Shown: piece after piece, positions 1-64,000 of the stretch
How positions within the stretch are numbered: the stretch's first letter is position 1
How the letters are laid out: each line of letters begins with the position of its first letter
Made by a program: the position numbers and the translations under genes
Notes under the pieces: generated by a model
Told to the model about the DNA's origin: nothing
What the model saw: only the letters and a program-made list of their open reading frames with translations
Databases searched by the model: none
Source of the DNA: Streptomyces lichenis
GTDB taxonomy: Bacteria > Actinomycetota > Actinomycetes > Streptomycetales > Streptomycetaceae
Length of the DNA stretch: 64,000 nucleotides
Reading direction: 5' to 3'
NCBI RefSeq assembly: GCF_023218175.1
Contig: NZ_JALPTH010000003.1
Location: 124,001-188,000, forward strand

Positions 1-1659
1 GACGCGCAGAAGTTCGAGTCGGTGCTGTGGGACCCGAAGACCAACGCGTTCAAGAAGATCCCCACGCCCAAGGACATGTTCTGCGCCGGGCACACCCAGC
101 TGCCCGACGGCAAGCTGCTGGTGGCCGGCGGGACCAAGCGGTACGAGAAGCTCCAGGGCGATGTCACCAAGGCCGGCGGCCTGATGATCGTGCACAACGA
201 GAACCCGGACAAGCCGATGACGCTGCCGGCCGGCACCCGCTTCACCGGCAAGGCCAACGGCAAGACCTTCGTCTCCAAGGACCCGGTGGTGGTGGAGCGC
301 GCCGAGAAGGTCCACGACAAGGCCACCGGTGCCTTCCTGCGCACCGAGCCGGGCCTGGGCCGGATCTATGTGGAGGCCGAGGAGTCCGGCAAGGAGTTCG
401 AGACCGGCACCGAGGACAACTACAAGGTGGCGGGGCTCAAGGGCGCCGACGCCCGCAACGTCTACGGCATGGCACAGAAGCTCGCCCTGGACAAGAAGGA
501 CTTCCAGGGCATCAGGGACGCCTTCGAGTTCGACCCGGTGGCCGAGAAGTACATCAAGGTCGACCCGATGAACGAGGCCCGCTGGTACCCCACGCTCACC
601 ACGCTCAAGGACGGCAAGGTCCTCTCCCTCTCCGGCCTCGACGAGATCGGGCAGATCGTCCCCGGCAAGGACGAGATCTACGACCCGAAGACGAAGAAGT
701 GGGAGTACACCGGGTTCGAGCGGCGCTTCCCCACCTACCCGGCGATCTTCCTGCTGGACGACGGCAAGCTGTTCTACTCCGGCTCCAACGCCGGTTACGG
801 CCCCGCCGACGTGGGCCGCGACCCGGGTGTGTGGGACCTGGAGACCAACACGTTCGACAAGATCCCCGGGCTGAGCGACGCCGACCGGATGGAGACCTCC
901 GCCACGGTGATGCTGCCGCCCGCCCAGGACCAGAAGTTCATGGTGATCGGCGGCGGCGGGGTCGGCGAGTCCACCGACTCCAGCGAGAAGTCCCGGCTGG
1001 TCGACCTCAACGCGCCCAAGCCCCGCTTCAAGGACGGCGCCGCGCTGGACAAGGGCACCCGCTACCCCAGCGCCTCACTGCTCCCGGACGACAGCCTGCT
1101 GGTCACCGGCGGCTCCGAGGACTACCGGGGCCGCAGCGGCTCCAACGTCCTGGAGGCGCGGACCTACGATCCCCGGACCGGCGCGTACACCCGGGTCGCC
1201 GACCCGCAGGTGGGCCGGAACTACCACTCCGGCTCGGTGCTGCTGCCCGACGGCCGGGTGATGATCTTCGGCTCCGACTCGCTCTACTCCGACGCGGCCA
1301 ACACCCGGCCCGGCGTCTTCGAGCAGCGCATCGAGATCTACACCCCGCCCTACCGCTACCGGGACGACCGCCCGCAGGTCACCGGCGGCCCGAAGACGAT
1401 CAAACGCGGCGGCAGCGGGACCTTCACCGTCCCCGGCGCCGCCAAGGTCAGGACGGCCAAGCTGATGCGGCCCAGCGCCGTCACCCATGTCACCGACGTG
1501 GACCAGCGCTCGATCGCGCTGGACATGGAGAAGACGGCCGACGGGATCAAGGTGACCGTGCCGAAGAACCGCGCCCTGGTGCCCTCCGGCTGGTACATGC
1601 TCTTCGTCACCGACGACAAGGGCACCCCGAGCGAGGCGGTCTGGGTCGAGGTGCCCTGA
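1..1659 (+). CDS. glxA: GlxA-like copper radical oxidase, 5'-truncated by window edge
   Basis: The reading frame is open from the first base, so the N-terminus lies outside the window; a GTG at 22 is only an internal codon. The protein is a seven-bladed kelch/galactose-oxidase fold with a C-terminal DUF1929-like domain. Visible active-site elements match the galactose oxidase family: the FCAGH cysteine (codon 82-84), which forms the Tyr-Cys cofactor; a WYPT segment (Trp and Tyr codons at 583 and 586); the RNYHSGS copper-ligand Tyr/His pair (codons at 1222 and 1225); and the THVTDVDQRS histidine (codon 1486). In Streptomyces GlxA works with the CslA synthase on a beta-glycan at hyphal tips. 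The neighbouring GH6 gene supports that assignment. The oxidised substrate cannot be read from sequence. Confidence 0.93.
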   Translation, partial: DAQKFESVLWDPKTNAFKKIPTPKDMFCAGHTQLPDGKLLVAGGTKRYEKLQGDVTKAGGLMIVHNENPDKPMTLPAGTRFTGKANGKTFVSKDPVVVERAEKVHDKATGAFLRTEPGLGRIYVEAEESGKEFETGTEDNYKVAGLKGADARNVYGMAQKLALDKKDFQGIRDAFEFDPVAEKYIKVDPMNEARWYPTLTTLKDGKVLSLSGLDEIGQIVPGKDEIYDPKTKKWEYTGFERRFPTYPAIFLLDDGKLFYSGSNAGYGPADVGRDPGVWDLETNTFDKIPGLSDADRMETSATVMLPPAQDQKFMVIGGGGVGESTDSSEKSRLVDLNAPKPRFKDGAALDKGTRYPSASLLPDDSLLVTGGSEDYRGRSGSNVLEARTYDPRTGAYTRVADPQVGRNYHSGSVLLPDGRVMIFGSDSLYSDAANTRPGVFEQRIEIYTPPYRYRDDRPQVTGGPKTIKRGGSGTFTVPGAAKVRTAKLMRPSAVTHVTDVDQRSIALDMEKTADGIKVTVPKNRALVPSGWYMLFVTDDKGTPSEAVWVEVP

Positions 1660-1674
1660 GGCCGAGGTGCCTGG

Positions 1675-1709
1675 GGCCGGGCCCGGCCCGCGCGGGGCTG
1701 GGCCCGGCC
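1675..1709. terminator. Hairpin between convergent glxA and GH6 genes
   Basis: A perfect 10-bp inverted repeat (GGCCGGGCCC at 1675-1684, GGGCCCGGCC at 1700-1709) has a 15-nt loop. It sits between two converging stop codons and probably serves both genes. There is no U-tract, as is usual for Streptomyces terminators. Confidence 0.6.
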
Positions 1710-1723
1710 GTGAAAGGTGCGGG

Positions 1724-2749
1724 TCAGGCCGAGTTGCGGGCCAGCTCCAGGGCGTAGTCCGGGTACCACTCGCCCGCGCGCGGGCCGCCCTTGCAGTCAC
1801 CGTCGGACTCGCCGGGGCGCTTGATCCACAGATACGCGTCGACCTTCGGGTCGGCCGTCTCGGTGGTGGGCGTCTCGCCGAGGGCCCGGCCGGGCGGGTT
1901 GCACCAGCTCTGCGCCGGGTCGCCCTCGGTGTAGGGGCCGTTGCCGTTGCGGCTGGTGTCGATGACGAACGGCTTCCCGCCGACCTTCTCCGAGACCTTC
2001 TTGCCGTACTCGGTGCTGGCGGCCGTGGTCTGGAAGTTGGAGACGTTCACCGCGAAGCCGTCGGCCTCCCCGACCCCGGCCCACTGGAGCGGTTCGAAGA
2101 TCTGGTCCGGCTTGCCCCAGCCGGCGTTCCCCGCGTCCAGGTAGACCCGGGTGCCGGGCAGCTGCTTGAGCCGCTTGACGGCGCCCTTCAGCAGGTCGTA
2201 CCGCTCCTCGTGGTACTGCTCCTGGGTGCAGCCGTCCACCATGTGCATCACCGCGTCCGGCTCCACCACCACGGTGGCCCGGCGGTCGCCGATACCGGCG
2301 GCCACCTTGTCCAGCCAGGCCCGGTAGGAGTCGCCGTCGGCGGCGCCGCCCGCGGAGTGCTGGCCGCAGTCGCGGTGCGGGATGTTGTAGAGGACCAGCA
2401 CCGCGTCCCGGTCGGCCTTGGCGGCCGCCTCGGTGTAGCCGCGGGCGTCCTCCTCGGGCGTCTCCACGCCGATCCACTCGCCGACCGGCTGGGCGGCGAT
2501 CCGGCGCACCAGCTCGGCGTTGTCCTTCTCGCCCTTGCGCTGGTAGTTCTCCAGCGCGGCGGCGGCCTTGCTCTTCGGGTTCACCCAGAACGGGTCGGCG
2601 CCCTTGGGCTGCTGCCCCACACCGGGCGCCGCCTCGGGCCCCTCGGGTGCCGGAGCGTCCGGGGACGAGCACCCGGCCAGCAGCAGCAGTGCCGCCGCCC
2701 CGGCCGCGGCCGCCCCGGCGCGGGCACGCCCGGTGAAACTGCCGTACAT
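1724..2749 (-). CDS. cslZ: Secreted GH6 endoglucanase lipoprotein (CslZ-type)
   Basis: Glycoside hydrolase family 6 enzyme of 341 residues that would cleave beta-1,4-glucan outside the cell. The ATG at 2749 is chosen because AGGGGGAG lies just upstream; the frame extends further, but only into low-complexity sequence. The N-terminus is a lipoprotein signal (hydrophobic run ending LLLLAGC), so the enzyme is probably membrane-tethered. GH6 landmarks include YNIPHRDCGQHSAGG, the VVVEPDAV strand carrying the catalytic-region Asp, VYLDAGNAGW, and a TSRNGNGP loop near the C-terminus. It converges on glxA, an arrangement known from the Streptomyces cslA-glxA-cslZ locus, where the cellulase is thought to edit the tip glycan. 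The gene symbol rests on this synteny. Confidence 0.9.
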   Translation of the reverse strand: MYGSFTGRARAGAAAAGAAALLLLAGCSSPDAPAPEGPEAAPGVGQQPKGADPFWVNPKSKAAAALENYQRKGEKDNAELVRRIAAQPVGEWIGVETPEEDARGYTEAAAKADRDAVLVLYNIPHRDCGQHSAGGAADGDSYRAWLDKVAAGIGDRRATVVVEPDAVMHMVDGCTQEQYHEERYDLLKGAVKRLKQLPGTRVYLDAGNAGWGKPDQIFEPLQWAGVGEADGFAVNVSNFQTTAASTEYGKKVSEKVGGKPFVIDTSRNGNGPYTEGDPAQSWCNPPGRALGETPTTETADPKVDAYLWIKRPGESDGDCKGGPRAGEWYPDYALELARNSA

Positions 2750-2895
2750 CGACTCCCCCTTGGGTGTGCCTTCGGCGGGCCCGCCCCCCAGGCGTCCCGC
2801 CCCGGTCAAGGCCGGTCCGGCCAATCCTGACACACCCGTACCAGCGGCGCCGGAGGCGGCCACCGGCGCGGACACCCGATCAGACACCGGCGGGG

Positions 2896-3516
2896 TCACT
2901 CGGGACGGGAGCGGGTCTCGCGGCGGCGGCGCGAGGTGCGCAGCGCGACCGCGACCGCGGCGACCCCGGCGAGCACCAGCCCGATCACCGTGTGCGGGGT
3001 GCCCGGGCCCTGCTCGTCGGCGGCCCCCAGGTCGATCGGCGCCTGGGCGGCGGACAGGCTCAGCGGCTCGTCGGTGGAGACCGGGGCGGCCGTACCGTTC
3101 GGGCCGCCACCCCGGGCGTGGGAGACCGGGGGCTGGTGGGCCACCTGGACCCTACCGGCGTCGTGGTGGGTGCGGCCGCCGCAGACCACGTCCATCGGGT
3201 GGCCGCCCGCGCGGGCGTGCGAGGCGACGGTGGTCGACCCGTAGAGCGGGCGGCCCGCCCCGTCGCGCCCGGACAGTTCGGCGACCGAGAAGAACGCCGG
3301 GGAGCGGACCTCGCCGCGCCCTCCCGGGCAGCCGAGCACCTCGACCTCCAGACCCGCGCCCGGGACGGCGGTGGCCGGGGCGACGAAGGCCCGCACCGGG
3401 ACCCGGTCGGCACCGTCCCCGGCGTGGGCGGCCCCGGCCGCCGGGGAGAGCACCAGGGCGCCCGCCGCACCCGCCACGGCAAGCGGCGCACGGAGAGCAA
3501 ACAGAGCTGAACGCAT
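2896..3516 (-). CDS. Secreted protein with C-terminal membrane anchor, unknown function
   Basis: A 206-residue protein I do not recognise. The start at 3516 is supported by AGGAGG about seven bases upstream; the frame runs back to 3564 but without a ribosome site. It has a Sec signal peptide (Ala/Leu-rich, cleavage near AAHAGD), an extracellular part of about 150 residues with two cysteines that could pair, and a C-terminal hydrophobic segment (VIGLVLAGVAAVAVAL) followed by RTSRRRR. That topology is a stalk-anchored surface protein. There is no LPXTG motif before the anchor. It lies directly upstream of the GH6 gene on the same strand, 146 bp away, so a shared role at the envelope is possible but unproven. 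Confidence 0.75.
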   Translation of the reverse strand: MRSALFALRAPLAVAGAAGALVLSPAAGAAHAGDGADRVPVRAFVAPATAVPGAGLEVEVLGCPGGRGEVRSPAFFSVAELSGRDGAGRPLYGSTTVASHARAGGHPMDVVCGGRTHHDAGRVQVAHQPPVSHARGGGPNGTAAPVSTDEPLSLSAAQAPIDLGAADEQGPGTPHTVIGLVLAGVAAVAVALRTSRRRRETRSRPE

Positions 3517-3601
3517 CGTGAACCTCCTGGAAGGAAGGTTCACCCCGTTCGGCCCTTCTCGCATCCCGAGGAGCGCCCGGCGGACCGGCTCCGCGCCAGG
3601 C

Positions 3602-4381
3602 TCAGACGCGTTCGACCAGGTCGGCGATGGAGTCCACGACCGTGGAGGGCCGGAACGGGTAGCGCTCCACGTCCGCCGGAGTGGTGGAGCCGGTGAGCAC
3701 CAGGAAGGTCTCCATCCCGGCCTCCAGACCGGCGAGGACGTCGGTGTCCATCCGGTCGCCGATCATGGCGCTGGTCTCGGAGTGCGCGCCGATGGCGTTC
3801 AGCCCGGTGCGCATCATCAGCGGGTTCGGCTTGCCCGCGAAGTACGGCTCGCGGCCGGTGGCCTTGGTGATCAGCGCGGCCACCGAGCCGGTGGCGGGCA
3901 GCGGGCCCTCGGTGGAGGGGCCGGTGTTGTCCGGGTTGGTGCAGATGAACCGGGCGCCGGCGTTGATCAGCCGGATCGCCTTGGTCAGCGCCTCGAAGCT
4001 GTAGGTGCGGGTCTCGCCGAGCACCACGTAGTCCGGGTCGTGGTCGGTGAGCACGTAGCCGATGTCGTGCAGGGCCGTGGTCAGCCCGGCCTCGCCGATG
4101 ACGTACGCGGTGCCGCCGGGGCGCTGGTCGTCCAGGAACTGCGCGGTGGCCAGCGCCGAGGTCCAGATGTTGCCGACCGGCACGTCCAGGCCCATCCGGG
4201 CGAGCCGGGCGTGCAGGTCGCGGGCGGTGTAGATGGAGTTGTTGGTCAGCACCAGGAAGGGCCGCTCCTTCTCCCGCAGCCTCTTCAGGAAGGAGTCGGC
4301 GCCGGGGATGGGCACGCCCTCGTGGATGAGGACGCCGTCCATGTCGGTCAGCCAGGACTCGATCGGCTTGCGCTCTGCCAT
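3602..4381 (-). CDS. HAD-IIA family phosphatase (NagD-like)
   Basis: A 259-residue haloacid-dehalogenase superfamily hydrolase of subclass IIA. Motif I is DMDGVL (nucleophile Asp and general acid Asp) near the N-terminus, motif II is LTNNS, and the C-terminal IGDRMDTDV carries the Mg-binding aspartates. The cap domain lies between motifs II and III. The length matches NagD and 4-nitrophenylphosphatase-type enzymes, which dephosphorylate sugar phosphates or nucleoside monophosphates; the physiological substrate is not evident. ATG at 4381 has GGAG nine bases upstream. It appears monocistronic. Confidence 0.92.
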   Translation of the reverse strand: MAERKPIESWLTDMDGVLIHEGVPIPGADSFLKRLREKERPFLVLTNNSIYTARDLHARLARMGLDVPVGNIWTSALATAQFLDDQRPGGTAYVIGEAGLTTALHDIGYVLTDHDPDYVVLGETRTYSFEALTKAIRLINAGARFICTNPDNTGPSTEGPLPATGSVAALITKATGREPYFAGKPNPLMMRTGLNAIGAHSETSAMIGDRMDTDVLAGLEAGMETFLVLTGSTTPADVERYPFRPSTVVDSIADLVERV

Positions 4382-4601
4382 GGTGCGGGACTCCTGCCGT
4401 ACTGGATCATCCCGGTGAGGGATGCTGCTGTCTGCTGGGGACGCCGCGACAGCGCTGTGGCGACGCCCCCAGCCTAGTCAGCCACTCGGCGGGCCAGGGG
4501 AAAGAGCCGGGGGCGGCCCGGGGGCCGGTTCCGAGGCCCCGTTCCGAGCCAGGGAAGGGATCAGCCCGGGCCGGGGCAGGACTCCGCCCGGGCCGGAGGA
4601 G

Positions 4602-4667
4602 GGCTCGGCTACGGGGGTGGGGCTCCCCGGTGGGGACGGCTCGGCTACGGGGGTGGGGCTCCCCGGT
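4602..4667 (+). repeat. Two-copy 36-bp tandem repeat
   Basis: A 30-bp G-rich unit beginning GGCTCGGCTACGG occurs at 4602-4631 and again, identically, at 4638-4667 (period 36). It lies in the 296-bp gap 4382-4677, just beyond the stop codon of the LPXTG-type gene. The rest of that gap is low-complexity G/C-rich DNA with no convincing gene. Confidence 0.8.
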
Positions 4668-4677
4668 CGGGCGCGGC

Positions 4678-5508
4678 TCAGCTGCGGCGGTGGCGGAGGC
4701 GGGCGGCGAGGGCGACCATTCCGGCGCCGAGGGTGAAGGCGCCGGCGGCGGCGCCCGCCAGGATCAGCACGTCGCGGCCGGTACGGGGCAGCTCCTCGGC
4801 CCGCTCACCGGTCCGGCCGCCGTCGTGGAGCGTGAACCGGTAGTCGGGGGACGTGCCGACCCAGTCCCCGTCGTCACCGCGGCGCTGCACGATCGCCGCG
4901 TTGACCGTGACGGCGTCGGGCCCGGCGTCGGAGGTGAAGGCGAGCCGGACGGGCACGGTGACCGTCCGGCCGGGCGGGACCGTGTAGCCGGGGAAGCCGT
5001 CGGCGCTGTCGTCCAGGACGCCGACCAGCTCATGCCGGTCGGTGGTCTCCACGGTCGCCGGGTAGTGCCGTCCGCCGCCGTCCTCCTCGTAGAACTCCAG
5101 CTGGACCTGGGCCGGGCGCAGGGTGCGGGAGCGGTCGGTGAAGACGATGACCGGGTGGATGTTGCCGCAGGCCTGGGCGGTGGTGTTGGTCAGCTCCACG
5201 CTCCAGCGGTGGAAGCCGCCGCCGGGCTGGTACGCGGCCGGGCCGCCGAGGACGCGGGTGCGGATCGGGAAGTCCCGGGCGGCCGGGTCGCCGCAGGTGG
5301 GCTGCCGGCCGGGCAGCGCCGCCTCGAACGCACCGCGGTCCGGCCCGGGCCCCCGGTCGGGCTCCACCCGCGCGGAGTGTGCCCCGGGCCCGGTCCGGCC
5401 GGTCTCGCCGAGGCCGGCGGCCTGCCCCGGTGCGGCGGCGGCACCGGCCGCGCCGAGGGCGAGCACGGCGGCGGTGACTCCGACGGCGGGAGCGGTACGC
5501 AGTCGCAT
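4678..5508 (-). CDS. LPXTG-type cell-wall-anchored protein
   Basis: A 276-residue surface protein. The start at 5508 has GGAGG upstream, followed by a signal peptide (TAAVLALGAAGAAAAPG). The mature domain is beta-rich with two cysteines (PTCGDP and QACGNIH). The C-terminus has a complete sortase sorting signal: LPRTG, then a hydrophobic stretch (VLILAGAAAGAFTLGAGMVALAA) and a basic tail RLRHRRS. A class E/F-like sortase would therefore attach it covalently to peptidoglycan. No sortase gene is in the window. The mature domain is not one I recognise; it resembles many Streptomyces secreted proteins of unknown function. Confidence 0.85.
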   Translation of the reverse strand: MRLRTAPAVGVTAAVLALGAAGAAAAPGQAAGLGETGRTGPGAHSARVEPDRGPGPDRGAFEAALPGRQPTCGDPAARDFPIRTRVLGGPAAYQPGGGFHRWSVELTNTTAQACGNIHPVIVFTDRSRTLRPAQVQLEFYEEDGGGRHYPATVETTDRHELVGVLDDSADGFPGYTVPPGRTVTVPVRLAFTSDAGPDAVTVNAAIVQRRGDDGDWVGTSPDYRFTLHDGGRTGERAEELPRTGRDVLILAGAAAGAFTLGAGMVALAARLRHRRS

Positions 5509-5704
5509 GGCGGACCTCCGCGGGGACCTGGCCCGCCGGGACGGCACCGTCCGGAGGACCGGGGCCTGGCCGTCAGGGCGGGGCGGGCGTGGGCAGTCGT
5601 GCCCCGAGAACCTCCCACGCCGCGCCTCTCGCGTACCGAGCGGGCCAGGCCGTTCAGCCGGATGGCCGTACGCGCGGGTCCGGACGGGCTCCCGCGCGTC
5701 GGCG

Positions 5705-6958
5705 TCAGCGCCCCAGGAGGGGTGCGAGCACCAGTTGGGCGGCGCCCTCGGCGATCAGGTGCCCGGAGGCGGCGCGATCGGTGCCGGTGCTCCGGTCGTC
5801 GCCGGTGCCGGTGCTCCGGTCGGCGTCGGCGTCGGCGTCGGCCGGGTCCTCGGCGAGGGCGACCGGGACGGCGGGCTCGCCGCTGCGCCGGGCGCGCTCC
5901 GCCAGCACCGCGGCCACGCCCTCGGTGAAGGCCGCGGGGGCGGCGGTGACCACCCGGCCGCCGAGCAGCACCCGGTCGATGTCGAGCAGCCCGGCCAGAT
6001 TGGCCGCGCCCGCGCCGAGCACCCGGGCCGCCCCCGCCGTGTCGCCCCGGGCCACGGCGGCCAGGCAGAGCGCCTCCAGGCAGCCGCGCCCGCCGCAGCC
6101 GCAGGGGGGCCCGTCCAGCTGGACCGTCTGGTGGCCGAACTCCCCCGCGGCGGTGCGCGGGCCCCGGTAGACGGCCCCGTCGAGGACGAGCCCGGCGCCC
6201 AGCCCCGTACCCACATGGAGGTACGCGAAGGAGCCCGGGTGCGCCGCCGCCCCCGCCTCCCCCTCCCGGCCGCGCAGGGCGAGGGCCAGCGCGGCGGTGT
6301 TGGTGTCCTTGTCCAGGACGACGGGCAGGCCCAGCCGGTCGGCGAGGGCGTCGCGGAGCGGGAAGCCGTTCCACTCGGGGAAGCCGGTCACCCGGTGCGG
6401 GACGCCGGCCAGGTGGTCCAGCGGCCCGGGCATCGCCACCCCGACCCCGAGCACCGGCCGCCGCCCACCCGAGGAGCCCCCCGCGCTCCTCCTGTCTCCG
6501 CCGCCCCCGGCATCCCGGCCGCCGTCTCTCCGCGCGCCGCTTCCCCGGGCGCCGGTCAGGGCCGCGACCTCGCCCTCGGCGACCTCCATCACGACCTCCG
6601 CGCCCGCGCCCAGGTCCAGCGCCACGGTGTTGGCCTCCACCACGGTGCCCGCGAGGTCGACCAGGACCGCGGTCAGCTCGTCCCGGTCCAGATGCAGGCC
6701 CACCGCGTGCGCGGCGCCGGGGACCAGCCGCAGCACGGTGCGCGGCTTGCCGCCGGTGGAGGCGCGGCGGCCCGCGTCCTCGGCCAGGCCGTCCGCCCGC
6801 AGTCGCGCGGTGATCTTGCTGACCGCCTGCGGGGTGAGGGCGGTCAGCCCGGCCAGCTCCAGCCGGCTGACCCCTTCCTCACCGGCCGCCCGCAGCAGCC
6901 CCAGCACCAGTGCGGTGTTGTGGTTGCGCAGTGCCGGCAGATTCGCGCCCAGACCCAT
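5705..6958 (-). CDS. ROK family transcriptional regulator
   Basis: A 417-residue ROK protein with an N-terminal winged helix-turn-helix (about residues 15-75, including TPQAVSKITARLRADGL) and a C-terminal sugar-kinase-like domain. The zinc-binding CGCGGRGCLEAL signature of the family is present, as is the GTGLGAGLVLDG phosphate-loop segment. Such proteins are usually repressors that sense a sugar or sugar phosphate. It is transcribed away from an oxidoreductase operon across a 62-bp gap, so autoregulation plus control of that operon is the natural inference. ATG at 6958 was chosen, with GGAG about ten bases upstream; an in-frame GTG two codons earlier is possible. The Asp-rich stretch around 5810-5850 comes from a short repetitive DNA tract. 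Confidence 0.92.
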   Translation of the reverse strand: MGLGANLPALRNHNTALVLGLLRAAGEEGVSRLELAGLTALTPQAVSKITARLRADGLAEDAGRRASTGGKPRTVLRLVPGAAHAVGLHLDRDELTAVLVDLAGTVVEANTVALDLGAGAEVVMEVAEGEVAALTGARGSGARRDGGRDAGGGGDRRSAGGSSGGRRPVLGVGVAMPGPLDHLAGVPHRVTGFPEWNGFPLRDALADRLGLPVVLDKDTNTAALALALRGREGEAGAAAHPGSFAYLHVGTGLGAGLVLDGAVYRGPRTAAGEFGHQTVQLDGPPCGCGGRGCLEALCLAAVARGDTAGAARVLGAGAANLAGLLDIDRVLLGGRVVTAAPAAFTEGVAAVLAERARRSGEPAVPVALAEDPADADADADRSTGTGDDRSTGTDRAASGHLIAEGAAQLVLAPLLGR

Positions 6959-6979
6959 GTTCACGGCTCCATTGTGGGG

Positions 6980-7009
6980 GTTGCTTGCAGTTTGGCAACA
7001 GCGTTGCTT
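6980..7009. promoter_or_regulatory. Candidate ROK operator in divergent promoter
   Basis: The short gap between the ROK gene and the oxidoreductase holds GTTGCTT twice (6980-6986 and 7003-7009) plus two overlapping inverted repeats, TTGC-N6-GCAA (6985-6998) and GCAAC-N3-GTTGC (6995-7007). The symmetry and position suggest a repressor-binding site; no binding data were consulted. Confidence 0.5.
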
Positions 7010-7020
7010 AAGTGGGGGGT

Positions 7021-8136
7021 ATGACTGCCACCACTCCGCATACCCCACCCCCGGACACCCCCTCCCCGGCGCCTCTGCGGGTCGGGCTGATCGGCTACGG
7101 CCTGGCCGGCTCGGTGTTCCACGCCCCGCTGATCGCCGCCACCGAGGGCCTGGTCCTGGACACGGTCGTCACCGCGAACCCCGAACGGCGCGCGCAGGCC
7201 CGGGCCGAGTTCCCGGAGGTCTCCTTCGCCGACTCGGCGGAGGAGTTGTGGGCGCGGGCCGGCGGCGGACCGGACGGGCTGGACCTGGTCGTCATCGCCT
7301 CCCCCAACAAGACCCATGTCTCCCTGGCCACCGCCGCCCTGCGGGCCGGGCTGCCGGTCGTGGTGGACAAGCCGGTGGCCGGCACCGCGGCCGAGGCGCG
7401 GGCGCTGGCCTCGCTCGCCGAGGAGCGCGGGCTGCTGCTCTCGGTCTTCCAGAACCGCCGCTGGGACAACGACTTCCTCACGCTGCGCGCCCTGCTGGAC
7501 GGCGGCGAGCTGGGGGACGTCCAGCGCTTCGAGTCCCGCTTCGAGCGCTGGCGGCCCGAGCCCAAGGGCGGCTGGCGTGAGTCCGGGGCGCCGGAGGAGA
7601 TCGGCGGGCTGCTGTACGACCTGGGCAGCCATGTGGTCGACCAGGCGCTGACGCTGTTCGGCCCGGCGGTACGGGTGTACGCGGAGTCCGACGTCCGCCG
7701 CCCCGGCGCGGAGGCGGACGACGACACCTTCATCGCCGTCACCCACGCGGGCGGCGTCCGCTCGCATCTCTGGGTGAGCGCGACCACGGCCCGGCTGGGC
7801 CCGCGCTTCCGGGTGCTGGGCTCGCGCGCCGGCTACGTGAAGTACGGGCTGGACCCGCAGGAGGCGGCGCTGCGGGCGGGCACCCGCCCCGGGGCGCCCG
7901 GGCCGGAGGGCTGGGGCGTGGAGCCCGAGTCGCAGTGGGGCACGGTCGGCGCGGGGGACGAGGTGCGCCCGGCGCCCTCGCTGCCCGGTGACTACCCGGC
8001 GTACTACGCGGGCATCGCCGCCGCGCTGCGCGACGGTACGCCCCCGCCGGTCACCGCCGCCGAGGCGGCGCACGCCCTGGACGTACTGGAGGCGGCCCGC
8101 CGGTCCGCCCGCGAGGGCGTGGCGGTGGCCCTGTGA
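7021..8136 (+). CDS. Gfo/Idh/MocA family NAD(P)-dependent oxidoreductase
   Basis: A 371-residue two-domain oxidoreductase. The N-terminal Rossmann fold begins GLIGYGLAGSVFHAPL, and the EKP-type motif appears as VVVDKPVAG, with the catalytic/NADP-handling Lys. The C-terminal alpha/beta domain includes GGLLYDLGSHVVDQ, whose Asp and His belong to the active site of this family. Typical substrates are sugars, inositols or their derivatives, which fits control by the adjacent ROK regulator. The ATG at 7021 follows a G-run (GTGGGGGGT) rather than a clear Shine-Dalgarno sequence; a GTG at 7012 is an alternative start. Its stop codon overlaps the next gene by four bases. Confidence 0.93.
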   Translation: MTATTPHTPPPDTPSPAPLRVGLIGYGLAGSVFHAPLIAATEGLVLDTVVTANPERRAQARAEFPEVSFADSAEELWARAGGGPDGLDLVVIASPNKTHVSLATAALRAGLPVVVDKPVAGTAAEARALASLAEERGLLLSVFQNRRWDNDFLTLRALLDGGELGDVQRFESRFERWRPEPKGGWRESGAPEEIGGLLYDLGSHVVDQALTLFGPAVRVYAESDVRRPGAEADDDTFIAVTHAGGVRSHLWVSATTARLGPRFRVLGSRAGYVKYGLDPQEAALRAGTRPGAPGPEGWGVEPESQWGTVGAGDEVRPAPSLPGDYPAYYAGIAAALRDGTPPPVTAAEAAHALDVLEAARRSAREGVAVAL

Positions 8137-8615
8137 GCACTCTTCCCGCCGACCCGGCCGCCGTCGAGGAGCTGACCGCCCAGCAGGAGGCGCTGACCCT
8201 GGACCGGCTCACCCACGAGGACGCCTGGGCGCTCGGCACCCTGCTGGTGGAGCTGGCGCGCGAGCGCGCCCTGCCGGTGGCGATCGACATCCGGCGCGGG
8301 CCGCAGCAGCTCTTCCACGCCGCGTTGCCCGGCTCCAGCGCCGACAACGACGACTGGATCGACCGCAAGCGCCGGGTGGTGGAGCGGTACGGCGACAGCT
8401 CGCTGCTGGTCGGCACCCGCTTCCGCGCCCGGGGCAAGTCCTTCGACAGCGACTCCCGGCTGGACCCGGCCCGCTACGCGGCGCACGGCGGCTCGTTCCC
8501 GCTGGCCGTGCGGGGCGCGGGCGTGGTCGGCACGGTGACGGTCTCGGGCCTGCCGCAGCTGGACGACCACGCCCTGGCGGTGGAGGCCCTGACCCGCTTC
8601 ACGGGCCGGGGGTAG
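8133..8615 (+). CDS. UPF0303 / heme-degrading-domain protein
   Basis: A 160-residue protein of the UPF0303 (DUF336, HbpS/GlcG-like) family: FHAALPGSSADNDDWIDRKRRVV and the C-terminal PLAVRGAGVVGTVTVSGLPQLDDHALAVEAL are characteristic. Relatives bind haem or small ligands; the function in this operon is unknown. GTG at 8133 overlaps the upstream stop (GTGA), so translation is probably coupled to the oxidoreductase. Pairing of these two families suggests a shared catabolic route for a compound sensed by the ROK protein. Confidence 0.88.
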   Translation: MSTLPADPAAVEELTAQQEALTLDRLTHEDAWALGTLLVELARERALPVAIDIRRGPQQLFHAALPGSSADNDDWIDRKRRVVERYGDSSLLVGTRFRARGKSFDSDSRLDPARYAAHGGSFPLAVRGAGVVGTVTVSGLPQLDDHALAVEALTRFTGRG

Positions 8616-8620
8616 CCCTC

Positions 8621-8671
8621 CGGAGACCGGGCAGCGACCGGAGACCGGGCAGCGACAGACCGGGCAACGAC
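8621..8671 (+). repeat. 18-bp tandem repeat, about 2.8 copies
   Basis: CGGAGACCGGGCAGCGAC is present at 8621-8638 and 8639-8656, followed by a partial third copy with one change (8657-8671). It begins five bases after the UPF0303 stop codon and precedes the terminator hairpin. Confidence 0.85.
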
Positions 8672-8679
8672 CGGAGGCC

Positions 8680-8718
8680 GGTGCCCCGGGCCGGACGTGC
8701 GTCCGGGCCCGGGGCACC
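8680..8718. terminator. Long GC-rich hairpin between convergent genes
   Basis: The arms at 8680-8696 and 8701-8718 pair over 17 bp with a single bulged base and a four-base GTGC loop. The position between the UPF0303 gene and the converging FAH-family gene makes it a bidirectional terminator. Confidence 0.85.
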
Positions 8719-8745
8719 CGCGCCCCCTCCCCGTATCCCTTGCCC

Positions 8746-9603
8746 CTACGCGTCCTTCAGCTGCTGGCGCTGGCGGCCAAGGCCGTCGATCTCCAGCTCC
8801 ACCACGTCCCCGGCCCGGAGGTACGGCTTGGGTTCGGGCTGGCCCATCGCCACCCCCGCCGGGGTGCCGGTGTTGACGACGTCCCCGGGGTACAGGGTCA
8901 TGAAGTGGCTGAGATAGCGCACCACTTCGCCGACCGGGAAGATCTGGTCGGCGGTGGAGCCGTTCTGCCGCGGCTCGCCGTTGACCCGCAGCCGCAGGCC
9001 GAGCGCCTGCGGGTCGGGCACCTCGTCGGCGGTGACCAGCCAGGGACCCAGCGGGTTGAACGTCTCGCAGTTCTTGCCCTTGTCCCAGGTGCCGCCCCGC
9101 TCGATCTGGAACTCCCGCTCGGAGACATCGTGCGAGACGGCGTACCCGGCGACATGGGCCAACCCCTCCTCGGCCGACTCCAGGTAGCGGGCGGTGCGGC
9201 CGATGACGACCGCGAGCTCCACCTCCCAGTCCGTCTTGACGCTGCCGCGCGGCACCAGGACGGTGTCGTCCGGGCCGACGACGGTGTCCGGCGCCTTCAG
9301 GAAGACCACCGGCTCCGCCGGGGTCGCGGCGCCGGTCTCGGCCGCGTGGTCGTGGTAGTTCAGCCCGATGCAGACCACCTTGCCGATCCGGGCGACCGGG
9401 GGGCCGATCCGCAGCCCGGCGCCGTCCAGCGGGGGCAGCACACCGGCCCCGGCGGCGGCCCTGATCCGGTCGAGCAGGGCGGCATCGGAGAGCAGGGTGC
9501 CGTCGATGTCCGTGGCGATCGCCGACAGGTCCCGCAGAGTGCCGTCCCGGTCCAGCAGCGCCGGCCGCTCGGCGCCGGCCGTCCCGACGCGCAGCAGCTT
9601 CAT
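8746..9603 (-). CDS. Fumarylacetoacetate hydrolase family protein
   Basis: A 285-residue FAH-superfamily enzyme. The metal-binding core is visible: CIGLNYHDHAAETG, the WEVELAVVIG glutamates, AVSHDVSERE with the metal-ligand Asp, and the closing TGTPAGVAMGQ segment. Members hydrolyse acylpyruvates or hydrate/decarboxylate 2-keto-alkenoates from aromatic breakdown; the residues do not settle which. ATG at 9603 is preceded by AGGGAGAA. A near-palindrome lies about 60 bp upstream (see 9662-9677). It is downstream of the YidC paralogue on the same strand, but a 129-bp gap suggests its own promoter. Confidence 0.92.
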   Translation of the reverse strand: MKLLRVGTAGAERPALLDRDGTLRDLSAIATDIDGTLLSDAALLDRIRAAAGAGVLPPLDGAGLRIGPPVARIGKVVCIGLNYHDHAAETGAATPAEPVVFLKAPDTVVGPDDTVLVPRGSVKTDWEVELAVVIGRTARYLESAEEGLAHVAGYAVSHDVSEREFQIERGGTWDKGKNCETFNPLGPWLVTADEVPDPQALGLRLRVNGEPRQNGSTADQIFPVGEVVRYLSHFMTLYPGDVVNTGTPAGVAMGQPEPKPYLRAGDVVELEIDGLGRQRQQLKDA

Positions 9604-9661
9604 GGTCTTCTCCCTGTGGTCGAGGTGAGCCCCGGCCGATGGGGTGCGGCCATCGTCAGGA

Positions 9662-9677
9662 TTGGTCGATCGTCCAA
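9662..9677. promoter_or_regulatory. Near-palindromic operator candidate upstream of FAH gene
   Basis: TTGGTCGATCGTCCAA is a 16-bp palindrome apart from one symmetric mismatch. It lies 59 bp upstream of the FAH-family start and resembles operators of GntR-type repressors. No GntR gene is adjacent. Confidence 0.35.
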
Positions 9678-9732
9678 GAGTCCGATCCGTCCCGCAAGAC
9701 CCTGTTCACCCCCTGGACCGGGGCCCGCCCCG

Positions 9733-10491
9733 TCAGGCCGTGACGGGTGCGGCGGCCCCGCCCCGGTACAGACAGGCGCGCTCGGCGGCGGTCCAGGCGG
9801 TGGAGGTGACCACGTACAGCGCGGCGGCGAGCGGCACCACGGCGACGGTGATCAGGGTGGCGTACCCCAGCAGCGGCATCACCTTGGTCAGCCCGCCGAC
9901 CGCGGCACCGCCGGGCCCCTCCACCGCCGCCGCCGGCATCGCGGCCAGGTCCCGACGGCCGCGCCGGTAGGTGTACGTGCCGACGGCGGCGACGATCGCG
10001 AACAGCGCCAGGTACACCAACCCGGCCGGGCCGAAGAGCCCGCCGTGGGCCAGGGCGTCGGTCCACCGGCCGCCCAGCGGGGCGGCGAGCAGGGTGTGGT
10101 CGCCGAGGCGCCCGCCGGAGAACAGGTGGAACATCAGCAGGAAGGCCGGTGCCTGGGCCAGGCTCGGCAGGCAGCCGGCCAGCGGCGACACCTTCTCCTC
10201 GGTGTGCAGCTCCAGCACGGCGCGCCGCAGCCGCTCGGGGTCCCTGGCGTGCCGCTTGCGCAGCTCGGCGATGCGCGGGGCGAGCCGCACCCGGGCCTGC
10301 TGCCCCCGGGCCGCCGCCCGGGACAGCGGATGGACGGCGAGCCGCACCAGCACGGTGAGCAGCACGATCGCGGCGGCGGTGGCCGAACCGTGGAAGACGG
10401 GCTGGAGCAGGCCGGCCAGCTCCTCGACGAGCGAGGCGGCGGCGGACATGGGGGAGGCGAGGACGGACAGGGGTGAGGCAAGGGCGGACAT
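9733..10491 (-). CDS. YidC/Oxa1-family membrane insertase paralogue
   Basis: A 252-residue integral membrane protein with the YidC/Oxa1 core: a hydrophobic N-terminal helix, a conserved basic residue in the first core helix (VLLTVLVRLAVHPLS), a charged cytoplasmic hairpin (RIAELRKRHARDPERLRRAVLELH), then PLAGCLPSLAQAPAFLLMFHLF and two further hydrophobic segments. It lacks the long C-terminal basic tail of housekeeping YidC and is not beside rpmH/rnpA, so it is an accessory paralogue. Start 10491 has GGAGGG upstream, though spacing is long; Met codons upstream (10521) lie in low-complexity DNA. A two-TM membrane protein is encoded upstream on the same strand. Confidence 0.88.
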   Translation of the reverse strand: MSALASPLSVLASPMSAAASLVEELAGLLQPVFHGSATAAAIVLLTVLVRLAVHPLSRAAARGQQARVRLAPRIAELRKRHARDPERLRRAVLELHTEEKVSPLAGCLPSLAQAPAFLLMFHLFSGGRLGDHTLLAAPLGGRWTDALAHGGLFGPAGLVYLALFAIVAAVGTYTYRRGRRDLAAMPAAAVEGPGGAAVGGLTKVMPLLGYATLITVAVVPLAAALYVVTSTAWTAAERACLYRGGAAAPVTA

Positions 10492-10619
10492 GGGAAGCGA
10501 ACCCTCCGGGGGTCTCGTCATACCGAGGAAAGGGCACAACAGCGCGGGCCGCGAGACCAGCGGTGTCGGGATGCTCGGAAGGACGGACCACGGGGACGCC
10601 TGACCCGGCAGCGGTGCAC

Positions 10620-10760
10620 CCGGGGTGCGGGCACCCTGGTGTGCGTGGGCCCGGGGTGCGGGCGCACGGGGGTGCGGAGGTCCCGGATCCGGGGGCACCG
10701 GGGTACGGACGCACCGAAGGTGCCGGTGCACCGGGGTGCGGAGGGTCCCGGATACGGGAG
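10620..10760. repeat. Degenerate GGGGTGCGG repeat tract
   Basis: Part of the 315-bp gap 10492-10806. The 9-mer GGGGTGCGG or close variants recur at least four times, and a longer unit (GGGGTGCGGAGG...CCCGGAT..GGG) is repeated at 10669-10692 and 10733-10758. No open frame here looks coding. Confidence 0.6.
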
Positions 10761-10806
10761 TGTGCTGCCGTGGCGATGGTGTCCGGTCGCTCGCGCGCCG
10801 GGCGCC

Positions 10807-11172
10807 CTACGCGGCCGTCGCCACCGGACGACCGGGCGCCCTCGGGCGTATTCGCCCCGAGGCGTCGGGATCGCGCTGCGGCAGGAAGGAGGTGCGCCGC
10901 TCACGGTCGCGCAGAGCAGTGCGCACCCTGCCCGGCGGCACCACGGGGACCAGGCGGGGAGCGAGGGCGGCGCAGGCCGAGAAGGCGGCGCCGACGGCGG
11001 TCAGGGCCACGGCGGCGGTGAACGCCCCGCCGTCCGCGTAGAGCACGGACAGCAGCCCGAGGGAGACCAGGAGGACGAACAACGGGCCGCTACGCCAGGG
11101 CAGCGGCCGAGCGCCCACGCGCCCGCCGGTCCCGGCCGTCGCGCGGGTCGTCCCCCTCGCGATGCGGTCCAT
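10807..11172 (-). CDS. Small two-TM membrane protein (possibly DUF6412)
   Basis: A 121-residue protein. ATG at 11172 is preceded by GGGAGGGGG. After a basic N-terminus come two hydrophobic helices (PLFVLLVSLGLLSVLYA and AAVALTAVGAAFSACAALAP), then a basic, proline-rich cytoplasmic tail (RVRTALRDRERRTSFLPQRDP). I recall DUF6412 proteins next to YidC-like genes in Streptomyces, and this fits, but the domain name is from memory. Its position upstream of the YidC paralogue suggests the two act together in membrane biogenesis. Confidence 0.75.
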   Translation of the reverse strand: MDRIARGTTRATAGTGGRVGARPLPWRSGPLFVLLVSLGLLSVLYADGGAFTAAVALTAVGAAFSACAALAPRLVPVVPPGRVRTALRDRERRTSFLPQRDPDASGRIRPRAPGRPVATAA

Positions 11173-11347
11173 GTCCGCCACCCCCTCCCGCGACACTGTA
11201 ACGCCCCGCCCCGAACGGGAGTTCCCGGATCCGGCCATCGATCGCGCCACCTCTCCCCCGGCCTCCGCGGGACGTCCTCCGGCGCCCTTCGGCCCCTCTT
11301 CCCGGCCTCCCCGCTGCTCCCCGGCGCACAGCAGTACGGTGTCACCC

Positions 11348-12358
11348 ATGCGCCCCGACACGCCTGCCGACCACATCACCGAAGCCGAGCGCCTGCTCCG
11401 CACCGCGGCGCAGTACCCCGAGGACCGCGAGCCGCTGCTGCTGCGCGCCGCCGCCCATCTGGAGGTGGCCGGCGACCCGGCCAGGGCCACCCCGCTCTAC
11501 GACGAGCTGCTGGCCGCCGACGCCCCGGAGAACCCCCAGCTCATCAGGGCCCTGAAGGCGGCGAACCTGTGGGAGTACGGCCATGAGGCCGAGGCCCGCG
11601 CCATCATCGCCGGGGTCCGGGCGACGCCCCCGGCCGACGCCGCCGCCTGGGAGGTGCTGGCGGAGACGCTGGAGGCCCACGACGAACTGGAGGAGTCGGA
11701 GGCGACGTTCACCACCGCGGCCGAGGCACTGGTGGCCGCCGGGGACGAGGAGGTGCCGTATCCGGCGCAGTCCCTGCTGGCCGGGCGGCACCGGGTGCGC
11801 CGGCTGCTGGCGCTGGAGCACGACGGCTGGGACCGGCTCGCCGACCGGCTGCACACCGCCCCCGTGTCCCTGGACGAGCTCCACGACCCCAAGCGGCTGT
11901 GGGCGCTCGGCTCCTCCGACCCGGCCGAGCTCCAGGCGGAGATCGAGCGGCTCCGCTCCGAGCTGGGCTCCTTCCGCGTGGCGCTCTCCCGCCCGTTCCC
12001 GGTGGCGGTGCTGCTGTGGTCCGAGGCCGAGCTGGACGAACTCCTCGCCGCCTACCCGGAGCTGGAGTCCGAGTACCCGACGCACCGGGCGCACCTCACC
12101 GACCTGGAGGCCTCGCTGCGCGAACTGGCCGCCGCGGGCACCCCGAACCTGGGTGTCGTCCGCGGCACGGTCCCCTCCTACGAGGCGTTCGCCGCCTCCG
12201 AGGCGACCGCGCCGTCCAACGCCGCGCTGCTCCCCCAGTACGCCACCACCCTGGCCGCCCGCGGCCACGCCACCCCCTGGCCGCCGCTGCGCACGGCCCC
12301 CTGCTGGTGCGGCTCGCAGCGCCCGTACGCGGACTGCCACGGCACCCAGCGCTTCTGA
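11348..12358 (+). CDS. TPR-like protein with C-terminal SEC-C zinc motif
   Basis: A 336-residue soluble protein. The first two thirds are helical, with tetratricopeptide-like repeats (EAERLLRTAAQYPEDREPLLLRA; ATPLYDELLAADAP). The C-terminus carries a clear SEC-C metal-binding motif (CWCGSQRPYADCHG), the type found at the SecA tail and in many proteins of unknown role. The ATG at 11348 lacks a Shine-Dalgarno sequence; TACGGT lies seven bases upstream as a candidate -10 box, so the mRNA may be leaderless. Function is unknown; binding to a protein partner through the repeats is the likely mode. Confidence 0.88.
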   Translation: MRPDTPADHITEAERLLRTAAQYPEDREPLLLRAAAHLEVAGDPARATPLYDELLAADAPENPQLIRALKAANLWEYGHEAEARAIIAGVRATPPADAAAWEVLAETLEAHDELEESEATFTTAAEALVAAGDEEVPYPAQSLLAGRHRVRRLLALEHDGWDRLADRLHTAPVSLDELHDPKRLWALGSSDPAELQAEIERLRSELGSFRVALSRPFPVAVLLWSEAELDELLAAYPELESEYPTHRAHLTDLEASLRELAAAGTPNLGVVRGTVPSYEAFAASEATAPSNAALLPQYATTLAARGHATPWPPLRTAPCWCGSQRPYADCHGTQRF

Positions 12359-12516
12359 CCGCCCCTCCGGCACGGACGGCCGCCCGGCACCGACATACAT
12401 TCGGGCGGTCGTCCGTCTTTCCTTCACACTTCAACCACTGTACGTTCATCCCTCATCACGGGGAACGACTGGTGCGCCAGGCCCCACGTCAGCCCATGTC
12501 CGAGGGAGACGCCGCC

Positions 12517-13050
12517 ATGACGAACCCGTACCAGCCGCACCCCCAGGGCCCGTTCGTCCCCCCGCCGCCCGCCCCGCTCCCGCCCGCCGCCCGTCCCCTC
12601 CACCGGATGAAGCGGGTCTGGGCCGGCGGTCTGCTCCTCCTGCTGGTCGGCGCCGGCTGCGGTGCCGCGACCTCCTCCTCCGACGGGGCCTCGGGCACCT
12701 CCGCGAAGGCGGCCGCGCCCGCCGCCACCGTCACGGCGACGGCCACCGTCACCGCCACCCCGGCCGCCGCCGAGCCCGCCCCCACGGTCACCGCCACCAG
12801 GACGGTCACCGCCACCGCGACCACCGAGGTCACCGTCACCGCGACCGCCACGGTGACCCGCGAGGCCCCCGCCCCGGCCGCCGCGGACGACGGCGGCGGC
12901 CACGAGGACACCTCCGGCACCGAGGACGTCTACTACGCCAACTGCGCCGCCGCCCGGGCCGCGGGCGCCGCCCCGGTCCACCGAGGCGAACCCGGCTACG
13001 CCTCCCATCTGGACCGCGACAACGACGGCGTCGGCTGCGACAACGGCTGA
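12517..13050 (+). CDS. Excalibur calcium-binding domain protein
   Basis: A 177-residue exported protein. ATG at 12517 follows GAGGGAGA at good spacing. There is a proline-rich N-terminus, one hydrophobic segment ending VGAGC (lipobox-like), a Thr/Val/Ala linker built from TVTATATVTA repeats, and a C-terminal Excalibur domain (YYANCAAARAAG...DRDNDGVGCDNG) with the DxDxDG calcium loop and two conserved cysteines. An internal ATG at 12607 would give a textbook lipoprotein signal, so the start is not certain. Excalibur domains are extracellular and associated with cell-wall proteins or nucleases. Confidence 0.85.
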   Translation: MTNPYQPHPQGPFVPPPPAPLPPAARPLHRMKRVWAGGLLLLLVGAGCGAATSSSDGASGTSAKAAAPAATVTATATVTATPAAAEPAPTVTATRTVTATATTEVTVTATATVTREAPAPAAADDGGGHEDTSGTEDVYYANCAAARAAGAAPVHRGEPGYASHLDRDNDGVGCDNG

Positions 13051-13178
13051 GCCGCCCGCCCGGCCGTACCGCCGCACCGGCGCCGTACTAGCCTCGGTCG
13101 CGGAGCGCGGCCCCCGGTCGCGACGGGCGGTGGCAAAGGAGCCGCGCGATGGGCGTGGCGACGGACAGGAGGACGGAC

Positions 13179-13484
13179 ATGGCCAGGATTCCGGCGACGG
13201 TGGTGGCGGCGAGCGGGCTGGTCGGCGGGTACGCCGTGGCGCGGTGGACCAGGAAGCGGCCGCTGGGCGGGGTGGCTCTGGCGGCGGCCGGCACCGTGGC
13301 GGCGCGTGAGTGGACGCGCGACAGCGGCGGCAAGGCCGCGGCCGCGCTGACCGCCGCGTATGTGGCCGCGTTCGCCGGGTCGCACCCGCTGGCCAAGAAG
13401 GTCGGCGCCTGGCCCGCGGTGTTCTCGGTGGCCGGGGCGATGGCCGCCGCCTCCTGGGCGGTCGGCCGCAACGTACGCGCCTGA
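13179..13484 (+). CDS. Small alanine-rich membrane protein
   Basis: A 101-residue hydrophobic protein of unknown function. The start at 13179 is preferred because AGGAGG is six bases upstream; an in-frame ATG at 13149 also has a GGAG and would add ten residues. Hydrophobic stretches (ATVVAASGLVGGYAVA, GGVALAAAGTVAA, ALTAAYVAAFAG, VFSVAGAMAAASWAVG) suggest up to four short membrane segments separated by basic residues. It stands alone between an Excalibur gene and a terminator. Confidence 0.7.
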   Translation: MARIPATVVAASGLVGGYAVARWTRKRPLGGVALAAAGTVAAREWTRDSGGKAAAALTAAYVAAFAGSHPLAKKVGAWPAVFSVAGAMAAASWAVGRNVRA

Positions 13485-13568
13485 GACCGACCGGTACCGG
13501 TACCCGTAGGGGCTGAACGCCGGCGCCTCCCCCTCCGTACTACCGGGTGCCTCCCCAGGGTGGCTGGA

Positions 13569-13601
13569 CGGGTGACCGGTCGGGCAGGGGCCGGTCACCC
13601 G
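13569..13601. terminator. Hairpin between convergent genes
   Basis: CGGGTGACCGG (13569-13579) and its complement CCGGTCACCCG (13591-13601) form an 11-bp perfect stem with an 11-nt loop, between the small membrane gene and the converging DUF445 gene. Confidence 0.75.
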
Positions 13602-13635
13602 CCCGGCACCACCCTCGCGGATGTCCGGGGGCGCC

Positions 13636-14940
13636 TCAGCCGCCGAACGCGTGCGTGAGGGTGTGGATCAGCAGACCGGCCAGCGCGCCGACGACCGTGC
13701 CGTTGATCCGGATGAACTGCAGGTCGCGGCCGATATGGGCCTCGATCTTGCGGGAGGTCTGGTCGGCGTCCCAGCTCGCCACGGTGTCGCTGATCAGCGA
13801 GGTGATCTCGGTGCGGTAGGTGGTCACCACATAGACCGCCGCGTCCTCGATCCAGCCCTCGGCCTTGGCCTGGAGCCGGCTGTCACCGGCCAGCCGGTTG
13901 CCCAGCGAGATCAGCGAGGCCCGGGCCCGCAGCCGCAGCTCGCTGCGCTCGTCCTCGGCCGCCGAGAGGATCATGGCCCGCACCGAGGCCCAGGCGGAGG
14001 CGATGATGTCCTGCACCTCCGGGCGGGCCACCAGCTCGGACTTGAGCCGCTCCACCCGGGCCCGGGTGTCGGTGTCCCCCTGCAGGTCGGCCGCGAAGTC
14101 GGCGAGGAACCGGTCGAGGGCGCCGCGCGCCGGGTGGCCGGGCATGTCCCGCATCTCGGTGACGAACCGCAGCAGCTCCTTGTAGACGCGGTCGCCGACC
14201 TTGCGGTCCACGAACCGGGGCGTCCAGCCCGGGGCGCCGCCCTGCACCGCGTCCATCACCGAGTCGGCGTGCAGCACCAGCCAGTCGTGGGCGCGGGCGC
14301 ACACCAGGTCCACGGCGCGGCGGTGGGCGCCGTCGGCGACGATCTTCTCCAGGGTCTTCCCGGCGCCCGGGGCGATCTCCACCGCCTCCGCCCGCCGGGT
14401 GATGGCCTCGCCCACCACGGCCTGCACATCGGCGTCCCGCAGCACGGTCAGCGCCCCGCGCAGGGCGGTGGCCAGCTCGGCGGTGACCCGGTCGGCGTGC
14501 GCGGGCTCGGCGAGCCAGCCGCCGACCCGGCCCACGATGCCGAGCGCCCGCAGCCGCCCGCGCACCACGTCGCCGGAGAGGAAGTTCTCGCCCACGAAGG
14601 AGCCCAGCGAGGCGCCGAGCTGGTCCTTCTTGGTCGGGATGATCGCGGTGTGCGGGATCGGCAGCCCCAGCGGGCGCTTGAACAGGGCGGTGACCGCGAA
14701 CCAGTCCGCCAGCGCGCCGACCATGCCCGCCTCGGCGGCGGCCGCCACATAGCCGGGCCAGCCGGTGACGCCGGACCGCTCGGCCCAGGTGGCCAGCACG
14801 TACACCACCGCCACGAGCAGCAGCAGCCCGGTGGCGGTGAGCTTCATCCGGCGCACCCCGCGGCGCTTCTCCTCGTCCGCGGCCGTGTACGCGAAGCCCG
14901 CGGCCGAGAAGCCCGGCGCCGGGTCCTTCGTCTGGTTCAT
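13636..14940 (-). CDS. DUF445 domain membrane protein
   Basis: A 434-residue DUF445 (YjiN-type) protein. ATG at 14940 has GTGGAG upstream. One hydrophobic helix near residue 40 (LTATGLLLLVAVVYVLA) is followed by the family signature GWPGYVAAAAEAGMVGALADWFAVTALFKRPLGLPIPHTAIIP, a long helical middle region, and a C-terminal membrane helix (INGTVVGALAGLLIHTL). The family is widespread but uncharacterised. It is monocistronic here, converging on the small membrane gene. Confidence 0.92.
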   Translation of the reverse strand: MNQTKDPAPGFSAAGFAYTAADEEKRRGVRRMKLTATGLLLLVAVVYVLATWAERSGVTGWPGYVAAAAEAGMVGALADWFAVTALFKRPLGLPIPHTAIIPTKKDQLGASLGSFVGENFLSGDVVRGRLRALGIVGRVGGWLAEPAHADRVTAELATALRGALTVLRDADVQAVVGEAITRRAEAVEIAPGAGKTLEKIVADGAHRRAVDLVCARAHDWLVLHADSVMDAVQGGAPGWTPRFVDRKVGDRVYKELLRFVTEMRDMPGHPARGALDRFLADFAADLQGDTDTRARVERLKSELVARPEVQDIIASAWASVRAMILSAAEDERSELRLRARASLISLGNRLAGDSRLQAKAEGWIEDAAVYVVTTYRTEITSLISDTVASWDADQTSRKIEAHIGRDLQFIRINGTVVGALAGLLIHTLTHAFGG

Positions 14941-15090
14941 CCACTCCACCCGTCGTACGCCTGCGTGTCGGGGACCGGCCGACCGGACCGCCCCCGCGCC
15001 CGGCCGTACGTCCCCGTCCCTACCTGACGTACTCCCGAGCCGCACGTCGAGTTCCCGCCCACCGGCCCGGTGATGCCCGGCGCGGGCCGG

Positions 15091-15741
15091 CTACCCCTCC
15101 AGCTCCCCGGCCTGCCGCTCCTTCTCCAGCCGCTTCTTCTCGCCCTTGCGCCGCTTGCGCTCCACGCCGACGCCGCCCATCAGGGCGAAGCCGGTGATCC
15201 GGACGCGGGGCGAGCCGGGGGTGCCCTCGCCGGCGCCCCGGTCGTCGAAGCCGCCCATGAAGCCGAGGCCGGTGACCTCCACATGCAGCTCCGGCGGCAC
15301 GGTCACCACGATGCCGCCCATCAGGGCGAAGCAGCGGATGACGGTCTCGCGGTCCTCGAAGTCCGCCTCCCGCAGATCGACCTCGCCGCCGGCCTGGATG
15401 GCGACGCCGGTGAAGGTCCGGCCGATCGTCCACTTGCCGCGCCGCCCGAAGCCGCCCCAGAACGCGAACCCTCCCCGGGAGGTGGCGGGCTTGCCCACCC
15501 GGCCCACCCAGCTGTGGCCCGGGCCCTCCAGCCCCTCGGGCACGGCCCCGGACCCGGCCACCGGGAGGTCCCGGACCAGCGGAACCAGCTCACCCCGGGT
15601 ACGGGCGGTGTACGCGGCGTCCAGCCGTTCCTGGAACTCCGCCATGTCCAGCCGCCCCTCGGCCATCGCCTCCCGCAGGCGTTCCGCGGTCTGCTCTCGC
15701 TCGGCGTCCGAGGCCCGCATCGCGGGCAGTTCGTCGGTCAT
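15091..15741 (-). CDS. DUF1707 / LiaF-like domain protein
   Basis: A 216-residue protein. The N-terminal DUF1707 (MRASDAEREQTAERLREAMAEGRLDMAEFQERLDAAYTARTRGELVPLVRDLP) is an actinobacterial helical domain. The C-terminal half resembles the LiaF-type cell-wall stress domain (AIQAGGEVDLREADFEDRE, then two copies of FALMGG) and ends in a lysine-rich tail. There is no signal peptide or membrane helix. The ATG at 15741 has no Shine-Dalgarno; TAGGCT lies upstream as a possible -10 element, so the transcript may be leaderless. A role in envelope-stress signalling is inferred only from the LiaF resemblance. Confidence 0.88.
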   Translation of the reverse strand: MTDELPAMRASDAEREQTAERLREAMAEGRLDMAEFQERLDAAYTARTRGELVPLVRDLPVAGSGAVPEGLEGPGHSWVGRVGKPATSRGGFAFWGGFGRRGKWTIGRTFTGVAIQAGGEVDLREADFEDRETVIRCFALMGGIVVTVPPELHVEVTGLGFMGGFDDRGAGEGTPGSPRVRITGFALMGGVGVERKRRKGEKKRLEKERQAGELEG

Positions 15742-15816
15742 ACGATCAGCCTAAGGCGCACCGGGCCCACCCGGCAGGCCTGACCGAGCAAGCGGCCCGT
15801 GCCCGGGTCCGGGCGG

Positions 15817-16887
15817 CTACACGCGCTGCCCGTCCGGCTCCACCCCGGCCCCCTCCCCTTCCTCCTCCGTTGGCCTCCCCGACCGTTCGGCGTACATCTT
15901 GGCGATCACCGCCTCGATGTCCGGCTCCCGCACCGACAGGTCCACCAGCGGGTACCGGTCGGCGATCCGGGCCACCAGCGGCGCGGCCGAGCGGGCGGCG
16001 GGGAACGCCAGCCACTGGCGCGGGCCCTCCACCCGTACCACCCGGGCGCCCTCCTCCTCGATCGGCGGAAGCTCCCGCTCCAGGTCCACCACCAGGGTCC
16101 GCTCGCTCTCCCCCACCTCGTGCAGCCCGGCCAGCGCCCCGTCGTACATGAGCCGGCCGTGGTCGATGACCATCACCCGGGAGCACAGCTGCTCGATGTC
16201 GGTGAGATCGTGCGTGGTCAGCAGCACCGTGGTGCCCCGCTCGGCGTTGAGGTCCCGCAGAAACGCCCGCACCTTCGCCTTGGAGACCACGTCCAGCCCG
16301 ATGGTCGGCTCGTCCAGGTACAGCACGTCCGGGTCGTGCAGCAGCGCCGCCGCGATGTCGCCGCGCATCCGCTGACCCAGCGACAGCTGGCGGACCGGCA
16401 CGTCCATCAGCTCACCCAGGTCCAGCTGCTCCACACACCGCTCCAGATTGGCCCGGTAACGGTCGTCCGGCACCCGGTACATCCGGTGCACCAGACGGTA
16501 CGAGTCCCGCAGCGGCAGGTCCCACCACAAGGTCGTCCGCTGGCCGAACACCACGCCGATCCGCCGCGCCAGCCGGGTCCGCTCCCGGCTCCCCGCCCCC
16601 GCGCCCCACCCGCCCCGCGAGCCCGGCGACGGGTCGATCCCGGCCACCCGCAACCGCCCGCCGCTCGGTGTCAGAATGCCGGTCAGCATCTTGATGGTGG
16701 TCGACTTGCCCGCGCCGTTCGGCCCGATGTACCCGACCATCTCCCCCCGGGCCACCCGGAAGCTGATCCCGTCCACCGCCCGCACCTGCCGCCGCTCCCG
16801 CCGCAGCAGCCCGGTCTTCCGCCGTACGTCGAAGACCTTGCTCACCTCGTCGAGCACGATCACATCGTCACTCGCCACCACCGCCAT
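15817..16887 (-). CDS. ABC transporter ATP-binding protein (ABC-2 exporter)
   Basis: A 356-residue ATPase. The Walker A motif GPNGAGKST is at residues 55-63, the signature region reads RQLSLGQRMRGDIAAALLHDPDVLYLDEPTIGLD (signature LSLGQ, Walker B ending DEPT), and the H-loop is in LLTTHDL. An unusual Gly/Ser/Arg-rich insert (GSRGGWGAGAGSRERTRLARR) interrupts the segment after Walker A. ATG at 16887 follows GGGGAG. The DUF990-type permeases that such ATPases usually serve are on the same strand, but 4.1 kb upstream, beyond an intervening regulatory module. With those permeases it would form an exporter of unknown substrate. Confidence 0.93.
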   Translation of the reverse strand: MAVVASDDVIVLDEVSKVFDVRRKTGLLRRERRQVRAVDGISFRVARGEMVGYIGPNGAGKSTTIKMLTGILTPSGGRLRVAGIDPSPGSRGGWGAGAGSRERTRLARRIGVVFGQRTTLWWDLPLRDSYRLVHRMYRVPDDRYRANLERCVEQLDLGELMDVPVRQLSLGQRMRGDIAAALLHDPDVLYLDEPTIGLDVVSKAKVRAFLRDLNAERGTTVLLTTHDLTDIEQLCSRVMVIDHGRLMYDGALAGLHEVGESERTLVVDLERELPPIEEEGARVVRVEGPRQWLAFPAARSAAPLVARIADRYPLVDLSVREPDIEAVIAKMYAERSGRPTEEEGEGAGVEPDGQRV

Positions 16888-16984
16888 ACACGCTCCCCGG
16901 TCAGCCCCGTTCCCGCCCGAACCGGACAGTCTTCCAGGGCCGACGCCCCCTCGGCACGCCATTTCCCGGCCGGGAGACGGCCCC

Positions 16985-18109
16985 TCACCGGTGCCACTGG
17001 TTATCGGGGGTGTCCACCCACAGCCGCTGCCCTCCCCGATCCACGGTGAGCCCGGCGCGATCCCGCGAGGGAGCCCCGAGGGCCCTCCACTCCCCGTACG
17101 CGCCCTCCGCCTCCGCCCACAGCCGCCGCGCCCCGAACTGCTCCACCTCGAAACCGTCGCCCCCGCCCGGCACATACTCGACAGTCGCCCAGGAGCGGCG
17201 ATCGTCCGCCAGCAGCCACAAGGTGGCCTCCCCGCTGCCGTCGCCCGCCTCGGCAAGCAGATACCAGGCGTCCGGGAGCGCCAGCCCGACGAAGAACAAC
17301 CCGTCGACGTCCCCCGCGAACGCACGCGGATCGATCCCCGTACGCCCAATCTCCCCCCGCTCACCCCGCCGGTAGAAGTCGCCCAGAAAGCCCCGGTGCG
17401 GGCGGGCCACCCGAGTCCCCATGAACGCGGGCCACCCGACAAACCGCCCCACCGCCCGCTCCTCCTCCACCTCCAGCACGGCATACGAGTGGGCGAAGAA
17501 GCTGCCGCCCCAGGGAGCGACGATCCGCCCGCCCGGCATCTGCTCGACCCAGGCGTACGAGATCTCCGGCACGGTGTAGGTCGCGATCAGCCGGTCATAC
17601 GGCGCCCCCTCCGCCCACCCGGCCGCCGCGTCCCCCACCCCCAGCCGAGGCGCGAACCCGCCGGCCGCCAGCGCCTCCCCAGCCGCCTCCACCAGACTCC
17701 CGTCGATGTCCACCGACGTGACGTTCCGCTCCCCCAGCCGGTGGCAGAGCCAGGCCGCGTGATACCCGGTGCCGGTGCCCGCCTCCAGCACCCGCTGCCC
17801 AGGGCGCACGTCGAGCAGCCCCAGCATCTCCAGCATGACCGAGGGCATCGAGCTGGACGAGGTCGGCAGCCGGTACGCGCCCTCGGGCGTAGGACGGCCG
17901 TCATTGACCTGCGTGGTCACCGGCACGTCGTCATACACGGCCGCCAGCCACCGCCCCGGGTCCACCCGCCGGTCGACGCGCTGCTCCCCGACCTCGATCT
18001 CGTCGGGCAGGAACGCGGCCCGGGCGACGGCCCGGACCGTCAGCGCCCACTCGTCGGGCAACGCCCCCTTGGCAGCGAGGGCGTTGGCCAGGACATCGGG
18101 TGTGGTCAC
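16985..18109 (-). CDS. PIMT-like SAM-dependent methyltransferase
   Basis: A 374-residue methyltransferase of the protein-L-isoaspartate O-methyltransferase type with a C-terminal extension. The PTSSSSMPSVM segment precedes the SAM-binding loop VLEAGTGTGYHAAWLCHRL, then VDIDGS (acidic residue for the ribose) and the GAPYDRLIATYTVPEI motif. The roughly 170-residue C-terminal part (FVGLALPDAWYLL...RRLWAEAEGAYGEW) is typical of actinobacterial homologues attached to RiPP or orphan regulatory loci. GTG at 18109 overlaps the stop of the upstream ATPase gene by four bases, so the two are co-translated. No precursor peptide or ATP-grasp ligase is nearby, so the substrate is unknown. A broken paralogue lies at 54921-55947. 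Confidence 0.88.
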   Translation of the reverse strand: MTTPDVLANALAAKGALPDEWALTVRAVARAAFLPDEIEVGEQRVDRRVDPGRWLAAVYDDVPVTTQVNDGRPTPEGAYRLPTSSSSMPSVMLEMLGLLDVRPGQRVLEAGTGTGYHAAWLCHRLGERNVTSVDIDGSLVEAAGEALAAGGFAPRLGVGDAAAGWAEGAPYDRLIATYTVPEISYAWVEQMPGGRIVAPWGGSFFAHSYAVLEVEEERAVGRFVGWPAFMGTRVARPHRGFLGDFYRRGERGEIGRTGIDPRAFAGDVDGLFFVGLALPDAWYLLAEAGDGSGEATLWLLADDRRSWATVEYVPGGGDGFEVEQFGARRLWAEAEGAYGEWRALGAPSRDRAGLTVDRGGQRLWVDTPDNQWHR

Positions 18110-18648
18110 TTCTGTAAGCCTGCCAGCACCCGGCGCAGCAAGTCGCCATCACAGGGCGCCCAGGGCTGCTGCCAGGGCACCCGGCCCGGGGTTCGCATCG
18201 GTGTCGCCGCCGTGTGTAGTTCGGCCCAGACGACCTTGCCGCCCGGTCCGGCATCCGACCCCCAGCGCGCGGCCAGGGCGCCGACGAGCGCCAACCCGCG
18301 CCCGCCCTCGTCCCCCTCCGCCGCGTCGGTGAGGACGGGCCGCTCCCGCGACACGTCCCACACCTCGACGGTCAGACGACCGTCGGCGCCGAGCAGCCGT
18401 ACGGTGACGACATTGGGCCCGGCCTCCGCGCCAGCCGGCACACCCGTCGCGTTCACGGCGTTGGTGACCAACTCGGATACGACGAGCAGGGCGTCGTCCT
18501 GCACGCCTTCCGCACACCACTTGGCCAGCGCCAGCCTGGTGAACGCCCGAGCGCAGGAGACCGCCGACTTGGCGGCGACGAGGGTCAACTGGTCGCAGGC
18601 GGCCGCCCGTTCCCTGCGCGGTAGCGGCGCCAGCACCGGCGCGTTCAT
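18106..18648 (-). CDS. RsbW/AbaA-type ATP-binding regulatory protein
   Basis: A 180-residue protein with a GHKL (histidine-kinase-like) ATPase domain. The N-box is VVSELVTNAVNA, the G1 box is EVWDVS, and EGGRGLALVGALAARWG forms the G2 lid. There is no kinase dimerisation domain. Such proteins act as anti-sigma-like regulators; in Streptomyces they accompany XRE-DUF5753 and DUF397 genes in WhiJ-type loci. ATG at 18648 overlaps the stop of the upstream resolvase-like gene (ATGA), placing it in the middle of a three-gene coupled operon. Confidence 0.9.
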   Translation of the reverse strand: MNAPVLAPLPRRERAAACDQLTLVAAKSAVSCARAFTRLALAKWCAEGVQDDALLVVSELVTNAVNATGVPAGAEAGPNVVTVRLLGADGRLTVEVWDVSRERPVLTDAAEGDEGGRGLALVGALAARWGSDAGPGGKVVWAELHTAATPMRTPGRVPWQQPWAPCDGDLLRRVLAGLQK

Positions 18649-18959
18649 GACTCGTCCAGCGCGACGACGGTGGCGCCGGTCTGAAGCTCGATCTGAAGCA
18701 GCAGGGCGTTCTGCAGCCGCTCCGTCAGCGCGAGGTCGCGGTAGGAGGGGACGACCACATGGTGCGACTCGGCCCGCCGCAGGGCCGCGACCAGCTCATC
18801 GAACGCCGAGCGCTGGTTGGGGAGAAGCTCGTGGAAGACGGTGCCCAGGGTGAGCCCTTCGGCCTGGGCGTACGCCTCCATGTCGTGTTCCTTGCGCTTG
18901 GCCTCGTCGTCGGACATGTCCGGCGGGACGCGCATGTAGCCGAAGATCAGCGGGTTCAA
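18645..18959 (-). CDS. Stand-alone, catalytically degenerate serine-resolvase-like domain
   Basis: A 104-residue protein resembling only the catalytic domain of serine recombinases (FGYMRVPPDMSDDEAKRK ... QRSAFDELVAALRR ... HHVVVPSYRDLALTERLQ). The Tyr-x-Arg-Val-Ser signature reads YMRVP, so the nucleophilic serine is replaced by proline, and the usual Asp-Arg-Leu-Gly-Arg active-site motif is YRDLALTE. It has no DNA-binding tail. It is therefore unlikely to recombine DNA and may act as a regulator or oligomerisation module. The start is a TTG at 18959, chosen because GGGGAG sits eight bases upstream; a GTG at 18992 in the same frame has no ribosome site. It is the first gene of the coupled operon. 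Confidence 0.75.
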   Translation of the reverse strand: MNPLIFGYMRVPPDMSDDEAKRKEHDMEAYAQAEGLTLGTVFHELLPNQRSAFDELVAALRRAESHHVVVPSYRDLALTERLQNALLLQIELQTGATVVALDES

Positions 18960-19047
18960 CGCTGGAGCTCCCCTCGCCTTGCCGACGATCACCTGGAGTG
19001 ATGTCGGCGACCCTTTGGGTAACCGAGTGAAGCACCGTCAGACTCGT

Positions 19048-19112
19048 AAATGCAAGACTACATTTCTTAGTAATCACATGTGAATGATCGAACTTTTATC
19101 CGCCATTGCGGA
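19048..19112. promoter_or_regulatory. AT-rich divergent control region with palindromes
   Basis: The 218 bp between the divergent resolvase-like and XRE genes are strikingly AT-rich for this genome. They hold an inverted repeat AAATG-N8-CATTT (19048-19065), a perfect palindrome TCACATGTGA (19074-19083) and TCCGC-N4-GCGGA (19099-19112). Binding by the adjacent XRE regulator is the simplest reading. Confidence 0.5.
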
Positions 19113-19177
19113 TCCGAATAGCCGACGACTACGTTGCGGGTGAAAGAGACACCCGCCCGACAGGAAGGTGGCCGCCC

Positions 19178-20062
19178 ATGAGCGGTGCGACGACTGGTTC
19201 CACGGTTCCTCGGCGGCAACTCGGCCGTCATCTGCGTGACTTGCGCAACGCGGCGCGCTTCACCGTCCGGGCCGCAGCCAAGCATCTGGAGTGGTCGGAG
19301 CCGAAAATCTGGCGCATCGAAACGGGCCAGGTGTCACTGCGAAGCCTCGACGTCGAGGCCATGTGCAGGGTGTACGGCGCGGACGAGAAGCTGACCCAAG
19401 CGCTGATGGGACTGGCCAAGGAGACCAAGGGGCGTGGCTGGTGGCACGCCTATGGTGACGCCATCCCGGATGACTTCGACCTCTACATCGGGCTGGAGGA
19501 GGCCACCGACCGCATCTCCTGGTACGAAGCGGAGTTGGTGCCTGGTCTCTTCCAGACGCCAGACTACGCCCGTGTGCTGATCAAGCGGTCAAACCCCGAC
19601 TTGGTCGATGCGGAGATCGAACGACGCGTCCATGTGCGTGTGACGCGGCAGGCACTGCTCACGCGGGTGACGGCACCACCCCGCGTAGAGGTCGCCCTCA
19701 ATGAGGCGATCCTTCGTCGTCCCGTGGGCGGCCGTAAAGTCATGGCCGAGCAGCTGGACCACCTGGTTCACTTGAATACGCTGGACACTGTGTCCATCCG
19801 TGTCGTGCCGTACGCCGCTGGGTTCCACGACGGCATCATGTCCGGACCGTTCGTCATCCTGCGCTTCCCGGACCACGGTGACACCCGCTACACCGAACCT
19901 CCCACGGTCTACGTGGAGGGCTTCACAGGCGCCCTCTACCTCGACAAACCTAACGAAATCGAGCGTTATGAGAACGCGTTCGATTCCATCTGGAGCTCGG
20001 CGCTGGACGAAGCAGCGAGTACGAGCCTCCTCAAGCACGCAGCGAAGGATCTGAGCGAATGA
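19178..20062 (+). CDS. XRE-family regulator with DUF5753 (WhiJ/Scr1-like)
   Basis: A 294-residue protein with an N-terminal helix-turn-helix (RHLRDLRNAARFTVRAAAKHLEWSEPKIWRIETGQVSL, about residues 15-55) and a C-terminal DUF5753 effector domain that begins near ISWYEAELVPGLFQTPDYARVLI. This pairing defines the WhiJ-like regulators of Streptomyces, which work with a partner DUF397 protein. Consistently, its stop codon overlaps the start of a DUF397 gene. ATG at 19178 follows GGAAGG. Codon use is visibly less GC-biased than in neighbouring housekeeping genes. Confidence 0.93.
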   Translation: MSGATTGSTVPRRQLGRHLRDLRNAARFTVRAAAKHLEWSEPKIWRIETGQVSLRSLDVEAMCRVYGADEKLTQALMGLAKETKGRGWWHAYGDAIPDDFDLYIGLEEATDRISWYEAELVPGLFQTPDYARVLIKRSNPDLVDAEIERRVHVRVTRQALLTRVTAPPRVEVALNEAILRRPVGGRKVMAEQLDHLVHLNTLDTVSIRVVPYAAGFHDGIMSGPFVILRFPDHGDTRYTEPPTVYVEGFTGALYLDKPNEIERYENAFDSIWSSALDEAASTSLLKHAAKDLSE

Positions 20063-20268
20063 AGAGTGCCGACCTGACAGGTGCAATCTGGTTCAAGAGC
20101 AGCCGCAGCAACGGCGATCGCAACTGCGTCGAGGTCGCCATCCTCGACGATGGACGGGTAGCGACCCGCGACAGCAAGGAGCGCGGCCAGGGTGCTGCCC
20201 TGGTCTTCGCCACACACCAGTGGCAGGCGTTCCAGGACAATCTGCTGGCCGGAGAACTCAACCACTAG
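20059..20268 (+). CDS. DUF397 protein, copy 1
   Basis: A 69-residue DUF397 protein (WFKSSRSNGDRNCVEVAILDDGRVATRDSK...FATHQWQAF). ATG at 20059 overlaps the stop of the XRE gene (ATGA), so the two are translationally coupled. DUF397 proteins are small partners or antagonists of WhiJ-type XRE regulators. This copy differs clearly from the other two (residues around DNLLAGELNH are unique), suggesting it is the cognate, older partner. Confidence 0.92.
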   Translation: MKSADLTGAIWFKSSRSNGDRNCVEVAILDDGRVATRDSKERGQGAALVFATHQWQAFQDNLLAGELNH

Positions 20269-20282
20269 AGGGGAGCCAGATG

Positions 20283-20495
20283 ATGGACAGTGCCGCACTG
20301 ACCGGCGCCCCCTGGCGCAAGAGCAGCCATAGCAACGGACAAGCCCAGTGCGTCGAGGTCGCCGTCCTCCCCAACGGCAGCGTGGCCACCCGCGACTCCA
20401 AGGCCCACGGCCACGGCCCCGCCCTGATCTTCACCACACACCAGTGGCAGACGTTCCAGACTGGCGTACAACACGGGGTCCTGGGCCAGGTATAA
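20283..20495 (+). CDS. DUF397 protein, copy 2
   Basis: A 70-residue DUF397 protein (PWRKSSHSNGQAQCVEVAVLPNG...DSKAHGHGPALIFTTHQWQTF). Two consecutive ATGs occur at 20280 and 20283; the second is preferred because GGGGAG is seven bases upstream and because it aligns exactly with the start of copy 3, 420 bp downstream. It follows copy 1 by 14 bp and is probably in the same transcript, which would end at the hairpin at 20511. Confidence 0.9.
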   Translation: MDSAALTGAPWRKSSHSNGQAQCVEVAVLPNGSVATRDSKAHGHGPALIFTTHQWQTFQTGVQHGVLGQV

Positions 20496-20510
20496 CCATC
20501 CGACCCCGTT

Positions 20511-20543
20511 GGGCGCCCGACCAGCACAACAGGTCGGGCGCCC
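20511..20543. terminator. Perfect 12-bp hairpin after DUF397 copy 2
   Basis: GGGCGCCCGACC (20511-20522) and GGTCGGGCGCCC (20532-20543) with a 9-nt loop, 16 bp after the stop codon. A shorter relative follows copy 3, suggesting that the terminator was duplicated with the gene. Confidence 0.85.
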
Positions 20544-20565
20544 CACTCGTGTTACATCCGAAGCT

Positions 20566-20581
20566 CCTGCCTTAAGGCAGG
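20566..20581. promoter_or_regulatory. Perfect 16-bp palindrome between DUF397 copies
   Basis: CCTGCCTTAAGGCAGG is fully symmetric with an AT core, in the 207-bp gap between DUF397 copies 2 and 3. It may be an operator for copy 3 or a duplication junction. No promoter boxes are obvious beside it. Confidence 0.45.
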
Positions 20582-20702
20582 GTCGCACCCAATTGCAGCC
20601 CGCTCGCGAGGGGGCTCGTCCTCACCCTCGACGTCCAGCATTGGCGGCCCTTGCCCCTGGGCATGCTGTGGAGGGACTTCGACATATCGGGGAGCTGGAA
20701 CA

Positions 20703-20915
20703 GTGGACAGAGCCGACCTGACAGGCGCCCCTTGGCGCAAGAGCAGCTACAGCAACGGCCAGGCCGAGTGTGTCGAGGTCGCACCCCTCGCTGACCGCCA
20801 CGTCGCCACCCGCGACACCAAGGCCCACGGCCACGGCCCCGCCCTGATCTTCACCACACACCAGTGGCAGACCTTCCAGGCCGGTGTGCGCGACTGCGCG
20901 CTCGACCAGCCGTAA
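20703..20915 (+). CDS. DUF397 protein, copy 3 (recent duplicate)
   Basis: A 70-residue DUF397 protein starting at GTG 20703, with GGGGAG eight bases upstream. It is colinear with copy 2 at an exact 420-bp offset. A 55-bp stretch (20818-20872) is identical in DNA to 20398-20452, and the C-terminal THQWQTFQ regions match. Differences cluster in the middle (PLADRHVATRDT against PLPNGSVATRDS by eye). The high DNA identity points to a recent tandem duplication followed by divergence of the recognition region. Confidence 0.9.
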   Translation: MDRADLTGAPWRKSSYSNGQAECVEVAPLADRHVATRDTKAHGHGPALIFTTHQWQTFQAGVRDCALDQP

Positions 20916-20937
20916 CCCGTAAAGCAGCCACACCCTC

Positions 20938-20976
20938 GGGCGCCCGACCGGCACACGCACAACACCTCGGGCGCCC
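20938..20976. terminator. Hairpin between DUF397 copy 3 and ABC permease
   Basis: GGGCGCCCGA (20938-20947) pairs with TCGGGCGCCC (20967-20976) around a 19-nt loop. It lies between converging genes and resembles the copy 2 terminator. Confidence 0.65.
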
Positions 20977-21004
20977 CCCGCTCACGCCGAGCCTGCGAGG
21001 CCCC

Positions 21005-21850
21005 TCAGCTGCCCGTGCTCCGGTACGACCGCAGCCCCACCCGCCAGGCCAGGCCCGCCGGGATCCAGCAGAGCGCGGCCACCAGGGGCGGGCAGAAGGC
21101 GGCCCAGGAGGGGAGGCCGGCGGGGAGGTCGCGGCCGAGGACGTACAGCGCGGGCACCCAGTTGACGAAGGCCAGGGGGACCCCGTACACCACACCCCGC
21201 ACCAGGTCCTGGGCGAAGACGGAGGGCGGGTACTGGAGCAGGGTGTTGCCGCCGTAGGTGAACGCGTTCACCACCTCGGCGCCGTCCTGCGCCCAGAACT
21301 GGAAGGCCGCGCCGGCCACCATCACCGCGCCGAAGATCAGCGCCCCGGTCAGCACCATCAGGGGGAGGAGCAGGAGCTTCGCCGGGGTCCAGGCGATGTC
21401 CAGCAGGGCCAGGGACCAGATGAGGACGATCAGGCCCTGGGCGGTGCGGCCGATACGGCGCAGCGCGAACTTGTCGGCGGCGACCTGGGCCAGCACCGGC
21501 GCGGGGCGCAGCAGGAGCAGGTCGACGGTGCCGTCCCGTACGCGGCGGCCCAGCCGGCTGACCTGGCCGAGGGCGAGGTCGGCCAGGCCGAAGGCGGTGC
21601 AGGAGGTCCCGTAGAGGAAGGCGACCTCGGCGAAGGAGAAGCCGCCGAGCCCCCGGACGTGACTGAACATCAGCAGGATGACGACGAAGTCGAACGCGGT
21701 GGTGGCGAAGTTGGCGAACAGGGTCATCGCGAAGGAGAAGCGGTACGCCATCGTGGAGCGGATCCACATCGCGGCGATGAGGGCGTAGGCGCGTAGGCCC
21801 TCGCGCAGCGGGCCCGGTTCCGCCCGGGGGGTCTGAGCCGTCTCAGCCAC
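21005..21850 (-). CDS. ABC-2 family exporter permease (DUF990-type)
   Basis: A 281-residue membrane protein of the ABC2_membrane_6 (DUF990) type, with about six hydrophobic segments (for example FDFVVILLMFSHV, GLIVLIWSLALLDIAW, LLLLPLMVLTGALIFGAVMVAG) and the family-typical LGQVSRLGRRVRDGTVDLLLLRPAP near the middle. GTG at 21850 overlaps the preceding permease stop by eight bases, so the two are coupled. The matching ATPase (15817-16887) is on the same strand, but downstream of an intervening module. Confidence 0.9.
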   Translation of the reverse strand: MAETAQTPRAEPGPLREGLRAYALIAAMWIRSTMAYRFSFAMTLFANFATTAFDFVVILLMFSHVRGLGGFSFAEVAFLYGTSCTAFGLADLALGQVSRLGRRVRDGTVDLLLLRPAPVLAQVAADKFALRRIGRTAQGLIVLIWSLALLDIAWTPAKLLLLPLMVLTGALIFGAVMVAGAAFQFWAQDGAEVVNAFTYGGNTLLQYPPSVFAQDLVRGVVYGVPLAFVNWVPALYVLGRDLPAGLPSWAAFCPPLVAALCWIPAGLAWRVGLRSYRSTGS

Positions 21851-22643
21851 CCTGCACCACCACCCGGCGCGCGGCCACGGACTGGAGCAGCCGGCCGCCG
21901 GCCAGCAGGAGGACCGCCCAGCCGGCCTGGAAGGCGTACGCCTCCAGCAGCCCCCAGCCGGTCCGCTTCTCCAGGAACACGTCCGCCGGCACCTGGAGCA
22001 TCGCCGACCAGGGCAGCGCGCGGGCCAGATCGCCGAGCGCACCCGGGAAGAGGTTCAGCGGCAGCAGCATCCCGGAGAAGAACAGCCCGGAGAGCCAGGC
22101 CACCTGCACCACCCCGGCCCCGTCCATCAGCCAGAAGGCGCTCAGCGCGACCAGGAACCAGATGGCGAAGCTCACCACCGCGCCCAGCACCACGGAGAGG
22201 AGGAAGGCCGGCCAGGTGAGGGGGTGCTCGGGCAGCGCCAGGTCGAAGGCGAGCGCGCCGACGATCATGGGAGCCACCCCGCGCCCCAGCAGCTGGAAGG
22301 CGGCCCGGCCCAGCGAGACCGAGAGCCACCACAGCTGGAGGTCGGCCGGGCGGTGCAGGTCCAGGGCGATGTCCCCGGTGCGGATCCGCTCGATGATCTC
22401 CTCCTCCACACCGCCGGCCATCAGCCCGCAGGCCGCCAGCAGCGCCTGGCCGATCCAGACGTACGCCAGCGCCTCCGGCAGGTCGTAGCCGCCGAGCCCC
22501 GGGCGCTCCTCCCAGAGGGCCACATAGGTGTAGGCCAGCACGAAGCCGAAGACGGTGTTGGTGAAGACCCCGGCGGCGGTGGCCACCCGGTAGGTCGCGA
22601 ACCGCCGGAAGCCGCCGGCCGCCACGACCGCGTACAGCCGCAT
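21843..22643 (-). CDS. ABC-2 family exporter permease, first gene
   Basis: A 266-residue integral membrane protein related to the downstream permease; the motif GVEEEIIERIRTGDIALDLHRPADLQLWWLS corresponds to the RDGTVDLLLLRP region. Hydrophobic segments include FTNTVFGFVLAYTYVA, FLLSVVLGAVVSFAIWFLV and WAVLLLAGGRLL. ATG at 22643 follows GAGGAGGGCGGGGAGG. Two non-identical permeases plus one ATPase is the usual composition for this exporter family. Confidence 0.9.
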   Translation of the reverse strand: MRLYAVVAAGGFRRFATYRVATAAGVFTNTVFGFVLAYTYVALWEERPGLGGYDLPEALAYVWIGQALLAACGLMAGGVEEEIIERIRTGDIALDLHRPADLQLWWLSVSLGRAAFQLLGRGVAPMIVGALAFDLALPEHPLTWPAFLLSVVLGAVVSFAIWFLVALSAFWLMDGAGVVQVAWLSGLFFSGMLLPLNLFPGALGDLARALPWSAMLQVPADVFLEKRTGWGLLEAYAFQAGWAVLLLAGGRLLQSVAARRVVVQGG

Positions 22644-22864
22644 GCCCTCCCCGCCCTCCTCAGATCATGGCCGAAGCGGTGGAGCCTAACGGCCCGCCAG
22701 GTGGGCCCGCGAACGTTTTTCCGGCCGCCGTTGCCGGGGATGGGCGGGTCGGCCGTGCACTATGAGGAGGCCGTACTCGTACAGATCACCTGATGAGTCG
22801 GATATGGGACGCAAGGCATACAGGGCTGATACCGGGTATAGCGGCGGACGGAGCGGGCGGAGAC

Positions 22865-25435
22865 ATGAGTGACATGCCACTGAGCGACGTGCCATCGATG
22901 CCGGGGTGGCAGCCCCGCGACCCGAGCCTCGGCGGACCGGCCGGGGGCGGCCGGGCGTTCCGTACCGGGCCGAGCAGCAGGCGCGGGGCCGCACGCGCCG
23001 AGCGCCGGCGGCGCCGCAGACGCAGTGGCTGGCGGCGGCTGCTGCCCACCTGGCGGATGCTGCTGGGCGCCCTGCTCCTCGGCGCCGCGCTCCTCGTCGG
23101 CGGCTTCTTCCTCGGCTACCACCTGGTCGCCATCCCGCCCGCCAACGCCGCCGCCACCGCCCAGTCGAACGTCTACCTCTACAGCGACGGCACCCAGATC
23201 ACCCAGGCGGGTGACGTCAACCGGGAGAGCGTGCCGCTGGCCCGCGTCCCCCGCTCCGTCCAGCACGCGGTGCTCGCCGCCGAGGACCGCGACTTCTACA
23301 CCAAGCCCGCCGTGGACCCCGAGGCGATGGCCCGCGCGGCCTGGAACACCGTCACCGGCAAGGGCACCCAGGGCGGTTCCACCATCACCCAGCAGTACGT
23401 CAAGAACTACTACCTGGGCCAGGAGCGCACCCTGCTGCGGAAGGTGAAGGAGTTCTTCATCTCCATCAAGCTGGACCGCGAGAAGTCCAAGGACGAGATC
23501 TTCGAGGGCTATCTGAACACCAGCTTCTACGGACGCAACGCCTACGGCATCCAGGCCGCCGCCCGCGCCTACTACGGCAAGGACGTCCAGCAGCTCGACC
23601 CCGCCGAGGGCGGCTACCTCGCCACCCTGCTCAACGCCCCCAGCGCGTACGACGTGACCGCGCACCCCGCCAACCTGGACAAGGCGACGAGGCGCTGGTC
23701 CTACGTCATGGACGCCATGGTCGGCGAGCGCTGGCTCAGCCGGGCCGACCGGGCCGACGCCGCCTTCCCCACCCCCTACGAGGCCGAGGCCACCACCGGG
23801 GTGTCCGGGCAGCGCGGCTACCTCGTCCAGGCCGTCGGCCAGTACCTCACCGAGCGCGGCATCGTGGACCGGGAGACCCTGCGGCAGGGCGGCTTCCGCA
23901 TCACCACCACCATCCAGCGGGCCAAGCAGGAGGCCCTGGTCCAGGCCGTCGACAACCAGGTGATGTCCCGGCTCGACGGCTCCAACGAGGCCGACCGCTA
24001 TCTGCGGGTCGGCGGCGCCTCGGTCGACCCCGCCACCGGCCGGGTCCTCGCCATGTACGGGGGCGTCGACTACACCCGGCAGTACGTCAACAACGCCACC
24101 CGCCGCGACTACCAGGTCGGCTCCACCTTCAAGCCGTTCGTCTTCGCCGCCGCCGTGCACAGCGGCGCCCGCACCCAGGACGGCGAGCGCATCACCCCCG
24201 AGACCATGTACGACGGCGCCAACAAGCGGCCGGTGCAGGGCTGGCGCGGCAAGGCCTACGCCCCCGGCAACGAGGACGACGTCGACCACGGCCCGATCAG
24301 CGTCCGCACCGCCACCGACCGGTCCGTCAACGCGGTCTACGCCCAGCTCGCCGTGGACGTGGGCCCGGCCAGGGTCGAGCAGACCGCCATCGGACTCGGA
24401 CTGCCCGCCGACACCCCCGACCTCAACCCCTCCCCCTCCATCGCGCTCGGCCCGGCCACCGCCAGCGTGCTCGACATGGCCGAGGCCTACGCCACCCTCG
24501 CCAACCACGGCCGGCACGGCGAGTACACCCTGGTGCGGAAGATCGAGCGGCTCGGCGGCGGGCGGGGCGGCCACCCGGCCGGCGAGGAGGTGAAGCTGCC
24601 CGGGTCACGCACCCGGCAGGCGGTCAGCCGGGAGGCCGCCGACACCACCACCGCGATGCTGCGCAGCGTCGTCCAGGACGGCACCGGCACCGCCGCCCAG
24701 GCGGCCGGCCGCCCCGCAGCCGGCAAGACCGGCACCGCCGAGCACGACCGCGCGGCCTGGTTCGCCGGCTACACCCCGGACCTGGCGACCGTGGTCACGG
24801 TCATGGGCCAGGACCCGGAGACCGGGGCGCAGAAGTCGCTCTACGGGGCGCTGGGCGAGGACCGGATGAACGGCGGCGGGACCCCCGCGCAGATCTGGGG
24901 CGACTACACCCGGATGGCGCTGAGCGGCACCGCGCCCCGGGAGTTCGACCTCCAGGTGGCGGAGGGCATGGAGGTACGCGGCGAGGACCGGCGCGAGGAC
25001 CGGGACCCCCGCGCCACCGGCGAGGAGGCGGAAGCCGACGAACCGCGCGGCGCCTACCGGCCCGACGGCCCGTCCGCGAACCCGGGCGCGGGCGCCGGGC
25101 GGGGCCCGGCCGGACGCACCGGAGGCGGCGGCGCGCCCTCGGGCCCGCCCGGCGGCACCTCGCCGGACACCGGCAACGACCGCCCGCGCGGCGGTACGGG
25201 AGCGGGTGGCGGTACGGGAGCGGGCGGTGGCCCGGGCGCCTGGGGCGGTACGGGTGGCGGCGGACCGCACCAGGACGCCGGCCCGGCCACCGCGCCCGGC
25301 TTTGACCCCGGTACGGGCCACGGGCCGGACGACGGGCCCGACGCGGGCGGCGGCCCCCTGACCGGCATCCCCGCCTCGGCCGCGTACCGCCCCCTGGCGC
25401 CCGAGGGGACCGAAGGACCGCCGGCGCCCCAGTGA
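22865..25435 (+). CDS. Class A penicillin-binding protein (transglycosylase/transpeptidase)
   Basis: An 856-residue bifunctional peptidoglycan synthase. A basic cytoplasmic N-terminus is followed by one membrane helix (about residues 58-83). The GT51 domain has the catalytic Glu in AAEDRDFY (residue 140) and GGSTITQQYVKNYYL. The transpeptidase domain has STFK (Ser420, Lys423), the SVN triad (Ser487) and KTGT (Lys621). The last 165 residues are a Gly/Pro/Asp-rich tail of low complexity. ATG at 22865 follows GGCGGAGAC; an upstream in-frame ATG at 22793 lacks a ribosome site. It polymerises and crosslinks glycan at the outer membrane face. The gene is monocistronic. Confidence 0.95.
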   Translation: MSDMPLSDVPSMPGWQPRDPSLGGPAGGGRAFRTGPSSRRGAARAERRRRRRRSGWRRLLPTWRMLLGALLLGAALLVGGFFLGYHLVAIPPANAAATAQSNVYLYSDGTQITQAGDVNRESVPLARVPRSVQHAVLAAEDRDFYTKPAVDPEAMARAAWNTVTGKGTQGGSTITQQYVKNYYLGQERTLLRKVKEFFISIKLDREKSKDEIFEGYLNTSFYGRNAYGIQAAARAYYGKDVQQLDPAEGGYLATLLNAPSAYDVTAHPANLDKATRRWSYVMDAMVGERWLSRADRADAAFPTPYEAEATTGVSGQRGYLVQAVGQYLTERGIVDRETLRQGGFRITTTIQRAKQEALVQAVDNQVMSRLDGSNEADRYLRVGGASVDPATGRVLAMYGGVDYTRQYVNNATRRDYQVGSTFKPFVFAAAVHSGARTQDGERITPETMYDGANKRPVQGWRGKAYAPGNEDDVDHGPISVRTATDRSVNAVYAQLAVDVGPARVEQTAIGLGLPADTPDLNPSPSIALGPATASVLDMAEAYATLANHGRHGEYTLVRKIERLGGGRGGHPAGEEVKLPGSRTRQAVSREAADTTTAMLRSVVQDGTGTAAQAAGRPAAGKTGTAEHDRAAWFAGYTPDLATVVTVMGQDPETGAQKSLYGALGEDRMNGGGTPAQIWGDYTRMALSGTAPREFDLQVAEGMEVRGEDRREDRDPRATGEEAEADEPRGAYRPDGPSANPGAGAGRGPAGRTGGGGAPSGPPGGTSPDTGNDRPRGGTGAGGGTGAGGGPGAWGGTGGGGPHQDAGPATAPGFDPGTGHGPDDGPDAGGGPLTGIPASAAYRPLAPEGTEGPPAPQ

Positions 25436-25510
25436 GCGCGCGTGGGCCGCTCAGTGCCCCGGTGACCAGCGGCGCGCAACCGCCCCAGTGGCCATCGGAG
25501 CGGGGCCGCC

Positions 25511-25831
25511 TCAGTGCCCCGAGGTCGCCTTCAGGCCGACCACGGCGACCAGCAGCAGGCAGACGAAGAAGATCCGCGCGGCGGTCACCGGCTCGTTCAG
25601 CACCAGCATCCCGACCACGGCGGTGCCCGCCGCGCCGATGCCGACCCACACCCCGTACGCCGTGCCGATGGGCAGCGTCTTCGCTGCCTGCGCCAGCAGC
25701 ACCATGCTGCCGACGATCCCCAGCCCGGTCAGCACACTCGGCCACAGCCGGGTGAAACCATCGGTGAACTTCATCCCGATCGACCAGGCGACTTCCAGCA
25801 CACCGGCGACGATCAGCAGGACCCAGGCCAT
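25511..25831 (-). CDS. gdx: SMR-family guanidinium exporter (Gdx/SugE-type)
   Basis: A 106-residue small multidrug resistance protein with four membrane helices. The essential Glu13 lies in GVLEVAW, the Gdx subtype pattern, and GTAYGVWVGIGAAGTAVVGM forms helix 3. The ATG at 25831 is preceded by GGAGG. The leader contains a guanidine-III riboswitch (25880-25923), which makes guanidinium rather than quaternary ammonium the probable substrate. It would work as an antiparallel dimer exchanging guanidinium for protons at the cytoplasmic membrane. Confidence 0.93.
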   Translation of the reverse strand: MAWVLLIVAGVLEVAWSIGMKFTDGFTRLWPSVLTGLGIVGSMVLLAQAAKTLPIGTAYGVWVGIGAAGTAVVGMLVLNEPVTAARIFFVCLLLVAVVGLKATSGH

Positions 25832-25879
25832 GACGGCACCTCCGAGAGACGGCACGGACGACACACACGAACGGCGGAT

Positions 25880-25923
25880 GTGCGTCGTCTTGTCCTGACC
25901 CGGTACGGCGCGTCTCGTCGGGT
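25880..25923 (-). ncRNA. Guanidine-III (ykkC-III) riboswitch
   Basis: On the minus strand the leader of the SMR gene reads CCCGACGAGACGCGCCGTAC, then CGGGTCAGGACAAGACGACG. This aligns along its whole length with the Thermobifida fusca guanidine-III aptamer as I remember it, including the invariant GGTCAGGACAAGACG block. The P1 pairing CCCG/CGGG is preserved with compensatory changes. The GCGCCGT/ACGACGC pseudoknot strand keeps pairing except for one A-C mismatch. It ends about 49 bases before the start codon, so control could be translational through the GGAGG. Confidence 0.88.
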
Positions 25924-26014
25924 CCCTCCACCGTAGCAACAGCCGGCAACGGAAGAGGGCGGCGGGACCGGTGGCCTCTGCCACCCTCCCTGCCGCCCTC
26001 CTGGGACCCGGGTC

Positions 26015-26353
26015 CTACAGATACAGCCCGGTCGAGTCCTCCGCGCCCTCGAAGCGGTCCGCCGCCACCGCGTGCAGATCGCGCTCCCGCATCAGTACGT
26101 AGGCCGTGCCGCGCACCTCGACCTCGGCGCGGTCCTCGGGGTCGTACAGCACCCGGTCGCCGGGCTCCACGGTGCGGACGTTCTGCCCGACCGCGACCAC
26201 GTCCGCCCAGGCCAGCCGGCGGCCGACGGCGGCGGTCGCCGGGATCAGGATGCCGCCGCCCGAACGCCTCTCGCCCTCGGGGGTGTCGTTCCGGACCAGC
26301 ACGCGGTCGTGCAGCATCCGGATGGGCAGCTTGTCGTGGGTGTTCTCGCTCAC
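26015..26353 (-). CDS. GroES-like co-chaperone (Cpn10 fold)
   Basis: A 112-residue protein of the Cpn10 family: LPIRMLHDRVLVRND at the N-terminus, SGGGILIPATA as the mobile-loop equivalent, and VEPGDRVLYDPEDRAEVEVRGTAYVLMRERDLHAV. No groEL is adjacent, and the sequence differs from housekeeping GroES, so it is a divergent paralogue. The start is a GTG at 26353 with AGGTAGG upstream. It lies 35 bp downstream of a DUF3618 gene on the same strand. Confidence 0.88.
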   Translation of the reverse strand: MSENTHDKLPIRMLHDRVLVRNDTPEGERRSGGGILIPATAAVGRRLAWADVVAVGQNVRTVEPGDRVLYDPEDRAEVEVRGTAYVLMRERDLHAVAADRFEGAEDSTGLYL

Positions 26354-26388
26354 CGTACGAACCTACCTGCTGCCTTGCGGCGGCGCCG

Positions 26389-26709
26389 TCAGTCCTTGCG
26401 GCGGCGGGAGGAGAGGGCCAGCAGGCCCACCAGGCCGACGGCGAGCAGCGCCACCGGCACCACCCGCTCCAGCCGCGGGGCGCCGTCCTCCGTGGTGAAC
26501 CGGGCCTTCACGTCCGTCACCACCCGGTTGACGGCGACGAAGGCGCGGCCCGCGGTCTCGTCCACCGCCGAGGCGACCTTGGCCTTGGCGTCGCCCATGA
26601 TGGTGCTGGGGTGCATCCGCACCCCGATCTCGTCGAGCGTGACGGCGAGCTGCTCGCGTCGGCGGACGATGTCCGCCTCGATCTGCGCAGGGGTCCTGGC
26701 GTCCGACAC
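26389..26709 (-). CDS. DUF3618 domain membrane protein
   Basis: A 106-residue DUF3618 protein: TPAQIEADIVRRREQLAVTLDEIGVRMHPSTIMGDAKAKV at the N-terminus, an amphipathic middle, and one C-terminal membrane helix (VVPVALLAVGLVGLLALS) ending in RRRKD. The family is common in actinobacteria and of unknown function. GTG at 26709 has GGAGG upstream. It may share a transcript with the GroES-like gene. Confidence 0.9.
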   Translation of the reverse strand: MSDARTPAQIEADIVRRREQLAVTLDEIGVRMHPSTIMGDAKAKVASAVDETAGRAFVAVNRVVTDVKARFTTEDGAPRLERVVPVALLAVGLVGLLALSSRRRKD

Positions 26710-26874
26710 CGCGCTGCCTCCGTGTGGTCGTGAGTCCCGGGGACTGAACTAGTGGGCTGGTGAAGTCGTGCAGTGATGAAGTGCTGCACAGTCTGGCAGC
26801 TCGGGCCCCCGGTGACGGTCGGCGACCCCCGTTAGGCTCTCCAGCGCGTACCCGAGAAGCGATGGAGAACCCCC

Positions 26875-27342
26875 ATGAGCGAGCGACTGCAGCCCGGCGA
26901 CACCGCCCCCGCCTTCACCCTGCCCGACGCCGACGGCAACCAGGTCTCGCTCGCGGACCACCGCGGCCGCAAGGTGATCGTCTACTTCTACCCGGCCGCG
27001 CTCACCCCCGGCTGCACCAAGCAGGCCTGCGACTTCACCGACAACCTGGAGCTGCTGGCCGGGGCCGGGTACGACGTCATCGGGGTGTCCCCGGACAAGC
27101 CGGAGAAGCTGGCGAAGTTCCGGGAGCAGGAGGATCTGAAGGTCACCCTGGTCGCCGACCCGTCGAAGGAGACGCTGGAGGCGTACGGCGCCTTCGGCGA
27201 GAAGAAGCTGTACGGCAAGACGGTGACCGGTGTCATCCGCTCCACGGTGGTCGTGGACGAGGAGGGCAAGGTCGAGCGGGCGCTGTACAACGTCAAGGCC
27301 ACCGGTCATGTCGCGAAGATCATCAAGGACCTCGGCGTCTGA
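26875..27342 (+). CDS. bcp: Thioredoxin-dependent peroxiredoxin (BCP/PrxQ)
   Basis: A 155-residue peroxiredoxin of the BCP class that reduces peroxides with thioredoxin as donor. The peroxidatic cysteine is in LTPGCTKQACDFTDN; the second cysteine, five residues on, is the typical BCP resolving cysteine. The usual catalytic Pro/Thr context is retained, and YPAALTPGCT replaces the common YPKDDTPGCT. ATG at 26875 follows GGAG. It is probably cytosolic and monocistronic. Confidence 0.95.
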   Translation: MSERLQPGDTAPAFTLPDADGNQVSLADHRGRKVIVYFYPAALTPGCTKQACDFTDNLELLAGAGYDVIGVSPDKPEKLAKFREQEDLKVTLVADPSKETLEAYGAFGEKKLYGKTVTGVIRSTVVVDEEGKVERALYNVKATGHVAKIIKDLGV

Positions 27343-27517
27343 GCCCGGTGTCCTTCGGCCGTCCGCTGTGACCGAGGTCCCACTCCCGGGGGGCTTCGGT
27401 TTGCGGATGCCACGACCGAGCAGATGTTCCTTTCGGACTGGTCGGCGGACCGCGCGCGACAGTCCGCGCGCCGGGCTGACTCCCAGCCGGGCGAGTCCAG
27501 GGAAAGGAACCCGCTCC

Positions 27518-29026
27518 ATGGCGGCCACCGGCCCGGAGCAGCAGCAGACGGCCGACCCCGCGGCGATCAGACGGCACCGCGTCCTCTTCCGCACCATCCA
27601 CCAGCGGAAGAACCCCAGACTGCGGCGGTCGGACATCACCATCACCGACCAGGCGGCGGTCAAGCGAGCCGTGAAGGCGGCCTCTCTGGGCAACGCCATG
27701 GAGTGGTTCGACTTCGGCATCTACAGCTATCTCGCGGTGATCATCGGCCGGGTCTTCTTCCCGTCCGGGAACGACACCGCGCAGCTGCTGTCCTCGTTCG
27801 CCACGTTCGCCGTCGCCTTCCTGGTGCGGCCGGTCGGCGGAATGGTCTTCGGCCCGATGGGCGACCGGATCGGGCGCAAGAAGGTCCTCGCCCTCACGAT
27901 GATCATGATGGCGATCGGCACCTTCGCGATCGGGCTGATCCCGTCGTACGCCTCCATCGGCTGGTTCGCCCCGGCGCTGCTGATCCTCTTCCGCCTGGTC
28001 CAGGGCTTCTCCACCGGCGGTGAGTACGGCGGGGCGTCCACCTTCATCGCCGAGTACGCGCCGGACAAGCGGCGCGGGTTCTTCGGCAGCTTCCTGGAGT
28101 TCGGCACCCTGGCCGGGTATGTCGGCGCCGCCGGGCTGGTCACCGCGCTGACGGCGGTCCTCGGGGACGCGTCCATGGAGGACTGGGGCTGGCGGGTGCC
28201 GTTCCTGGTGGCCGGTCCGCTCGGACTGGTCGGCCTCTACCTGCGGCTGAGGCTGGACGAGACGCCCGCGTTCCAGAAGCTGGAGGACGCCTCCGCGGGG
28301 GCCTCCTCCGAGGCGGCGGACACCGTGGAGACCAGCGCCAAGGGCGACCTGGGCCGGATCTTCCGCGACTACTGGCCGACGCTGATCCTGTGCATCGCCC
28401 TGGTCGGCGCGTACAACGTCACCGACTACATGCTGCTGTCCTACATGCCGACGTACCTCTCGGACGAGCTCGGCTACAGCGCCACCCACGGACTGCTGAT
28501 CCTGCTGGGCGTGATGGCCTTCCTGATGCTGATCATCAACCAGGTCGGCAAGCTCAGCGACCGCTTCGGCCGCAAGCCGCTGCTGATGGCGGGCATGCTC
28601 GGCTTCCTGGTCCTCTCCGCCCCGGCGTTCCTGCTCATCGGCGACGGCGGCATCCTCGCCATCACCGCGGGCATGCTGATGCTCGGCCTCTCCCTGGTCT
28701 GCCTGCTGGGCACCATGTCGGCCGCGCTCCCCGCGCTCTTCCCGACCCGGGTGCGGTACGGCTCCCTGTCGGTCGGCTACAACCTCTCCGCCTCCCTCTT
28801 CGGCGGCACCACCCCGCTGGTGATCACCGCGCTGATCGGGGCCACGGGCAGCAACCTGATGCCGGCGTACTACTCGATGGCCGCCGCGCTGGTCGGCGTG
28901 ATCGCCGTCGCCTGTATGAAGGAGACGGCCCAGCAGCCCCTGGACGGCTCCCCGCCCTCCGTCTGCACCAAGGAGGAGGCCGCGGAACTGGTCCAGGCCC
29001 AGGCCGGTCCCGAGCCCAGGTTCTGA
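27518..29026 (+). CDS. MFS transporter, metabolite:H+ symporter (ProP-like)
   Basis: A 502-residue major facilitator protein with 12 predicted helices. MEWFDFGIYSYLAVIIG begins helix 1, and the family A-loops GDRIGRKKVL and SDRFGRKPLL follow helices 2 and 8. RLVQGFSTGGEYGGA and EYAPDKRRGFFGSF are hallmarks of the ProP/KgtP/ShiA subfamily, which takes up betaine, proline or organic acids with protons. The cytosolic N-terminus is unusually long (about 50 residues, QHRK-rich). ATG at 27518 has GGAAAGGA upstream. The substrate cannot be chosen from sequence. Confidence 0.93.
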   Translation: MAATGPEQQQTADPAAIRRHRVLFRTIHQRKNPRLRRSDITITDQAAVKRAVKAASLGNAMEWFDFGIYSYLAVIIGRVFFPSGNDTAQLLSSFATFAVAFLVRPVGGMVFGPMGDRIGRKKVLALTMIMMAIGTFAIGLIPSYASIGWFAPALLILFRLVQGFSTGGEYGGASTFIAEYAPDKRRGFFGSFLEFGTLAGYVGAAGLVTALTAVLGDASMEDWGWRVPFLVAGPLGLVGLYLRLRLDETPAFQKLEDASAGASSEAADTVETSAKGDLGRIFRDYWPTLILCIALVGAYNVTDYMLLSYMPTYLSDELGYSATHGLLILLGVMAFLMLIINQVGKLSDRFGRKPLLMAGMLGFLVLSAPAFLLIGDGGILAITAGMLMLGLSLVCLLGTMSAALPALFPTRVRYGSLSVGYNLSASLFGGTTPLVITALIGATGSNLMPAYYSMAAALVGVIAVACMKETAQQPLDGSPPSVCTKEEAAELVQAQAGPEPRF

Positions 29027-29153
29027 CCCCTGGACCCCGCCCGCCCGTGCGGCTGGTCCGCCCGCCGAGTGACCTTCGGCGGGCGGATTCGTTTACCCGT
29101 ACGAGACCGCGAACGGGCGGTCGAGGCACGGAGTACGGGGACGGGGGCGCGTC

Positions 29154-30179
29154 ATGGGCGTGCGCAGGTACACGGACGAGCGGCTGGCGGAGGCCGTGGC
29201 GGCGGCCCGGGGATGGGCGGACCTGATGCGCCGCCTCGGGCTGCACCCCAGCGGCGGGCAGCGCCGGGTGCTCCAGCAGCAGGTGGCCGCCCAGGGCCTC
29301 GATACGGGCCACTTCGCCAAGGCCAGCCCCTGGCGGAAGTACCCGGACACCGCGATCGCGGCCGCCGTGGCGTCCTCCACCACCCTCCGGGAGGTGGTCC
29401 TCACACTGGGCGCGACCCCGGCCACCGGCACGCTCTCCCACATCCAGCGCCGGATCGCCGCCCTCGGCCTGGACACCAGCCACTTCCCGGGGCTGAACAG
29501 CACCCCGGTCGAGCTGCCGTTCACCGCCGAGGAGCTACGGGCGGCCGCCGTCTCGGCGGACTCCATGCGCGACGCGGCCCGGCGGCTCGGCATCCCGGAC
29601 GACAGCCGCTCCCGCGCCGCGCTCGGCCGGATGCTGCGCCAACACGGGGTCGACACCGGCCACTTCCGCAACGCCCGGCTCGCGCTCCCCGAGGCGGAGC
29701 TGCGGACGGCGGTCGCTGAGAGGAGCAGCTACGCGGATGTGCTGCGGGCCCTGGGACTCGCCGTCACCCAGGTCAACCACCGCCGGGTACGGAACAAGGT
29801 GGCCGACCTGGGGCTCGACACCGCTCACTTCACACGCCGCCCCTGGGGCGCGACCCCGGTGCCCCGCCCTCGTACGGCGGCGACCGACGTCCTGCGGGTC
29901 CATCCCACCGGTTCGGCGCGGGTCAACCGCGAGCGGCTGCACCGGGCCCTGCGGGAGATCGGCGTCCCGTACGCCTGCGCCGCCTGCGGCAACACCGGTG
30001 AGTGGCGCGGGCGGCCCCTGACCCTGCAGATCGACCACATCAACGGCGACTGGCTCGACAACCGCCCCGCCAACCTGCGCTATCTCTGCCCGAACTGCCA
30101 TGCGACCACTGACACCTGGTGCCGAGGGGGTCGAACCAGGCGGCCGAATGGCCTCGTCCCTTCAGGCGACACCCCTTAG
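29154..30179 (+). CDS. HNH nuclease with four N-terminal repeats
   Basis: A 341-residue protein with four tandem repeats of about 58 residues, each ending in a G[LV]DT[GSA]HF box (residues 48-54, 105-111, 165-171, 220-226). They are followed by a C-terminal HNH domain with zinc knuckle pairs CAAC (275-278) and CPNC (312-315) and the core IDHINGD (293-299). Each repeat looks like a small helical DNA-reading unit, so the array could bind an extended site. The HNH core is complete, so nuclease activity is plausible. The gene ends 14 bp before tRNA-Leu. I know similar HNH proteins from Streptomyces and phages but no defined function. Confidence 0.85.
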   Translation: MGVRRYTDERLAEAVAAARGWADLMRRLGLHPSGGQRRVLQQQVAAQGLDTGHFAKASPWRKYPDTAIAAAVASSTTLREVVLTLGATPATGTLSHIQRRIAALGLDTSHFPGLNSTPVELPFTAEELRAAAVSADSMRDAARRLGIPDDSRSRAALGRMLRQHGVDTGHFRNARLALPEAELRTAVAERSSYADVLRALGLAVTQVNHRRVRNKVADLGLDTAHFTRRPWGATPVPRPRTAATDVLRVHPTGSARVNRERLHRALREIGVPYACAACGNTGEWRGRPLTLQIDHINGDWLDNRPANLRYLCPNCHATTDTWCRGGRTRRPNGLVPSGDTP

Positions 30180-30193
30180 ACTGAGCGCTGTCG

Positions 30194-30277
30194 GCGGCCG
30201 TTGCTGAATTGGTATAAGCGGAGGTTTTAGGTGCCTCTGGGCGTAAGCCCATGTGGGTTCGAGTCCCATCGGCCGCA
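30194..30277 (+). tRNA. tRNA-Leu (UAG anticodon)
   Basis: A complete class II tRNA: acceptor GCGGCCG at 30194-30200 pairs with CGGCCGC at 30270-30276, with discriminator A at 30277. The anticodon stem is GAGGT/GCCTC and the loop TTTAGGT places anticodon TAG at 30228-30230. The long variable arm (TGGGCGTAAGCCCA) and T-arm GTGGG TTCGAGT CCCAT are typical of leucine tRNAs. CCA is not encoded. Confidence 0.95.
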
Positions 30278-30287
30278 CGAGCAGTCA

Positions 30288-30324
30288 CGAAGGTCCCGCT
30301 CCTGGTTCAGGGGCGGGACCTTCG
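30288..30324. terminator. Terminator downstream of tRNA-Leu
   Basis: Arms at 30288-30303 and 30309-30324 form a 16-bp stem with one mismatch and a GGTTC loop. It ends transcription of the tRNA and, from the other side, of rdgB. Confidence 0.85.
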
Positions 30325-30354
30325 GCGTACCCGGCCCTTCGTCCCCCGGCCGTC

Positions 30355-30957
30355 TCAGCTCAGCAGTTCCCGTACCACCGGCACCAGTCCGCGGAACGCC
30401 TTGCCGCGGTGGCTGATGGCGTTCTTCTCGGCGGGGGTGAGTTCGGCGCAGGTGCGGGTTTCGCCGTCGAGCTGGAGGATCGGGTCGTAGCCGAAGCCGC
30501 CGGTGCCGGCGGGGGTGGTGCGCAGGGTGCCGGGGAGGCGGCCTTCGACGACGCGTTCGGTGCCGTCGGGGAGGGCGAGCGCGGCGGCGCAGGCGAAGTG
30601 GGCGGCGCGGTGGGGCGGGGCGATGTCGCCGAGCTGGGCGAGCAGCAGGTCGAGGTTGGCCTGGTCGTCGCCGTGGGTGCCGGACCAGCGGGCGGAGAAG
30701 ATGCCGGGGGCGCCGCCGAGGATGTCGACGCAGAGGCCGGAGTCGTCGGCGACGGCGGGCAGTCCGGTGGCCTGGGCCAGGGCGTGCGCCTTGAGCAGGG
30801 CGTTCTCCGCGAAGGTGGTGCCGGTCTCCTTGACGTCGGGGATCTCGGGGTAGGCGTCGGCGCCGACGAGTTCGTGGTCGAGGCCGGCCTCGGCGAGGAT
30901 GGCGCGGAGCTCGGTGATCTTTCCGGCGTTGCGGGTGGCGAGGATCAGGCGGGTCAT
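30355..30957 (-). CDS. rdgB: XTP/dITP pyrophosphatase (RdgB/HAM1)
   Basis: A 200-residue nucleotide-sanitation enzyme that hydrolyses dITP and XTP to monophosphates. The signature segments are LILATRNAGKITELRAIL, the acidic TFAENALLKAHALAQATGLPAVADDSGLCVD, SARWSG, GTGGFGYDPI and NAISHRGKA. ATG at 30957. It is the last gene of a minus-strand run with the lipoprotein and rph, an order common in Streptomyces, where rph and rdgB are near neighbours. Confidence 0.95.
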   Translation of the reverse strand: MTRLILATRNAGKITELRAILAEAGLDHELVGADAYPEIPDVKETGTTFAENALLKAHALAQATGLPAVADDSGLCVDILGGAPGIFSARWSGTHGDDQANLDLLLAQLGDIAPPHRAAHFACAAALALPDGTERVVEGRLPGTLRTTPAGTGGFGYDPILQLDGETRTCAELTPAEKNAISHRGKAFRGLVPVVRELLS

Positions 30958-31001
30958 GGGGTCAGTATGACCAGGGGGAGGGACTGGGGGACCAAGGGGG
31001 C

Positions 31002-31400
31002 TTATAGGGTGCAGACCTTGGTGATCTCGCCGGCGGCGTCGGTGACGGGGGCGAGGTCGGGGGTGGTGTCGCCGGCGTCGACGGCGGCGCGGACGTTGTC
31101 GACGGCGCGGCCGAGGTCGTCGACGGCCTGGGCGAGGTCGGCGTTGCCGGTGCTGTCCTTGATGGTGCCGAGTTCGCGGTCGATGGTGTCGAGGTTCTCG
31201 GCGAGCTGGGTGAGGTCGTCGGCGTTGCCGGCGGCCTGGCCGAGGTTGGTGACGCTGGTGGCGATGGCGTCGGCGGTGCGGGCGCAGCCGAGGGCGGTGT
31301 CGACGGCGGAGCAGCCGGTGGCGGCGGTGAGGGCGAGCGCGGCGGTGGCGGTGAGCAGGGCCGCGGTGGTGCGGCGGTGCGGGCGGGTGCTGCGGCGCAT
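31002..31400 (-). CDS. Small lipoprotein of unknown function
   Basis: A 132-residue protein with a lipoprotein signal (basic start, LTATAALALTAATGC lipobox) and a mature part that is almost entirely helical. Heptad-like Leu/Ala/Val spacing (LTQLAENLDTIDRELGTIKD, LAQAVDDLGRAVDNVRAAVD) suggests a coiled coil outside the membrane, and the ends carry cysteines (LGCART, KVCTL). ATG at 31400 has GGGGGAGGA upstream. It sits between rph and rdgB, 44 bp from the latter. Confidence 0.85.
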   Translation of the reverse strand: MRRSTRPHRRTTAALLTATAALALTAATGCSAVDTALGCARTADAIATSVTNLGQAAGNADDLTQLAENLDTIDRELGTIKDSTGNADLAQAVDDLGRAVDNVRAAVDAGDTTPDLAPVTDAAGEITKVCTL

Positions 31401-31531
31401 GGTCGGGTCCTCCCCCGGTGCCCGGTCGCGGACGGTCCGCGGCGGTGGACGGGCGTACGGTGTCGAAGCCGTACGCCCGTGTGGAGGAGGACGCCTGCGG
31501 GGGCCTGGGCGGTTGCCGGGCGGCCCGGGCC

Positions 31532-32263
<732 letters not shown>

Positions 32264-32287
32264 GGGCGAGAGCCTAGCCCGTGATGG

Positions 32288-32333
32288 CGAAGGGCCCGTC
32301 CGGGACGTGGGGATGTCCGAAACGGGCCCTTCG
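32288..32333. terminator. Terminator between nagF and rph
   Basis: CGAAGGGCCCGT (32288-32299) and ACGGGCCCTTCG (32322-32333) make a perfect 12-bp stem. It insulates rph from nagF transcription. Confidence 0.8.
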
Positions 32334-32360
32334 CTGTCGGTCAGTGCGCGACCGCGCTGC

Positions 32361-32594
32361 TCACATCATGTCCTCGATGTCGGCGGCGATGGGGTCGGCG
32401 TCGGTGCCGATGACGACCTGGATGGCGGTGCCCATCTTGACGACGCCGTGGGCGCCGGCGGCCTTGAGGGCGGCCTCGTCGACCTTGGAGGGGTCCAGGA
32501 CCTCGGTGCGGAGGCGGGTGATGCAGCCTTCGACCTCTTCGATGTTCTCGATGCCGCCGAGCCCGGCGACGATCTTCTCAGCCTTGGTGGCCAT
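32361..32594 (-). CDS. nagF: PTS N-acetylglucosamine EIIB component
   Basis: A 77-residue stand-alone EIIB of the glucose/GlcNAc PTS family. The phosphorylated cysteine is Cys24 in VEGCITRLR, and [23 protein letters not shown] forms the C-terminal half. In S. coelicolor the GlcNAc permease is split into NagF (EIIB) and NagE1/NagE2 (EIIC), the same arrangement as here. ATG at 32594 follows GGGAGA. It passes phosphate from EIIA-Crr to GlcNAc taken up by NagE2. Confidence 0.95.
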
Positions 32595-32815
32595 GGTCTC
32601 TCCCTGTGGATCGCGGCTCGTCAGGAGCACGTGGACGGGGTCGGCGCGGTGGTCGCGGCCCGGTCCGGGTTGTCACGGTAACTCACGGTTGGCCCATCTA
32701 CGCGCGCGAGGTGGGGCCTCGTGGCGAAGGATGGCGATCACCGGTTCCCGGCCGCGTACGGTGTCGTGCCGGCCGCGCGGCGCGGTGGTGTGAGCCCCGC
32801 CGGGAGCCTACCGCA

Positions 32816-32831
32816 ACTGGTCTACACCAGT
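32816..32831. promoter_or_regulatory. DasR-responsive element (dre) upstream of nagE1
   Basis: ACTGGTCTACACCAGT is a near-perfect 16-bp palindrome matching the dre consensus ACTGGTCTAGACCA. It is 37 bp before the nagE1 start codon and 220 bp from the divergent nagF, so DasR (released by glucosamine-6-phosphate) could control both. Confidence 0.9.
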
Positions 32832-32868
32832 AGGGGCCCACTGGGGCCACGGGAGGTCGAGGTCGCCG

Positions 32869-34131
32869 ATGAGCACCGACAGCGCCGCCGAGCCGAGGCG
32901 CACCTGGCGCAACGGGCTGTTCCAGGGCCTGCAGAAGGTGGGGCGCAGTCTGCAGTTGCCGGTGGCTGTGCTGCCGGCGGCGGGACTGCTGGTCAGTCTG
33001 GGCACCCTGTTCTCGTCGACGCTGCACGGGGCGTTCTGGGACAAGACGGCGCTGGTGCTGACCAACGGCGGCACCGCGATCCTGGACGGGCAGCTGGGGC
33101 TGCCGCTGCTGTTCTGTATCGGGGTGGCGATCGGCTTCGCCAAGAAGGCGGACGGTTCGACGGCGCTGGCGGCGGTGGTCGGCTTCCTTGTCTACTTCAA
33201 CGTGCTGAAGGCGTTCCCGCAGGCGGGGACGGTGACCGAGGAGGTCCCGGAGGGCGTTCCGCAGAATCCGGGGGTGCTGGGCGGGATCCTGATCGGGCTG
33301 CTGACGGCGGTGGTGTGGCAGCGCTTCCACCGCACCAAGCTGGTGGACTGGCTGGGCTTCTTCAACGGCCGCCGGCTGGTGCCGATCATCATGGCGTTCC
33401 TCTGCGTGGTGCTGGGGGTGCTGTTCGGGCTGCTGTGGGAGCCGGTCGGGGACGCGCTGACCTGGTTCGCCCGGCAGCTGATCGGTCTGGGCGCCTGGGG
33501 CGCGGGAATCTTCGGGGTGGCCAACCGGTTGCTGATCCCGATCGGGATGCACCAGTTCCTGAACACCTTCTTCTGGTTCCAGGCCGGTGAGTACACCACT
33601 CCGGACGGTCCGGTGGTGCAGGGCGATCTGACCCGGTTCTTCGCGGGGGACCCCTCGGCGGGGCAGTTCATGTCGGGCTTCTTCCCAATCATGATGTTCG
33701 GCCTGCCGGCGGCGGCGCTGGCGATCGCGCACTCGGCCCGCCCGGAGCGCCGCAAGGAGGTGACGGGCCTGATGCTGTCGGTGGCGCTGACCTCGCTCGT
33801 CACCGGGGTGACGGAGCCGCTGGAGTTCTCCTTCATGTTCGCGGCGCCGCTGCTGTACGGGCTGCACGCGCTGCTGACGGGTGCCTCGATGGCGATCACC
33901 TGGGCGCTGGGGGTGCACGCGGGGTTCAGCTTCTCGGCGGGGCTGATCGACTACGTGGTGAACTGGCATCTGGACACCAAGCCGTGGCTGATCATCCCGA
34001 TCGGGCTCTGCTTCGCGGTCGTCTACTACGTACTGTTCCGCTTCCTCATCGCGAAGTTCGACATCCCGGTGCCGGGGCGCGAGCCGGAGGAGCTGGGCGA
34101 GCAGCTGGACCGCGACGCGACCAAGCCGTAG
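32869..34131 (+). CDS. nagE1: PTS EIIC component, NagE1-type
   Basis: A 420-residue EIIC permease without an EIIB domain. Helices such as LPVAVLPAAGLLVSLGTLF and PLLFCIGVAIGFAKKADGSTALAAVVGFLVY are followed by the family signature GITEPLEFSFMFAAPLLY (here GVTEPLEFS) with the sugar-binding Glu, and GMHQFLNTFFWFQAGEY with a conserved His. It is paralogous to the next gene, about as distant as expected for NagE1 and NagE2. ATG at 32869 follows GGGAGG at long spacing. A 16-bp perfect terminator follows immediately. Confidence 0.92.
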   Translation: MSTDSAAEPRRTWRNGLFQGLQKVGRSLQLPVAVLPAAGLLVSLGTLFSSTLHGAFWDKTALVLTNGGTAILDGQLGLPLLFCIGVAIGFAKKADGSTALAAVVGFLVYFNVLKAFPQAGTVTEEVPEGVPQNPGVLGGILIGLLTAVVWQRFHRTKLVDWLGFFNGRRLVPIIMAFLCVVLGVLFGLLWEPVGDALTWFARQLIGLGAWGAGIFGVANRLLIPIGMHQFLNTFFWFQAGEYTTPDGPVVQGDLTRFFAGDPSAGQFMSGFFPIMMFGLPAAALAIAHSARPERRKEVTGLMLSVALTSLVTGVTEPLEFSFMFAAPLLYGLHALLTGASMAITWALGVHAGFSFSAGLIDYVVNWHLDTKPWLIIPIGLCFAVVYYVLFRFLIAKFDIPVPGREPEELGEQLDRDATKP

Positions 34132-34169
34132 CGCTCGCCCGGCCGGGCCGCGACCCGGCCGGGCGAGCG
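34132..34169. terminator. Perfect 16-bp terminator after nagE1
   Basis: CGCTCGCCCGGCCGGG (34132-34147), a 6-nt loop and CCCGGCCGGGCGAGCG (34154-34169) begin at the base after the stop codon. The remainder of the 438-bp gap to nagE2 holds the twin dre sites at 34444-34474 and no gene. Confidence 0.9.
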
Positions 34170-34443
34170 GAGGCGGTGCCTCCGCCGGTGGCCGGAGCAC
34201 CCCGCGCCAGCCGCTAGGCTCATGCGCGAACGGCCTCCATGGCCCCTGGACCTGCGGGTTCGGGGGCTTCTTGGCGTGCCGGCGACCGCAGGGAGAGCGT
34301 GCGGTGACCGTGTGGGGAGCGTGCGGAGATCGCGTGGCGAAGAGGCGGGGAGAGGGTGCGCGGGAGGTGGTCGCGGCGCGTACGAAGGGTGCGCGACCCG
34401 TCACGATTTCGCAGGTTCCTTATCTATCCCCGACCGTGCTACA

Positions 34444-34474
34444 ACTGGTCTACACCACCCAATGGTGTAGACCA
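34444..34474. promoter_or_regulatory. Twin dre sites upstream of nagE2
   Basis: ACTGGTCTACACCACC (34444-34459) and, 17 bp on, the core TGGTGTAGACCA (34463-34474) in the opposite orientation. Both match the DasR dre core. Centres are separated by under two helical turns, so two DasR dimers could sit side by side. They lie about 100 bp before the nagE2 start codon. Confidence 0.85.
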
Positions 34475-34569
34475 CGCGGCCGGTTGACCGCCGCGTTCCC
34501 CGTTCTGAGACGCCGCCTTCCCCCTTCTTCCCGATGCCCGGGCGGCGCCTTGCCCACTGGAGGAAGTTG

Positions 34570-35994
<1,425 letters not shown>

Positions 35995-36026
35995 CCGGCG
36001 GCGCACCGCGCTCCACCGCACCGCAG

Positions 36027-36071
36027 CCGAAGGCCCCCGGCGCCGCACACCGCGGCACCGGGGGCCTTCGG
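36027..36071. terminator. Terminator between convergent nagE2 and MBL-fold gene
   Basis: CCGAAGGCCCCCGG (36027-36040) pairs with CCGGGGGCCTTCGG (36058-36071); the 17-nt loop can fold further. Confidence 0.85.
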
Positions 36072-36108
36072 CCGTCACCGGCCCCGTACCGCTCCGCTCG
36101 GATACCGC

Positions 36109-36861
36109 TCAGATCTCGTAGACCGCGCCCGGCCGGGCCAGCTCGGCCGGGCCGTCGTAGACCGCGCGGGCGTCGGCGAGGTTGCGCTCGGCGTCGGTCC
36201 ACGGCGGGATGTGCGTCAGCACCAGCCGCCCCGCCTTCGCCCGGGCCGCGTGCTGCCCGGCCTCCCGGCCGTTGAGGTGCAGGTCGGGGATGTCCTCCTT
36301 GCCGTGCGTGAAGGACGCCTCGCACAGGAAGAGGTCGGTGCCGGCGGCCAGCGCGTCCAGCTCCGGGCAGACCCCGGTGTCCCCGGAGTACGTCAGCGAT
36401 CGGCCGCCGTGCTCGACGCGGATGCCGTACGCCTCGACCGGATGGCACACCTTCTCCGTACGCACCCGGAACGGCCCGATGTCGAACGAGCCCGGGCCCA
36501 GGGTGCGGAAGTCGAAGACCTCGCTCATCGACTTCTCGGAGGGCGTGTCCGCGTACGCCGTGGTCAGCCGCTCCTCGGCACCGTCCGGCGCATACACCGG
36601 GATGGCCGGGCAGCGCCCGCCCTCGTGGCGGTAGTAGCGGGCCACGAAGTAGCCGCACATGTCGATGCAGTGGTCGGCGTGCAGATGGCTGAGGAAGATC
36701 GCGTCGAGGTCGTACAGACCGATGTGGCGCTGCAACTCGCCCAGGGCGCCGTTGCCCATGTCGAGGAGCAGCCGGAAGCCGTCGGCCTCTACGAGGTAGC
36801 TCGAACAGGCCGATTCCGCGGACGGGAACGACCCCGAGCAGCCGACGACGGTGAGCTTCAT
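36109..36861 (-). CDS. MBL-fold metal-dependent hydrolase (RNase Z-like)
   Basis: A 250-residue metallo-beta-lactamase-fold protein. The metal motif is SHLHADHCID (HxHxDH), with further ligands in CHPVEAYG, YSGDTG and LTHIPPW. It is related to RNase Z and to the ElaC/CPSF branch without the exosite arm. In actinobacteria this gene is close to rph and rdgB and is often annotated as an MBL-fold hydrolase; activity as a tRNA 3'-endonuclease or a phosphodiesterase is possible. ATG at 36861 has GGAGG about eleven bases upstream. Confidence 0.9.
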   Translation of the reverse strand: MKLTVVGCSGSFPSAESACSSYLVEADGFRLLLDMGNGALGELQRHIGLYDLDAIFLSHLHADHCIDMCGYFVARYYRHEGGRCPAIPVYAPDGAEERLTTAYADTPSEKSMSEVFDFRTLGPGSFDIGPFRVRTEKVCHPVEAYGIRVEHGGRSLTYSGDTGVCPELDALAAGTDLFLCEASFTHGKEDIPDLHLNGREAGQHAARAKAGRLVLTHIPPWTDAERNLADARAVYDGPAELARPGAVYEI

Positions 36862-37036
36862 GGAGCGTGAACCTCCGTGGACGTAAGCCGGGCAGGCGCT
36901 GAGGGGGGAGGTCGTGCGGTTTACCGAGCGTAAGGCGCGCCCTACTCCGCCGCTCCTCCGGGCGCCCCCGTTGTGGGGGAACTCACCTGCGCTGTCACCG
37001 GTTCGGGGGGCGCCGGCCCCTTGTACCGTGACCTCC

Positions 37037-37558
37037 GTGGACACGTGGTGGTGGCCGGCGCTGGGCGCCGTGGTGGTACTGGCGGCCGTGGCCGCCGTGG
37101 TGGACGGACTGGGGCGCGGAGGCAAGCGTTCCGCCCGTCGGCCGGGCGGCCGGACCCGTCCGCCGGGGCGGCCCCCGGGCCGGTCGCCGCGGACCAGGGA
37201 AGGGCGGCCGGAGAAGGCCCCGGCGAAGGCGAGGAAGGCCCCGGGGCGGTCGCCGGAGGTGGGCGAGGTCTGGTGGGCTCAGGTGCCCTACGAGGACGGG
37301 CCCGGGTCGAAGGACCGGCCCTGCCTGGTGCTCGCGGTGCGGGACGGCGAGGCGCTGGTCGCCAAGATCACCACCCGCCACCGGGACGGCCGGCCGGGGG
37401 TCATCGCGCTGCGCCCGGGTGCGGTGGGCGACACCCGGGGCCGGCCGAGCTTCCTGGAGACGGAGGAGCTGCGGGAGGTGCCGCTCGGCTCCTTCCGGCG
37501 CCGGGTGGGCCCGGTGGACCCGCTGGTCTGGGACCGGGTGCGGCACCTGTCGGCCTAG
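37037..37558 (+). CDS. Membrane-anchored PemK/MazF-like protein, no antitoxin nearby
   Basis: A 173-residue protein. After GTG 37037 comes one hydrophobic segment (WWPALGAVVVLAAVAAVVDGL), a 60-residue Arg/Pro-rich linker and a C-terminal PemK/MazF fold (PEVGEVWWAQVPYEDGPGSKDRPCLVLAVRDGEALVAKITT ... RPSFLETEELREVPLGSFRRRVGPVD). The conserved KDRP Arg and KITT Thr positions of MazF-type RNases are present. TACCGT lies eight bases upstream as a -10 box, suggesting a leaderless mRNA; GTG 37028 is an alternative. No antitoxin gene is adjacent. Confidence 0.85.
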   Translation: MDTWWWPALGAVVVLAAVAAVVDGLGRGGKRSARRPGGRTRPPGRPPGRSPRTREGRPEKAPAKARKAPGRSPEVGEVWWAQVPYEDGPGSKDRPCLVLAVRDGEALVAKITTRHRDGRPGVIALRPGAVGDTRGRPSFLETEELREVPLGSFRRRVGPVDPLVWDRVRHLSA

Positions 37559-37583
37559 GCGCCGGCTGGGGCGGGCTACGGGG

Positions 37584-38540
<957 letters not shown>

Positions 38541-38819
38541 TCAGCGCATTCCGCCGGCGACCGCCGGGAGGATGGTGACGTTGTCGCCGTCGGACAGCTT
38601 GGTGGAGATGCCGTCCAGGAAGCGGACGTCCTCGTCGTTGAGGTAGACGTTCACGAACCGGCGCAGCTGCTCGCCGTCCACGATCCGCTCCCGGATGCCC
38701 GCGTACCGGGTGTCGAGGTCGGCGAAGAGGTCGGCAAGGGTGTCCCCGCTGCCCTCGACGGCCTTCGCGCCGTCGGTGTAGGTGCGGAGGATGGTCGGGA
38801 TGCGGACCTCGATGGCCAT
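38541..38819 (-). CDS. cysO: CysO-like sulfur-carrier protein (MoaD/ThiS family)
   Basis: A 92-residue ubiquitin-fold sulfur carrier. The C-terminus is LPAVAGGMR: the diglycine (residues 89-90) that must carry the thiocarboxylate is followed by Met-Arg, so two residues must be removed before activation. M. tuberculosis CysO ends directly at GG. The linked JAMM protease gene (39321-39743) could do this trimming. ATG at 38819 follows AGGAG. It would be sulfurylated by a MoeB/MoeZ enzyme, which is not in the window. Confidence 0.93.
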   Translation of the reverse strand: MAIEVRIPTILRTYTDGAKAVEGSGDTLADLFADLDTRYAGIRERIVDGEQLRRFVNVYLNDEDVRFLDGISTKLSDGDNVTILPAVAGGMR

Positions 38820-38880
38820 GGCGGGCTCCTGTGTCGAAGAAGAGGGCGTGCACGGGGGTGGCGGTGCGGTACGCGGACGG

Positions 38881-38940
38881 GATCCGGTCGCGGTACGGGG
38901 GTCCGGTGGCCCATGGTCCCGGGCGGCCGGCCACCGGATC
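38881..38940 (-). promoter_or_regulatory. Competing hairpins in cysO leader region
   Basis: TCCGGTGGCC (38902-38911) pairs with GGCCACCGGA (38929-38938). GATCCGGT (38881-38888) can pair instead with ACCGGATC (38933-38940), sharing the same arm. Alternative folds between a leader peptide and its operon are the hallmark of attenuation. The whole gap 38820-39001 contains no other gene. Confidence 0.55.
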
Positions 38941-39001
38941 GCGCGGCATGACGCTCGGCGGCGGCGTCTTCCGGCGTACGGTCCGGGGCGGGCGCCGCCG
39001 G

Positions 39002-39142
39002 TCAGACGGCGCCGCGGCGGTGGGCCGCGCCCGGGGGGCCGGGCGGACAGATGGCGCTGGCCAGACGGCAGAGGTCGACGTGCAGGCGCGCCACGAGCAG
39101 GGCACTCCCTGCCGCGGTCTCAGTCACGTCGATGGCAACCAT
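39002..39142 (-). CDS. Cysteine-containing leader peptide upstream of cysO-cysM
   Basis: A 46-residue ORF. Its central segment LHVDLCRLASAICPPG matches the actinobacterial putative leader peptide family (consensus RRHVDL..R..SA.C) that precedes sulfur-metabolism genes. Cys25 and Cys32 would stall ribosomes when cysteinyl-tRNA is scarce. The ATG at 39142 lacks a Shine-Dalgarno; a -10-like TACGAT ends six bases before it, so the transcript appears leaderless. A sigma-R-type promoter overlaps its start. Confidence 0.8.
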   Translation of the reverse strand: MVAIDVTETAAGSALLVARLHVDLCRLASAICPPGPPGAAHRRGAV

Positions 39143-39163
39143 GCGCTCATCGTATCGATTCCC
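39137..39163 (-). promoter_or_regulatory. Sigma-R-type promoter overlapping the leader peptide start
   Basis: On the minus strand GGGAAT (39158-39163), exactly 18 bases, then GTT (39137-39139): the sigma-R consensus GGGAAT-N18-GTT. Transcription would begin near 39130, inside the leader ORF, producing mRNA without its start codon. A housekeeping-like TACGAT (39149-39154) lies between the two boxes. Confidence 0.75.
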
Positions 39164-39320
39164 GGTCCGCCTTTCGGAACACCGTCTCGGATCCCGGACG
39201 CCAGCGGCTCACCATCCGGATACCGTCGTCGGGATCCGGCCGCCGGGGTCGCGGGACCGCGCGGGGAATCGGCCCTCGGGGCCGCCCGCCGGGGCCCGGT
39301 CGGCGCCTGGCGACCGGGGC

Positions 39321-39743
39321 TCAGTAGGCGTCCACGATCCGTACGTCCTCCTCCGTGATCTCCCCGTCCACGATCCGGAACGAGCGGAACTGGAAGGGCC
39401 CCGCCCCGTCGGTGTCGGCGGTGGAGACCAGGACGTAGTGGGCGCCGGGCTCGCCCGCGTAGGAGACGTCGGTGCGCGAGGGGTAGGCCTCGGTGGCGGT
39501 GTGCGAGTGGTAGACGACCACCGGCTCCTCGTCGCGGTCGTCCATCTCGCGGTACAGCTTCAGCAGGTCGCCGGAGTCGAACTCGTAGAAGGTGGGCGAG
39601 CGGGCGGCGTTGAGCATCGGGATGAAGCGCTCGGGACGGCCGGTGCCGGCCGGGCCCGCGACGACGCCGCAGGCCTCGTCCGGGTGGTCCTCGCGCGCGT
39701 GCGCGACGATCTGGTCGTGGAGGGCCCGTGTGATGGTCAGCAT
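39321..39743 (-). CDS. mec: Mec-type JAMM metalloprotease
   Basis: A 140-residue JAB1/MPN/Mov34 peptidase. The zinc motif is complete: Glu23 (PDEACG), His79 and His81 (YHSHTATEAYPSRTD) and Asp92. In mycobacteria Mec hydrolyses the CysO-cysteine adduct to free cysteine. Here it may also have to remove the Met-Arg extension of CysO. ATG at 39743 has TATTCT upstream and no Shine-Dalgarno, consistent with a leaderless transcript. The gene is 501 bp upstream of cysO, with the leader peptide between. Confidence 0.93.
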   Translation of the reverse strand: MLTITRALHDQIVAHAREDHPDEACGVVAGPAGTGRPERFIPMLNAARSPTFYEFDSGDLLKLYREMDDRDEEPVVVYHSHTATEAYPSRTDVSYAGEPGAHYVLVSTADTDGAGPFQFRSFRIVDGEITEEDVRIVDAY

Positions 39744-39842
39744 GGGCTCAGAATAGGCCGCACCCCGCGCCCGCCCGGGGCCCGGTCCGGAGGGTGGCAC
39801 ACCCGGACCGGACGGTGGTACGGGCGGGACCTCACGGCCGCC

Positions 39843-41279
39843 TCAGGGGCGCGGGTCGATCGGGGCGAGGGTGCCGAGGCGGTCCTCGACCGCCTGGGCG
39901 GCGGCCAGGCACAGGTCCTCGCGGAACGCCCGCCCCACCAGCTGCACCCCGGTCGGCAGTCCGTCGGCCGTCCCGGTCGGCACCGCCACCGCGGGCACCC
40001 CGGCGAAGCTCGTCACCGTGCACAGCCGCATGGCGGTGGCGACCCGCTCGCGCCCCGCCTCGTCCCGGGACTCCAGACCCGGCTCGACCGGCGGCTCGGT
40101 GAACACCGGCCCGAGCAGCAGCGGATACGTGTCCAGGAACTGGGCCCAGGAGCGGCGAATGGACGCCCAGGTGCCGGTCAGCGCGACCAGTTCGGCGGCG
40201 GAGACCGGCGGGGTGCGCTCCATGGCCCGGGCGACATAGTGGTCGCCGCCCTCGCCGAGCAGGGTCCGCACCACCGGCCAGCTCGGCGCGAACTCGGTGA
40301 CGGTGAGCTTCCCGTACACCTCCAGCGCCTCGTCCAGCCGCGGTACGTCGGCCACCTCCCGTACCTCGTAACCGGCGTCCCGCAGCGCGCCGGCCGCCGC
40401 CTCCACCGCGGACCGTACGGCCGGGTGGACGCCATGGCCGCCGGGGTCGGCGACGACGGCGACCCGCACCGGGCCGGGCAGCGGCTCCCCGTACAGCGGG
40501 GCCGGCACCGCGCGGGGGTCGCGCGGATCGGTGCCGGCCAGCACCTCGTACGCCGCCCGCAGATCGGCGACCGTGCGGGCCAGCGGGCCGTCCTTGACCA
40601 GCGCCTGGGAGGCCGGGCCGGGGTCGTCGGGGCCGATGACCCGCTGGTCGGCGGGGAACCGCCCGGTGGTCGGGTTCAGCGCGGCCACCCCGCAGAAGGA
40701 GGCCGGGATCCGGACCGAGCCGCCGGAGTCGTTGCCCAGTCCGAGGGCGGCCATCCCGGTGGCCACGGCCACCCCGTCGCCGCCGCTGCTGCCGCCCGAG
40801 GTGCGGCCCGGGTCCCAGGGGTTGGCGGTGTCCCCGTACAGCTCGCTGCGGGTGTGCATCCCGGCCAGGACCAGGGTCGGCATGTTGCTGTGGCCGATCG
40901 GGATGGCGCCGGCCGCGCGCAGCCGGGCCACCGGGAGGGCGTCCGCCCGCGCCACCAGCTCGCGGAAGCGCGGGGTGCCGAAGGTGGTGGGGACGCCCTC
41001 GATCGGGGTGCACTCCTTCACCGTGAACGGGACGCCGGCCAGCGGTCCCAGCCGCTCCCCCGCGGCCCGGCGCCGGTCGGTGGCCGCGGCGGCCTCCCGG
41101 GCCCGTTCGGCCAGCAGCCGGGTGACCGCGTTCAGCCGGGGGTTGACCTCGGCGACGCGCTCCAGATGGCTGTCCACCAGCTCGGCGGCCGTCACCTCAC
41201 CGCGCCGGACCGCCGCCGCCTGCTCGGTGGCCGGCAACCGCCACAGCGCCGCCGCCCCACTCCCCGTACCCGATGCCAT
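39843..41279 (-). CDS. Amidase signature family hydrolase
   Basis: A 478-residue amidase. The Ser-cisSer-Lys triad is visible: Lys in PFTVKE, cis-Ser in the GGSSGG loop (PGRTSGGSSGGDG) and the nucleophilic Ser in GNDSGGSVRIPASFCG. Substrates across the family range from aryl amides to allophanate and tRNA-bound Glu; this one is a stand-alone amidase with no gatB/C beside it. ATG at 41279 follows GGGGAGG. It diverges from a TetR gene, with twin operators in between, so it is probably that regulator's target. Confidence 0.93.
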   Translation of the reverse strand: MASGTGSGAAALWRLPATEQAAAVRRGEVTAAELVDSHLERVAEVNPRLNAVTRLLAERAREAAAATDRRRAAGERLGPLAGVPFTVKECTPIEGVPTTFGTPRFRELVARADALPVARLRAAGAIPIGHSNMPTLVLAGMHTRSELYGDTANPWDPGRTSGGSSGGDGVAVATGMAALGLGNDSGGSVRIPASFCGVAALNPTTGRFPADQRVIGPDDPGPASQALVKDGPLARTVADLRAAYEVLAGTDPRDPRAVPAPLYGEPLPGPVRVAVVADPGGHGVHPAVRSAVEAAAGALRDAGYEVREVADVPRLDEALEVYGKLTVTEFAPSWPVVRTLLGEGGDHYVARAMERTPPVSAAELVALTGTWASIRRSWAQFLDTYPLLLGPVFTEPPVEPGLESRDEAGRERVATAMRLCTVTSFAGVPAVAVPTGTADGLPTGVQLVGRAFREDLCLAAAQAVEDRLGTLAPIDPRP

Positions 41280-41308
41280 CCCCGTACCTCCCCGTCCCGC
41301 AACCCGTT

Positions 41309-41374
41309 CCGATACGGTTGTATCGATACCTTGCGCCGCCGAGCATAACCCCCGTACCGATACGCTCGCATCGG
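41309..41374. promoter_or_regulatory. Twin TetR-type operators between amidase and regulator
   Basis: CCGATACGGTTGTATCGA (41309-41326) and CCGATACGCTCGCATCGG (41357-41374) are related 18-bp imperfect palindromes 48 bp apart centre to centre. They suggest a consensus CCGATACG-N2-CGTATCGG recognised by the adjacent TetR protein and controlling both promoters. Confidence 0.75.
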
Positions 41375-41404
41375 AAAAAGTCCAGAAGAGAAGGTGCGAG
41401 GGGC

Positions 41405-42010
41405 ATGCCCAGGCAGGTGGACCAGGAGGAGCGGCGGCGGCGGATCGCCGACGCCGTCTGCGCGCTGACGGAGGAGGGCGGGCTGGAGGGCGTGACCCTG
41501 CGGGACGTGGCCGTCCGGGCGGCCATCTCACTGGGGGCGGTGCAGCGCTGCTTCCGCACCAAGGAGGAGATGCTGCTCTTCGCGGTGGAGGCGGTCGGCG
41601 GGCGGATCACCGCCCGGGTGCGCGCCCGGCTGACCGCGAGTCCCGCCCAGTCGGCGGCCACCGCGCTGGGGCACGCGGCCGGCGAGGTGGCGCTGGTGCG
41701 CGCGGAGCACCGGGCGGAGGCCCGTATCTGGCTGGCCTTCCTCGCCCAGGCGGCGGTGAGCCCGCCGCTCGCCGGGCATCTGCGCACCGGGTACGCGGCG
41801 CTCCAGGGGCTCTTCGCCCGGCTGATCGAGGAGGCGGCGGCGGGCGGCACGGGCGCCGGGCTCGACCCGGAACGGGAGGCGCGGACCCTGCTGGCGCTCG
41901 CGGACGGGCTCACCGCCCAGGTGCTGGTCGGGCACCTCACCGAGCGGGCCGCCGAGGAGGTGCTGGACGCCCAGCTGGCGCGGATGTGGGCCGGGCCCTC
42001 CGGCCCCTGA
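41405..42010 (+). CDS. TetR/AcrR family transcriptional regulator
   Basis: A 201-residue regulator. The helix-turn-helix is near the N-terminus (RRRRIADAVCALTEEGGLEGVTLRDVAVRAAISLGAVQRCFRTKEEML), with a helical ligand-binding domain after it. The QRCFRTKEEM recognition region and the C-terminal ARTLLALADGLTAQVLVG place it in the BetI-like (TetR_C_6) group. ATG at 41405 follows GAGGGG. It is probably a repressor of itself and of the divergent amidase. Confidence 0.92.
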   Translation: MPRQVDQEERRRRIADAVCALTEEGGLEGVTLRDVAVRAAISLGAVQRCFRTKEEMLLFAVEAVGGRITARVRARLTASPAQSAATALGHAAGEVALVRAEHRAEARIWLAFLAQAAVSPPLAGHLRTGYAALQGLFARLIEEAAAGGTGAGLDPEREARTLLALADGLTAQVLVGHLTERAAEEVLDAQLARMWAGPSGP

Positions 42011-42018
42011 CGACGGAA

Positions 42019-42057
42019 CGGGCCCTTCCGTACCAGTCGGTGGTACGGAAGGGCCCG
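42019..42057. terminator. 17-bp bidirectional terminator
   Basis: CGGGCCCTTCCGTACCA (42019-42035), GTCGG loop, TGGTACGGAAGGGCCCG (42041-42057): a perfect stem between the convergent TetR and amino-acid permease genes. Confidence 0.92.
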
Positions 42058-42094
42058 AATGCCGATACGGCACGCTACGGGGCCGGGGTCCGGC

Positions 42095-43525
42095 TCAGCG
42101 GTTGAAGGCGGCGCCCTCGGGGTTGCGGCGCTTGAGCACCAGGTAGGAGACGCCCAGGATGAGCGCCCACAGCGGGGCGCAGTAGAGCGAGACCCGGGCC
42201 TCGGCGTCCACGCCCATCATCACGATCACGCCGAAGATGAACAGCAGGGCGAACCAGCTGGTGAAGGGCGCTCCGGGGGCCCTGAACTCGGACTGCGGCA
42301 GCTCGCCGCGGTCGGCCTTGGCCCGGTAGCGGATCTGGGCGACCAGGATCATGATCCAGGCCCACATGCCGGAGATGGTGGCGAAGGAGACGACCTTGTC
42401 GAAGGCGTCGCCGGGCCACTGGTAGTTGATCCACACGCCGACCAGCATCAGCGCGGCGGAGAAGCTGGTGCCGACCAGCGGGGTGCCGCTCCTGGTCAGC
42501 TTGGTGAAGACCTTGGGGCCCTGGCCGTTGAGGGCGAGGTCGCGCAGCATCCGGCCGGTGGAGTACATACCGGAGTTGCAGGAGGACAGCGCCGCGGTGA
42601 GGACCACGAAGTTGACGATGGCCGCGCCGACGCCGAGGCCCATCTGCTCGAAGGCGGCGACGAACGGCGAGATGCCGGGCTGGAAGTGGGTCCACGGCAC
42701 CACGGACAGGATCATGATCAGCGCGCCGACATAGAAGACGGCGATGCGCCACGGCACGGTGTTGATGGCCTTGGGCAGGGTGGTCTTCGGGTCCTTGGAC
42801 TCGCCGGCGGTGACACCGACCAGCTCGACCGCCAGGAAGGCGAACATCACGATCTGCAGGGTCATCACGGTGCCGCCGATGCCCTTGGGGAAGAAGCCGC
42901 CCTCGGACCACAGCAGGGTCATCGAGGCGGTGTCCCCGGCGTCGGAGAAGCCGATGGTGAGGATGCCGGCGCAGATCAGGATCATGCCGATGATGGCGGT
43001 GACCTTGACCATGGAGAACCAGAACTCCAGCTCACCGAAGAGCTTCACGGAGATCAGGTTGGCGCCGTACAGGATGATCGTGAAGATCAGCGCGGAGACC
43101 CACTGCGGGATGTTCCACCAGTAGGTCATGTAGGTGGCGGCGGCGGTCACCTCGGTGATGCCGGTGACCACCCAGAACAGCCAGTACGTCCAGCCGGTGA
43201 CGAAGCCGGCGAAGGGGCCGACGAACTCGCGGGCGTACTCCGAGAAGGAGCCCGACACCGGGCGGTACATCAGCAGCTCGCCGAGCGCCCGCATGATGAA
43301 GAAGATGACGAGGCCCGCGACGGCGTACGCCAGGATGAGGCTCGGTCCGGCCTTGGAGATGGCCTTGCCCGCCCCGAGGAAGAGCCCGGTCCCGATGGCG
43401 CCGCCGATGGCGATCATCTGGATCTGCCGGGCGCCCAGGCCCCGCTGGTAGCCCTCGCCCTCGCCGGACGCGGTGCCCGCGGCGTCGCCGCCGTCCTGCT
43501 GCTTGTCGACCTGCACTGAGGCCAT
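42095..43525 (-). CDS. Amino acid permease (AAT/APC family)
   Basis: A 476-residue transporter with 12 predicted helices. MIAIGGAIGTGLFLGAGKAISKAGPSLILAYAVAG is the APC helix 1 signature, followed by the AAT-subfamily RALGELLMYRPVSGSFSEYAREFVGPFAGFVTGWTYW and MFAFLAVELVGVTAGESKDPKTTLPKAIN. Relatives import GABA, phenylalanine, lysine or D-Ala-type amino acids by proton symport; specificity is not apparent. A Crp-like site lies in the 336-bp upstream gap. Confidence 0.92.
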   Translation of the reverse strand: MASVQVDKQQDGGDAAGTASGEGEGYQRGLGARQIQMIAIGGAIGTGLFLGAGKAISKAGPSLILAYAVAGLVIFFIMRALGELLMYRPVSGSFSEYAREFVGPFAGFVTGWTYWLFWVVTGITEVTAAATYMTYWWNIPQWVSALIFTIILYGANLISVKLFGELEFWFSMVKVTAIIGMILICAGILTIGFSDAGDTASMTLLWSEGGFFPKGIGGTVMTLQIVMFAFLAVELVGVTAGESKDPKTTLPKAINTVPWRIAVFYVGALIMILSVVPWTHFQPGISPFVAAFEQMGLGVGAAIVNFVVLTAALSSCNSGMYSTGRMLRDLALNGQGPKVFTKLTRSGTPLVGTSFSAALMLVGVWINYQWPGDAFDKVVSFATISGMWAWIMILVAQIRYRAKADRGELPQSEFRAPGAPFTSWFALLFIFGVIVMMGVDAEARVSLYCAPLWALILGVSYLVLKRRNPEGAAFNR

Positions 43526-43704
43526 GGTGTGGTGCGCCTTTCTCCACGCTGATCCGCGCCGACGACTGTCTCGGCAGCGGACCAGGTCCTGATCCCCCCG
43601 GATATGGATGGAGTGCCGCCGGCGGTCAGCCGGCGAAGCGCACCCGGGCGACAGGGGTGGCGTTGCCCGGGCGATCGTGCAGGTGTATCACGGTGAGGAT
43701 GATG

Positions 43705-43734
43705 ATCAATTGATACGACTGTGACACAGGTCAC
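43705..43734. promoter_or_regulatory. Palindrome and Crp-like site upstream of permease
   Basis: The 336-bp gap 43526-43861 contains ATCAATTGAT (43705-43714) and GTGACACAGGTCAC (43721-43734). The latter fits the Streptomyces Crp motif GTG-N6-G-N-CAC as I recall it. The site is about 200 bp upstream of the permease start. No other gene is seen in the gap. Confidence 0.5.
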
Positions 43735-43861
43735 GGAGAGAAGGGGACAGAAGAGGTCGCAGCGGTGCGTACCAGGACAGTCTGGTAATCCGATCGTTAT
43801 ACGGATTTGAGCGTCCGCTGAGCGAACACCCCGCGAGGCCCGGCCGGGGGCACGGCGCGGC

Positions 43862-44437
43862 TCACATCAGGGTCTCGACCAGCGTCTCCTGGAGGGCGCC
43901 GAGCCAGAGGTACGCCATCACCATCGGCTTGCGCGGATCGGAGTCGGGCAGCCGGTAGAGCCGGTCGCTCTCCTCGTCGTCGGCGATCTCCAGCCGGGTG
44001 CCGATGGTCAGCCGCAGGTCGTTGAGCGCGCCCAGCCAGTGGCGGGAGTCGTCGGCGGTCAGCTTCAGCACCGCCACCCCCTCCCCGGCGGCCCCGAGGG
44101 CGTCCAGACTGCGCACCACCGCGAGGACGTCGCCGCGCTTGCGGTCGCGCAGATCGGTCTCGGTGAACCGGCGGAACTCGGCGGAGGCCGCGCGCAGCTC
44201 CTCGTCGTCGTCCGCGTAGGCGTTGGGGAAGAGCCGGGCCAGCGCCGGATCGGAGGGCGGCTCGCTGGGGCCCTCGCGGAACAGCCCGGCGAGCGGGTCC
44301 TCCCCCACCGGCGGCTCGTCGCCCGGGCCGATCAGCTCCAGCAGCTGGACGGCGAGCGAACGGAGGATGGAGATCTCGACCTCGTCGAGCGGTACGGCCG
44401 CGCCGCCGCCGGGCAGCGCCTCGAAGTGCCCGCTCAT
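43862..44437 (-). CDS. DUF2017 domain protein
   Basis: A 191-residue acidic, helical DUF2017 protein (FEALPGGGAAVPLDEVEISILRSLAVQLLELI ... RLFPNAYADDDEELRAASAEFRRFTETDLRDRK). It is found immediately after clpS in most actinobacteria. ATG at 44437 overlaps the clpS stop by one base, so it is translationally coupled; a link to N-degron proteolysis is inferred only from this constant neighbourhood. Confidence 0.92.
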   Translation of the reverse strand: MSGHFEALPGGGAAVPLDEVEISILRSLAVQLLELIGPGDEPPVGEDPLAGLFREGPSEPPSDPALARLFPNAYADDDEELRAASAEFRRFTETDLRDRKRGDVLAVVRSLDALGAAGEGVAVLKLTADDSRHWLGALNDLRLTIGTRLEIADDEESDRLYRLPDSDPRKPMVMAYLWLGALQETLVETLM

Positions 44438-44751
44438 CAGTTGCGGTCCTGGGAGAGGGTGGCCCACAGCCCGAACCCGTGCATCGCCTGCACGTCGCGC
44501 TCCATCTCCTCGCGGGTACCGCTGGAGACGATGGCCCGGCCCTTGTGGTGCACGTCCAGCATCAGCTTGTGCGCCTTGTCCTTGGAGTAGCCGAAGTACG
44601 TCTGGAAGACGTAGGTCACGTAGCTCATGAGGTTGACCGGGTCGTTGTGGACGATCGTCACCCAGGGGACGTCGGGTTCCACGACGGCGAAACCCTCGGC
44701 GGCCGGCTCGGTGCGTTCGATCTCAGTGGGAGCAACACTCACTCGGTCCAT
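44437..44751 (-). CDS. clpS: ATP-dependent Clp protease adaptor ClpS
   Basis: A 104-residue ClpS adaptor that delivers N-end-rule substrates to ClpA/ClpC. The core [48 protein letters not shown] is diagnostic, with HNDPVN and the hydrophobic-pocket residues present. The start is uncertain: ATG 44751 is used, but a GTG at 44742 (giving a protein beginning VSVAPTEI) matches how I remember homologues. It forms a two-gene unit with DUF2017. Confidence 0.95.
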
Positions 44752-44836
44752 GCTGCCACCCGGGGTGGGGTACCGCACAAACCGGCCGCCGCGCGTGCCC
44801 GTTCGGCGCGGGTCCGCCTTCCCCGGGGATCGAAAT

Positions 44837-44864
44837 CGTCAAACTGACGCTATGGGGGTACCAT
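44837..44864 (+). promoter_or_regulatory. pncB promoter with palindrome over the -35 region
   Basis: TACCAT (44859-44864) seven bases before the ATG acts as a -10 box for a leaderless mRNA. CGTCA-N3-TGACG (44837-44849), a palindrome, covers the -35 position. A repressor of NAD biosynthesis could bind it; the identity is unknown. Confidence 0.5.
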
Positions 44865-44871
44865 CCGCCGT

Positions 44872-46218
44872 ATGAACACTGCGAACGCCGTGAACGGCGG
44901 GGATCTCGGTCTGCCGGTGGACGTGCCGTCCACCGCGCTCTTCACCGACCAGTACGAGCTGACGATGCTCCAGGCGGCGCTGCGGGGCGGGACGGCCGAC
45001 CGGCGGTCGGTCTTCGAGGTGTTCACCCGGCGGCTGCCGCCCGGGCGCCGCTACGGCGTGGTGGCCGGCACCGGGCGGGTGCTGGACGCGGTGGAGAACT
45101 TCCGCTTCGACCCGGCCGTGCTCGCGTTCCTGCGGGAGCGGGACATCGTGGACGAGCGGACCGCCGACTGGCTCGCGGACTACCGCTTCCGGGGCAGCGT
45201 CTGGGGCTACCCGGAGGGCGAGGTCTACTTCCCCGGCTCCCCGATCCTGCGGGTGGAGGGCTCGTTCGCCGAGTGCGTGCTGCTGGAGACGGTGGTGCTG
45301 TCGATCCTCAACCACGACTCGGCGATCGCCGCGGCGGCCTCCCGGATGTCGGCGGCGGCCGGCGGGCGCGGGCTGATCGAGATGGGCGCCCGGCGCACCC
45401 ATGAGCTGGCCGCGGTCGCCGCGTCCCGCGCCGCGTACATCGGCGGCTTCCAGTCGACCTCCGACCTGGCCGCCGGGTTCCGGTACGGCATCCCGACCGT
45501 CGGCACCTCGGCGCACGCCTTCACCCTGCTGCACGACACCGAGCGGGACGCCTTCCAGGCCCAGGTCGAGTCGCTGGGCCGGGGCACCACCCTGCTGGTC
45601 GACACCTACGACGTGGCCGAGGCGGTCCGTACGGCGGTGGAGGTGGCCGGTACGGAGCTGGGCGCGGTGCGCATCGACTCCGGCGACCTGCTGCTGGTCG
45701 CCCACCGGGTGCGCCAGCAGCTGGACGAGCTGGGCGCGAAGGACACCCGGATCGTGGTCACCTCGGATTTGGACGAGTACGCCATCGCCTCGCTGGCGGC
45801 GGCGCCGGTGGACGCGTACGGGGTCGGCACCCAGCTGGTCACCGGCAGCGGGCACCCCACCTGCTCGATGGTCTACAAGCTGGTGGCCCGGGCCGAGTCG
45901 GCGGACGAGGGGGCACCGCTGGTGCCGGTGGCGAAGAAGTCGCTCGGCGGCAAGCTGTCGGTCGGCGGCCGCAAGTGGGCGGCCCGCCGGCTGGACGCCG
46001 AGGGCGCCGCCGAGGCCGAGGTCATCGGCACCGGCCCGGTCCCGCCCGAGCTGGCCGACCGGCAGCTGCTGGTGGAGCTGGTACGGCACGGCGAGGTCGT
46101 CGGCCGCGAGCCCCTGGACACCGCCCGCGACCGCCACACCCGCGCCCGCGCCGCCCTGCCGATGTCCGCCCTCCAGCTCTCCCGCGGCGAACCGGTCATC
46201 GCCACGGAGTACGTCTGA
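44872..46218 (+). CDS. pncB: Nicotinate phosphoribosyltransferase
   Basis: A 448-residue enzyme that converts nicotinate and PRPP to nicotinate mononucleotide in NAD salvage. STALFTDQYELTMLQAAL is the N-terminal signature; GARRTHELAAVAASRAAYIGGFQSTSDLAAG, GTSAHAF (catalytic His region) and VRIDSGDL are conserved. ATG at 44872 lacks a Shine-Dalgarno and is probably leaderless. The nicotinamidase gene that supplies its substrate follows after a repeat array. Confidence 0.96.
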   Translation: MNTANAVNGGDLGLPVDVPSTALFTDQYELTMLQAALRGGTADRRSVFEVFTRRLPPGRRYGVVAGTGRVLDAVENFRFDPAVLAFLRERDIVDERTADWLADYRFRGSVWGYPEGEVYFPGSPILRVEGSFAECVLLETVVLSILNHDSAIAAAASRMSAAAGGRGLIEMGARRTHELAAVAASRAAYIGGFQSTSDLAAGFRYGIPTVGTSAHAFTLLHDTERDAFQAQVESLGRGTTLLVDTYDVAEAVRTAVEVAGTELGAVRIDSGDLLLVAHRVRQQLDELGAKDTRIVVTSDLDEYAIASLAAAPVDAYGVGTQLVTGSGHPTCSMVYKLVARAESADEGAPLVPVAKKSLGGKLSVGGRKWAARRLDAEGAAEAEVIGTGPVPPELADRQLLVELVRHGEVVGREPLDTARDRHTRARAALPMSALQLSRGEPVIATEYV

Positions 46219-46252
46219 GGTCTACGCCTGAGGCGTCCGTCGACCGGAACGG

Positions 46253-46618
46253 ACCCGGGCCACCTGCCCGCGGCGATCCCGCCGGGGGCGTCCGTCGCCG
46301 GCCGACACCGCCGGGGCCACCCGCCCGGGGCGACTCCCCACCCGGGCGCCGTCCGCCGGCAGCCGGCACGACCCGGGCCACCCGCCTGGGGCGATCCCGC
46401 TGGGGGCGTCCATTGGCCGGATCGGGCCCGGGCCACCCGCCCGGGGCGGCGCCCCGCCCGAGGTCGCGTCCTCCCGGGGGCTGGGTCCTCCCCGGGACCG
46501 AGCCCTCTTCCCCGGGCCCGGGCCACCCGCCCGGGACCGAGTCCTCCCGGGGGCCGAGCCCTCCCAGGGGGCCGAGCCCTCCCCGGGACCGAGCCCTCCC
46601 GGCCCGGGAGGACCCCTC
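46253..46618 (+). repeat. Degenerate GC-rich repeat array between pncB and pncA
   Basis: Within the 599-bp gap 46219-46817. A block beginning CGGGCCACCCGCCCGGGGCG or close variants recurs near 46256, 46314, 46374, 46429 and 46518 with spacing about 55-90 bp. It is followed by a shorter GGGACCGAGCCCTCC-like unit repeated several times (46495-46615). Spacing and sequence are too irregular for CRISPR. No plausible gene lies here; 46619-46817 carries only the pncA leader. Confidence 0.75.
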
Positions 46619-46817
46619 CCGCCGGGGCGGTGGAGTCTCTAGGCTCGGGTGGCGCGCCGATGGCGTCCGGGTCGCCGACGGCCTCGGTGGCGTCGGAGGC
46701 CGCCGACGGACCCGCTCCCGCCGCGCCCCGTACCACCCGCACGCCCCGCACCCTCCGCACCGCCGCTCCCTCGGTTTCCCCGTCCCCCCGCCCGCGCCTC
46801 CCCCGAAGGACATCCCC

Positions 46818-47420
46818 ATGCACCGCGCACTGATCGTCGTGGACGTACAGAACGACTTCTGCGAGGGCGGCAGCCTCGCCGTGACCGGGGGCGCGGATGT
46901 GGCCGCCGCCATCACCGACCTGGTCGGGGAGGCGGCCGGGGCCGTGTACCGGCATGTGGTGGCGACCCGCGACCACCACGTCGACCCGGGCGGCCACTTC
47001 TCCGACCGGCCCGACTACGTCGACTCCTGGCCGGTGCACTGCGTGGCCGGGACCGAGGGGGCCGGCTTCCATCCGAACTTCGCCCCCGCGGTGGCCTCCG
47101 GTGCCATCGACGCGGTCTTCGACAAGGGCGCCTACTCCGCCGCGTACAGCGGCTTCGAGGGGGCGGACGAGAACGAGACCGGGCTGGCCGACTGGCTGCG
47201 GGAGCGCGAGGTGACCGAGGTGGACGTGGTGGGCATCGCCACCGACCACTGCGTACGCGCCACCGCGCTGGACGCGGCCCGGGCGGGCTTCCGCACCCAG
47301 GTGCTGCTGGACCTGACCGCCGGGGTGTCGGCGGAGACCAGCGAGCGGGCGCTGGAGGAGCTGCGGGCCGCCGGGGTGGAGCTCACCGGCAAGCCCGTCG
47401 TCCAGCCCGCCGGAGGCTGA
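46818..47420 (+). CDS. pncA: Nicotinamidase
   Basis: A 200-residue isochorismatase-fold enzyme that deamidates nicotinamide to nicotinate. The triad is Asp9 (VVDVQNDF), Lys103 (FDKGAYS) and Cys145 (ATDHCVRATALDA). The metal site has Asp52, His54 and His60 (RDHHVDPGGHF). ATG at 46818 follows AAGGA. With pncB it forms the two-step nicotinamide salvage route. Confidence 0.96.
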   Translation: MHRALIVVDVQNDFCEGGSLAVTGGADVAAAITDLVGEAAGAVYRHVVATRDHHVDPGGHFSDRPDYVDSWPVHCVAGTEGAGFHPNFAPAVASGAIDAVFDKGAYSAAYSGFEGADENETGLADWLREREVTEVDVVGIATDHCVRATALDAARAGFRTQVLLDLTAGVSAETSERALEELRAAGVELTGKPVVQPAGG

Positions 47421-47444
47421 TCGGCCGACACAGGCCGGGGCGCG

Positions 47445-47930
47445 TCAGAGCGCCCCGGTGCGGTGGCCGCCCTCGGCGGCACGCGGGCCGGCGCCGGGAG
47501 GACCGAGAGGGCCCTCGGCGCGCGGATCGGCGGCGTACGGCCCCAGGGCACCGGGCTTCCGTCCCTCGGCCGCCGTCCGGGCGTCGGGCACCCGCGGGCC
47601 CGGCGGGTGGAGCAGGCGGCCGGCCGGCGGGCGGCGCGGCAGGGCGCGGATCGGGTGCCAGAGCTCGGCGTCGGCCTGCGGCAGGGCCCGCCAGAGCAGC
47701 CCGTCGGGGTGGTGCAGCACGGCGGTGACCTCGTCCGGGGTGGGCGGGTGGGTGTTGCCGCGCAGGTAGACGGCTCGCAGCCCGAGGTTGCGGAGCCGGG
47801 TGAGGGCCCGGGGCCGGTTGACGGCGTGCACCAGGATCCGTACCGAGGAGCCGTCGCCGGCCGGGCTGGGCAGGCCGAGCGCGACGACCACGCTGCCGCC
47901 GGGCAGCTTGCAGAACCCTCCGCCGGGCAT
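47445..47930 (-). CDS. Conserved hypothetical protein
   Basis: A 161-residue protein I do not recognise. ATG at 47930 has GAGGAGGA upstream. The first 100 residues look ordered (FCKLPGGSVVVALGLPSPAGDGSSVRILVHAVNRPRALTRLRNLGLRAVYLRGN, then PTPDEVTAVLHHPDGLLWRALP), while the last 60 are Pro/Gly/Arg-rich and probably disordered. There is no signal peptide. It converges on pncA, with stop codons 24 bp apart. Confidence 0.75.
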   Translation of the reverse strand: MPGGGFCKLPGGSVVVALGLPSPAGDGSSVRILVHAVNRPRALTRLRNLGLRAVYLRGNTHPPTPDEVTAVLHHPDGLLWRALPQADAELWHPIRALPRRPPAGRLLHPPGPRVPDARTAAEGRKPGALGPYAADPRAEGPLGPPGAGPRAAEGGHRTGAL

Positions 47931-48082
47931 GCCGATCCTCCTCCTCGCTGGCCGATCCCCTGTGCAGTCCTCGTGATGCCCCTGTGGTGTCAATAAGGAC
48001 TGAGCCTCATGCACCTAAACACGAACGGCCGCCGCCCGCCAGGGGGCAACGGCCGATCATGATGTGACCTGCGGTTTCGCGA

Positions 48083-50524
48083 TTACTTCGAGGACTTGCC
48101 GACCTTGACCTTGATCGTCTGGCCGTTCCGCGGCTGGTTGACGATGGAGATCTTGGTGTTGGTGTCAGTTACCTTGACGCCGGCCCGCTCGGTCTCCGGG
48201 TACCAGTAGACGCCCTTGCGGTCGTCGAAGACCGAGACCCCGGCCTGCGACGGGATCCGCGTCGGGACGTTCGCCTTGTGCAGGGTGAGCGCGTCGGTGC
48301 GGTACAGGCTGAAGGGCGAGTCGTAGGCCTGCACCCGGTTGCGCTGGAGGGTGCCGTCCTTCCACTTCAGCGGCTTGGCGTGGGCGTCGATCGGCAGGAT
48401 CAGGCCCTGGCCCGGGTGGACGGCGGTGTTGTTGTCCTTCTGGGAGGTGTCCCACTGCCAGATCAGCAGACCGGTCTGGTACGGGTAGTGCTCCACCCAG
48501 CCGTCCTTCGGCGCGGCGAAGCCGAAGTTGTACGGGCCCGTCTTCAGGGTCTGGTCGTACGAGACGTACTGGCGGTTCTCCGCGATGTAGTACTGCTCGT
48601 AGGCGTTGGTGAAGGACTCACCGATGCGCGAGAAGCCCTTGGCGGTCCAGCCGTTGTCGCCGTTCTCGGCGTTGTCGGAGAAGACCGCCGCGCCGTCCGC
48701 GGTGAGCACGATGGAGTCGGCGGTGAAGCCCTTGCCGCCCGCGCCGCCGTCGGTCTGGTAGCGGAAGCGGAGGTCGAACTTCTTGCCGGCGTACGCGTCG
48801 AGCGGGTACACGAGCTTCTGGTGCGAGCCGGAGACGTCGGTCAGCGCGGGCGCGCCGGAGGCGTCGACCGGGATGGCCTTGCCGCCTGCCGTACCGGCCA
48901 GCGCGGTCCAGTTCTTGCCGCCGTCGGTGGACACCTCGGTGTAGAGGTAGTCGTAGTCCTTCTCGATGTCCCACCAGCCGTCGAGGGTCAGCTCGGCCTT
49001 GGTCTTGCCGGTGAGGTCCACGGAGCGGGTGAGGGTGTTCTTCAGGTCGTCGCCCATGTCGCTCCACCACTGGGTGGCGCCCTGGGCGGGCTTCACGACC
49101 GCGGTGGAGACGTTCTTCTCGGGCAGCTCGACCACGAGGGCCTGGGGCTTCTTGGTGTTGTACTCCGAGACGCCCAGGGTGTGGGTGGAGGCGGTGGCCG
49201 CCTTCGCCTTCTCGTAGTTGAGCCAGCCGAGCTGGAGCTTGTCCCACGAGTTCATGTCGCCGGGCAGGTCACCGATCTCGTTCTTGCCGGTGCCCAGCCA
49301 GGAGCCGGAGGACATCAGGGACCAGAAGCCGGTGGAGTTCTCCGCGCCGGTCGCGCCCGAGGTGTCGTAGAGGTCCGGCAGACCGAGGTCGTGGCCGTAC
49401 TCGTGGGCGAAGACACCGAGGCCGCCGTTCTCCGGCTGCATGGTGTAGTCGCCGACCCAGATCCCGGTGTTGCCGATCTGGGTGCCGCCCGCCTTGTTGC
49501 TCGCCGGGCCGGTCTTGCCGGCGTCGGTGCCGTAGGCGTACCAGCGGTGGGCCCACAGCGCGTTGGTGCCCTCGGCACCGCCGCCCGCGGACTCGTCCTC
49601 GCCGGCGTGGACGATCTGGAAGTGGTCGATGTAGCCGTCGGCCTCGTTGAAGTTGCCGTCGCCGTCGAAGTCGTAGCGGTCCCACTGGTCGTACTGGGCC
49701 AGCGCCGCCTTGATCTGGGCGTCCGTCTTACCGGCCGCCTTCTGCTGCGCGGTCCAGGCGGTCACACCGTCGCGGACGGCGTCCCAGACGTTGGAGCAGT
49801 TGGTGGAGCCGCACCAGTTCGAGCCGTAACGGGCCTCGTTGTACTCGACCTTGACCCAGTCGGAGACCGCGCCGTCGACCGAGTAGCGGCCGGAGGAGGT
49901 CTTCTCGTAGTAGGTCTTCAGGGACTGCTTCTGCTTGCCGGTCTTCTTGTCCTTGCCGGTGCCGAAGTACAGGTCCTGGAAGTGGGCCTGGTTGTAGTCC
50001 TTCTTCCAGGCCGTGGAGTTGTCGACCTTGCGGTCGGGCTCCGCGATCTTGTTGTGCAGCGGGCCGGGTGTGCCGCCGTACTTGACGACCGGGGGCTTGG
50101 GTCCGGCACCGTCCGGGTCGACGGTGGTGGTGTTGTCCACCTTGTCGCCGAACTCCACCAGGATGGTGAAGATCTTGTCGGTCTTCTCCCGGCCGAGCTC
50201 GACGTACTTGCGGTCGTCCAGCTTGACGACGTTGGAGGCACCCCTGCGCTCCACCTTCACGTCGCCGGCCAGGACCTGCTCCAGCGCGGCTTCGCGCTGC
50301 TGGGCCTGCTGCTTGCTGAACGGGCCGTCGAGGTCGTGGTCGACCTTGGCGGCGTGGTCGTGGCCCGGGGACCCGTGCGCACCGGGCGCGGGGTCATGGC
50401 GCTCCACGGAGCGAACCGGGCGGTTGTCGGCCTGCGCCGTGGTGAAGGCGGAAGCCGTGGCGGCGGTGGCGGCGAGCGCCACGAACACCGCGGACGTTCT
50501 GAACGCCCGTCGTCTGCTGGTCAC
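48083..50524 (-). CDS. Secreted M6 family metalloprotease (immune-inhibitor-A type)
   Basis: An 813-residue exported protease. It has a signal peptide (VFVALAATAATASAFTTAQA), an N-terminal propeptide, and a catalytic domain with the zinc motif HEYGHDLGLPD (His374, Glu375, His378); the downstream Met-turn region is GFWSLMSSGSW. A DFDGDGNFNEADGYIDHF segment is a calcium-binding loop. The C-terminal half contains a MAM/jellyroll-like domain and a terminal beta region. GTG at 50524 follows GGGGAGGA. It is a large extracellular protein-degrading enzyme, probably growth-phase regulated. Confidence 0.93.
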   Translation of the reverse strand: MTSRRRAFRTSAVFVALAATAATASAFTTAQADNRPVRSVERHDPAPGAHGSPGHDHAAKVDHDLDGPFSKQQAQQREAALEQVLAGDVKVERRGASNVVKLDDRKYVELGREKTDKIFTILVEFGDKVDNTTTVDPDGAGPKPPVVKYGGTPGPLHNKIAEPDRKVDNSTAWKKDYNQAHFQDLYFGTGKDKKTGKQKQSLKTYYEKTSSGRYSVDGAVSDWVKVEYNEARYGSNWCGSTNCSNVWDAVRDGVTAWTAQQKAAGKTDAQIKAALAQYDQWDRYDFDGDGNFNEADGYIDHFQIVHAGEDESAGGGAEGTNALWAHRWYAYGTDAGKTGPASNKAGGTQIGNTGIWVGDYTMQPENGGLGVFAHEYGHDLGLPDLYDTSGATGAENSTGFWSLMSSGSWLGTGKNEIGDLPGDMNSWDKLQLGWLNYEKAKAATASTHTLGVSEYNTKKPQALVVELPEKNVSTAVVKPAQGATQWWSDMGDDLKNTLTRSVDLTGKTKAELTLDGWWDIEKDYDYLYTEVSTDGGKNWTALAGTAGGKAIPVDASGAPALTDVSGSHQKLVYPLDAYAGKKFDLRFRYQTDGGAGGKGFTADSIVLTADGAAVFSDNAENGDNGWTAKGFSRIGESFTNAYEQYYIAENRQYVSYDQTLKTGPYNFGFAAPKDGWVEHYPYQTGLLIWQWDTSQKDNNTAVHPGQGLILPIDAHAKPLKWKDGTLQRNRVQAYDSPFSLYRTDALTLHKANVPTRIPSQAGVSVFDDRKGVYWYPETERAGVKVTDTNTKISIVNQPRNGQTIKVKVGKSSK

Positions 50525-50594
50525 TTGATCTTGTCCTCCCCGCGCGCCGCGAACCGCGGATGGGGGGTCGAAGTGTTATCCGCGTGCGGTGTCG

Positions 50595-50608
50595 CGTCAC
50601 AAGTGACG
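50595..50608. promoter_or_regulatory. Palindrome upstream of M6 protease
   Basis: CGTCACAAGTGACG is a perfect 6+2+6 palindrome 71 bp upstream of the protease start, in the 515-bp gap 50525-51039. That gap also has a plus-strand TTGACT (50644-50649) with TATGTG 18 bp on as a possible promoter, and no convincing gene. Confidence 0.45.
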
Positions 50609-51039
50609 ACATTCGACCGGATGATGGCCGGAAAAGACAGACCTTGACTTGTCCGGCCCCTGTGCTCTATGTGGACACGTCAATCCGGATGACGAACAGC
50701 CCCGAGCAGCACGAACGCCGGCGGACATCCGCCGACAGCCCTGAACAGCGCCGGGCCCGGCCGCGATCCCGCCGCCCCGGCGCGCCCGGCCGTCCAGAAT
50801 GCGGGCACCGTGGGGCATATGACTCCGTGCGCCCCCCGTGCACCGGCACCGTGGGTCAACTCACGCTTACCAGCGGTTCCTTCGGGGCATCCACCCTCGT
50901 AGAGTCGGACCCGCACCGCCGAGGGGCGTTTCGACCGCACGCCCCTTGCCCGTTCTTCCGCACCCTATGTACGGCCCCCGCACGTCCCTGCCCGGTGTAC
51001 GCCTGCCACGTCTGCCACGTCACGAGGACGGAAGCCGCC

Positions 51040-51327
51040 ATGCCGCGTCCGATCACCGCCCAGCTCGCGTACGGTTCCGCCACCGTCGTCCTCGCGACCG
51101 TCACCCTGCTGCTCGCCTCGGGCACCAGCAGCGGCCCGGGCGTCGCCCTCGTCGCGGTGGTGTCCCTGCTGCTCGGCGTGGTGGTCGCGGTGGGGGTGCG
51201 GCTCCCGGCCACCCTCAGGGCCCGCGCCCGGTCCCGTACCGCCGGACGGGACACCGCCACCGTCCCCGGGACACGCAGCCGGGCCGGAGCAGAAGCCCCG
51301 GCCCGAGAGCACTCGCTACGCCGCTGA
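51040..51327 (+). CDS. Small membrane protein
   Basis: A 95-residue protein with two hydrophobic helices (YGSATVVLATVTLLLASG and GVALVAVVSLLLGVVVAVGV) separated by a short turn, and a basic C-terminal tail (RARARSRTAGRD). ATG at 51040 has a weak GGACGGAAG upstream. Both the family and the function are unknown to me. It converges on the RDD genes. Confidence 0.65.
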   Translation: MPRPITAQLAYGSATVVLATVTLLLASGTSSGPGVALVAVVSLLLGVVVAVGVRLPATLRARARSRTAGRDTATVPGTRSRAGAEAPAREHSLRR

Positions 51328-51346
51328 CGCGGATCCCGCCGCCCCG

Positions 51347-52135
51347 CTACGGCGTGGTGACCACCACCACCGTCTTGGCGGCCTTGTCGTGCAGGCCCTG
51401 CTTGTAGGGCTTGTCCACCAGGATCAGGACGAGCAGCAGCAGCGGCCACAGGCACGCGCAGCAGATCAGCGCGGGCAGCCAGAGGACCACGGCCCGGATC
51501 AGCGAGGCGTTGGTGTCGGGCACCCGGCCGTCGTTGAGCATCGCCACCCGCAGACCCATCAGCCGCTTGCCGAGGGTCTGGCCGTTCCGCCGGGTGAGGA
51601 CGGTGTCGTAGCCGACGTACGCCACGATGGTGATGAGCTGGAACACCACCTGTCCGGTGCTGCTCGCCGCCCACACATCCGCGACGTCCTCCTCCGACAC
51701 CCGCCGGTAGATGTCGAACGGGATGCCGATGAGCGCGAGCGGGACGGCGACGATCAGCCAGTCGATCAGCCGCGCCAGGATGCGCCGCCCGACGGGCGCC
51801 AGCGGCGGCATCCCGGCGAGCGGGTCGGCCCCGCCGTAGCCGTAGGGACCGCCCCCGTAGGGCGGCGGCCCACCGCTCCAGGGCCCGCCCGGGCCACCGG
51901 GCCCACCCGGCCCCTCGGGCCCGCCCGATCCACCGGGACCGTACGGCCCGCCTCCGCCGTAAGGGCCGCCCTGGCCCTCCCCTCCCCCGCCCCCGTAGGG
52001 GCTGCCCCCGTACGGACCGCCCCCGCCTGGAGGCGGCGGCGGGGACGCACCGGCGCCCTCCGGCCCCTGCGGCCTCTTCCGGAAGGGGTCGTCCTCGGGC
52101 GGCTGCGGACCGGAGGTCGGAGGTTCGTTGCTCAT
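51347..52135 (-). CDS. RDD family membrane protein
   Basis: A 262-residue protein. The first 105 residues are a Gly/Pro/Tyr-rich disordered region; then comes the RDD domain with the Arg-Asp pair in GRRILARLIDWLIVAVPLALIGI, two more helices, and RRNGQTLGKRLMGLRVAML. RDD proteins are uncharacterised or act in ion exchange. ATG at 52135. A second RDD gene lies 83 bp upstream on the same strand, so this is a tandem pair. Confidence 0.9.
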   Translation of the reverse strand: MSNEPPTSGPQPPEDDPFRKRPQGPEGAGASPPPPPGGGGPYGGSPYGGGGGEGQGGPYGGGGPYGPGGSGGPEGPGGPGGPGGPWSGGPPPYGGGPYGYGGADPLAGMPPLAPVGRRILARLIDWLIVAVPLALIGIPFDIYRRVSEEDVADVWAASSTGQVVFQLITIVAYVGYDTVLTRRNGQTLGKRLMGLRVAMLNDGRVPDTNASLIRAVVLWLPALICCACLWPLLLLVLILVDKPYKQGLHDKAAKTVVVVTTP

Positions 52136-52218
52136 GTGGGCAGTGCATCCCGGCGCACCACCCCCCGCAACGGCTCACCGTCCGTCCGGGCGACCGCCGT
52201 ACGGGGGACCCGGCGGGG

Positions 52219-53706
52219 TCAGCGGGTGCGGCCGGCCACGAAGGTGTGGGCCGCCTTGTCGTGCCAGCACTGCCGCCACGGCCGGTCGAAGAGGCACCAC
52301 AGCACATTGCCCACGCCGACCACCAGCAGCCCCAGCACCCCGTAGACCAGCCAGCGGCGCAGCGCGGCACCGAAGGAGGGCGGCTGGTGCGACTCGATGT
52401 CCCGGACCTCGATCCCGCACAGCCGCTTGCCGAGGGTGCGGCCCCAACGGGCGGTCGGCAGCGCCTCGTAGAGCACCCCGAGCACCAGCAGCACGGCCAG
52501 CGCGCCGCCGAGGCAGCCGCCCGTGGTGCCGTCCAGCAGCCAGACGGTGACGGTCTCACCGGACTGCTTGGCCTGCTCGATCTTGGCGTCGATGTGGTCG
52601 AGCGCCCGGGTGACCAGCGGTACGGCGGCGGCCCCGGCGAGCGCGCCGAGCACCAGGGTGTCCACCAGCCGGGCCGCCAGCCGCCGCCCGAGCCCGGCCG
52701 GACGGGCCGCCGCCTGGGCCTGGGCGGCCTGGAGGAACGGGTCCGCGACCGGCGGCTTCCATGGGATCACCGGCTCCTGCACCTGGGGCGCCCGGGGCTG
52801 CGCCGGTACGGCGGCCGCCGCCTCGGCCGCGGGCGGCTGGGCCAGCCGGTGCACCTGCTGCGCCCAGGACGCCGAACCGCCGCCGTCCCCCGCGCTCATG
52901 GGCGAGGCCGCGGCGGCTGCCGGTGCCCCCGGGGCGGCCGGAGCCGGGTCCGGCACCGGCGCGGGCGGCGCGGTGCGGGCGGGGGCCGCCGGTGCGGTGC
53001 GGGCGGGGGCCGCCGGTCCGGGGTGCGCGGGGGCCGGCGCGGGCGGCGCTGTACCGGCGGGGGCCGCCGGGGCGGGGTGCGCCGCGGGCCGTACCGCTGC
53101 CGCTCCCTCGGCCCGGGGCGGTACGGCGGGCCCGGCGACGGGCCGCTCGCCCTGCCGCGGCGGTACGGCCCGCAGGGTCACCGTGCCCTCCCGCGCGACC
53201 GCCCCCTCCTGCCCCACACTCCGCACCCCGGGCAGGGCGCCGCCGGTCGGATCCCCACCCGCCGCGTCCCCGGAGGCTGCCGAGGACCCGGCCGGGTCGG
53301 CGGGAGCCGCGGAGGCCGTACGCGGGTCCTGCCCGGGCTCGGCGCCCCAGGAGACCCGGCGGTCCCGGTCGCCGCCGAACCCGCTCTGGTGCGAGGCGTC
53401 CGCCTGCCACACGGCCGCGGGCTGCGGGGCCTCCGCCCGGGGCCCGTCCTCCCCCATCTCGTCGAAGAAGACCGGCCCCGTCTCCTCCACCGCCGCCGGG
53501 GCAGGCGCGGGCGCGGGAGCGGCCGGTGCCGCCGCCGCGGGCGCGGGCGCGACGGGCGACGCCTCGCCCTCCTTGGGCGCGGGACGGCTGGTGCCGGGCA
53601 CCCAGGCGGCGCCGTTCCAGAACCGGATGTAGCCGGGGATGGACGGGTCGGGGTAGTAGCCGGGCGTGGGGCTGCCGTCGCCGGTTGCCGGGGTCGGGGC
53701 GCTCAT
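52219..53706 (-). CDS. DUF2510-RDD fusion membrane protein
   Basis: A 495-residue protein. The N-terminal DUF2510 motif (PGYYPDPSIPGYIRFWNGAAWVPGT, residues 15-39) is followed by roughly 290 residues of Pro/Ala-rich low complexity, then a C-terminal RDD domain (GLGRRLAARLVDTLVLGALAGAAAVPLV ... RTLGKRLCGIEVRD). The DUF2510 element contains the invariant Trp pair. ATG at 53706 has only a weak ribosome site. Its role, presumably at the membrane with the downstream RDD paralogue, is unknown. Confidence 0.88.
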   Translation of the reverse strand: MSAPTPATGDGSPTPGYYPDPSIPGYIRFWNGAAWVPGTSRPAPKEGEASPVAPAPAAAAPAAPAPAPAPAAVEETGPVFFDEMGEDGPRAEAPQPAAVWQADASHQSGFGGDRDRRVSWGAEPGQDPRTASAAPADPAGSSAASGDAAGGDPTGGALPGVRSVGQEGAVAREGTVTLRAVPPRQGERPVAGPAVPPRAEGAAAVRPAAHPAPAAPAGTAPPAPAPAHPGPAAPARTAPAAPARTAPPAPVPDPAPAAPGAPAAAAASPMSAGDGGGSASWAQQVHRLAQPPAAEAAAAVPAQPRAPQVQEPVIPWKPPVADPFLQAAQAQAAARPAGLGRRLAARLVDTLVLGALAGAAAVPLVTRALDHIDAKIEQAKQSGETVTVWLLDGTTGGCLGGALAVLLVLGVLYEALPTARWGRTLGKRLCGIEVRDIESHQPPSFGAALRRWLVYGVLGLLVVGVGNVLWCLFDRPWRQCWHDKAAHTFVAGRTR

Positions 53707-53997
53707 AGCCGTGGTCCCGTATCTCTTCGAGGCCTCAAGTCTGAGCACCACATCTATCAGACCCCCGCCCGCTCCCGGACCGGTCCGGCCACAACGAACA
53801 CCATCGGTCATCCGGGACGGACATCCTCGGTCATCCCCGATCGCACCCCGCCTCTCTCCGTCCCCCTCCCCGCCCGCAACCAATGTGCCGAAGTCGCGTA
53901 ATGGCGGAGGCGGAACGCCCTCTCCTTCTCTACGGGCCCCGTCCGGCGGCCCCGGAGACCGAGCGACGACCTCGGCGAGCAGGAAGGACGACCTCCG

Positions 53998-54429
53998 ATG
54001 CGGCAGAACACGGTGGAGAGCGAGCTGGAGTTCACGATGGTGCTGACGGCGGAGCGGCGGATCACCGTGCCGACCCGGCTGACCTACCGCGGTGACGACC
54101 CGTACGCCGTGCGCATCACCTTCCACACCGGCTCACCGCAACCGGTGTGCTGGACCTTCGCCCGTGAGCTGCTGGTGGAGGGGGTGCACGGCCCGTGCGG
54201 CCACGGCGACGTGCGCATCTGGCCCACGGCGGTGGACGGCGCGCCCGTCGTCCTGCTCGCCCTCTCCTCCCCCGAGGGCGAGGCCCTGCTCGAAGCCCCC
54301 GCCGGGTCCCTGGCCACCTGGCTGGAGCGGACCCTGGACGCGGTCCCGCCCGGCGCGGAGGACGGGCAGCGCGGCCTGGACGACACCCTCGCCGGGGTGC
54401 TGGCCCGCGCCACCGGTGACGGCCCCTGA
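53998..54429 (+). CDS. ssgG: SsgA-like sporulation protein, SsgG
   Basis: A 143-residue SALP family protein: ELEFTMVLTAERRITVPTRLTYRGDDPYAVRITFHTGSPQPVCWTFARELLVEGVHGPCGHGDVRIWPT is the family core. SALPs occur only in sporulating actinomycetes and govern septum placement. Position, between the M6 protease/RDD genes and hpd, matches S. coelicolor ssgG (SCO2924), which is needed for regular septation during sporulation. ATG at 53998 follows GAAGGA. Confidence 0.92.
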   Translation: MRQNTVESELEFTMVLTAERRITVPTRLTYRGDDPYAVRITFHTGSPQPVCWTFARELLVEGVHGPCGHGDVRIWPTAVDGAPVVLLALSSPEGEALLEAPAGSLATWLERTLDAVPPGAEDGQRGLDDTLAGVLARATGDGP

Positions 54430-54451
54430 CCCGCCCCCGTCCCCGACCGCC

Positions 54452-54835
54452 TCACCCACCCACATACGTATGCGTGATGAATTCGATCGAGTGACCGTCC
54501 GGGTCGTCCACGTAGACGCCACGCCCCCCGTGCAGGTGATTGATCGTCTGCGGCTCCTGGTGGAAGGGGTCCGCCCAGTAGGCCAGTTCGCGCTGCCGGA
54601 TCCGCTCGAAGATCGCGTCGAACTCCTCCTCCGAGACCAGGAACGCCAGGTGCTGCCAGGCGACCTCCTCGGCTCCGACCTCCATGTAGTCCAGGGTCAC
54701 ACCCCCGTCCAGCGGCACCGACGCGAACGGCCCGAAGGCCGCGGGCTCCGGCGCGTCGAGCAGCCCGGTGAGGAACCGCGCCCCGGCGAACCGGTCCCGG
54801 CTGCGGACGATGGTGTGGTCAAGACGTGCGGGCAC
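54452..54835 (-). CDS. VOC superfamily protein (glyoxalase fold)
   Basis: A 127-residue vicinal-oxygen-chelate protein. LDHTIVRSRD opens the first beta-alpha-beta module, WQHLAFLVSEEEFDAIFERIRQR the second, and GRGVYVDDPDGHSIEFITH supplies the metal-ligand Glu/His positions. Typical functions are dioxygenase, glyoxalase or antibiotic sequestration. GTG at 54835 has AGGAGG five bases upstream. It converges on ssgG. Confidence 0.9.
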   Translation of the reverse strand: MPARLDHTIVRSRDRFAGARFLTGLLDAPEPAAFGPFASVPLDGGVTLDYMEVGAEEVAWQHLAFLVSEEEFDAIFERIRQRELAYWADPFHQEPQTINHLHGGRGVYVDDPDGHSIEFITHTYVGG

Positions 54836-54920
54836 GGTTCCTCCTGCGCAGCTCCGACGGAATGCCCCACGGCTGGGCGGGGCGGGGCGGACCCTACCCG
54901 CCGGACGGCACCCTCCGCGG

Positions 54921-55947
54921 TCAGGCGAACCGGGGCAGCACCCGCCCGGGCTCCCCGAACCACGGCCGCGCGCCCCCGTCCGCCGCGACCGTCAACCCGA
55001 ACCGCTCCACACCGGGCCCACCCAGCCCCTTCCACCACCCCAAGGCCCGCTCCACCTCGTCCCAGAGCCTCCGTGGCCCGTACTGGTACACCGTGGCGTC
55101 CGCCTCGTCCCGCCGGAAGTCGACCGCCGCCCACGACCGGCTCCCCAGGTCGAAGAACCAGGCCGTGCCGCTCCCGTCCACCCCCACCCCGTCCTCTCTC
55201 CTGTTGACGACATGCGCGCAGTCCGGCACACACAGCCCCATGACAAACCGCACCGCGTCATAACGCCCGCCCAACTCCCCCATCCCGACCTCCGTAGTGC
55301 GTGCCGAACGGGGCGAGGACGAGCCCGCCGGGCCGGGTCTGCGCCAGCCAGTGCGGTGAGACCTCCCGTACGCCCGCCGTGACGATCACCCGGTCGTACG
55401 GCGCCCCCGCCGCCCACCCGTCCTGCCCGTCCCCGTGCACCAACTCGCCCGCCAGCCCCGCCCTTGTCAGCGCGGCCCGAGCCCGTACGGCCACCGCGCC
55501 GTCGATCTCCACGCTGACGACCTGGCCGGGACCCAGCCGATGGGCGAGCAGCCCGGCGTTCCACCCGGTGCCGGTGCCGATCTCCAGCACCCTCATGTCC
55601 TCGCGCACGTCCAGCTCACCGAGCATGGCGGTCACCACCGAGGGCATGCTCGCGGAACTCGTCGGAACCGTCCCCGGTGCGGTGCCGGTGTGCCGCCCGT
55701 CGTCCCACTGGGTGACCAGCGGAACGTCCGCGAAGGCAGCCCCTCGCCACGCGTCGGCGTCCGCCCGGTGGACCGGCTCGCTCCTCCCCGTCCCCATGTC
55801 GTACGCCCACACCAGTTCCGGCAGGAACAGGGAGCGCGGTACGGCCCTGAACGTCCCGACCCAGTCGGCCGCCAGGGCCCCAGTGTCCAGCAGGTACCGC
55901 GCCAGCTCCTCACCGGCGCGGTCGTCCCGCTCATCCGCGAGCGTCAC
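54921..55947 (-). pseudogene. Frameshifted, internally deleted PIMT-like methyltransferase
   Basis: The N-terminal part (55258-55947, 229 codons from GTG) is homologous to the intact methyltransferase at 16985-18109: PTSSASMPSVVTAMLGELDVRED, VLEIGTGTGWNAGLLAHRL, GAPYDRVIVTAGVREV. It then shifts frame and stops. The C-terminal part (54921-55283) continues in another frame (GGRYDAVRFVMGLCVPDC...RRLWDEVERALGWW). Compared with the intact copy, roughly 60 residues between GTHYGG and the VRFVMGL strand are missing. A deletion plus frameshift is the simplest explanation. The SAM-binding half might still be made. Confidence 0.8.
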
Positions 55948-56078
55948 TTGCGGTGCTTCCCGTCCCCCGGCGGCGTGGACCCGTCCGGCGGTGGCGGTGG
56001 GGGCGGCGTCCAGGGCCGGCCGGGCACCTTGTCCCCGCCTCCTCCATCACCGCTGGCTCGTGTGATCGGTTGTGTCAT
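55944..56078 (-). CDS. 44-residue Pro/Gly-rich peptide, coupled to methyltransferase
   Basis: A small ORF with a proper start: ATG 56078 with GAGGAAGG nine bases upstream. Its TGA overlaps the GTG of the methyltransferase pseudogene by four bases. The peptide begins MTQPITRASGDGGGGDK, has a seven-proline run and ends GKHRK. It does not carry the core motifs I know from ATP-grasp or FxLD RiPP precursors. The tight coupling suggests it was the methyltransferase's partner or substrate. Confidence 0.6.
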   Translation of the reverse strand: MTQPITRASGDGGGGDKVPGRPWTPPPPPPPDGSTPPGDGKHRK

Positions 56079-56134
56079 GGTTCCGTGCCTTCCTCTTGTG
56101 GTGCGTGGGACCCGCCCCCATCGGGACGGGCGGC

Positions 56135-56338
56135 TCAACGGGGTTCAGCCTCGGCGGTCTCGTAACGGACCTCGCCCCAGCTGTCCGCCGGGTGCTGGTC
56201 CAGCGGGAGCAGCCGGTGGCGCCGCCGGCAGTCGGGGCAGGCGTACACGACCCGTCCCGGGCCGCTGGCCACGTGCTCGACCGCGACGGAGACCGGCTCG
56301 TCGGTGGGCTCGGCGCACCAGGTGCATACCTGCGTCAC
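56135..56338 (-). CDS. Zinc-ribbon small protein
   Basis: A 67-residue protein with two CxxC knuckles (VCTWCAE and YACPDCRRRH), a probable treble-clef or ribbon zinc site, and a basic stretch after the second knuckle. GTG at 56338 overlaps the upstream stop (GTGA) and has GAGGGGA before it. It belongs to the operon that ends in the broken methyltransferase. Function is unknown. Confidence 0.75.
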   Translation of the reverse strand: MTQVCTWCAEPTDEPVSVAVEHVASGPGRVVYACPDCRRRHRLLPLDQHPADSWGEVRYETAEAEPR

Positions 56339-56670
56339 GGTCGTCCCCTCTCGCCGGGTGCCGCCAACTCGGCCCAGACGGTGGTGTGCTCGGGCACCCG
56401 CTCGTGCCCGTATCGGGAGCACTCGGCGAGGGCGAGCAGTACGGCCGTCCGTGCGGCAGGACCGAGGTCGTCGGGCAGGACGGTCTCGATACGGATGCCT
56501 TCCGCCGCGTGCGTGACGGTGGGCTGTCCGCCGGTCGCGGCGGTGAGCATGCCGACGAGGGCGGCGGCGCGGGTGCGGGGGTCGAGCACGGCAAGCTCTT
56601 TCGGCGCGGCCTCACCCTCGGCATCGTTGTCCAGGGCACGGAGGAGGGTGCGCGGTTCACTGATGTCCAC
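56335..56670 (-). CDS. Hypothetical protein, operon first gene
   Basis: A 111-residue soluble protein (DISEPRTLLRALDNDAEGEAAPKELAVLDPRTRAAALVGMLTAATGG...) that I cannot assign to a family. The start is GTG 56670 with a weak ribosome site. It is first in a coupled series (this gene, the zinc ribbon, the 44-residue peptide and the methyltransferase remnant) and diverges from the SLOG gene across 63 bp. Confidence 0.65.
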   Translation of the reverse strand: MDISEPRTLLRALDNDAEGEAAPKELAVLDPRTRAAALVGMLTAATGGQPTVTHAAEGIRIETVLPDDLGPAARTAVLLALAECSRYGHERVPEHTTVWAELAAPGERGRP

Positions 56671-56733
56671 GACTCGACTCTGCCCATATCCGCAGCACCA
56701 GCGAATACGACACCCTGTGACACGGAGTTGATC

Positions 56734-57183
56734 ATGCGCGTCGTTGCCATCACCGGTACACGCTCAACCGGGCACCGGCTGTCCGGCGACTACAACCGCT
56801 TGTTCAGTGGCTACCTGGCACCCTTCGCATCGGATGCGCGATTCCTCGTCGGCGGCGCTGTTGGCATCGACACCCTTGCTCTGGAATGGCTCGCAGGGCA
56901 TACGGAGGCCGCACTTACCGTCGTCACCCCCGGCACTGTCCGGCAACAGCCGAAGCGGGCCCACGACGCCGTCAAGCGGCTTGGTGAACGGGTCGAACTG
57001 GTTGAGCTCGGAGCTACCGAGTTGTGCACGGCCACCTACCATGCGCGCAATCGCTATATGGTCGACCGTGCGGACATGACGATCGGGTTTCCCAGCGGCG
57101 AGCCGGATGCAGCTTCCGGCACCTGGTACACCCTCGGCTATGCAGCACGTAAGGGGCAACCTCGCCTGATCGTGCCCGTCTGA
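56734..57183 (+). CDS. SLOG-domain (DprA/LOG-like) protein
   Basis: A 149-residue stand-alone Rossmann-like SLOG domain. VVAITGTRSTGHR and FLVGGAVGIDTLALEWLAG are the nucleotide-binding segments shared with DprA and LOG proteins, and YHARNRYMVDRADMTIGFPSGEP resembles the RNR(x)M element of that superfamily. SLOG domains bind or process nucleotide signals and are frequent in bacterial conflict systems. ATG at 56734 follows GGAG. Base composition is less GC-rich than that of its neighbours. The next gene, an HTH-TPR regulator, starts 27 bp downstream. Confidence 0.82.
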   Translation: MRVVAITGTRSTGHRLSGDYNRLFSGYLAPFASDARFLVGGAVGIDTLALEWLAGHTEAALTVVTPGTVRQQPKRAHDAVKRLGERVELVELGATELCTATYHARNRYMVDRADMTIGFPSGEPDAASGTWYTLGYAARKGQPRLIVPV

Positions 57184-57209
57184 GGTGGAACGTCCGTCAG
57201 CATGGAGCC

Positions 57210-58550
57210 ATGTCCGACAGAGCAGCCGGAGCGGCCCGCCTGAAAGCGCTGCGGAAGTCGCGGGGTTTGTCGCTCGCGGAGACAGCCAGGGCCCTCATCG
57301 CGATCGCCGAAAACCTGGGTCAGCCCCGCAGCAGCCTGCCATCCGTCGCGGGACTCCAACGGTCTGTCGCTCGCTGGGAGTCCGCGCGCCCTTCGCGACC
57401 GGACGAGCGCCATCAATTGCTTCTGGCCCACCTCTACGCCCGGAGAGCCAGTGGTGGTGTGTGCCTCGGTTCCGGCTCCGACTTCGCCGAGTTGTCGGAG
57501 GCCCTCGCGTACCTGGGAGAGGGAGAGCACCGTCTCGCCAGTCTGCGGCTCACATTGCTGCGGACGGCGACCGAAAGGGGCGACGGCATCCTCGCGCTAC
57601 TGCCGTCGAACGCGCAGTCTGACATCGCCAAGGCACTTGTTGATCCGACCCGGCTCGATACCGCCATCGCTCGGTCGCTCATGGAGGTCGTCACCGAAGT
57701 CAACTCCGCTGTCGGCTCATTACCATTCGTCAGGCTTCAGCTCGTTCTCACCCCGGTTCTGGGGACCTGTCGCCAGTTGCTCGCCGCCTCGCTTCCGGCA
57801 TCGCTGCGAACCGCGCTTCTCGATACGGCCGTGACTGCGGCGACGCTGGCCGGTCGGCTGGCTTTCGAGACTCGCGACGATGTGGCCTCACGTGCCCTGT
57901 ACGCCGAGGCGTCACGTCAGGCCGATCACCTTGCCCCGTGGCGGCGCGCCAACGTAGGTCTGTCCCATGCCCTGGTCACTCTCTACTCCGCTCCGGGCAC
58001 GGAAGGTGCGCGACTCCTGGTGAGTTCGGCCGTACAGGACGCCACGACCGGCGGTAGCCGCGTAGTACGGGCACGTGCCCACGCTCTGCAGGCCGAGATC
58101 GCTGCCCGTGCCCGTCAGGGGCGGCAGGCGCAAGACGCCCTTCGACTGGCCTGGTACGACCTCGACCGCGCAGGAGATGAGGGTCATCCGGCTCCGATCA
58201 GCTTCTCACCTGCCCATTTGCATGGTTTCGAGGGGTTGTGCGAGCTGTATACAGGAAGCCCTGTCATCGCCCATGACCGGTTCGAGACGGCTGCGGCGGC
58301 GCTCGGTGCGCCTCGCGAGCGGGTTCAGCGGGCGATCGTGCGGACGGACCAGGCACTTGCCCTCGTACGCATGGGTGAGCCGGAGGCAGCCGCGTCGCTC
58401 CTGCACGAGTGCGTGTCAGCGGCTGCGGAGACCGGCGGGCGGGTCTGCACCATGCGACTGGCCCGGGCTCGTCGGGAGCTGCGTCCATGGCGGCTGGAGA
58501 ACTGGGTGGTCGAGTTGGACGACCGTCTCTTGGACCTGTTGGAATCCTGA
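57210..58550 (+). CDS. HTH-TPR transcriptional regulator with a TTA codon
   Basis: A 446-residue protein: an N-terminal XRE-like helix-turn-helix (RLKALRKSRGLSLAETARALI ... SVARWESARPSRPD) and about 350 residues of helical repeats resembling TPRs (for example ASRALYAEASRQADHLAPWRRANVGLSHALV and AARARQGRQAQDALRLAWYDLD). Codon 171 (57720-57722) is TTA, the rare leucine codon read in Streptomyces by the bldA tRNA. I saw no other in-frame TTA in an intact gene of this window. Expression should therefore depend on development. It is probably co-transcribed with the SLOG gene. Confidence 0.85.
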   Translation: MSDRAAGAARLKALRKSRGLSLAETARALIAIAENLGQPRSSLPSVAGLQRSVARWESARPSRPDERHQLLLAHLYARRASGGVCLGSGSDFAELSEALAYLGEGEHRLASLRLTLLRTATERGDGILALLPSNAQSDIAKALVDPTRLDTAIARSLMEVVTEVNSAVGSLPFVRLQLVLTPVLGTCRQLLAASLPASLRTALLDTAVTAATLAGRLAFETRDDVASRALYAEASRQADHLAPWRRANVGLSHALVTLYSAPGTEGARLLVSSAVQDATTGGSRVVRARAHALQAEIAARARQGRQAQDALRLAWYDLDRAGDEGHPAPISFSPAHLHGFEGLCELYTGSPVIAHDRFETAAAALGAPRERVQRAIVRTDQALALVRMGEPEAAASLLHECVSAAAETGGRVCTMRLARARRELRPWRLENWVVELDDRLLDLLES

Positions 58551-58588
58551 TGGGCGCCATCTGTGAGAGGGGCAGAGGCCGGGTCCGC

Positions 58589-58963
58589 TCACCCCCCATC
58601 GGTCCCGATGGTCCGCACCGCCGCCCGGCGTTCGCGGAGGTGGCGGTGGAGTATCCAGGCCGTGACGAGGAAGGCGCCGGTCCAGACGAGGGCGGTTGCC
58701 AGGGTTTCGGAGCGGGTGGTGGTGAGGCTCGAGCCGTAGGGCAGCAGGACCATCTGGGCGGCGGCGCCGAGGGGGACGGTCAGGGCGGCGAGGACGCCGG
58801 GCAGACCGGGGCGCCGGGTTCCGGGGTCGCCGAGGTCGGGTACTGGACGGCGGCGCGGGGGCGGGGAGTTGCGGGGGCCCTGGGGGTGCTGACCTAGTGG
58901 GCGTTCGGCCGGTTCGGCTCCGGGGAGGGAGAGGGCGCGCTGGGGAGGATCGAGTTGCTGCAT
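58589..58963 (-). CDS. Doubtful small membrane protein
   Basis: A 124-codon frame. Its C-terminal half has two good hydrophobic helices (GVLAALTVPLGAAAQMVLLPYG and ATALVWTGAFLVTAWILH) and a basic end, which look genuine. The N-terminal half is Pro/Arg-rich and antisense to the GNAT remnant, with no clear ribosome site at 58963. Either the true start is internal or this is a truncated gene. Confidence 0.4.
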   Translation of the reverse strand: MQQLDPPQRALSLPGAEPAERPLGQHPQGPRNSPPPRRRPVPDLGDPGTRRPGLPGVLAALTVPLGAAAQMVLLPYGSSLTTTRSETLATALVWTGAFLVTAWILHRHLRERRAAVRTIGTDGG

Positions 58964-59040
58964 CAGGTGGACAACGTCGCCTCGTGCCGGGTCGCCGAGA
59001 AGGGCGGGTACGCGCTGGAGCGGATCATGCCGGGCGTGAC
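58820..59040 (+). pseudogene. GNAT acetyltransferase remnant with an internal stop
   Basis: The plus-strand frame reads GVAEVGYWTAARGRGVAGALGVLT, an in-frame TAG at 58895-58897, then WAFGRFGSGEGEGALGRIEL and LHQVDNVASCRVAEKGGYAL. This is the acetyl-CoA-binding and C-terminal part of a RimJ/RimL-type GNAT enzyme. The N-terminal half is absent. The stop and the truncation show a decayed gene. Confidence 0.78.
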
Positions 59041-59057
59041 ACCGTGGCGGAGGGGGA

Positions 59058-59924
59058 TCAGGGCCGGAGGCCGGTGTCCTCGCTCCAGGCCTGGACGGCC
59101 ACCGCGTCGCCGACGGAGAGCTTGCCGGGGCGGAGGACGGAGAACTTGGTGCCGAAGATGACGCCGCCGGTGGCCGCGCGGCGGTAGGTGGCGAGGGTGC
59201 GCAGGGGTTCGGGGCCCTGGCGGGTGCCGGCGTCCTGGTCGACCAGGGTGACGGCGCAGCGCACCGCGAGTTTGGCGAAGCCGAGGTCGGTCTCGCCGAT
59301 GGTGAGGCGGCGGGCGTGGTCCTCGGCGTGGGGGGTGGCGGCCCAGTCGGCGGGGTCGCGGGAGTCGAGGACGATGTTGGGGCGGAAGCGGTCCATGGGC
59401 AGGGGTGGGGCGCCGCGTTCGGCCATGCGGTGGTTGAGCTCGGTGAGGGAGGCGCGGGAGATGAGGTGGACGGCGCTGCTGTCGGCGTAGCCGGAGGGGC
59501 CGGGGGTGACGCCGTCGGCGATCCGGTCGTGCTCGGGCGGGACGCGGACCAGGCGGCTGGGGGCGGAGAGGAGGTCCGAGAACCAGGCGGCCGCCTCCTC
59601 GCCCTGGTCGATGCCCTGGAAGGGCTCGCCGAAGAGGTCGACGGGGCGGCGGGGCGCGGTGGTGGTGATGTCGAGGGTCAGGGGCCCGTGCCCGTCGGCC
59701 GGGTCGGTGGGGGCGAGGGTGAGGCGGCTGCCGTCGGGGGTGACGGCGGGGCGGACCAGGGCGAGGCGGGGGTGGCGGCGCTGGGTGCGGAAGACGCCGT
59801 CCTCGTCGGTGACCATGAAGGCCCGGTCGTGGGCCAGGCCGGCCGGGGTGAGCAGGGCGTCCGGCAGCGAGGTACCGGCGCAGCCCTTGATCGGGTAGCA
59901 GATCAGGTCGATCACGTCGGCCAT
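59058..59924 (-). CDS. MOSC domain protein
   Basis: A 288-residue protein with an N-terminal MOSC beta-barrel (LICYPIKGCAGTSLPDALLTPAGLAHDRAFMVTDEDG) and a C-terminal MOSC domain (RFRPNIVLD, KLAVRCAVTLVDQDAGTRQGPEPLRTLATYR, where the Cys is the expected metal-sulfur ligand). Relatives (YcbX, mARC) bind molybdenum cofactor and reduce N-hydroxylated compounds. ATG at 59924 follows AAGGAGG. It appears monocistronic. Confidence 0.92.
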   Translation of the reverse strand: MADVIDLICYPIKGCAGTSLPDALLTPAGLAHDRAFMVTDEDGVFRTQRRHPRLALVRPAVTPDGSRLTLAPTDPADGHGPLTLDITTTAPRRPVDLFGEPFQGIDQGEEAAAWFSDLLSAPSRLVRVPPEHDRIADGVTPGPSGYADSSAVHLISRASLTELNHRMAERGAPPLPMDRFRPNIVLDSRDPADWAATPHAEDHARRLTIGETDLGFAKLAVRCAVTLVDQDAGTRQGPEPLRTLATYRRAATGGVIFGTKFSVLRPGKLSVGDAVAVQAWSEDTGLRP

Positions 59925-59982
59925 GTCGGCGCCCTCCTTCGGCCGCCGGCCAGCCTAGATCATGTGGATGAACGGCTGGGGG

Positions 59983-61350
59983 TCAGAAGAGCTTGCCGGG
60001 GTTGAGGATGCCGAGGGGGTCGAAGGCGGTACGGATGGAGCGCTGCAACTCCACGCCGACCGGGCCCAGTTCACGGGCCAGCCACTCCTTCTTCAGCACG
60101 CCGACGCCGTGTTCGCCGGTGATGGTGCCGCCCAGTTCCAGGCCGAGGGCCATGATCGCGTCGAAGGACTCGCGGGCGCGGCGGGACTCGTCGGGGTCCT
60201 GCTGGTCGAAGCAGACCACGGGGTGGGTGTTGCCGTCCCCGGCGTGGACGCAGACGCCGATGGTCAGTTCGTACTTGGTGGCGATGGCGGCGGTGCCGTC
60301 GAGCATGGCGGCGAGCCGGGAGCGGGGTACGCAGACGTCGTCGATCATCGTGGCGGACTTGACCGCCTCCAGCGCGGTAAGGGACATCCGGCGGGCCTGG
60401 AGGAGGAGTTCGGACTCGGCGGCGTCCTCGGCGGGGACGACCTGGGTGGCCCCGGAGGCGGTGCAGAGGTCGCCGACGGTGGCGAGGTCGGCGGCCGGGT
60501 CGGGGGTGTCGAAGGCGGCGAGGAGGAGCGCTTCGGTGGACTCGGGCAGGCCCATGTTGCCGAGGCGGTTGACCGCGTGGAGGGTGGTGCGGTCCATGAG
60601 TTCGAGGAGGGAGGGGGTGTGGCCGCGCTCCATGATGGCGCAGACGGCGTCGCAGGCGGCGGTGGCGGAGGGGAACTCGGCGGCCAGGACGAGCTGCTGG
60701 GGTGGCTTGGGGCGCAGGGCGAGGGTGGCGCGGACGACGATGCCGAGGGTGCCCTCGGAGCCGACGAAGAGGCGGGTGAGGTCGTAGCCGGCGACCCCCT
60801 TGGCGGTGCGGCGGCCGGTGGTGAGGAGGCGGCCGTCGGCGAGGACGACGTCCAGGCCGAGCACGTACTCCGCGGTGACCCCGTACTTCACGCAGCACAG
60901 CCCGCCGGACGCGGTGCCGATGTTGCCGCCGATGGTGCACATCTCCCAGCTGGAGGGGTCCGGCGGGTAGTAGAGGCCCTGCTCGGCGACGGCCCGGGAG
61001 AGGACCGCGTTGATCACGCCCGGTTCGACCACGGCGACCCGGTCCACCGGGTTGATCTCCAGGATGCGGTCCATGCGGATGAGGGAGAGCACCACACAGC
61101 CCTCGGAGGCGTTGGCGCCGCCGGACAGGCCGGTGCGGGCGCCCTGGGGGACGACCGGGACGCGCAGGGCGGTCGCGGTCCGCATGATGTGCTGCACCTC
61201 CTCCACCGTGCGCGGCAGGGCGACCACGGCCGGGGCGCCCGCCTCGCAGAAGCTCGCCGCGTCGTGGGCGTAGGAGACGGTGACGTCCGGGTCGGTGATC
61301 AGGGCATCGGCCGGGAGACCGGCGCGCAGCCGGTTCAGGAGCTCGTCCAC
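59983..61350 (-). CDS. FAD-linked oxidase (glycolate/D-lactate oxidase GlcD-like)
   Basis: A 455-residue flavoprotein of the FAD_binding_4 / FAD-oxidase_C type. PVVPQGARTGLSGGANAS and the PPDPSSWEMCTIGGNIGTASGG segment bind FAD, and HAGDGNTHPVV and ITGEHGVGVLKKEW are the C-terminal substrate-domain signatures. It would oxidise a 2-hydroxy acid such as glycolate or D-lactate. The GTG at 61350 is chosen by homology to remembered orthologues and a nearby GGAG; an ATG at 61377 is in frame but without a ribosome site. Confidence 0.92.
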   Translation of the reverse strand: MDELLNRLRAGLPADALITDPDVTVSYAHDAASFCEAGAPAVVALPRTVEEVQHIMRTATALRVPVVPQGARTGLSGGANASEGCVVLSLIRMDRILEINPVDRVAVVEPGVINAVLSRAVAEQGLYYPPDPSSWEMCTIGGNIGTASGGLCCVKYGVTAEYVLGLDVVLADGRLLTTGRRTAKGVAGYDLTRLFVGSEGTLGIVVRATLALRPKPPQQLVLAAEFPSATAACDAVCAIMERGHTPSLLELMDRTTLHAVNRLGNMGLPESTEALLLAAFDTPDPAADLATVGDLCTASGATQVVPAEDAAESELLLQARRMSLTALEAVKSATMIDDVCVPRSRLAAMLDGTAAIATKYELTIGVCVHAGDGNTHPVVCFDQQDPDESRRARESFDAIMALGLELGGTITGEHGVGVLKKEWLARELGPVGVELQRSIRTAFDPLGILNPGKLF

Positions 61351-61448
61351 GGCTCCAGCCTGGCACTCCGGGGCCATCGGTGTGAACCCGTGGGCGGGGC
61401 CGGTCGGGCGGCCCGGAGCACATGGAGGGCGGCCCGCACAGTGGCGGG

Positions 61449-62948
61449 ATGAAGCCGGAACGGGTGTGTCGGGTCGTGCTGGGCGCCGGGGCGGGCGCGG
61501 TGGCGCTGGTCGCCGCGCTGATCTTCGTACCGTGGCCGGGGCCGGGAGGCCTCCTGGAGGGGGTGGGGCGGCCGCCGGCGGCGGGGGCCGGTGGTGCGAC
61601 GGCGGTGGTACGGGCGGAGACGGCGCTACGGGCCGGGGCGCGGGTGCCGGAGGCGCGACTGGCCGCGCTGGTCGCCGACCGGGAGCGCTGGCTGCGGGCC
61701 CATCCGAAGGACGAGGCGGTGTGGGCGGAGCTGGGCACGGCGTATCTGGAGGCCGGGGACCCGGCCGCGTACGGGAAGGCGGAGGGAGCGCTACGGCGTT
61801 CGCTGGCGCTGCGGCCGGCGGCGCGGGGGAACGCGGCCGGGCAGACGGGGATGGGCGCGCTGGCGGCGGCGCGCGGGGACTGGGCGGCGGCCCGGAGGTG
61901 GGGTGAGGCGGCGGCGAAGGCGGCGCCGGAGGGGTGGCGGGCGCAGGCGGTGCTGGCGGACGCCTACACCGGGCTGGGCGACAGCGCCTCGGCCGCCAAG
62001 GCGGTGGAGCGGCTGCGGGAGCTGGCCCCGCACGCGGCGGCCGGGATGGGGCGGGCCGCCGAGGCGTACTGGCAGCGTGCCTGGCGGGAGGACGCCTCGG
62101 CGGCGGCGTTCGACGCGGTGGCGCTGACCGCCTCCCCGCTGGAGCGGTCGGCCGCGCTGACCCGGGTGGGTGAGCTGGCCTTCGAGCGCGGCGAACCGGC
62201 GGACGCGCTGGGCGCGTACGACGAGGCACTGCGGGCCGCCCCGAAGGCGGAGGCCACCGGGCGGGCCGCCGCACTGGCGGGGCGGGCCCGGGCGCTGGCC
62301 GCGCTCGGCCGGGGCGAGGAGGCGCTGCGCGGGTACGCGGCGGCGCTTCAGGCCCGTCCGCTGCCCGGGTACGCCCTGGCGGCGGCCGAGGCGGCGGAGG
62401 CCCTGGGTGATCAGGAGGCGGCCCGGGAGTACGGGGAGCTGCTGCGGGCGAAGGTGGCGGAACGGGCCGCCCACGGGGTGGACGGGGCACTGGTCCTGGC
62501 CCGCTGGCAGGCCGACCACGGAGGTGCGGAGGAGGCGGTGGAGGCGCTGATGGAACGCTGGTGGGTGCGGCGGCACCGTTCACCGCAGGTCGCCGACGCG
62601 CTGGGCTGGGCGCTGCTGCGGGCGGACCGGGCGCGGGACGCCCTGCCGTACGCCCGGCGGGCGCATGAGCAGGGCCCGCGCAACGCGCTGCCGGTGTACC
62701 ACCGGGGCATGATCGAGCAGGCGCTGGGCCTCGCGGGCCCGGCCCGCCGCCATCTGACCGAGGCGCTGCGGATCAACCCGTCCTTCTCGCCTCTGGGCGC
62801 CCCGGCGGCCCGGCAGGCCCTGGAGGAGCTGGGCGAACCGGCCGAGGGCGGCCCGAAGGACGTGTACGGATCAGAGGTGCCGCAGAGCCCCGGCGTCCCG
62901 AAGGCCAAGCCGAAAGGCCCCCGGCCCGCGAAGAAGGCCAGGGAGTAG
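61449..62948 (+). CDS. TPR protein with N-terminal membrane helix
   Basis: A 499-residue protein. One hydrophobic segment (LGAGAGAVALVAALIFVPW) near the N-terminus is followed by a series of Ala-rich tetratricopeptide repeats (AVWAELGTAYLEAGDPAAYGKAEGALRRSLALRP; EAYWQRAWREDASAAAF; ALLRADRARDALPYARRAHEQGP). The C-terminal tail is lysine/proline-rich. ATG 61449 has a poor ribosome site, and an in-frame ATG 61422 with GGAG close by is an alternative. It is probably an extracytoplasmic or membrane scaffold; function is unknown. Confidence 0.85.
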   Translation: MKPERVCRVVLGAGAGAVALVAALIFVPWPGPGGLLEGVGRPPAAGAGGATAVVRAETALRAGARVPEARLAALVADRERWLRAHPKDEAVWAELGTAYLEAGDPAAYGKAEGALRRSLALRPAARGNAAGQTGMGALAAARGDWAAARRWGEAAAKAAPEGWRAQAVLADAYTGLGDSASAAKAVERLRELAPHAAAGMGRAAEAYWQRAWREDASAAAFDAVALTASPLERSAALTRVGELAFERGEPADALGAYDEALRAAPKAEATGRAAALAGRARALAALGRGEEALRGYAAALQARPLPGYALAAAEAAEALGDQEAAREYGELLRAKVAERAAHGVDGALVLARWQADHGGAEEAVEALMERWWVRRHRSPQVADALGWALLRADRARDALPYARRAHEQGPRNALPVYHRGMIEQALGLAGPARRHLTEALRINPSFSPLGAPAARQALEELGEPAEGGPKDVYGSEVPQSPGVPKAKPKGPRPAKKARE

Positions 62949-62976
62949 CAGGGGGCGGGCGTCCCGGCACGGCGGA

Positions 62977-63013
62977 GGGGTGGCCGCGCCCCCCGTGCGG
63001 CCGCGGCCACCCC
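62977..63013. terminator. Terminator after TPR gene
   Basis: GGGGTGGCCGCG (62977-62988) pairs with CGCGGCCACCCC (63002-63013), 12 bp perfect, just after the TPR stop. Confidence 0.8.
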
Positions 63014-63037
63014 GTCGGTTCCCCGCCTCGTACACGC

Positions 63038-63077
63038 GTCCGGCGGGTGCGCACGTCATTGGGCGCACCCGCCGGAC
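63038..63077. terminator. Terminator after hpd
   Basis: GTCCGGCGGGTGCGC (63038-63052) pairs with GCGCACCCGCCGGAC (63063-63077), 15 bp perfect, 22 bp beyond the hpd stop on the minus strand. Confidence 0.85.
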
Positions 63078-63099
63078 GGTGGATCCCCTGGGGGGGAGA

Positions 63100-64000
<901 letters not shown>

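Follow-up and report, generated by a model that had tools for sequence, protein, structure and literature searches.

The anti-sigma kinases SpoIIAB/RsbW have the STAS proteins SpoIIAA/RsbV as their antagonists. For the ATPases encoded in the abaA-whiJ-bldB loci of Streptomyces, we know of no established mode of action. These loci influence Streptomyces development and antibiotic production, and the accessible part of PMC10294661 describes them as carrying a HATPase gene that diverges from an XRE gene, the latter accompanied by DUF397 partners. According to the same part of that paper, activation of iosA in S. venezuelae requires WhiJ9, which binds to repeats located between whiJ9 and iosA, and loss of BldB leads to up-regulation of abaA paralogues and iosA. 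The XRE-DUF397 combination has also been put forward as a possible toxin-antitoxin pair (PMC2701414, available sections).

In this work we analyzed a 64,000-nt stretch of Streptomyces lichenis DNA (positions 124,001 to 188,000 of contig NZ_JALPTH010000003.1), referred to below as the window, in which a HATPase gene adjoins XRE-DUF5753 and DUF397 genes, the arrangement that defines abaA-whiJ-bldB loci. Judged by its gene content, this locus in the window is of the abaA-whiJ-bldB type and has an additional component: compared with the loci in the accessible part of PMC10294661, it adds a recombinase-like gene before the ATPase gene and a PIMT-like methyltransferase gene after it. We named the product of the recombinase-like gene PR, for 'pseudo-resolvase'. 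PR resembles IosA of S. venezuelae in being a small protein on the output side of a whiJ-bldB locus; by the descriptions of fold and pI, not by sequence, the two differ, IosA having a predicted structure distinct from any solved and a pI of 10.3 (PMC10294661, accessible part) and PR a known fold and a pI of 4.79. The likeness to SpoIIAB/RsbW and SpoIIAA/RsbV lies in the HATPase_c_2 domain and the adjoining gene for a small alpha/beta protein. The partner here has the recombinase fold, not STAS, and the window ATPase is at most a candidate for kinase activity or sigma-factor binding. The word 'resolvase' does not occur in PMC10294661; in PMC10364602, which deals with fourteen XRE-DUF397 pairs, the terms ATPase, anti-sigma and resolvase are all absent, and the available part of PMC7159879 treats DUF397 and not resolvases. 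Our literature search, with most subscription papers and all preprints outside its scope, found no description of a recombinase-like partner of AbaA/RsbW-like ATPases. The novelty is thus the combination, which we did not find described, of a known fold and a known locus type.

Results

The PR gene is located on the minus strand, begins with TTG and encodes 104 aa (Table 1). A preliminary description of the window gave its coordinates correctly, without a strand, and credited it with a strong ribosome site, which is true of the Shine-Dalgarno sequence GGGGAG and not of the TTG start codon. The position of the start codon is identical in the aligned window-type relatives. The operon with an RsbW-like ATPase and a methyltransferase that was described earlier was also found: the PR stop codon and the start of the ATPase gene overlap in an ATGA, and the ATPase and methyltransferase genes overlap by 4 bases. 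From these overlaps we infer that the three genes are translationally coupled. The intergenic region between PR and the XRE gene presumably has a control role. Downstream of the XRE-DUF5753 gene there are three consecutive DUF397 genes (20059-20915).

Table 1. Features of the PR locus, in positions of the window.
Feature	Position	Strand	Evidence
PIMT-like methyltransferase, 374 aa	16985..18109	-	PF01135 E 1.9e-21
AbaA/RsbW-like HATPase_c_2 protein, 180 aa	18106..18648	-	PF13581 E 9.1e-10
PR, stand-alone serine-recombinase-like domain, very probably catalytically dead	18645..18959	-	PF00239, AF2 model, structural matches
Intergenic region between PR and XRE genes	18960..19177	.	alignment of 14 window-type loci
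Ribosome-binding site GGGGAG, 8 nt before TTG	18968..18973	-	sequence
TGCTTCACTCG block (11 bases) upstream of PR	19024..19034	-	exact in 9/14 aligned window-type loci
ATGTAGTCTTGCAT block upstream of PR	19050..19063	-	exact in 4/14 aligned window-type loci
Divergent XRE-DUF5753 regulator (WhiJ-like)	19178..20062	+	PF19054 E 2.9e-56, PF13560 E 5.6e-18
DUF397 (BldB-like) protein 1	20059..20268	+	PF04149 E 8.4e-18
DUF397 protein 2	20280..20495	+	PF04149 E 2e-19
DUF397 protein 3	20703..20915	+	PF04149 E 1.2e-19

PR had been described as a stand-alone resolvase domain, and both sequence and structure comparison bear this out. PF00239 (Resolvase) matches residues 5-102 of PR with an E-value of 6.2e-6 and 26.8 bits, above the cut-off of 23.3, and the similarity is therefore beyond chance; the same family also matches 10 of 14 aligned PR homologues at E up to 0.1, and a profile-profile comparison of PR with 25 canonical recombinases gave a probability of 97.3 (E 2.3e-11). 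An AlphaFold (AF2) model based on 8 sequences (pLDDT 82, pTM 0.75) predicts strands (E) and helices (H) in the order E-H-E-H-E-H-E. The structures that it matches best are serine recombinase catalytic domains, with VIA-align Z scores of 11.3 for 6dgc (IS607-family TnpA), 10.9 for 3guv, 10.7 for 3bvp (TP901-1 integrase) and 9.3 for Tn3 resolvase 5cy1; fold and element order of the PF00239 domains 6dgc, 3bvp and 5cy1 are like those predicted for PR. The fold alone is indecisive, because the HflX N-terminal domain reaches a Z of 9.5, equal to some recombinases or resolvases, and Foldseek returned a single match with E <0.001, a recombinase. KaiC chains stand among the recombinases by Foldseek E-value, with lower TM-scores (about 0.43 versus 0.57-0.67). 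The HflX and KaiC folds as the identity of PR are overruled by the Pfam and profile matches to recombinases; it is the sequence that decides, and by that measure PR is homologous to serine recombinases. Y8 and R10 of PR match the Y-x-R of resolvases. Unlike serine recombinases, PR is without the catalytic serine, DRxxR, the E-helix and the DNA-binding domain, the model of the 104-aa protein stopping at strand 97-101, and it occurs stand-alone or fused to an ATPase.

We then examined the catalytic residues across the family. In the window PR, YMRVP is found in place of Y-x-R-V-S and YRDLAL at the position of DRLGR, which confirms the serine-to-proline replacement and the loss of DRLGR reported in the preliminary description. 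Searching the fetched loci with a PR profile yielded 94 rows, of which 90 remain when redundant ones are removed. Serine occupies the catalytic column in only one of these 90, which is a tandem copy from L096 with 34% identity to the window PR. The column otherwise contains L (19), P (15), A (14), V (9), Y (7), T (6), a gap (4), H (3), F (3), D (2), E (2), I (2) and N, Q or R (1 each). Proline at this site is thus not a property of the PR homologues at large (15/90); it is typical solely of the window's subfamily (13 of 15 rows with at least 45% identity). In the 40 loci fetched later, two have the serine (L231 and L232) and one row is truncated before the site. Homologues with an intact serine and recombination activity had been named as the finding that would point to simple decay; the homologues with a serine are those of L096, L231 and L232, and there are none in the window's subfamily. 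As a control we took recombinases from 30 loci, the best PF00239 matches in related genomes, a choice that favours intact recombinase genes; serine is present in 27 of the 28 that were parsed, and the single exception appears to be misparsed. The D-R pair of DRxxR is found in 0/90 PR rows, with R at the third column in 23/90, and DRxxR is present in 20 of the 28 parsed controls.

PR has conserved columns of its own: Y8 (80/90), R10 (83/90), E44 (87/90), P71 (81/90), S72 (73/90, or 78/90 when Ser and Thr are counted together) and H at position 75 (72/90). In the window's subfamily, position 75 is D in 8, E in 6 and A in 1. Placed by the secondary structure of the model, R10, E44, S72 and residue 75 are predicted at the C-terminal ends of strands 1-3 or shortly past them. 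NG86 dN/dS was calculated for 52 PR pairs of 70-99.5% identity, the duplicate loci L093 and L095 being left out, and ranges from 0.067 to 0.501 (median 0.24) in 51 of them; one pair has a dS of 0 and an undefined ratio. In a tree that joins 39 PRs with 25 recombinases, for which 5 of the 30 control loci were omitted, one branch with 100/99 support splits the two groups; the PRs were gathered with PR profiles, so the tree shows separation, not the number of origins. Since serine loss is family-wide, dN/dS is low and PR conserves residues of its own near the old active site, these comparisons indicate that PR is kept by purifying selection and is not a decaying copy. Consistent with the non-catalytic job proposed earlier, PR is very probably non-catalytic.

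PR is found in a minority of the genomes searched. A wide profile (E 1e-7), whose weaker matches were verified solely in the 40 later fetched loci, detected PR in at least 39 of 199 same-genus genomes and at least 31 of 394 class genomes; a narrow profile (E 1e-6) detected it in at least 38 of 394 family genomes and at least 3 of 396 phylum genomes, and the window protein as query in 17 of 295 same-genus genomes. The profile counts may be lower bounds because no more than 12 or 25 candidates were scored in each genome. The S. lichenis genome carries a second PR copy on another contig, 67% identical to the window PR, and the two PRs are its only PF00239 matches (the assembly is in 67 contigs and may have a gap). 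The search of 50,697 phage records gave zero matches and that of viral contigs none that was confirmed, which gives no indication that PR is a phage gene. Two partial matches (69% of the query) are located on Nocardia plasmids. PHROGs has no match for PR, and PADLOC has none for PR, the ATPase or the XRE protein; the methyltransferase gave a partial mad2 match in PADLOC at 46.8 bits.

Next, we examined the gene neighbourhoods. The 82 stretches used (window, L066-L132 and L163-L176) were reduced to 78 by removal of two duplicates and of L167 and L176, which have no PR row. An AbaA/RsbW-like ATPase is encoded within 400 nt of PR, or fused to it, in 67 of the 78. With a limit of 500 nt the same is true of 28 of the 40 loci fetched later, which include some near-duplicates and contributed no PRs to the search profile; the other 12 have no ATPase in that range. 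The window-type loci have the ATPase in 15/15 and the divergent XRE-DUF5753 gene in 14/15, and such a gene is found within 900 nt in 34 of the 78 loci. No ATPase is in range in 11 of the 78 (L084, L099, L102, L104, L129, L130, L131, L169, L172, L173 and L174), although in four of these (L169, L172, L173 and L174) an ATPase match lies elsewhere in the stretch or beyond the limit. L130, L131 and L217, from another family of the class, have a PR subfamily with the motif YGYLRDD/YVRDD and no ATPase in range; this subfamily seems to be without any ATPase. Two or more PR rows are present in 12 of the 78 loci (L078, L082, L083, L087, L089, L090, L092, L096, L098, L100, L101 and L106), mostly in tandem ahead of one ATPase, and the domain may work as a heterodimer in such cases.

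PR and the ATPase are encoded in one frame in six loci (L107, L123, L171, L220, L231 and L232), with PR first except in L107, where the order is ATPase then PR. The fusions in L220, L231 and L232 are from other families of the class. L171 is one open frame and the genes are separate in its close relative L168; L171 may be two genes without an intervening stop. Fusion in both orders is the strongest sign that PR and the ATPase function jointly. An ATPase tree was made from 60 PR-linked ATPases and 30 of the 43 from the S. lichenis genome, with few columns and many unresolved forks. The largest PR-linked clade has 47 rows (support 87/91) and includes just two S. lichenis ATPases, both PR-linked, and the PR-linkage label changes 6 times on the tree versus 25.5 in shuffles; physical linkage alone can explain such shared clades. 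Within the genome, the nearest relative of the window ATPase is the other PR-linked ATPase (162 bits; the next is at 66). This class of ATPase is not generally PR-dependent, because few genomes carry PR and S. lichenis has 43 HATPase_c_2-type ATPase matches against 2 PRs. The window ATPase has the RsbW/SpoIIAB-type N-box and glycine-rich ATP-binding motifs (PF13581; SELVTNA, GRGL), and SELVTNA, D98 and GRGL are invariant in 6 aligned PR-linked ATPases (of 8, from the window and L066-L072). A phmmer search of the ATPase against PDB sequences had no match at E up to 1.

Neighbour clustering, with Pfam on 20 chosen neighbours, suggests five gene contexts. In context A, XRE-DUF5753/DUF397 genes are divergent from PR-ATPase. 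Context B has a 5-FTHF-cyclo-ligase and a 388-aa HTH_3 protein next to PR-(PR-)ATPase, and context C has, next to PR-ATPase, a protein of about 500-600 aa that clusters with the context B regulator (its HTH match is sub-cut-off in L088, and L117 has none). In context D (L077, L080, L081, L103 and L165) all genes run in one direction with PR and ATPase last, and the others encode DUF6879, XRE (4/5), a sub-cut-off radical-SAM match, an exonuclease, an aldo-keto reductase (3/5) and a thymidylate-kinase-like protein; this operon is perhaps a biosynthetic or nucleotide-modifying cluster. Context E has WbqC-like, DUF218 and HTH_3 protein genes next to PR and ATPase, the latter pair followed in some loci by DUF5949, AdoHcyase-like and NUDIX genes. 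The common core of all contexts is PR plus ATPase, and XRE-type genes adjoin the pair in several of them. A more distant PR subfamily (MEPLTEHR...FLRLV...SHLGP) was seen in L128, L129, L168-L175 and several of L235-L251. Its neighbours are DUF218 and WbqC-like genes and, in many loci, an XRE-like gene; five loci of this subfamily have ATPases that group in a clade of their own.

The methyltransferase was rejected as a core partner, being directly behind the ATPase in the window alone among the fetched loci; in L125 a PIMT-like gene is two genes further on from the ATPase. It matches TIGR04188 (graspetide methyltransferase) with 281 bits, below the cut-off of 380, and the one GRASP ligase match in the genome is on a different contig. 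The available part of PMC13097080 reports that DUF397/DUF5753 genes occur close to some graspetide clusters and that a PIMT is almost always present in one group of these clusters. This pattern is consistent with the window PIMT being variable cargo.

Discussion

PR combines recombinase homology with loss of the catalytic serine and the D-R pair, purifying selection, linkage and fusion to an ATPase and a nearby XRE-type gene. The tie to the ATPase is family-wide and includes fusions, which argues for a partner role. We concluded that PR is probably a non-catalytic protein, derived from serine recombinases, and a partner dedicated to the AbaA/RsbW-like ATPase whose gene immediately follows. By analogy with WhiJ9 and iosA in S. 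venezuelae (PMC10294661, accessible part), the XRE-DUF5753 protein and its DUF397 partners would act at the intergenic region between the two divergent transcription units and thereby switch the PR-ATPase(-methyltransferase) operon. PR would be made just ahead of the ATPase from the overlapping genes, would bind the ATPase and would set its activity or its choice of target, with the former active-site face (R10, E44, S72 and residue 75) as a contact surface or ligand pocket. It is a doubtful extension of this scheme that PR is a new STAS-like antagonist, phosphorylated by the ATPase acting as a kinase, perhaps on Ser/Thr72 at the end of strand 3, with the ATPase switching between PR and its target.

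A possible reading, if not a probable one, is that the old active-site face has become a new ligand-binding or catalytic site, through which PR would either signal to the ATPase or serve the operon as a small enzyme. The conserved polar residues R10, E44, S72 and 75, predicted near the C-terminal ends of strands 1-3, are in its favour, as are the neighbouring genes in L077 (exonuclease, aldo-keto reductase and thymidylate-kinase-like genes and the sub-cut-off radical-SAM match) and in L168 (AdoHcyase-like and NUDIX genes). However, residue 75 is D, E or A instead of H in the window's subfamily, no ligand is known, and the residues were placed by secondary structure, not by coordinates. Oligomerisation and sensing, two of the roles suggested in the preliminary description, may yet apply to PR. 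DNA tethering was suggested there as well, but that PR is a DNA-tethering or DNA-sensing subunit and brings the ATPase or the XRE protein to DNA is unlikely: PR descends from a DNA-acting enzyme family and has an XRE-type regulator gene nearby in several contexts, but the fold stops short of the E-helix, a DNA-binding domain is missing, the D-R pair is absent from all rows and the protein is acidic (the domain has a median pI of 5.3, with values above 7.5 in 11/90). A dominant-negative decoy, assembling with active serine recombinases to inhibit them, would make use of the recombinase fold predicted for PR. The E-helix, which builds recombinase dimers, is beyond the end of the PR model, the PF00239 matches found in the genome, whose 67-contig assembly may have a gap, are the two PRs themselves, and the tie to the ATPase would be left unexplained, which makes a decoy very unlikely. 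A decaying resolvase pseudogene fragment that lies before the ATPase gene by chance would be shorter than a full recombinase and without catalytic residues, as PR is, and it is nevertheless hardly credible given a serine loss common to 85 of the 86 homologues readable at the catalytic column, the low dN/dS, the retained operon of overlapping genes, the second copy in the genome and the well-supported split from 25 recombinases.

The labels 'resolvase' and 'recombinase family protein' on such short genes may mislead, and PR clearly qualifies as a candidate case of recruitment of a DNA-cutting enzyme domain into apparent regulation. A dedicated and sometimes fused partner would provide a concrete handle on how abaA-type ATPases act. 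If the doubtful reading of PR as a phosphorylated STAS-like antagonist is true, PR and its ATPase would represent a new class of partner-switch module across Streptomyces and related actinomycetes, placed under several XRE-type regulators.
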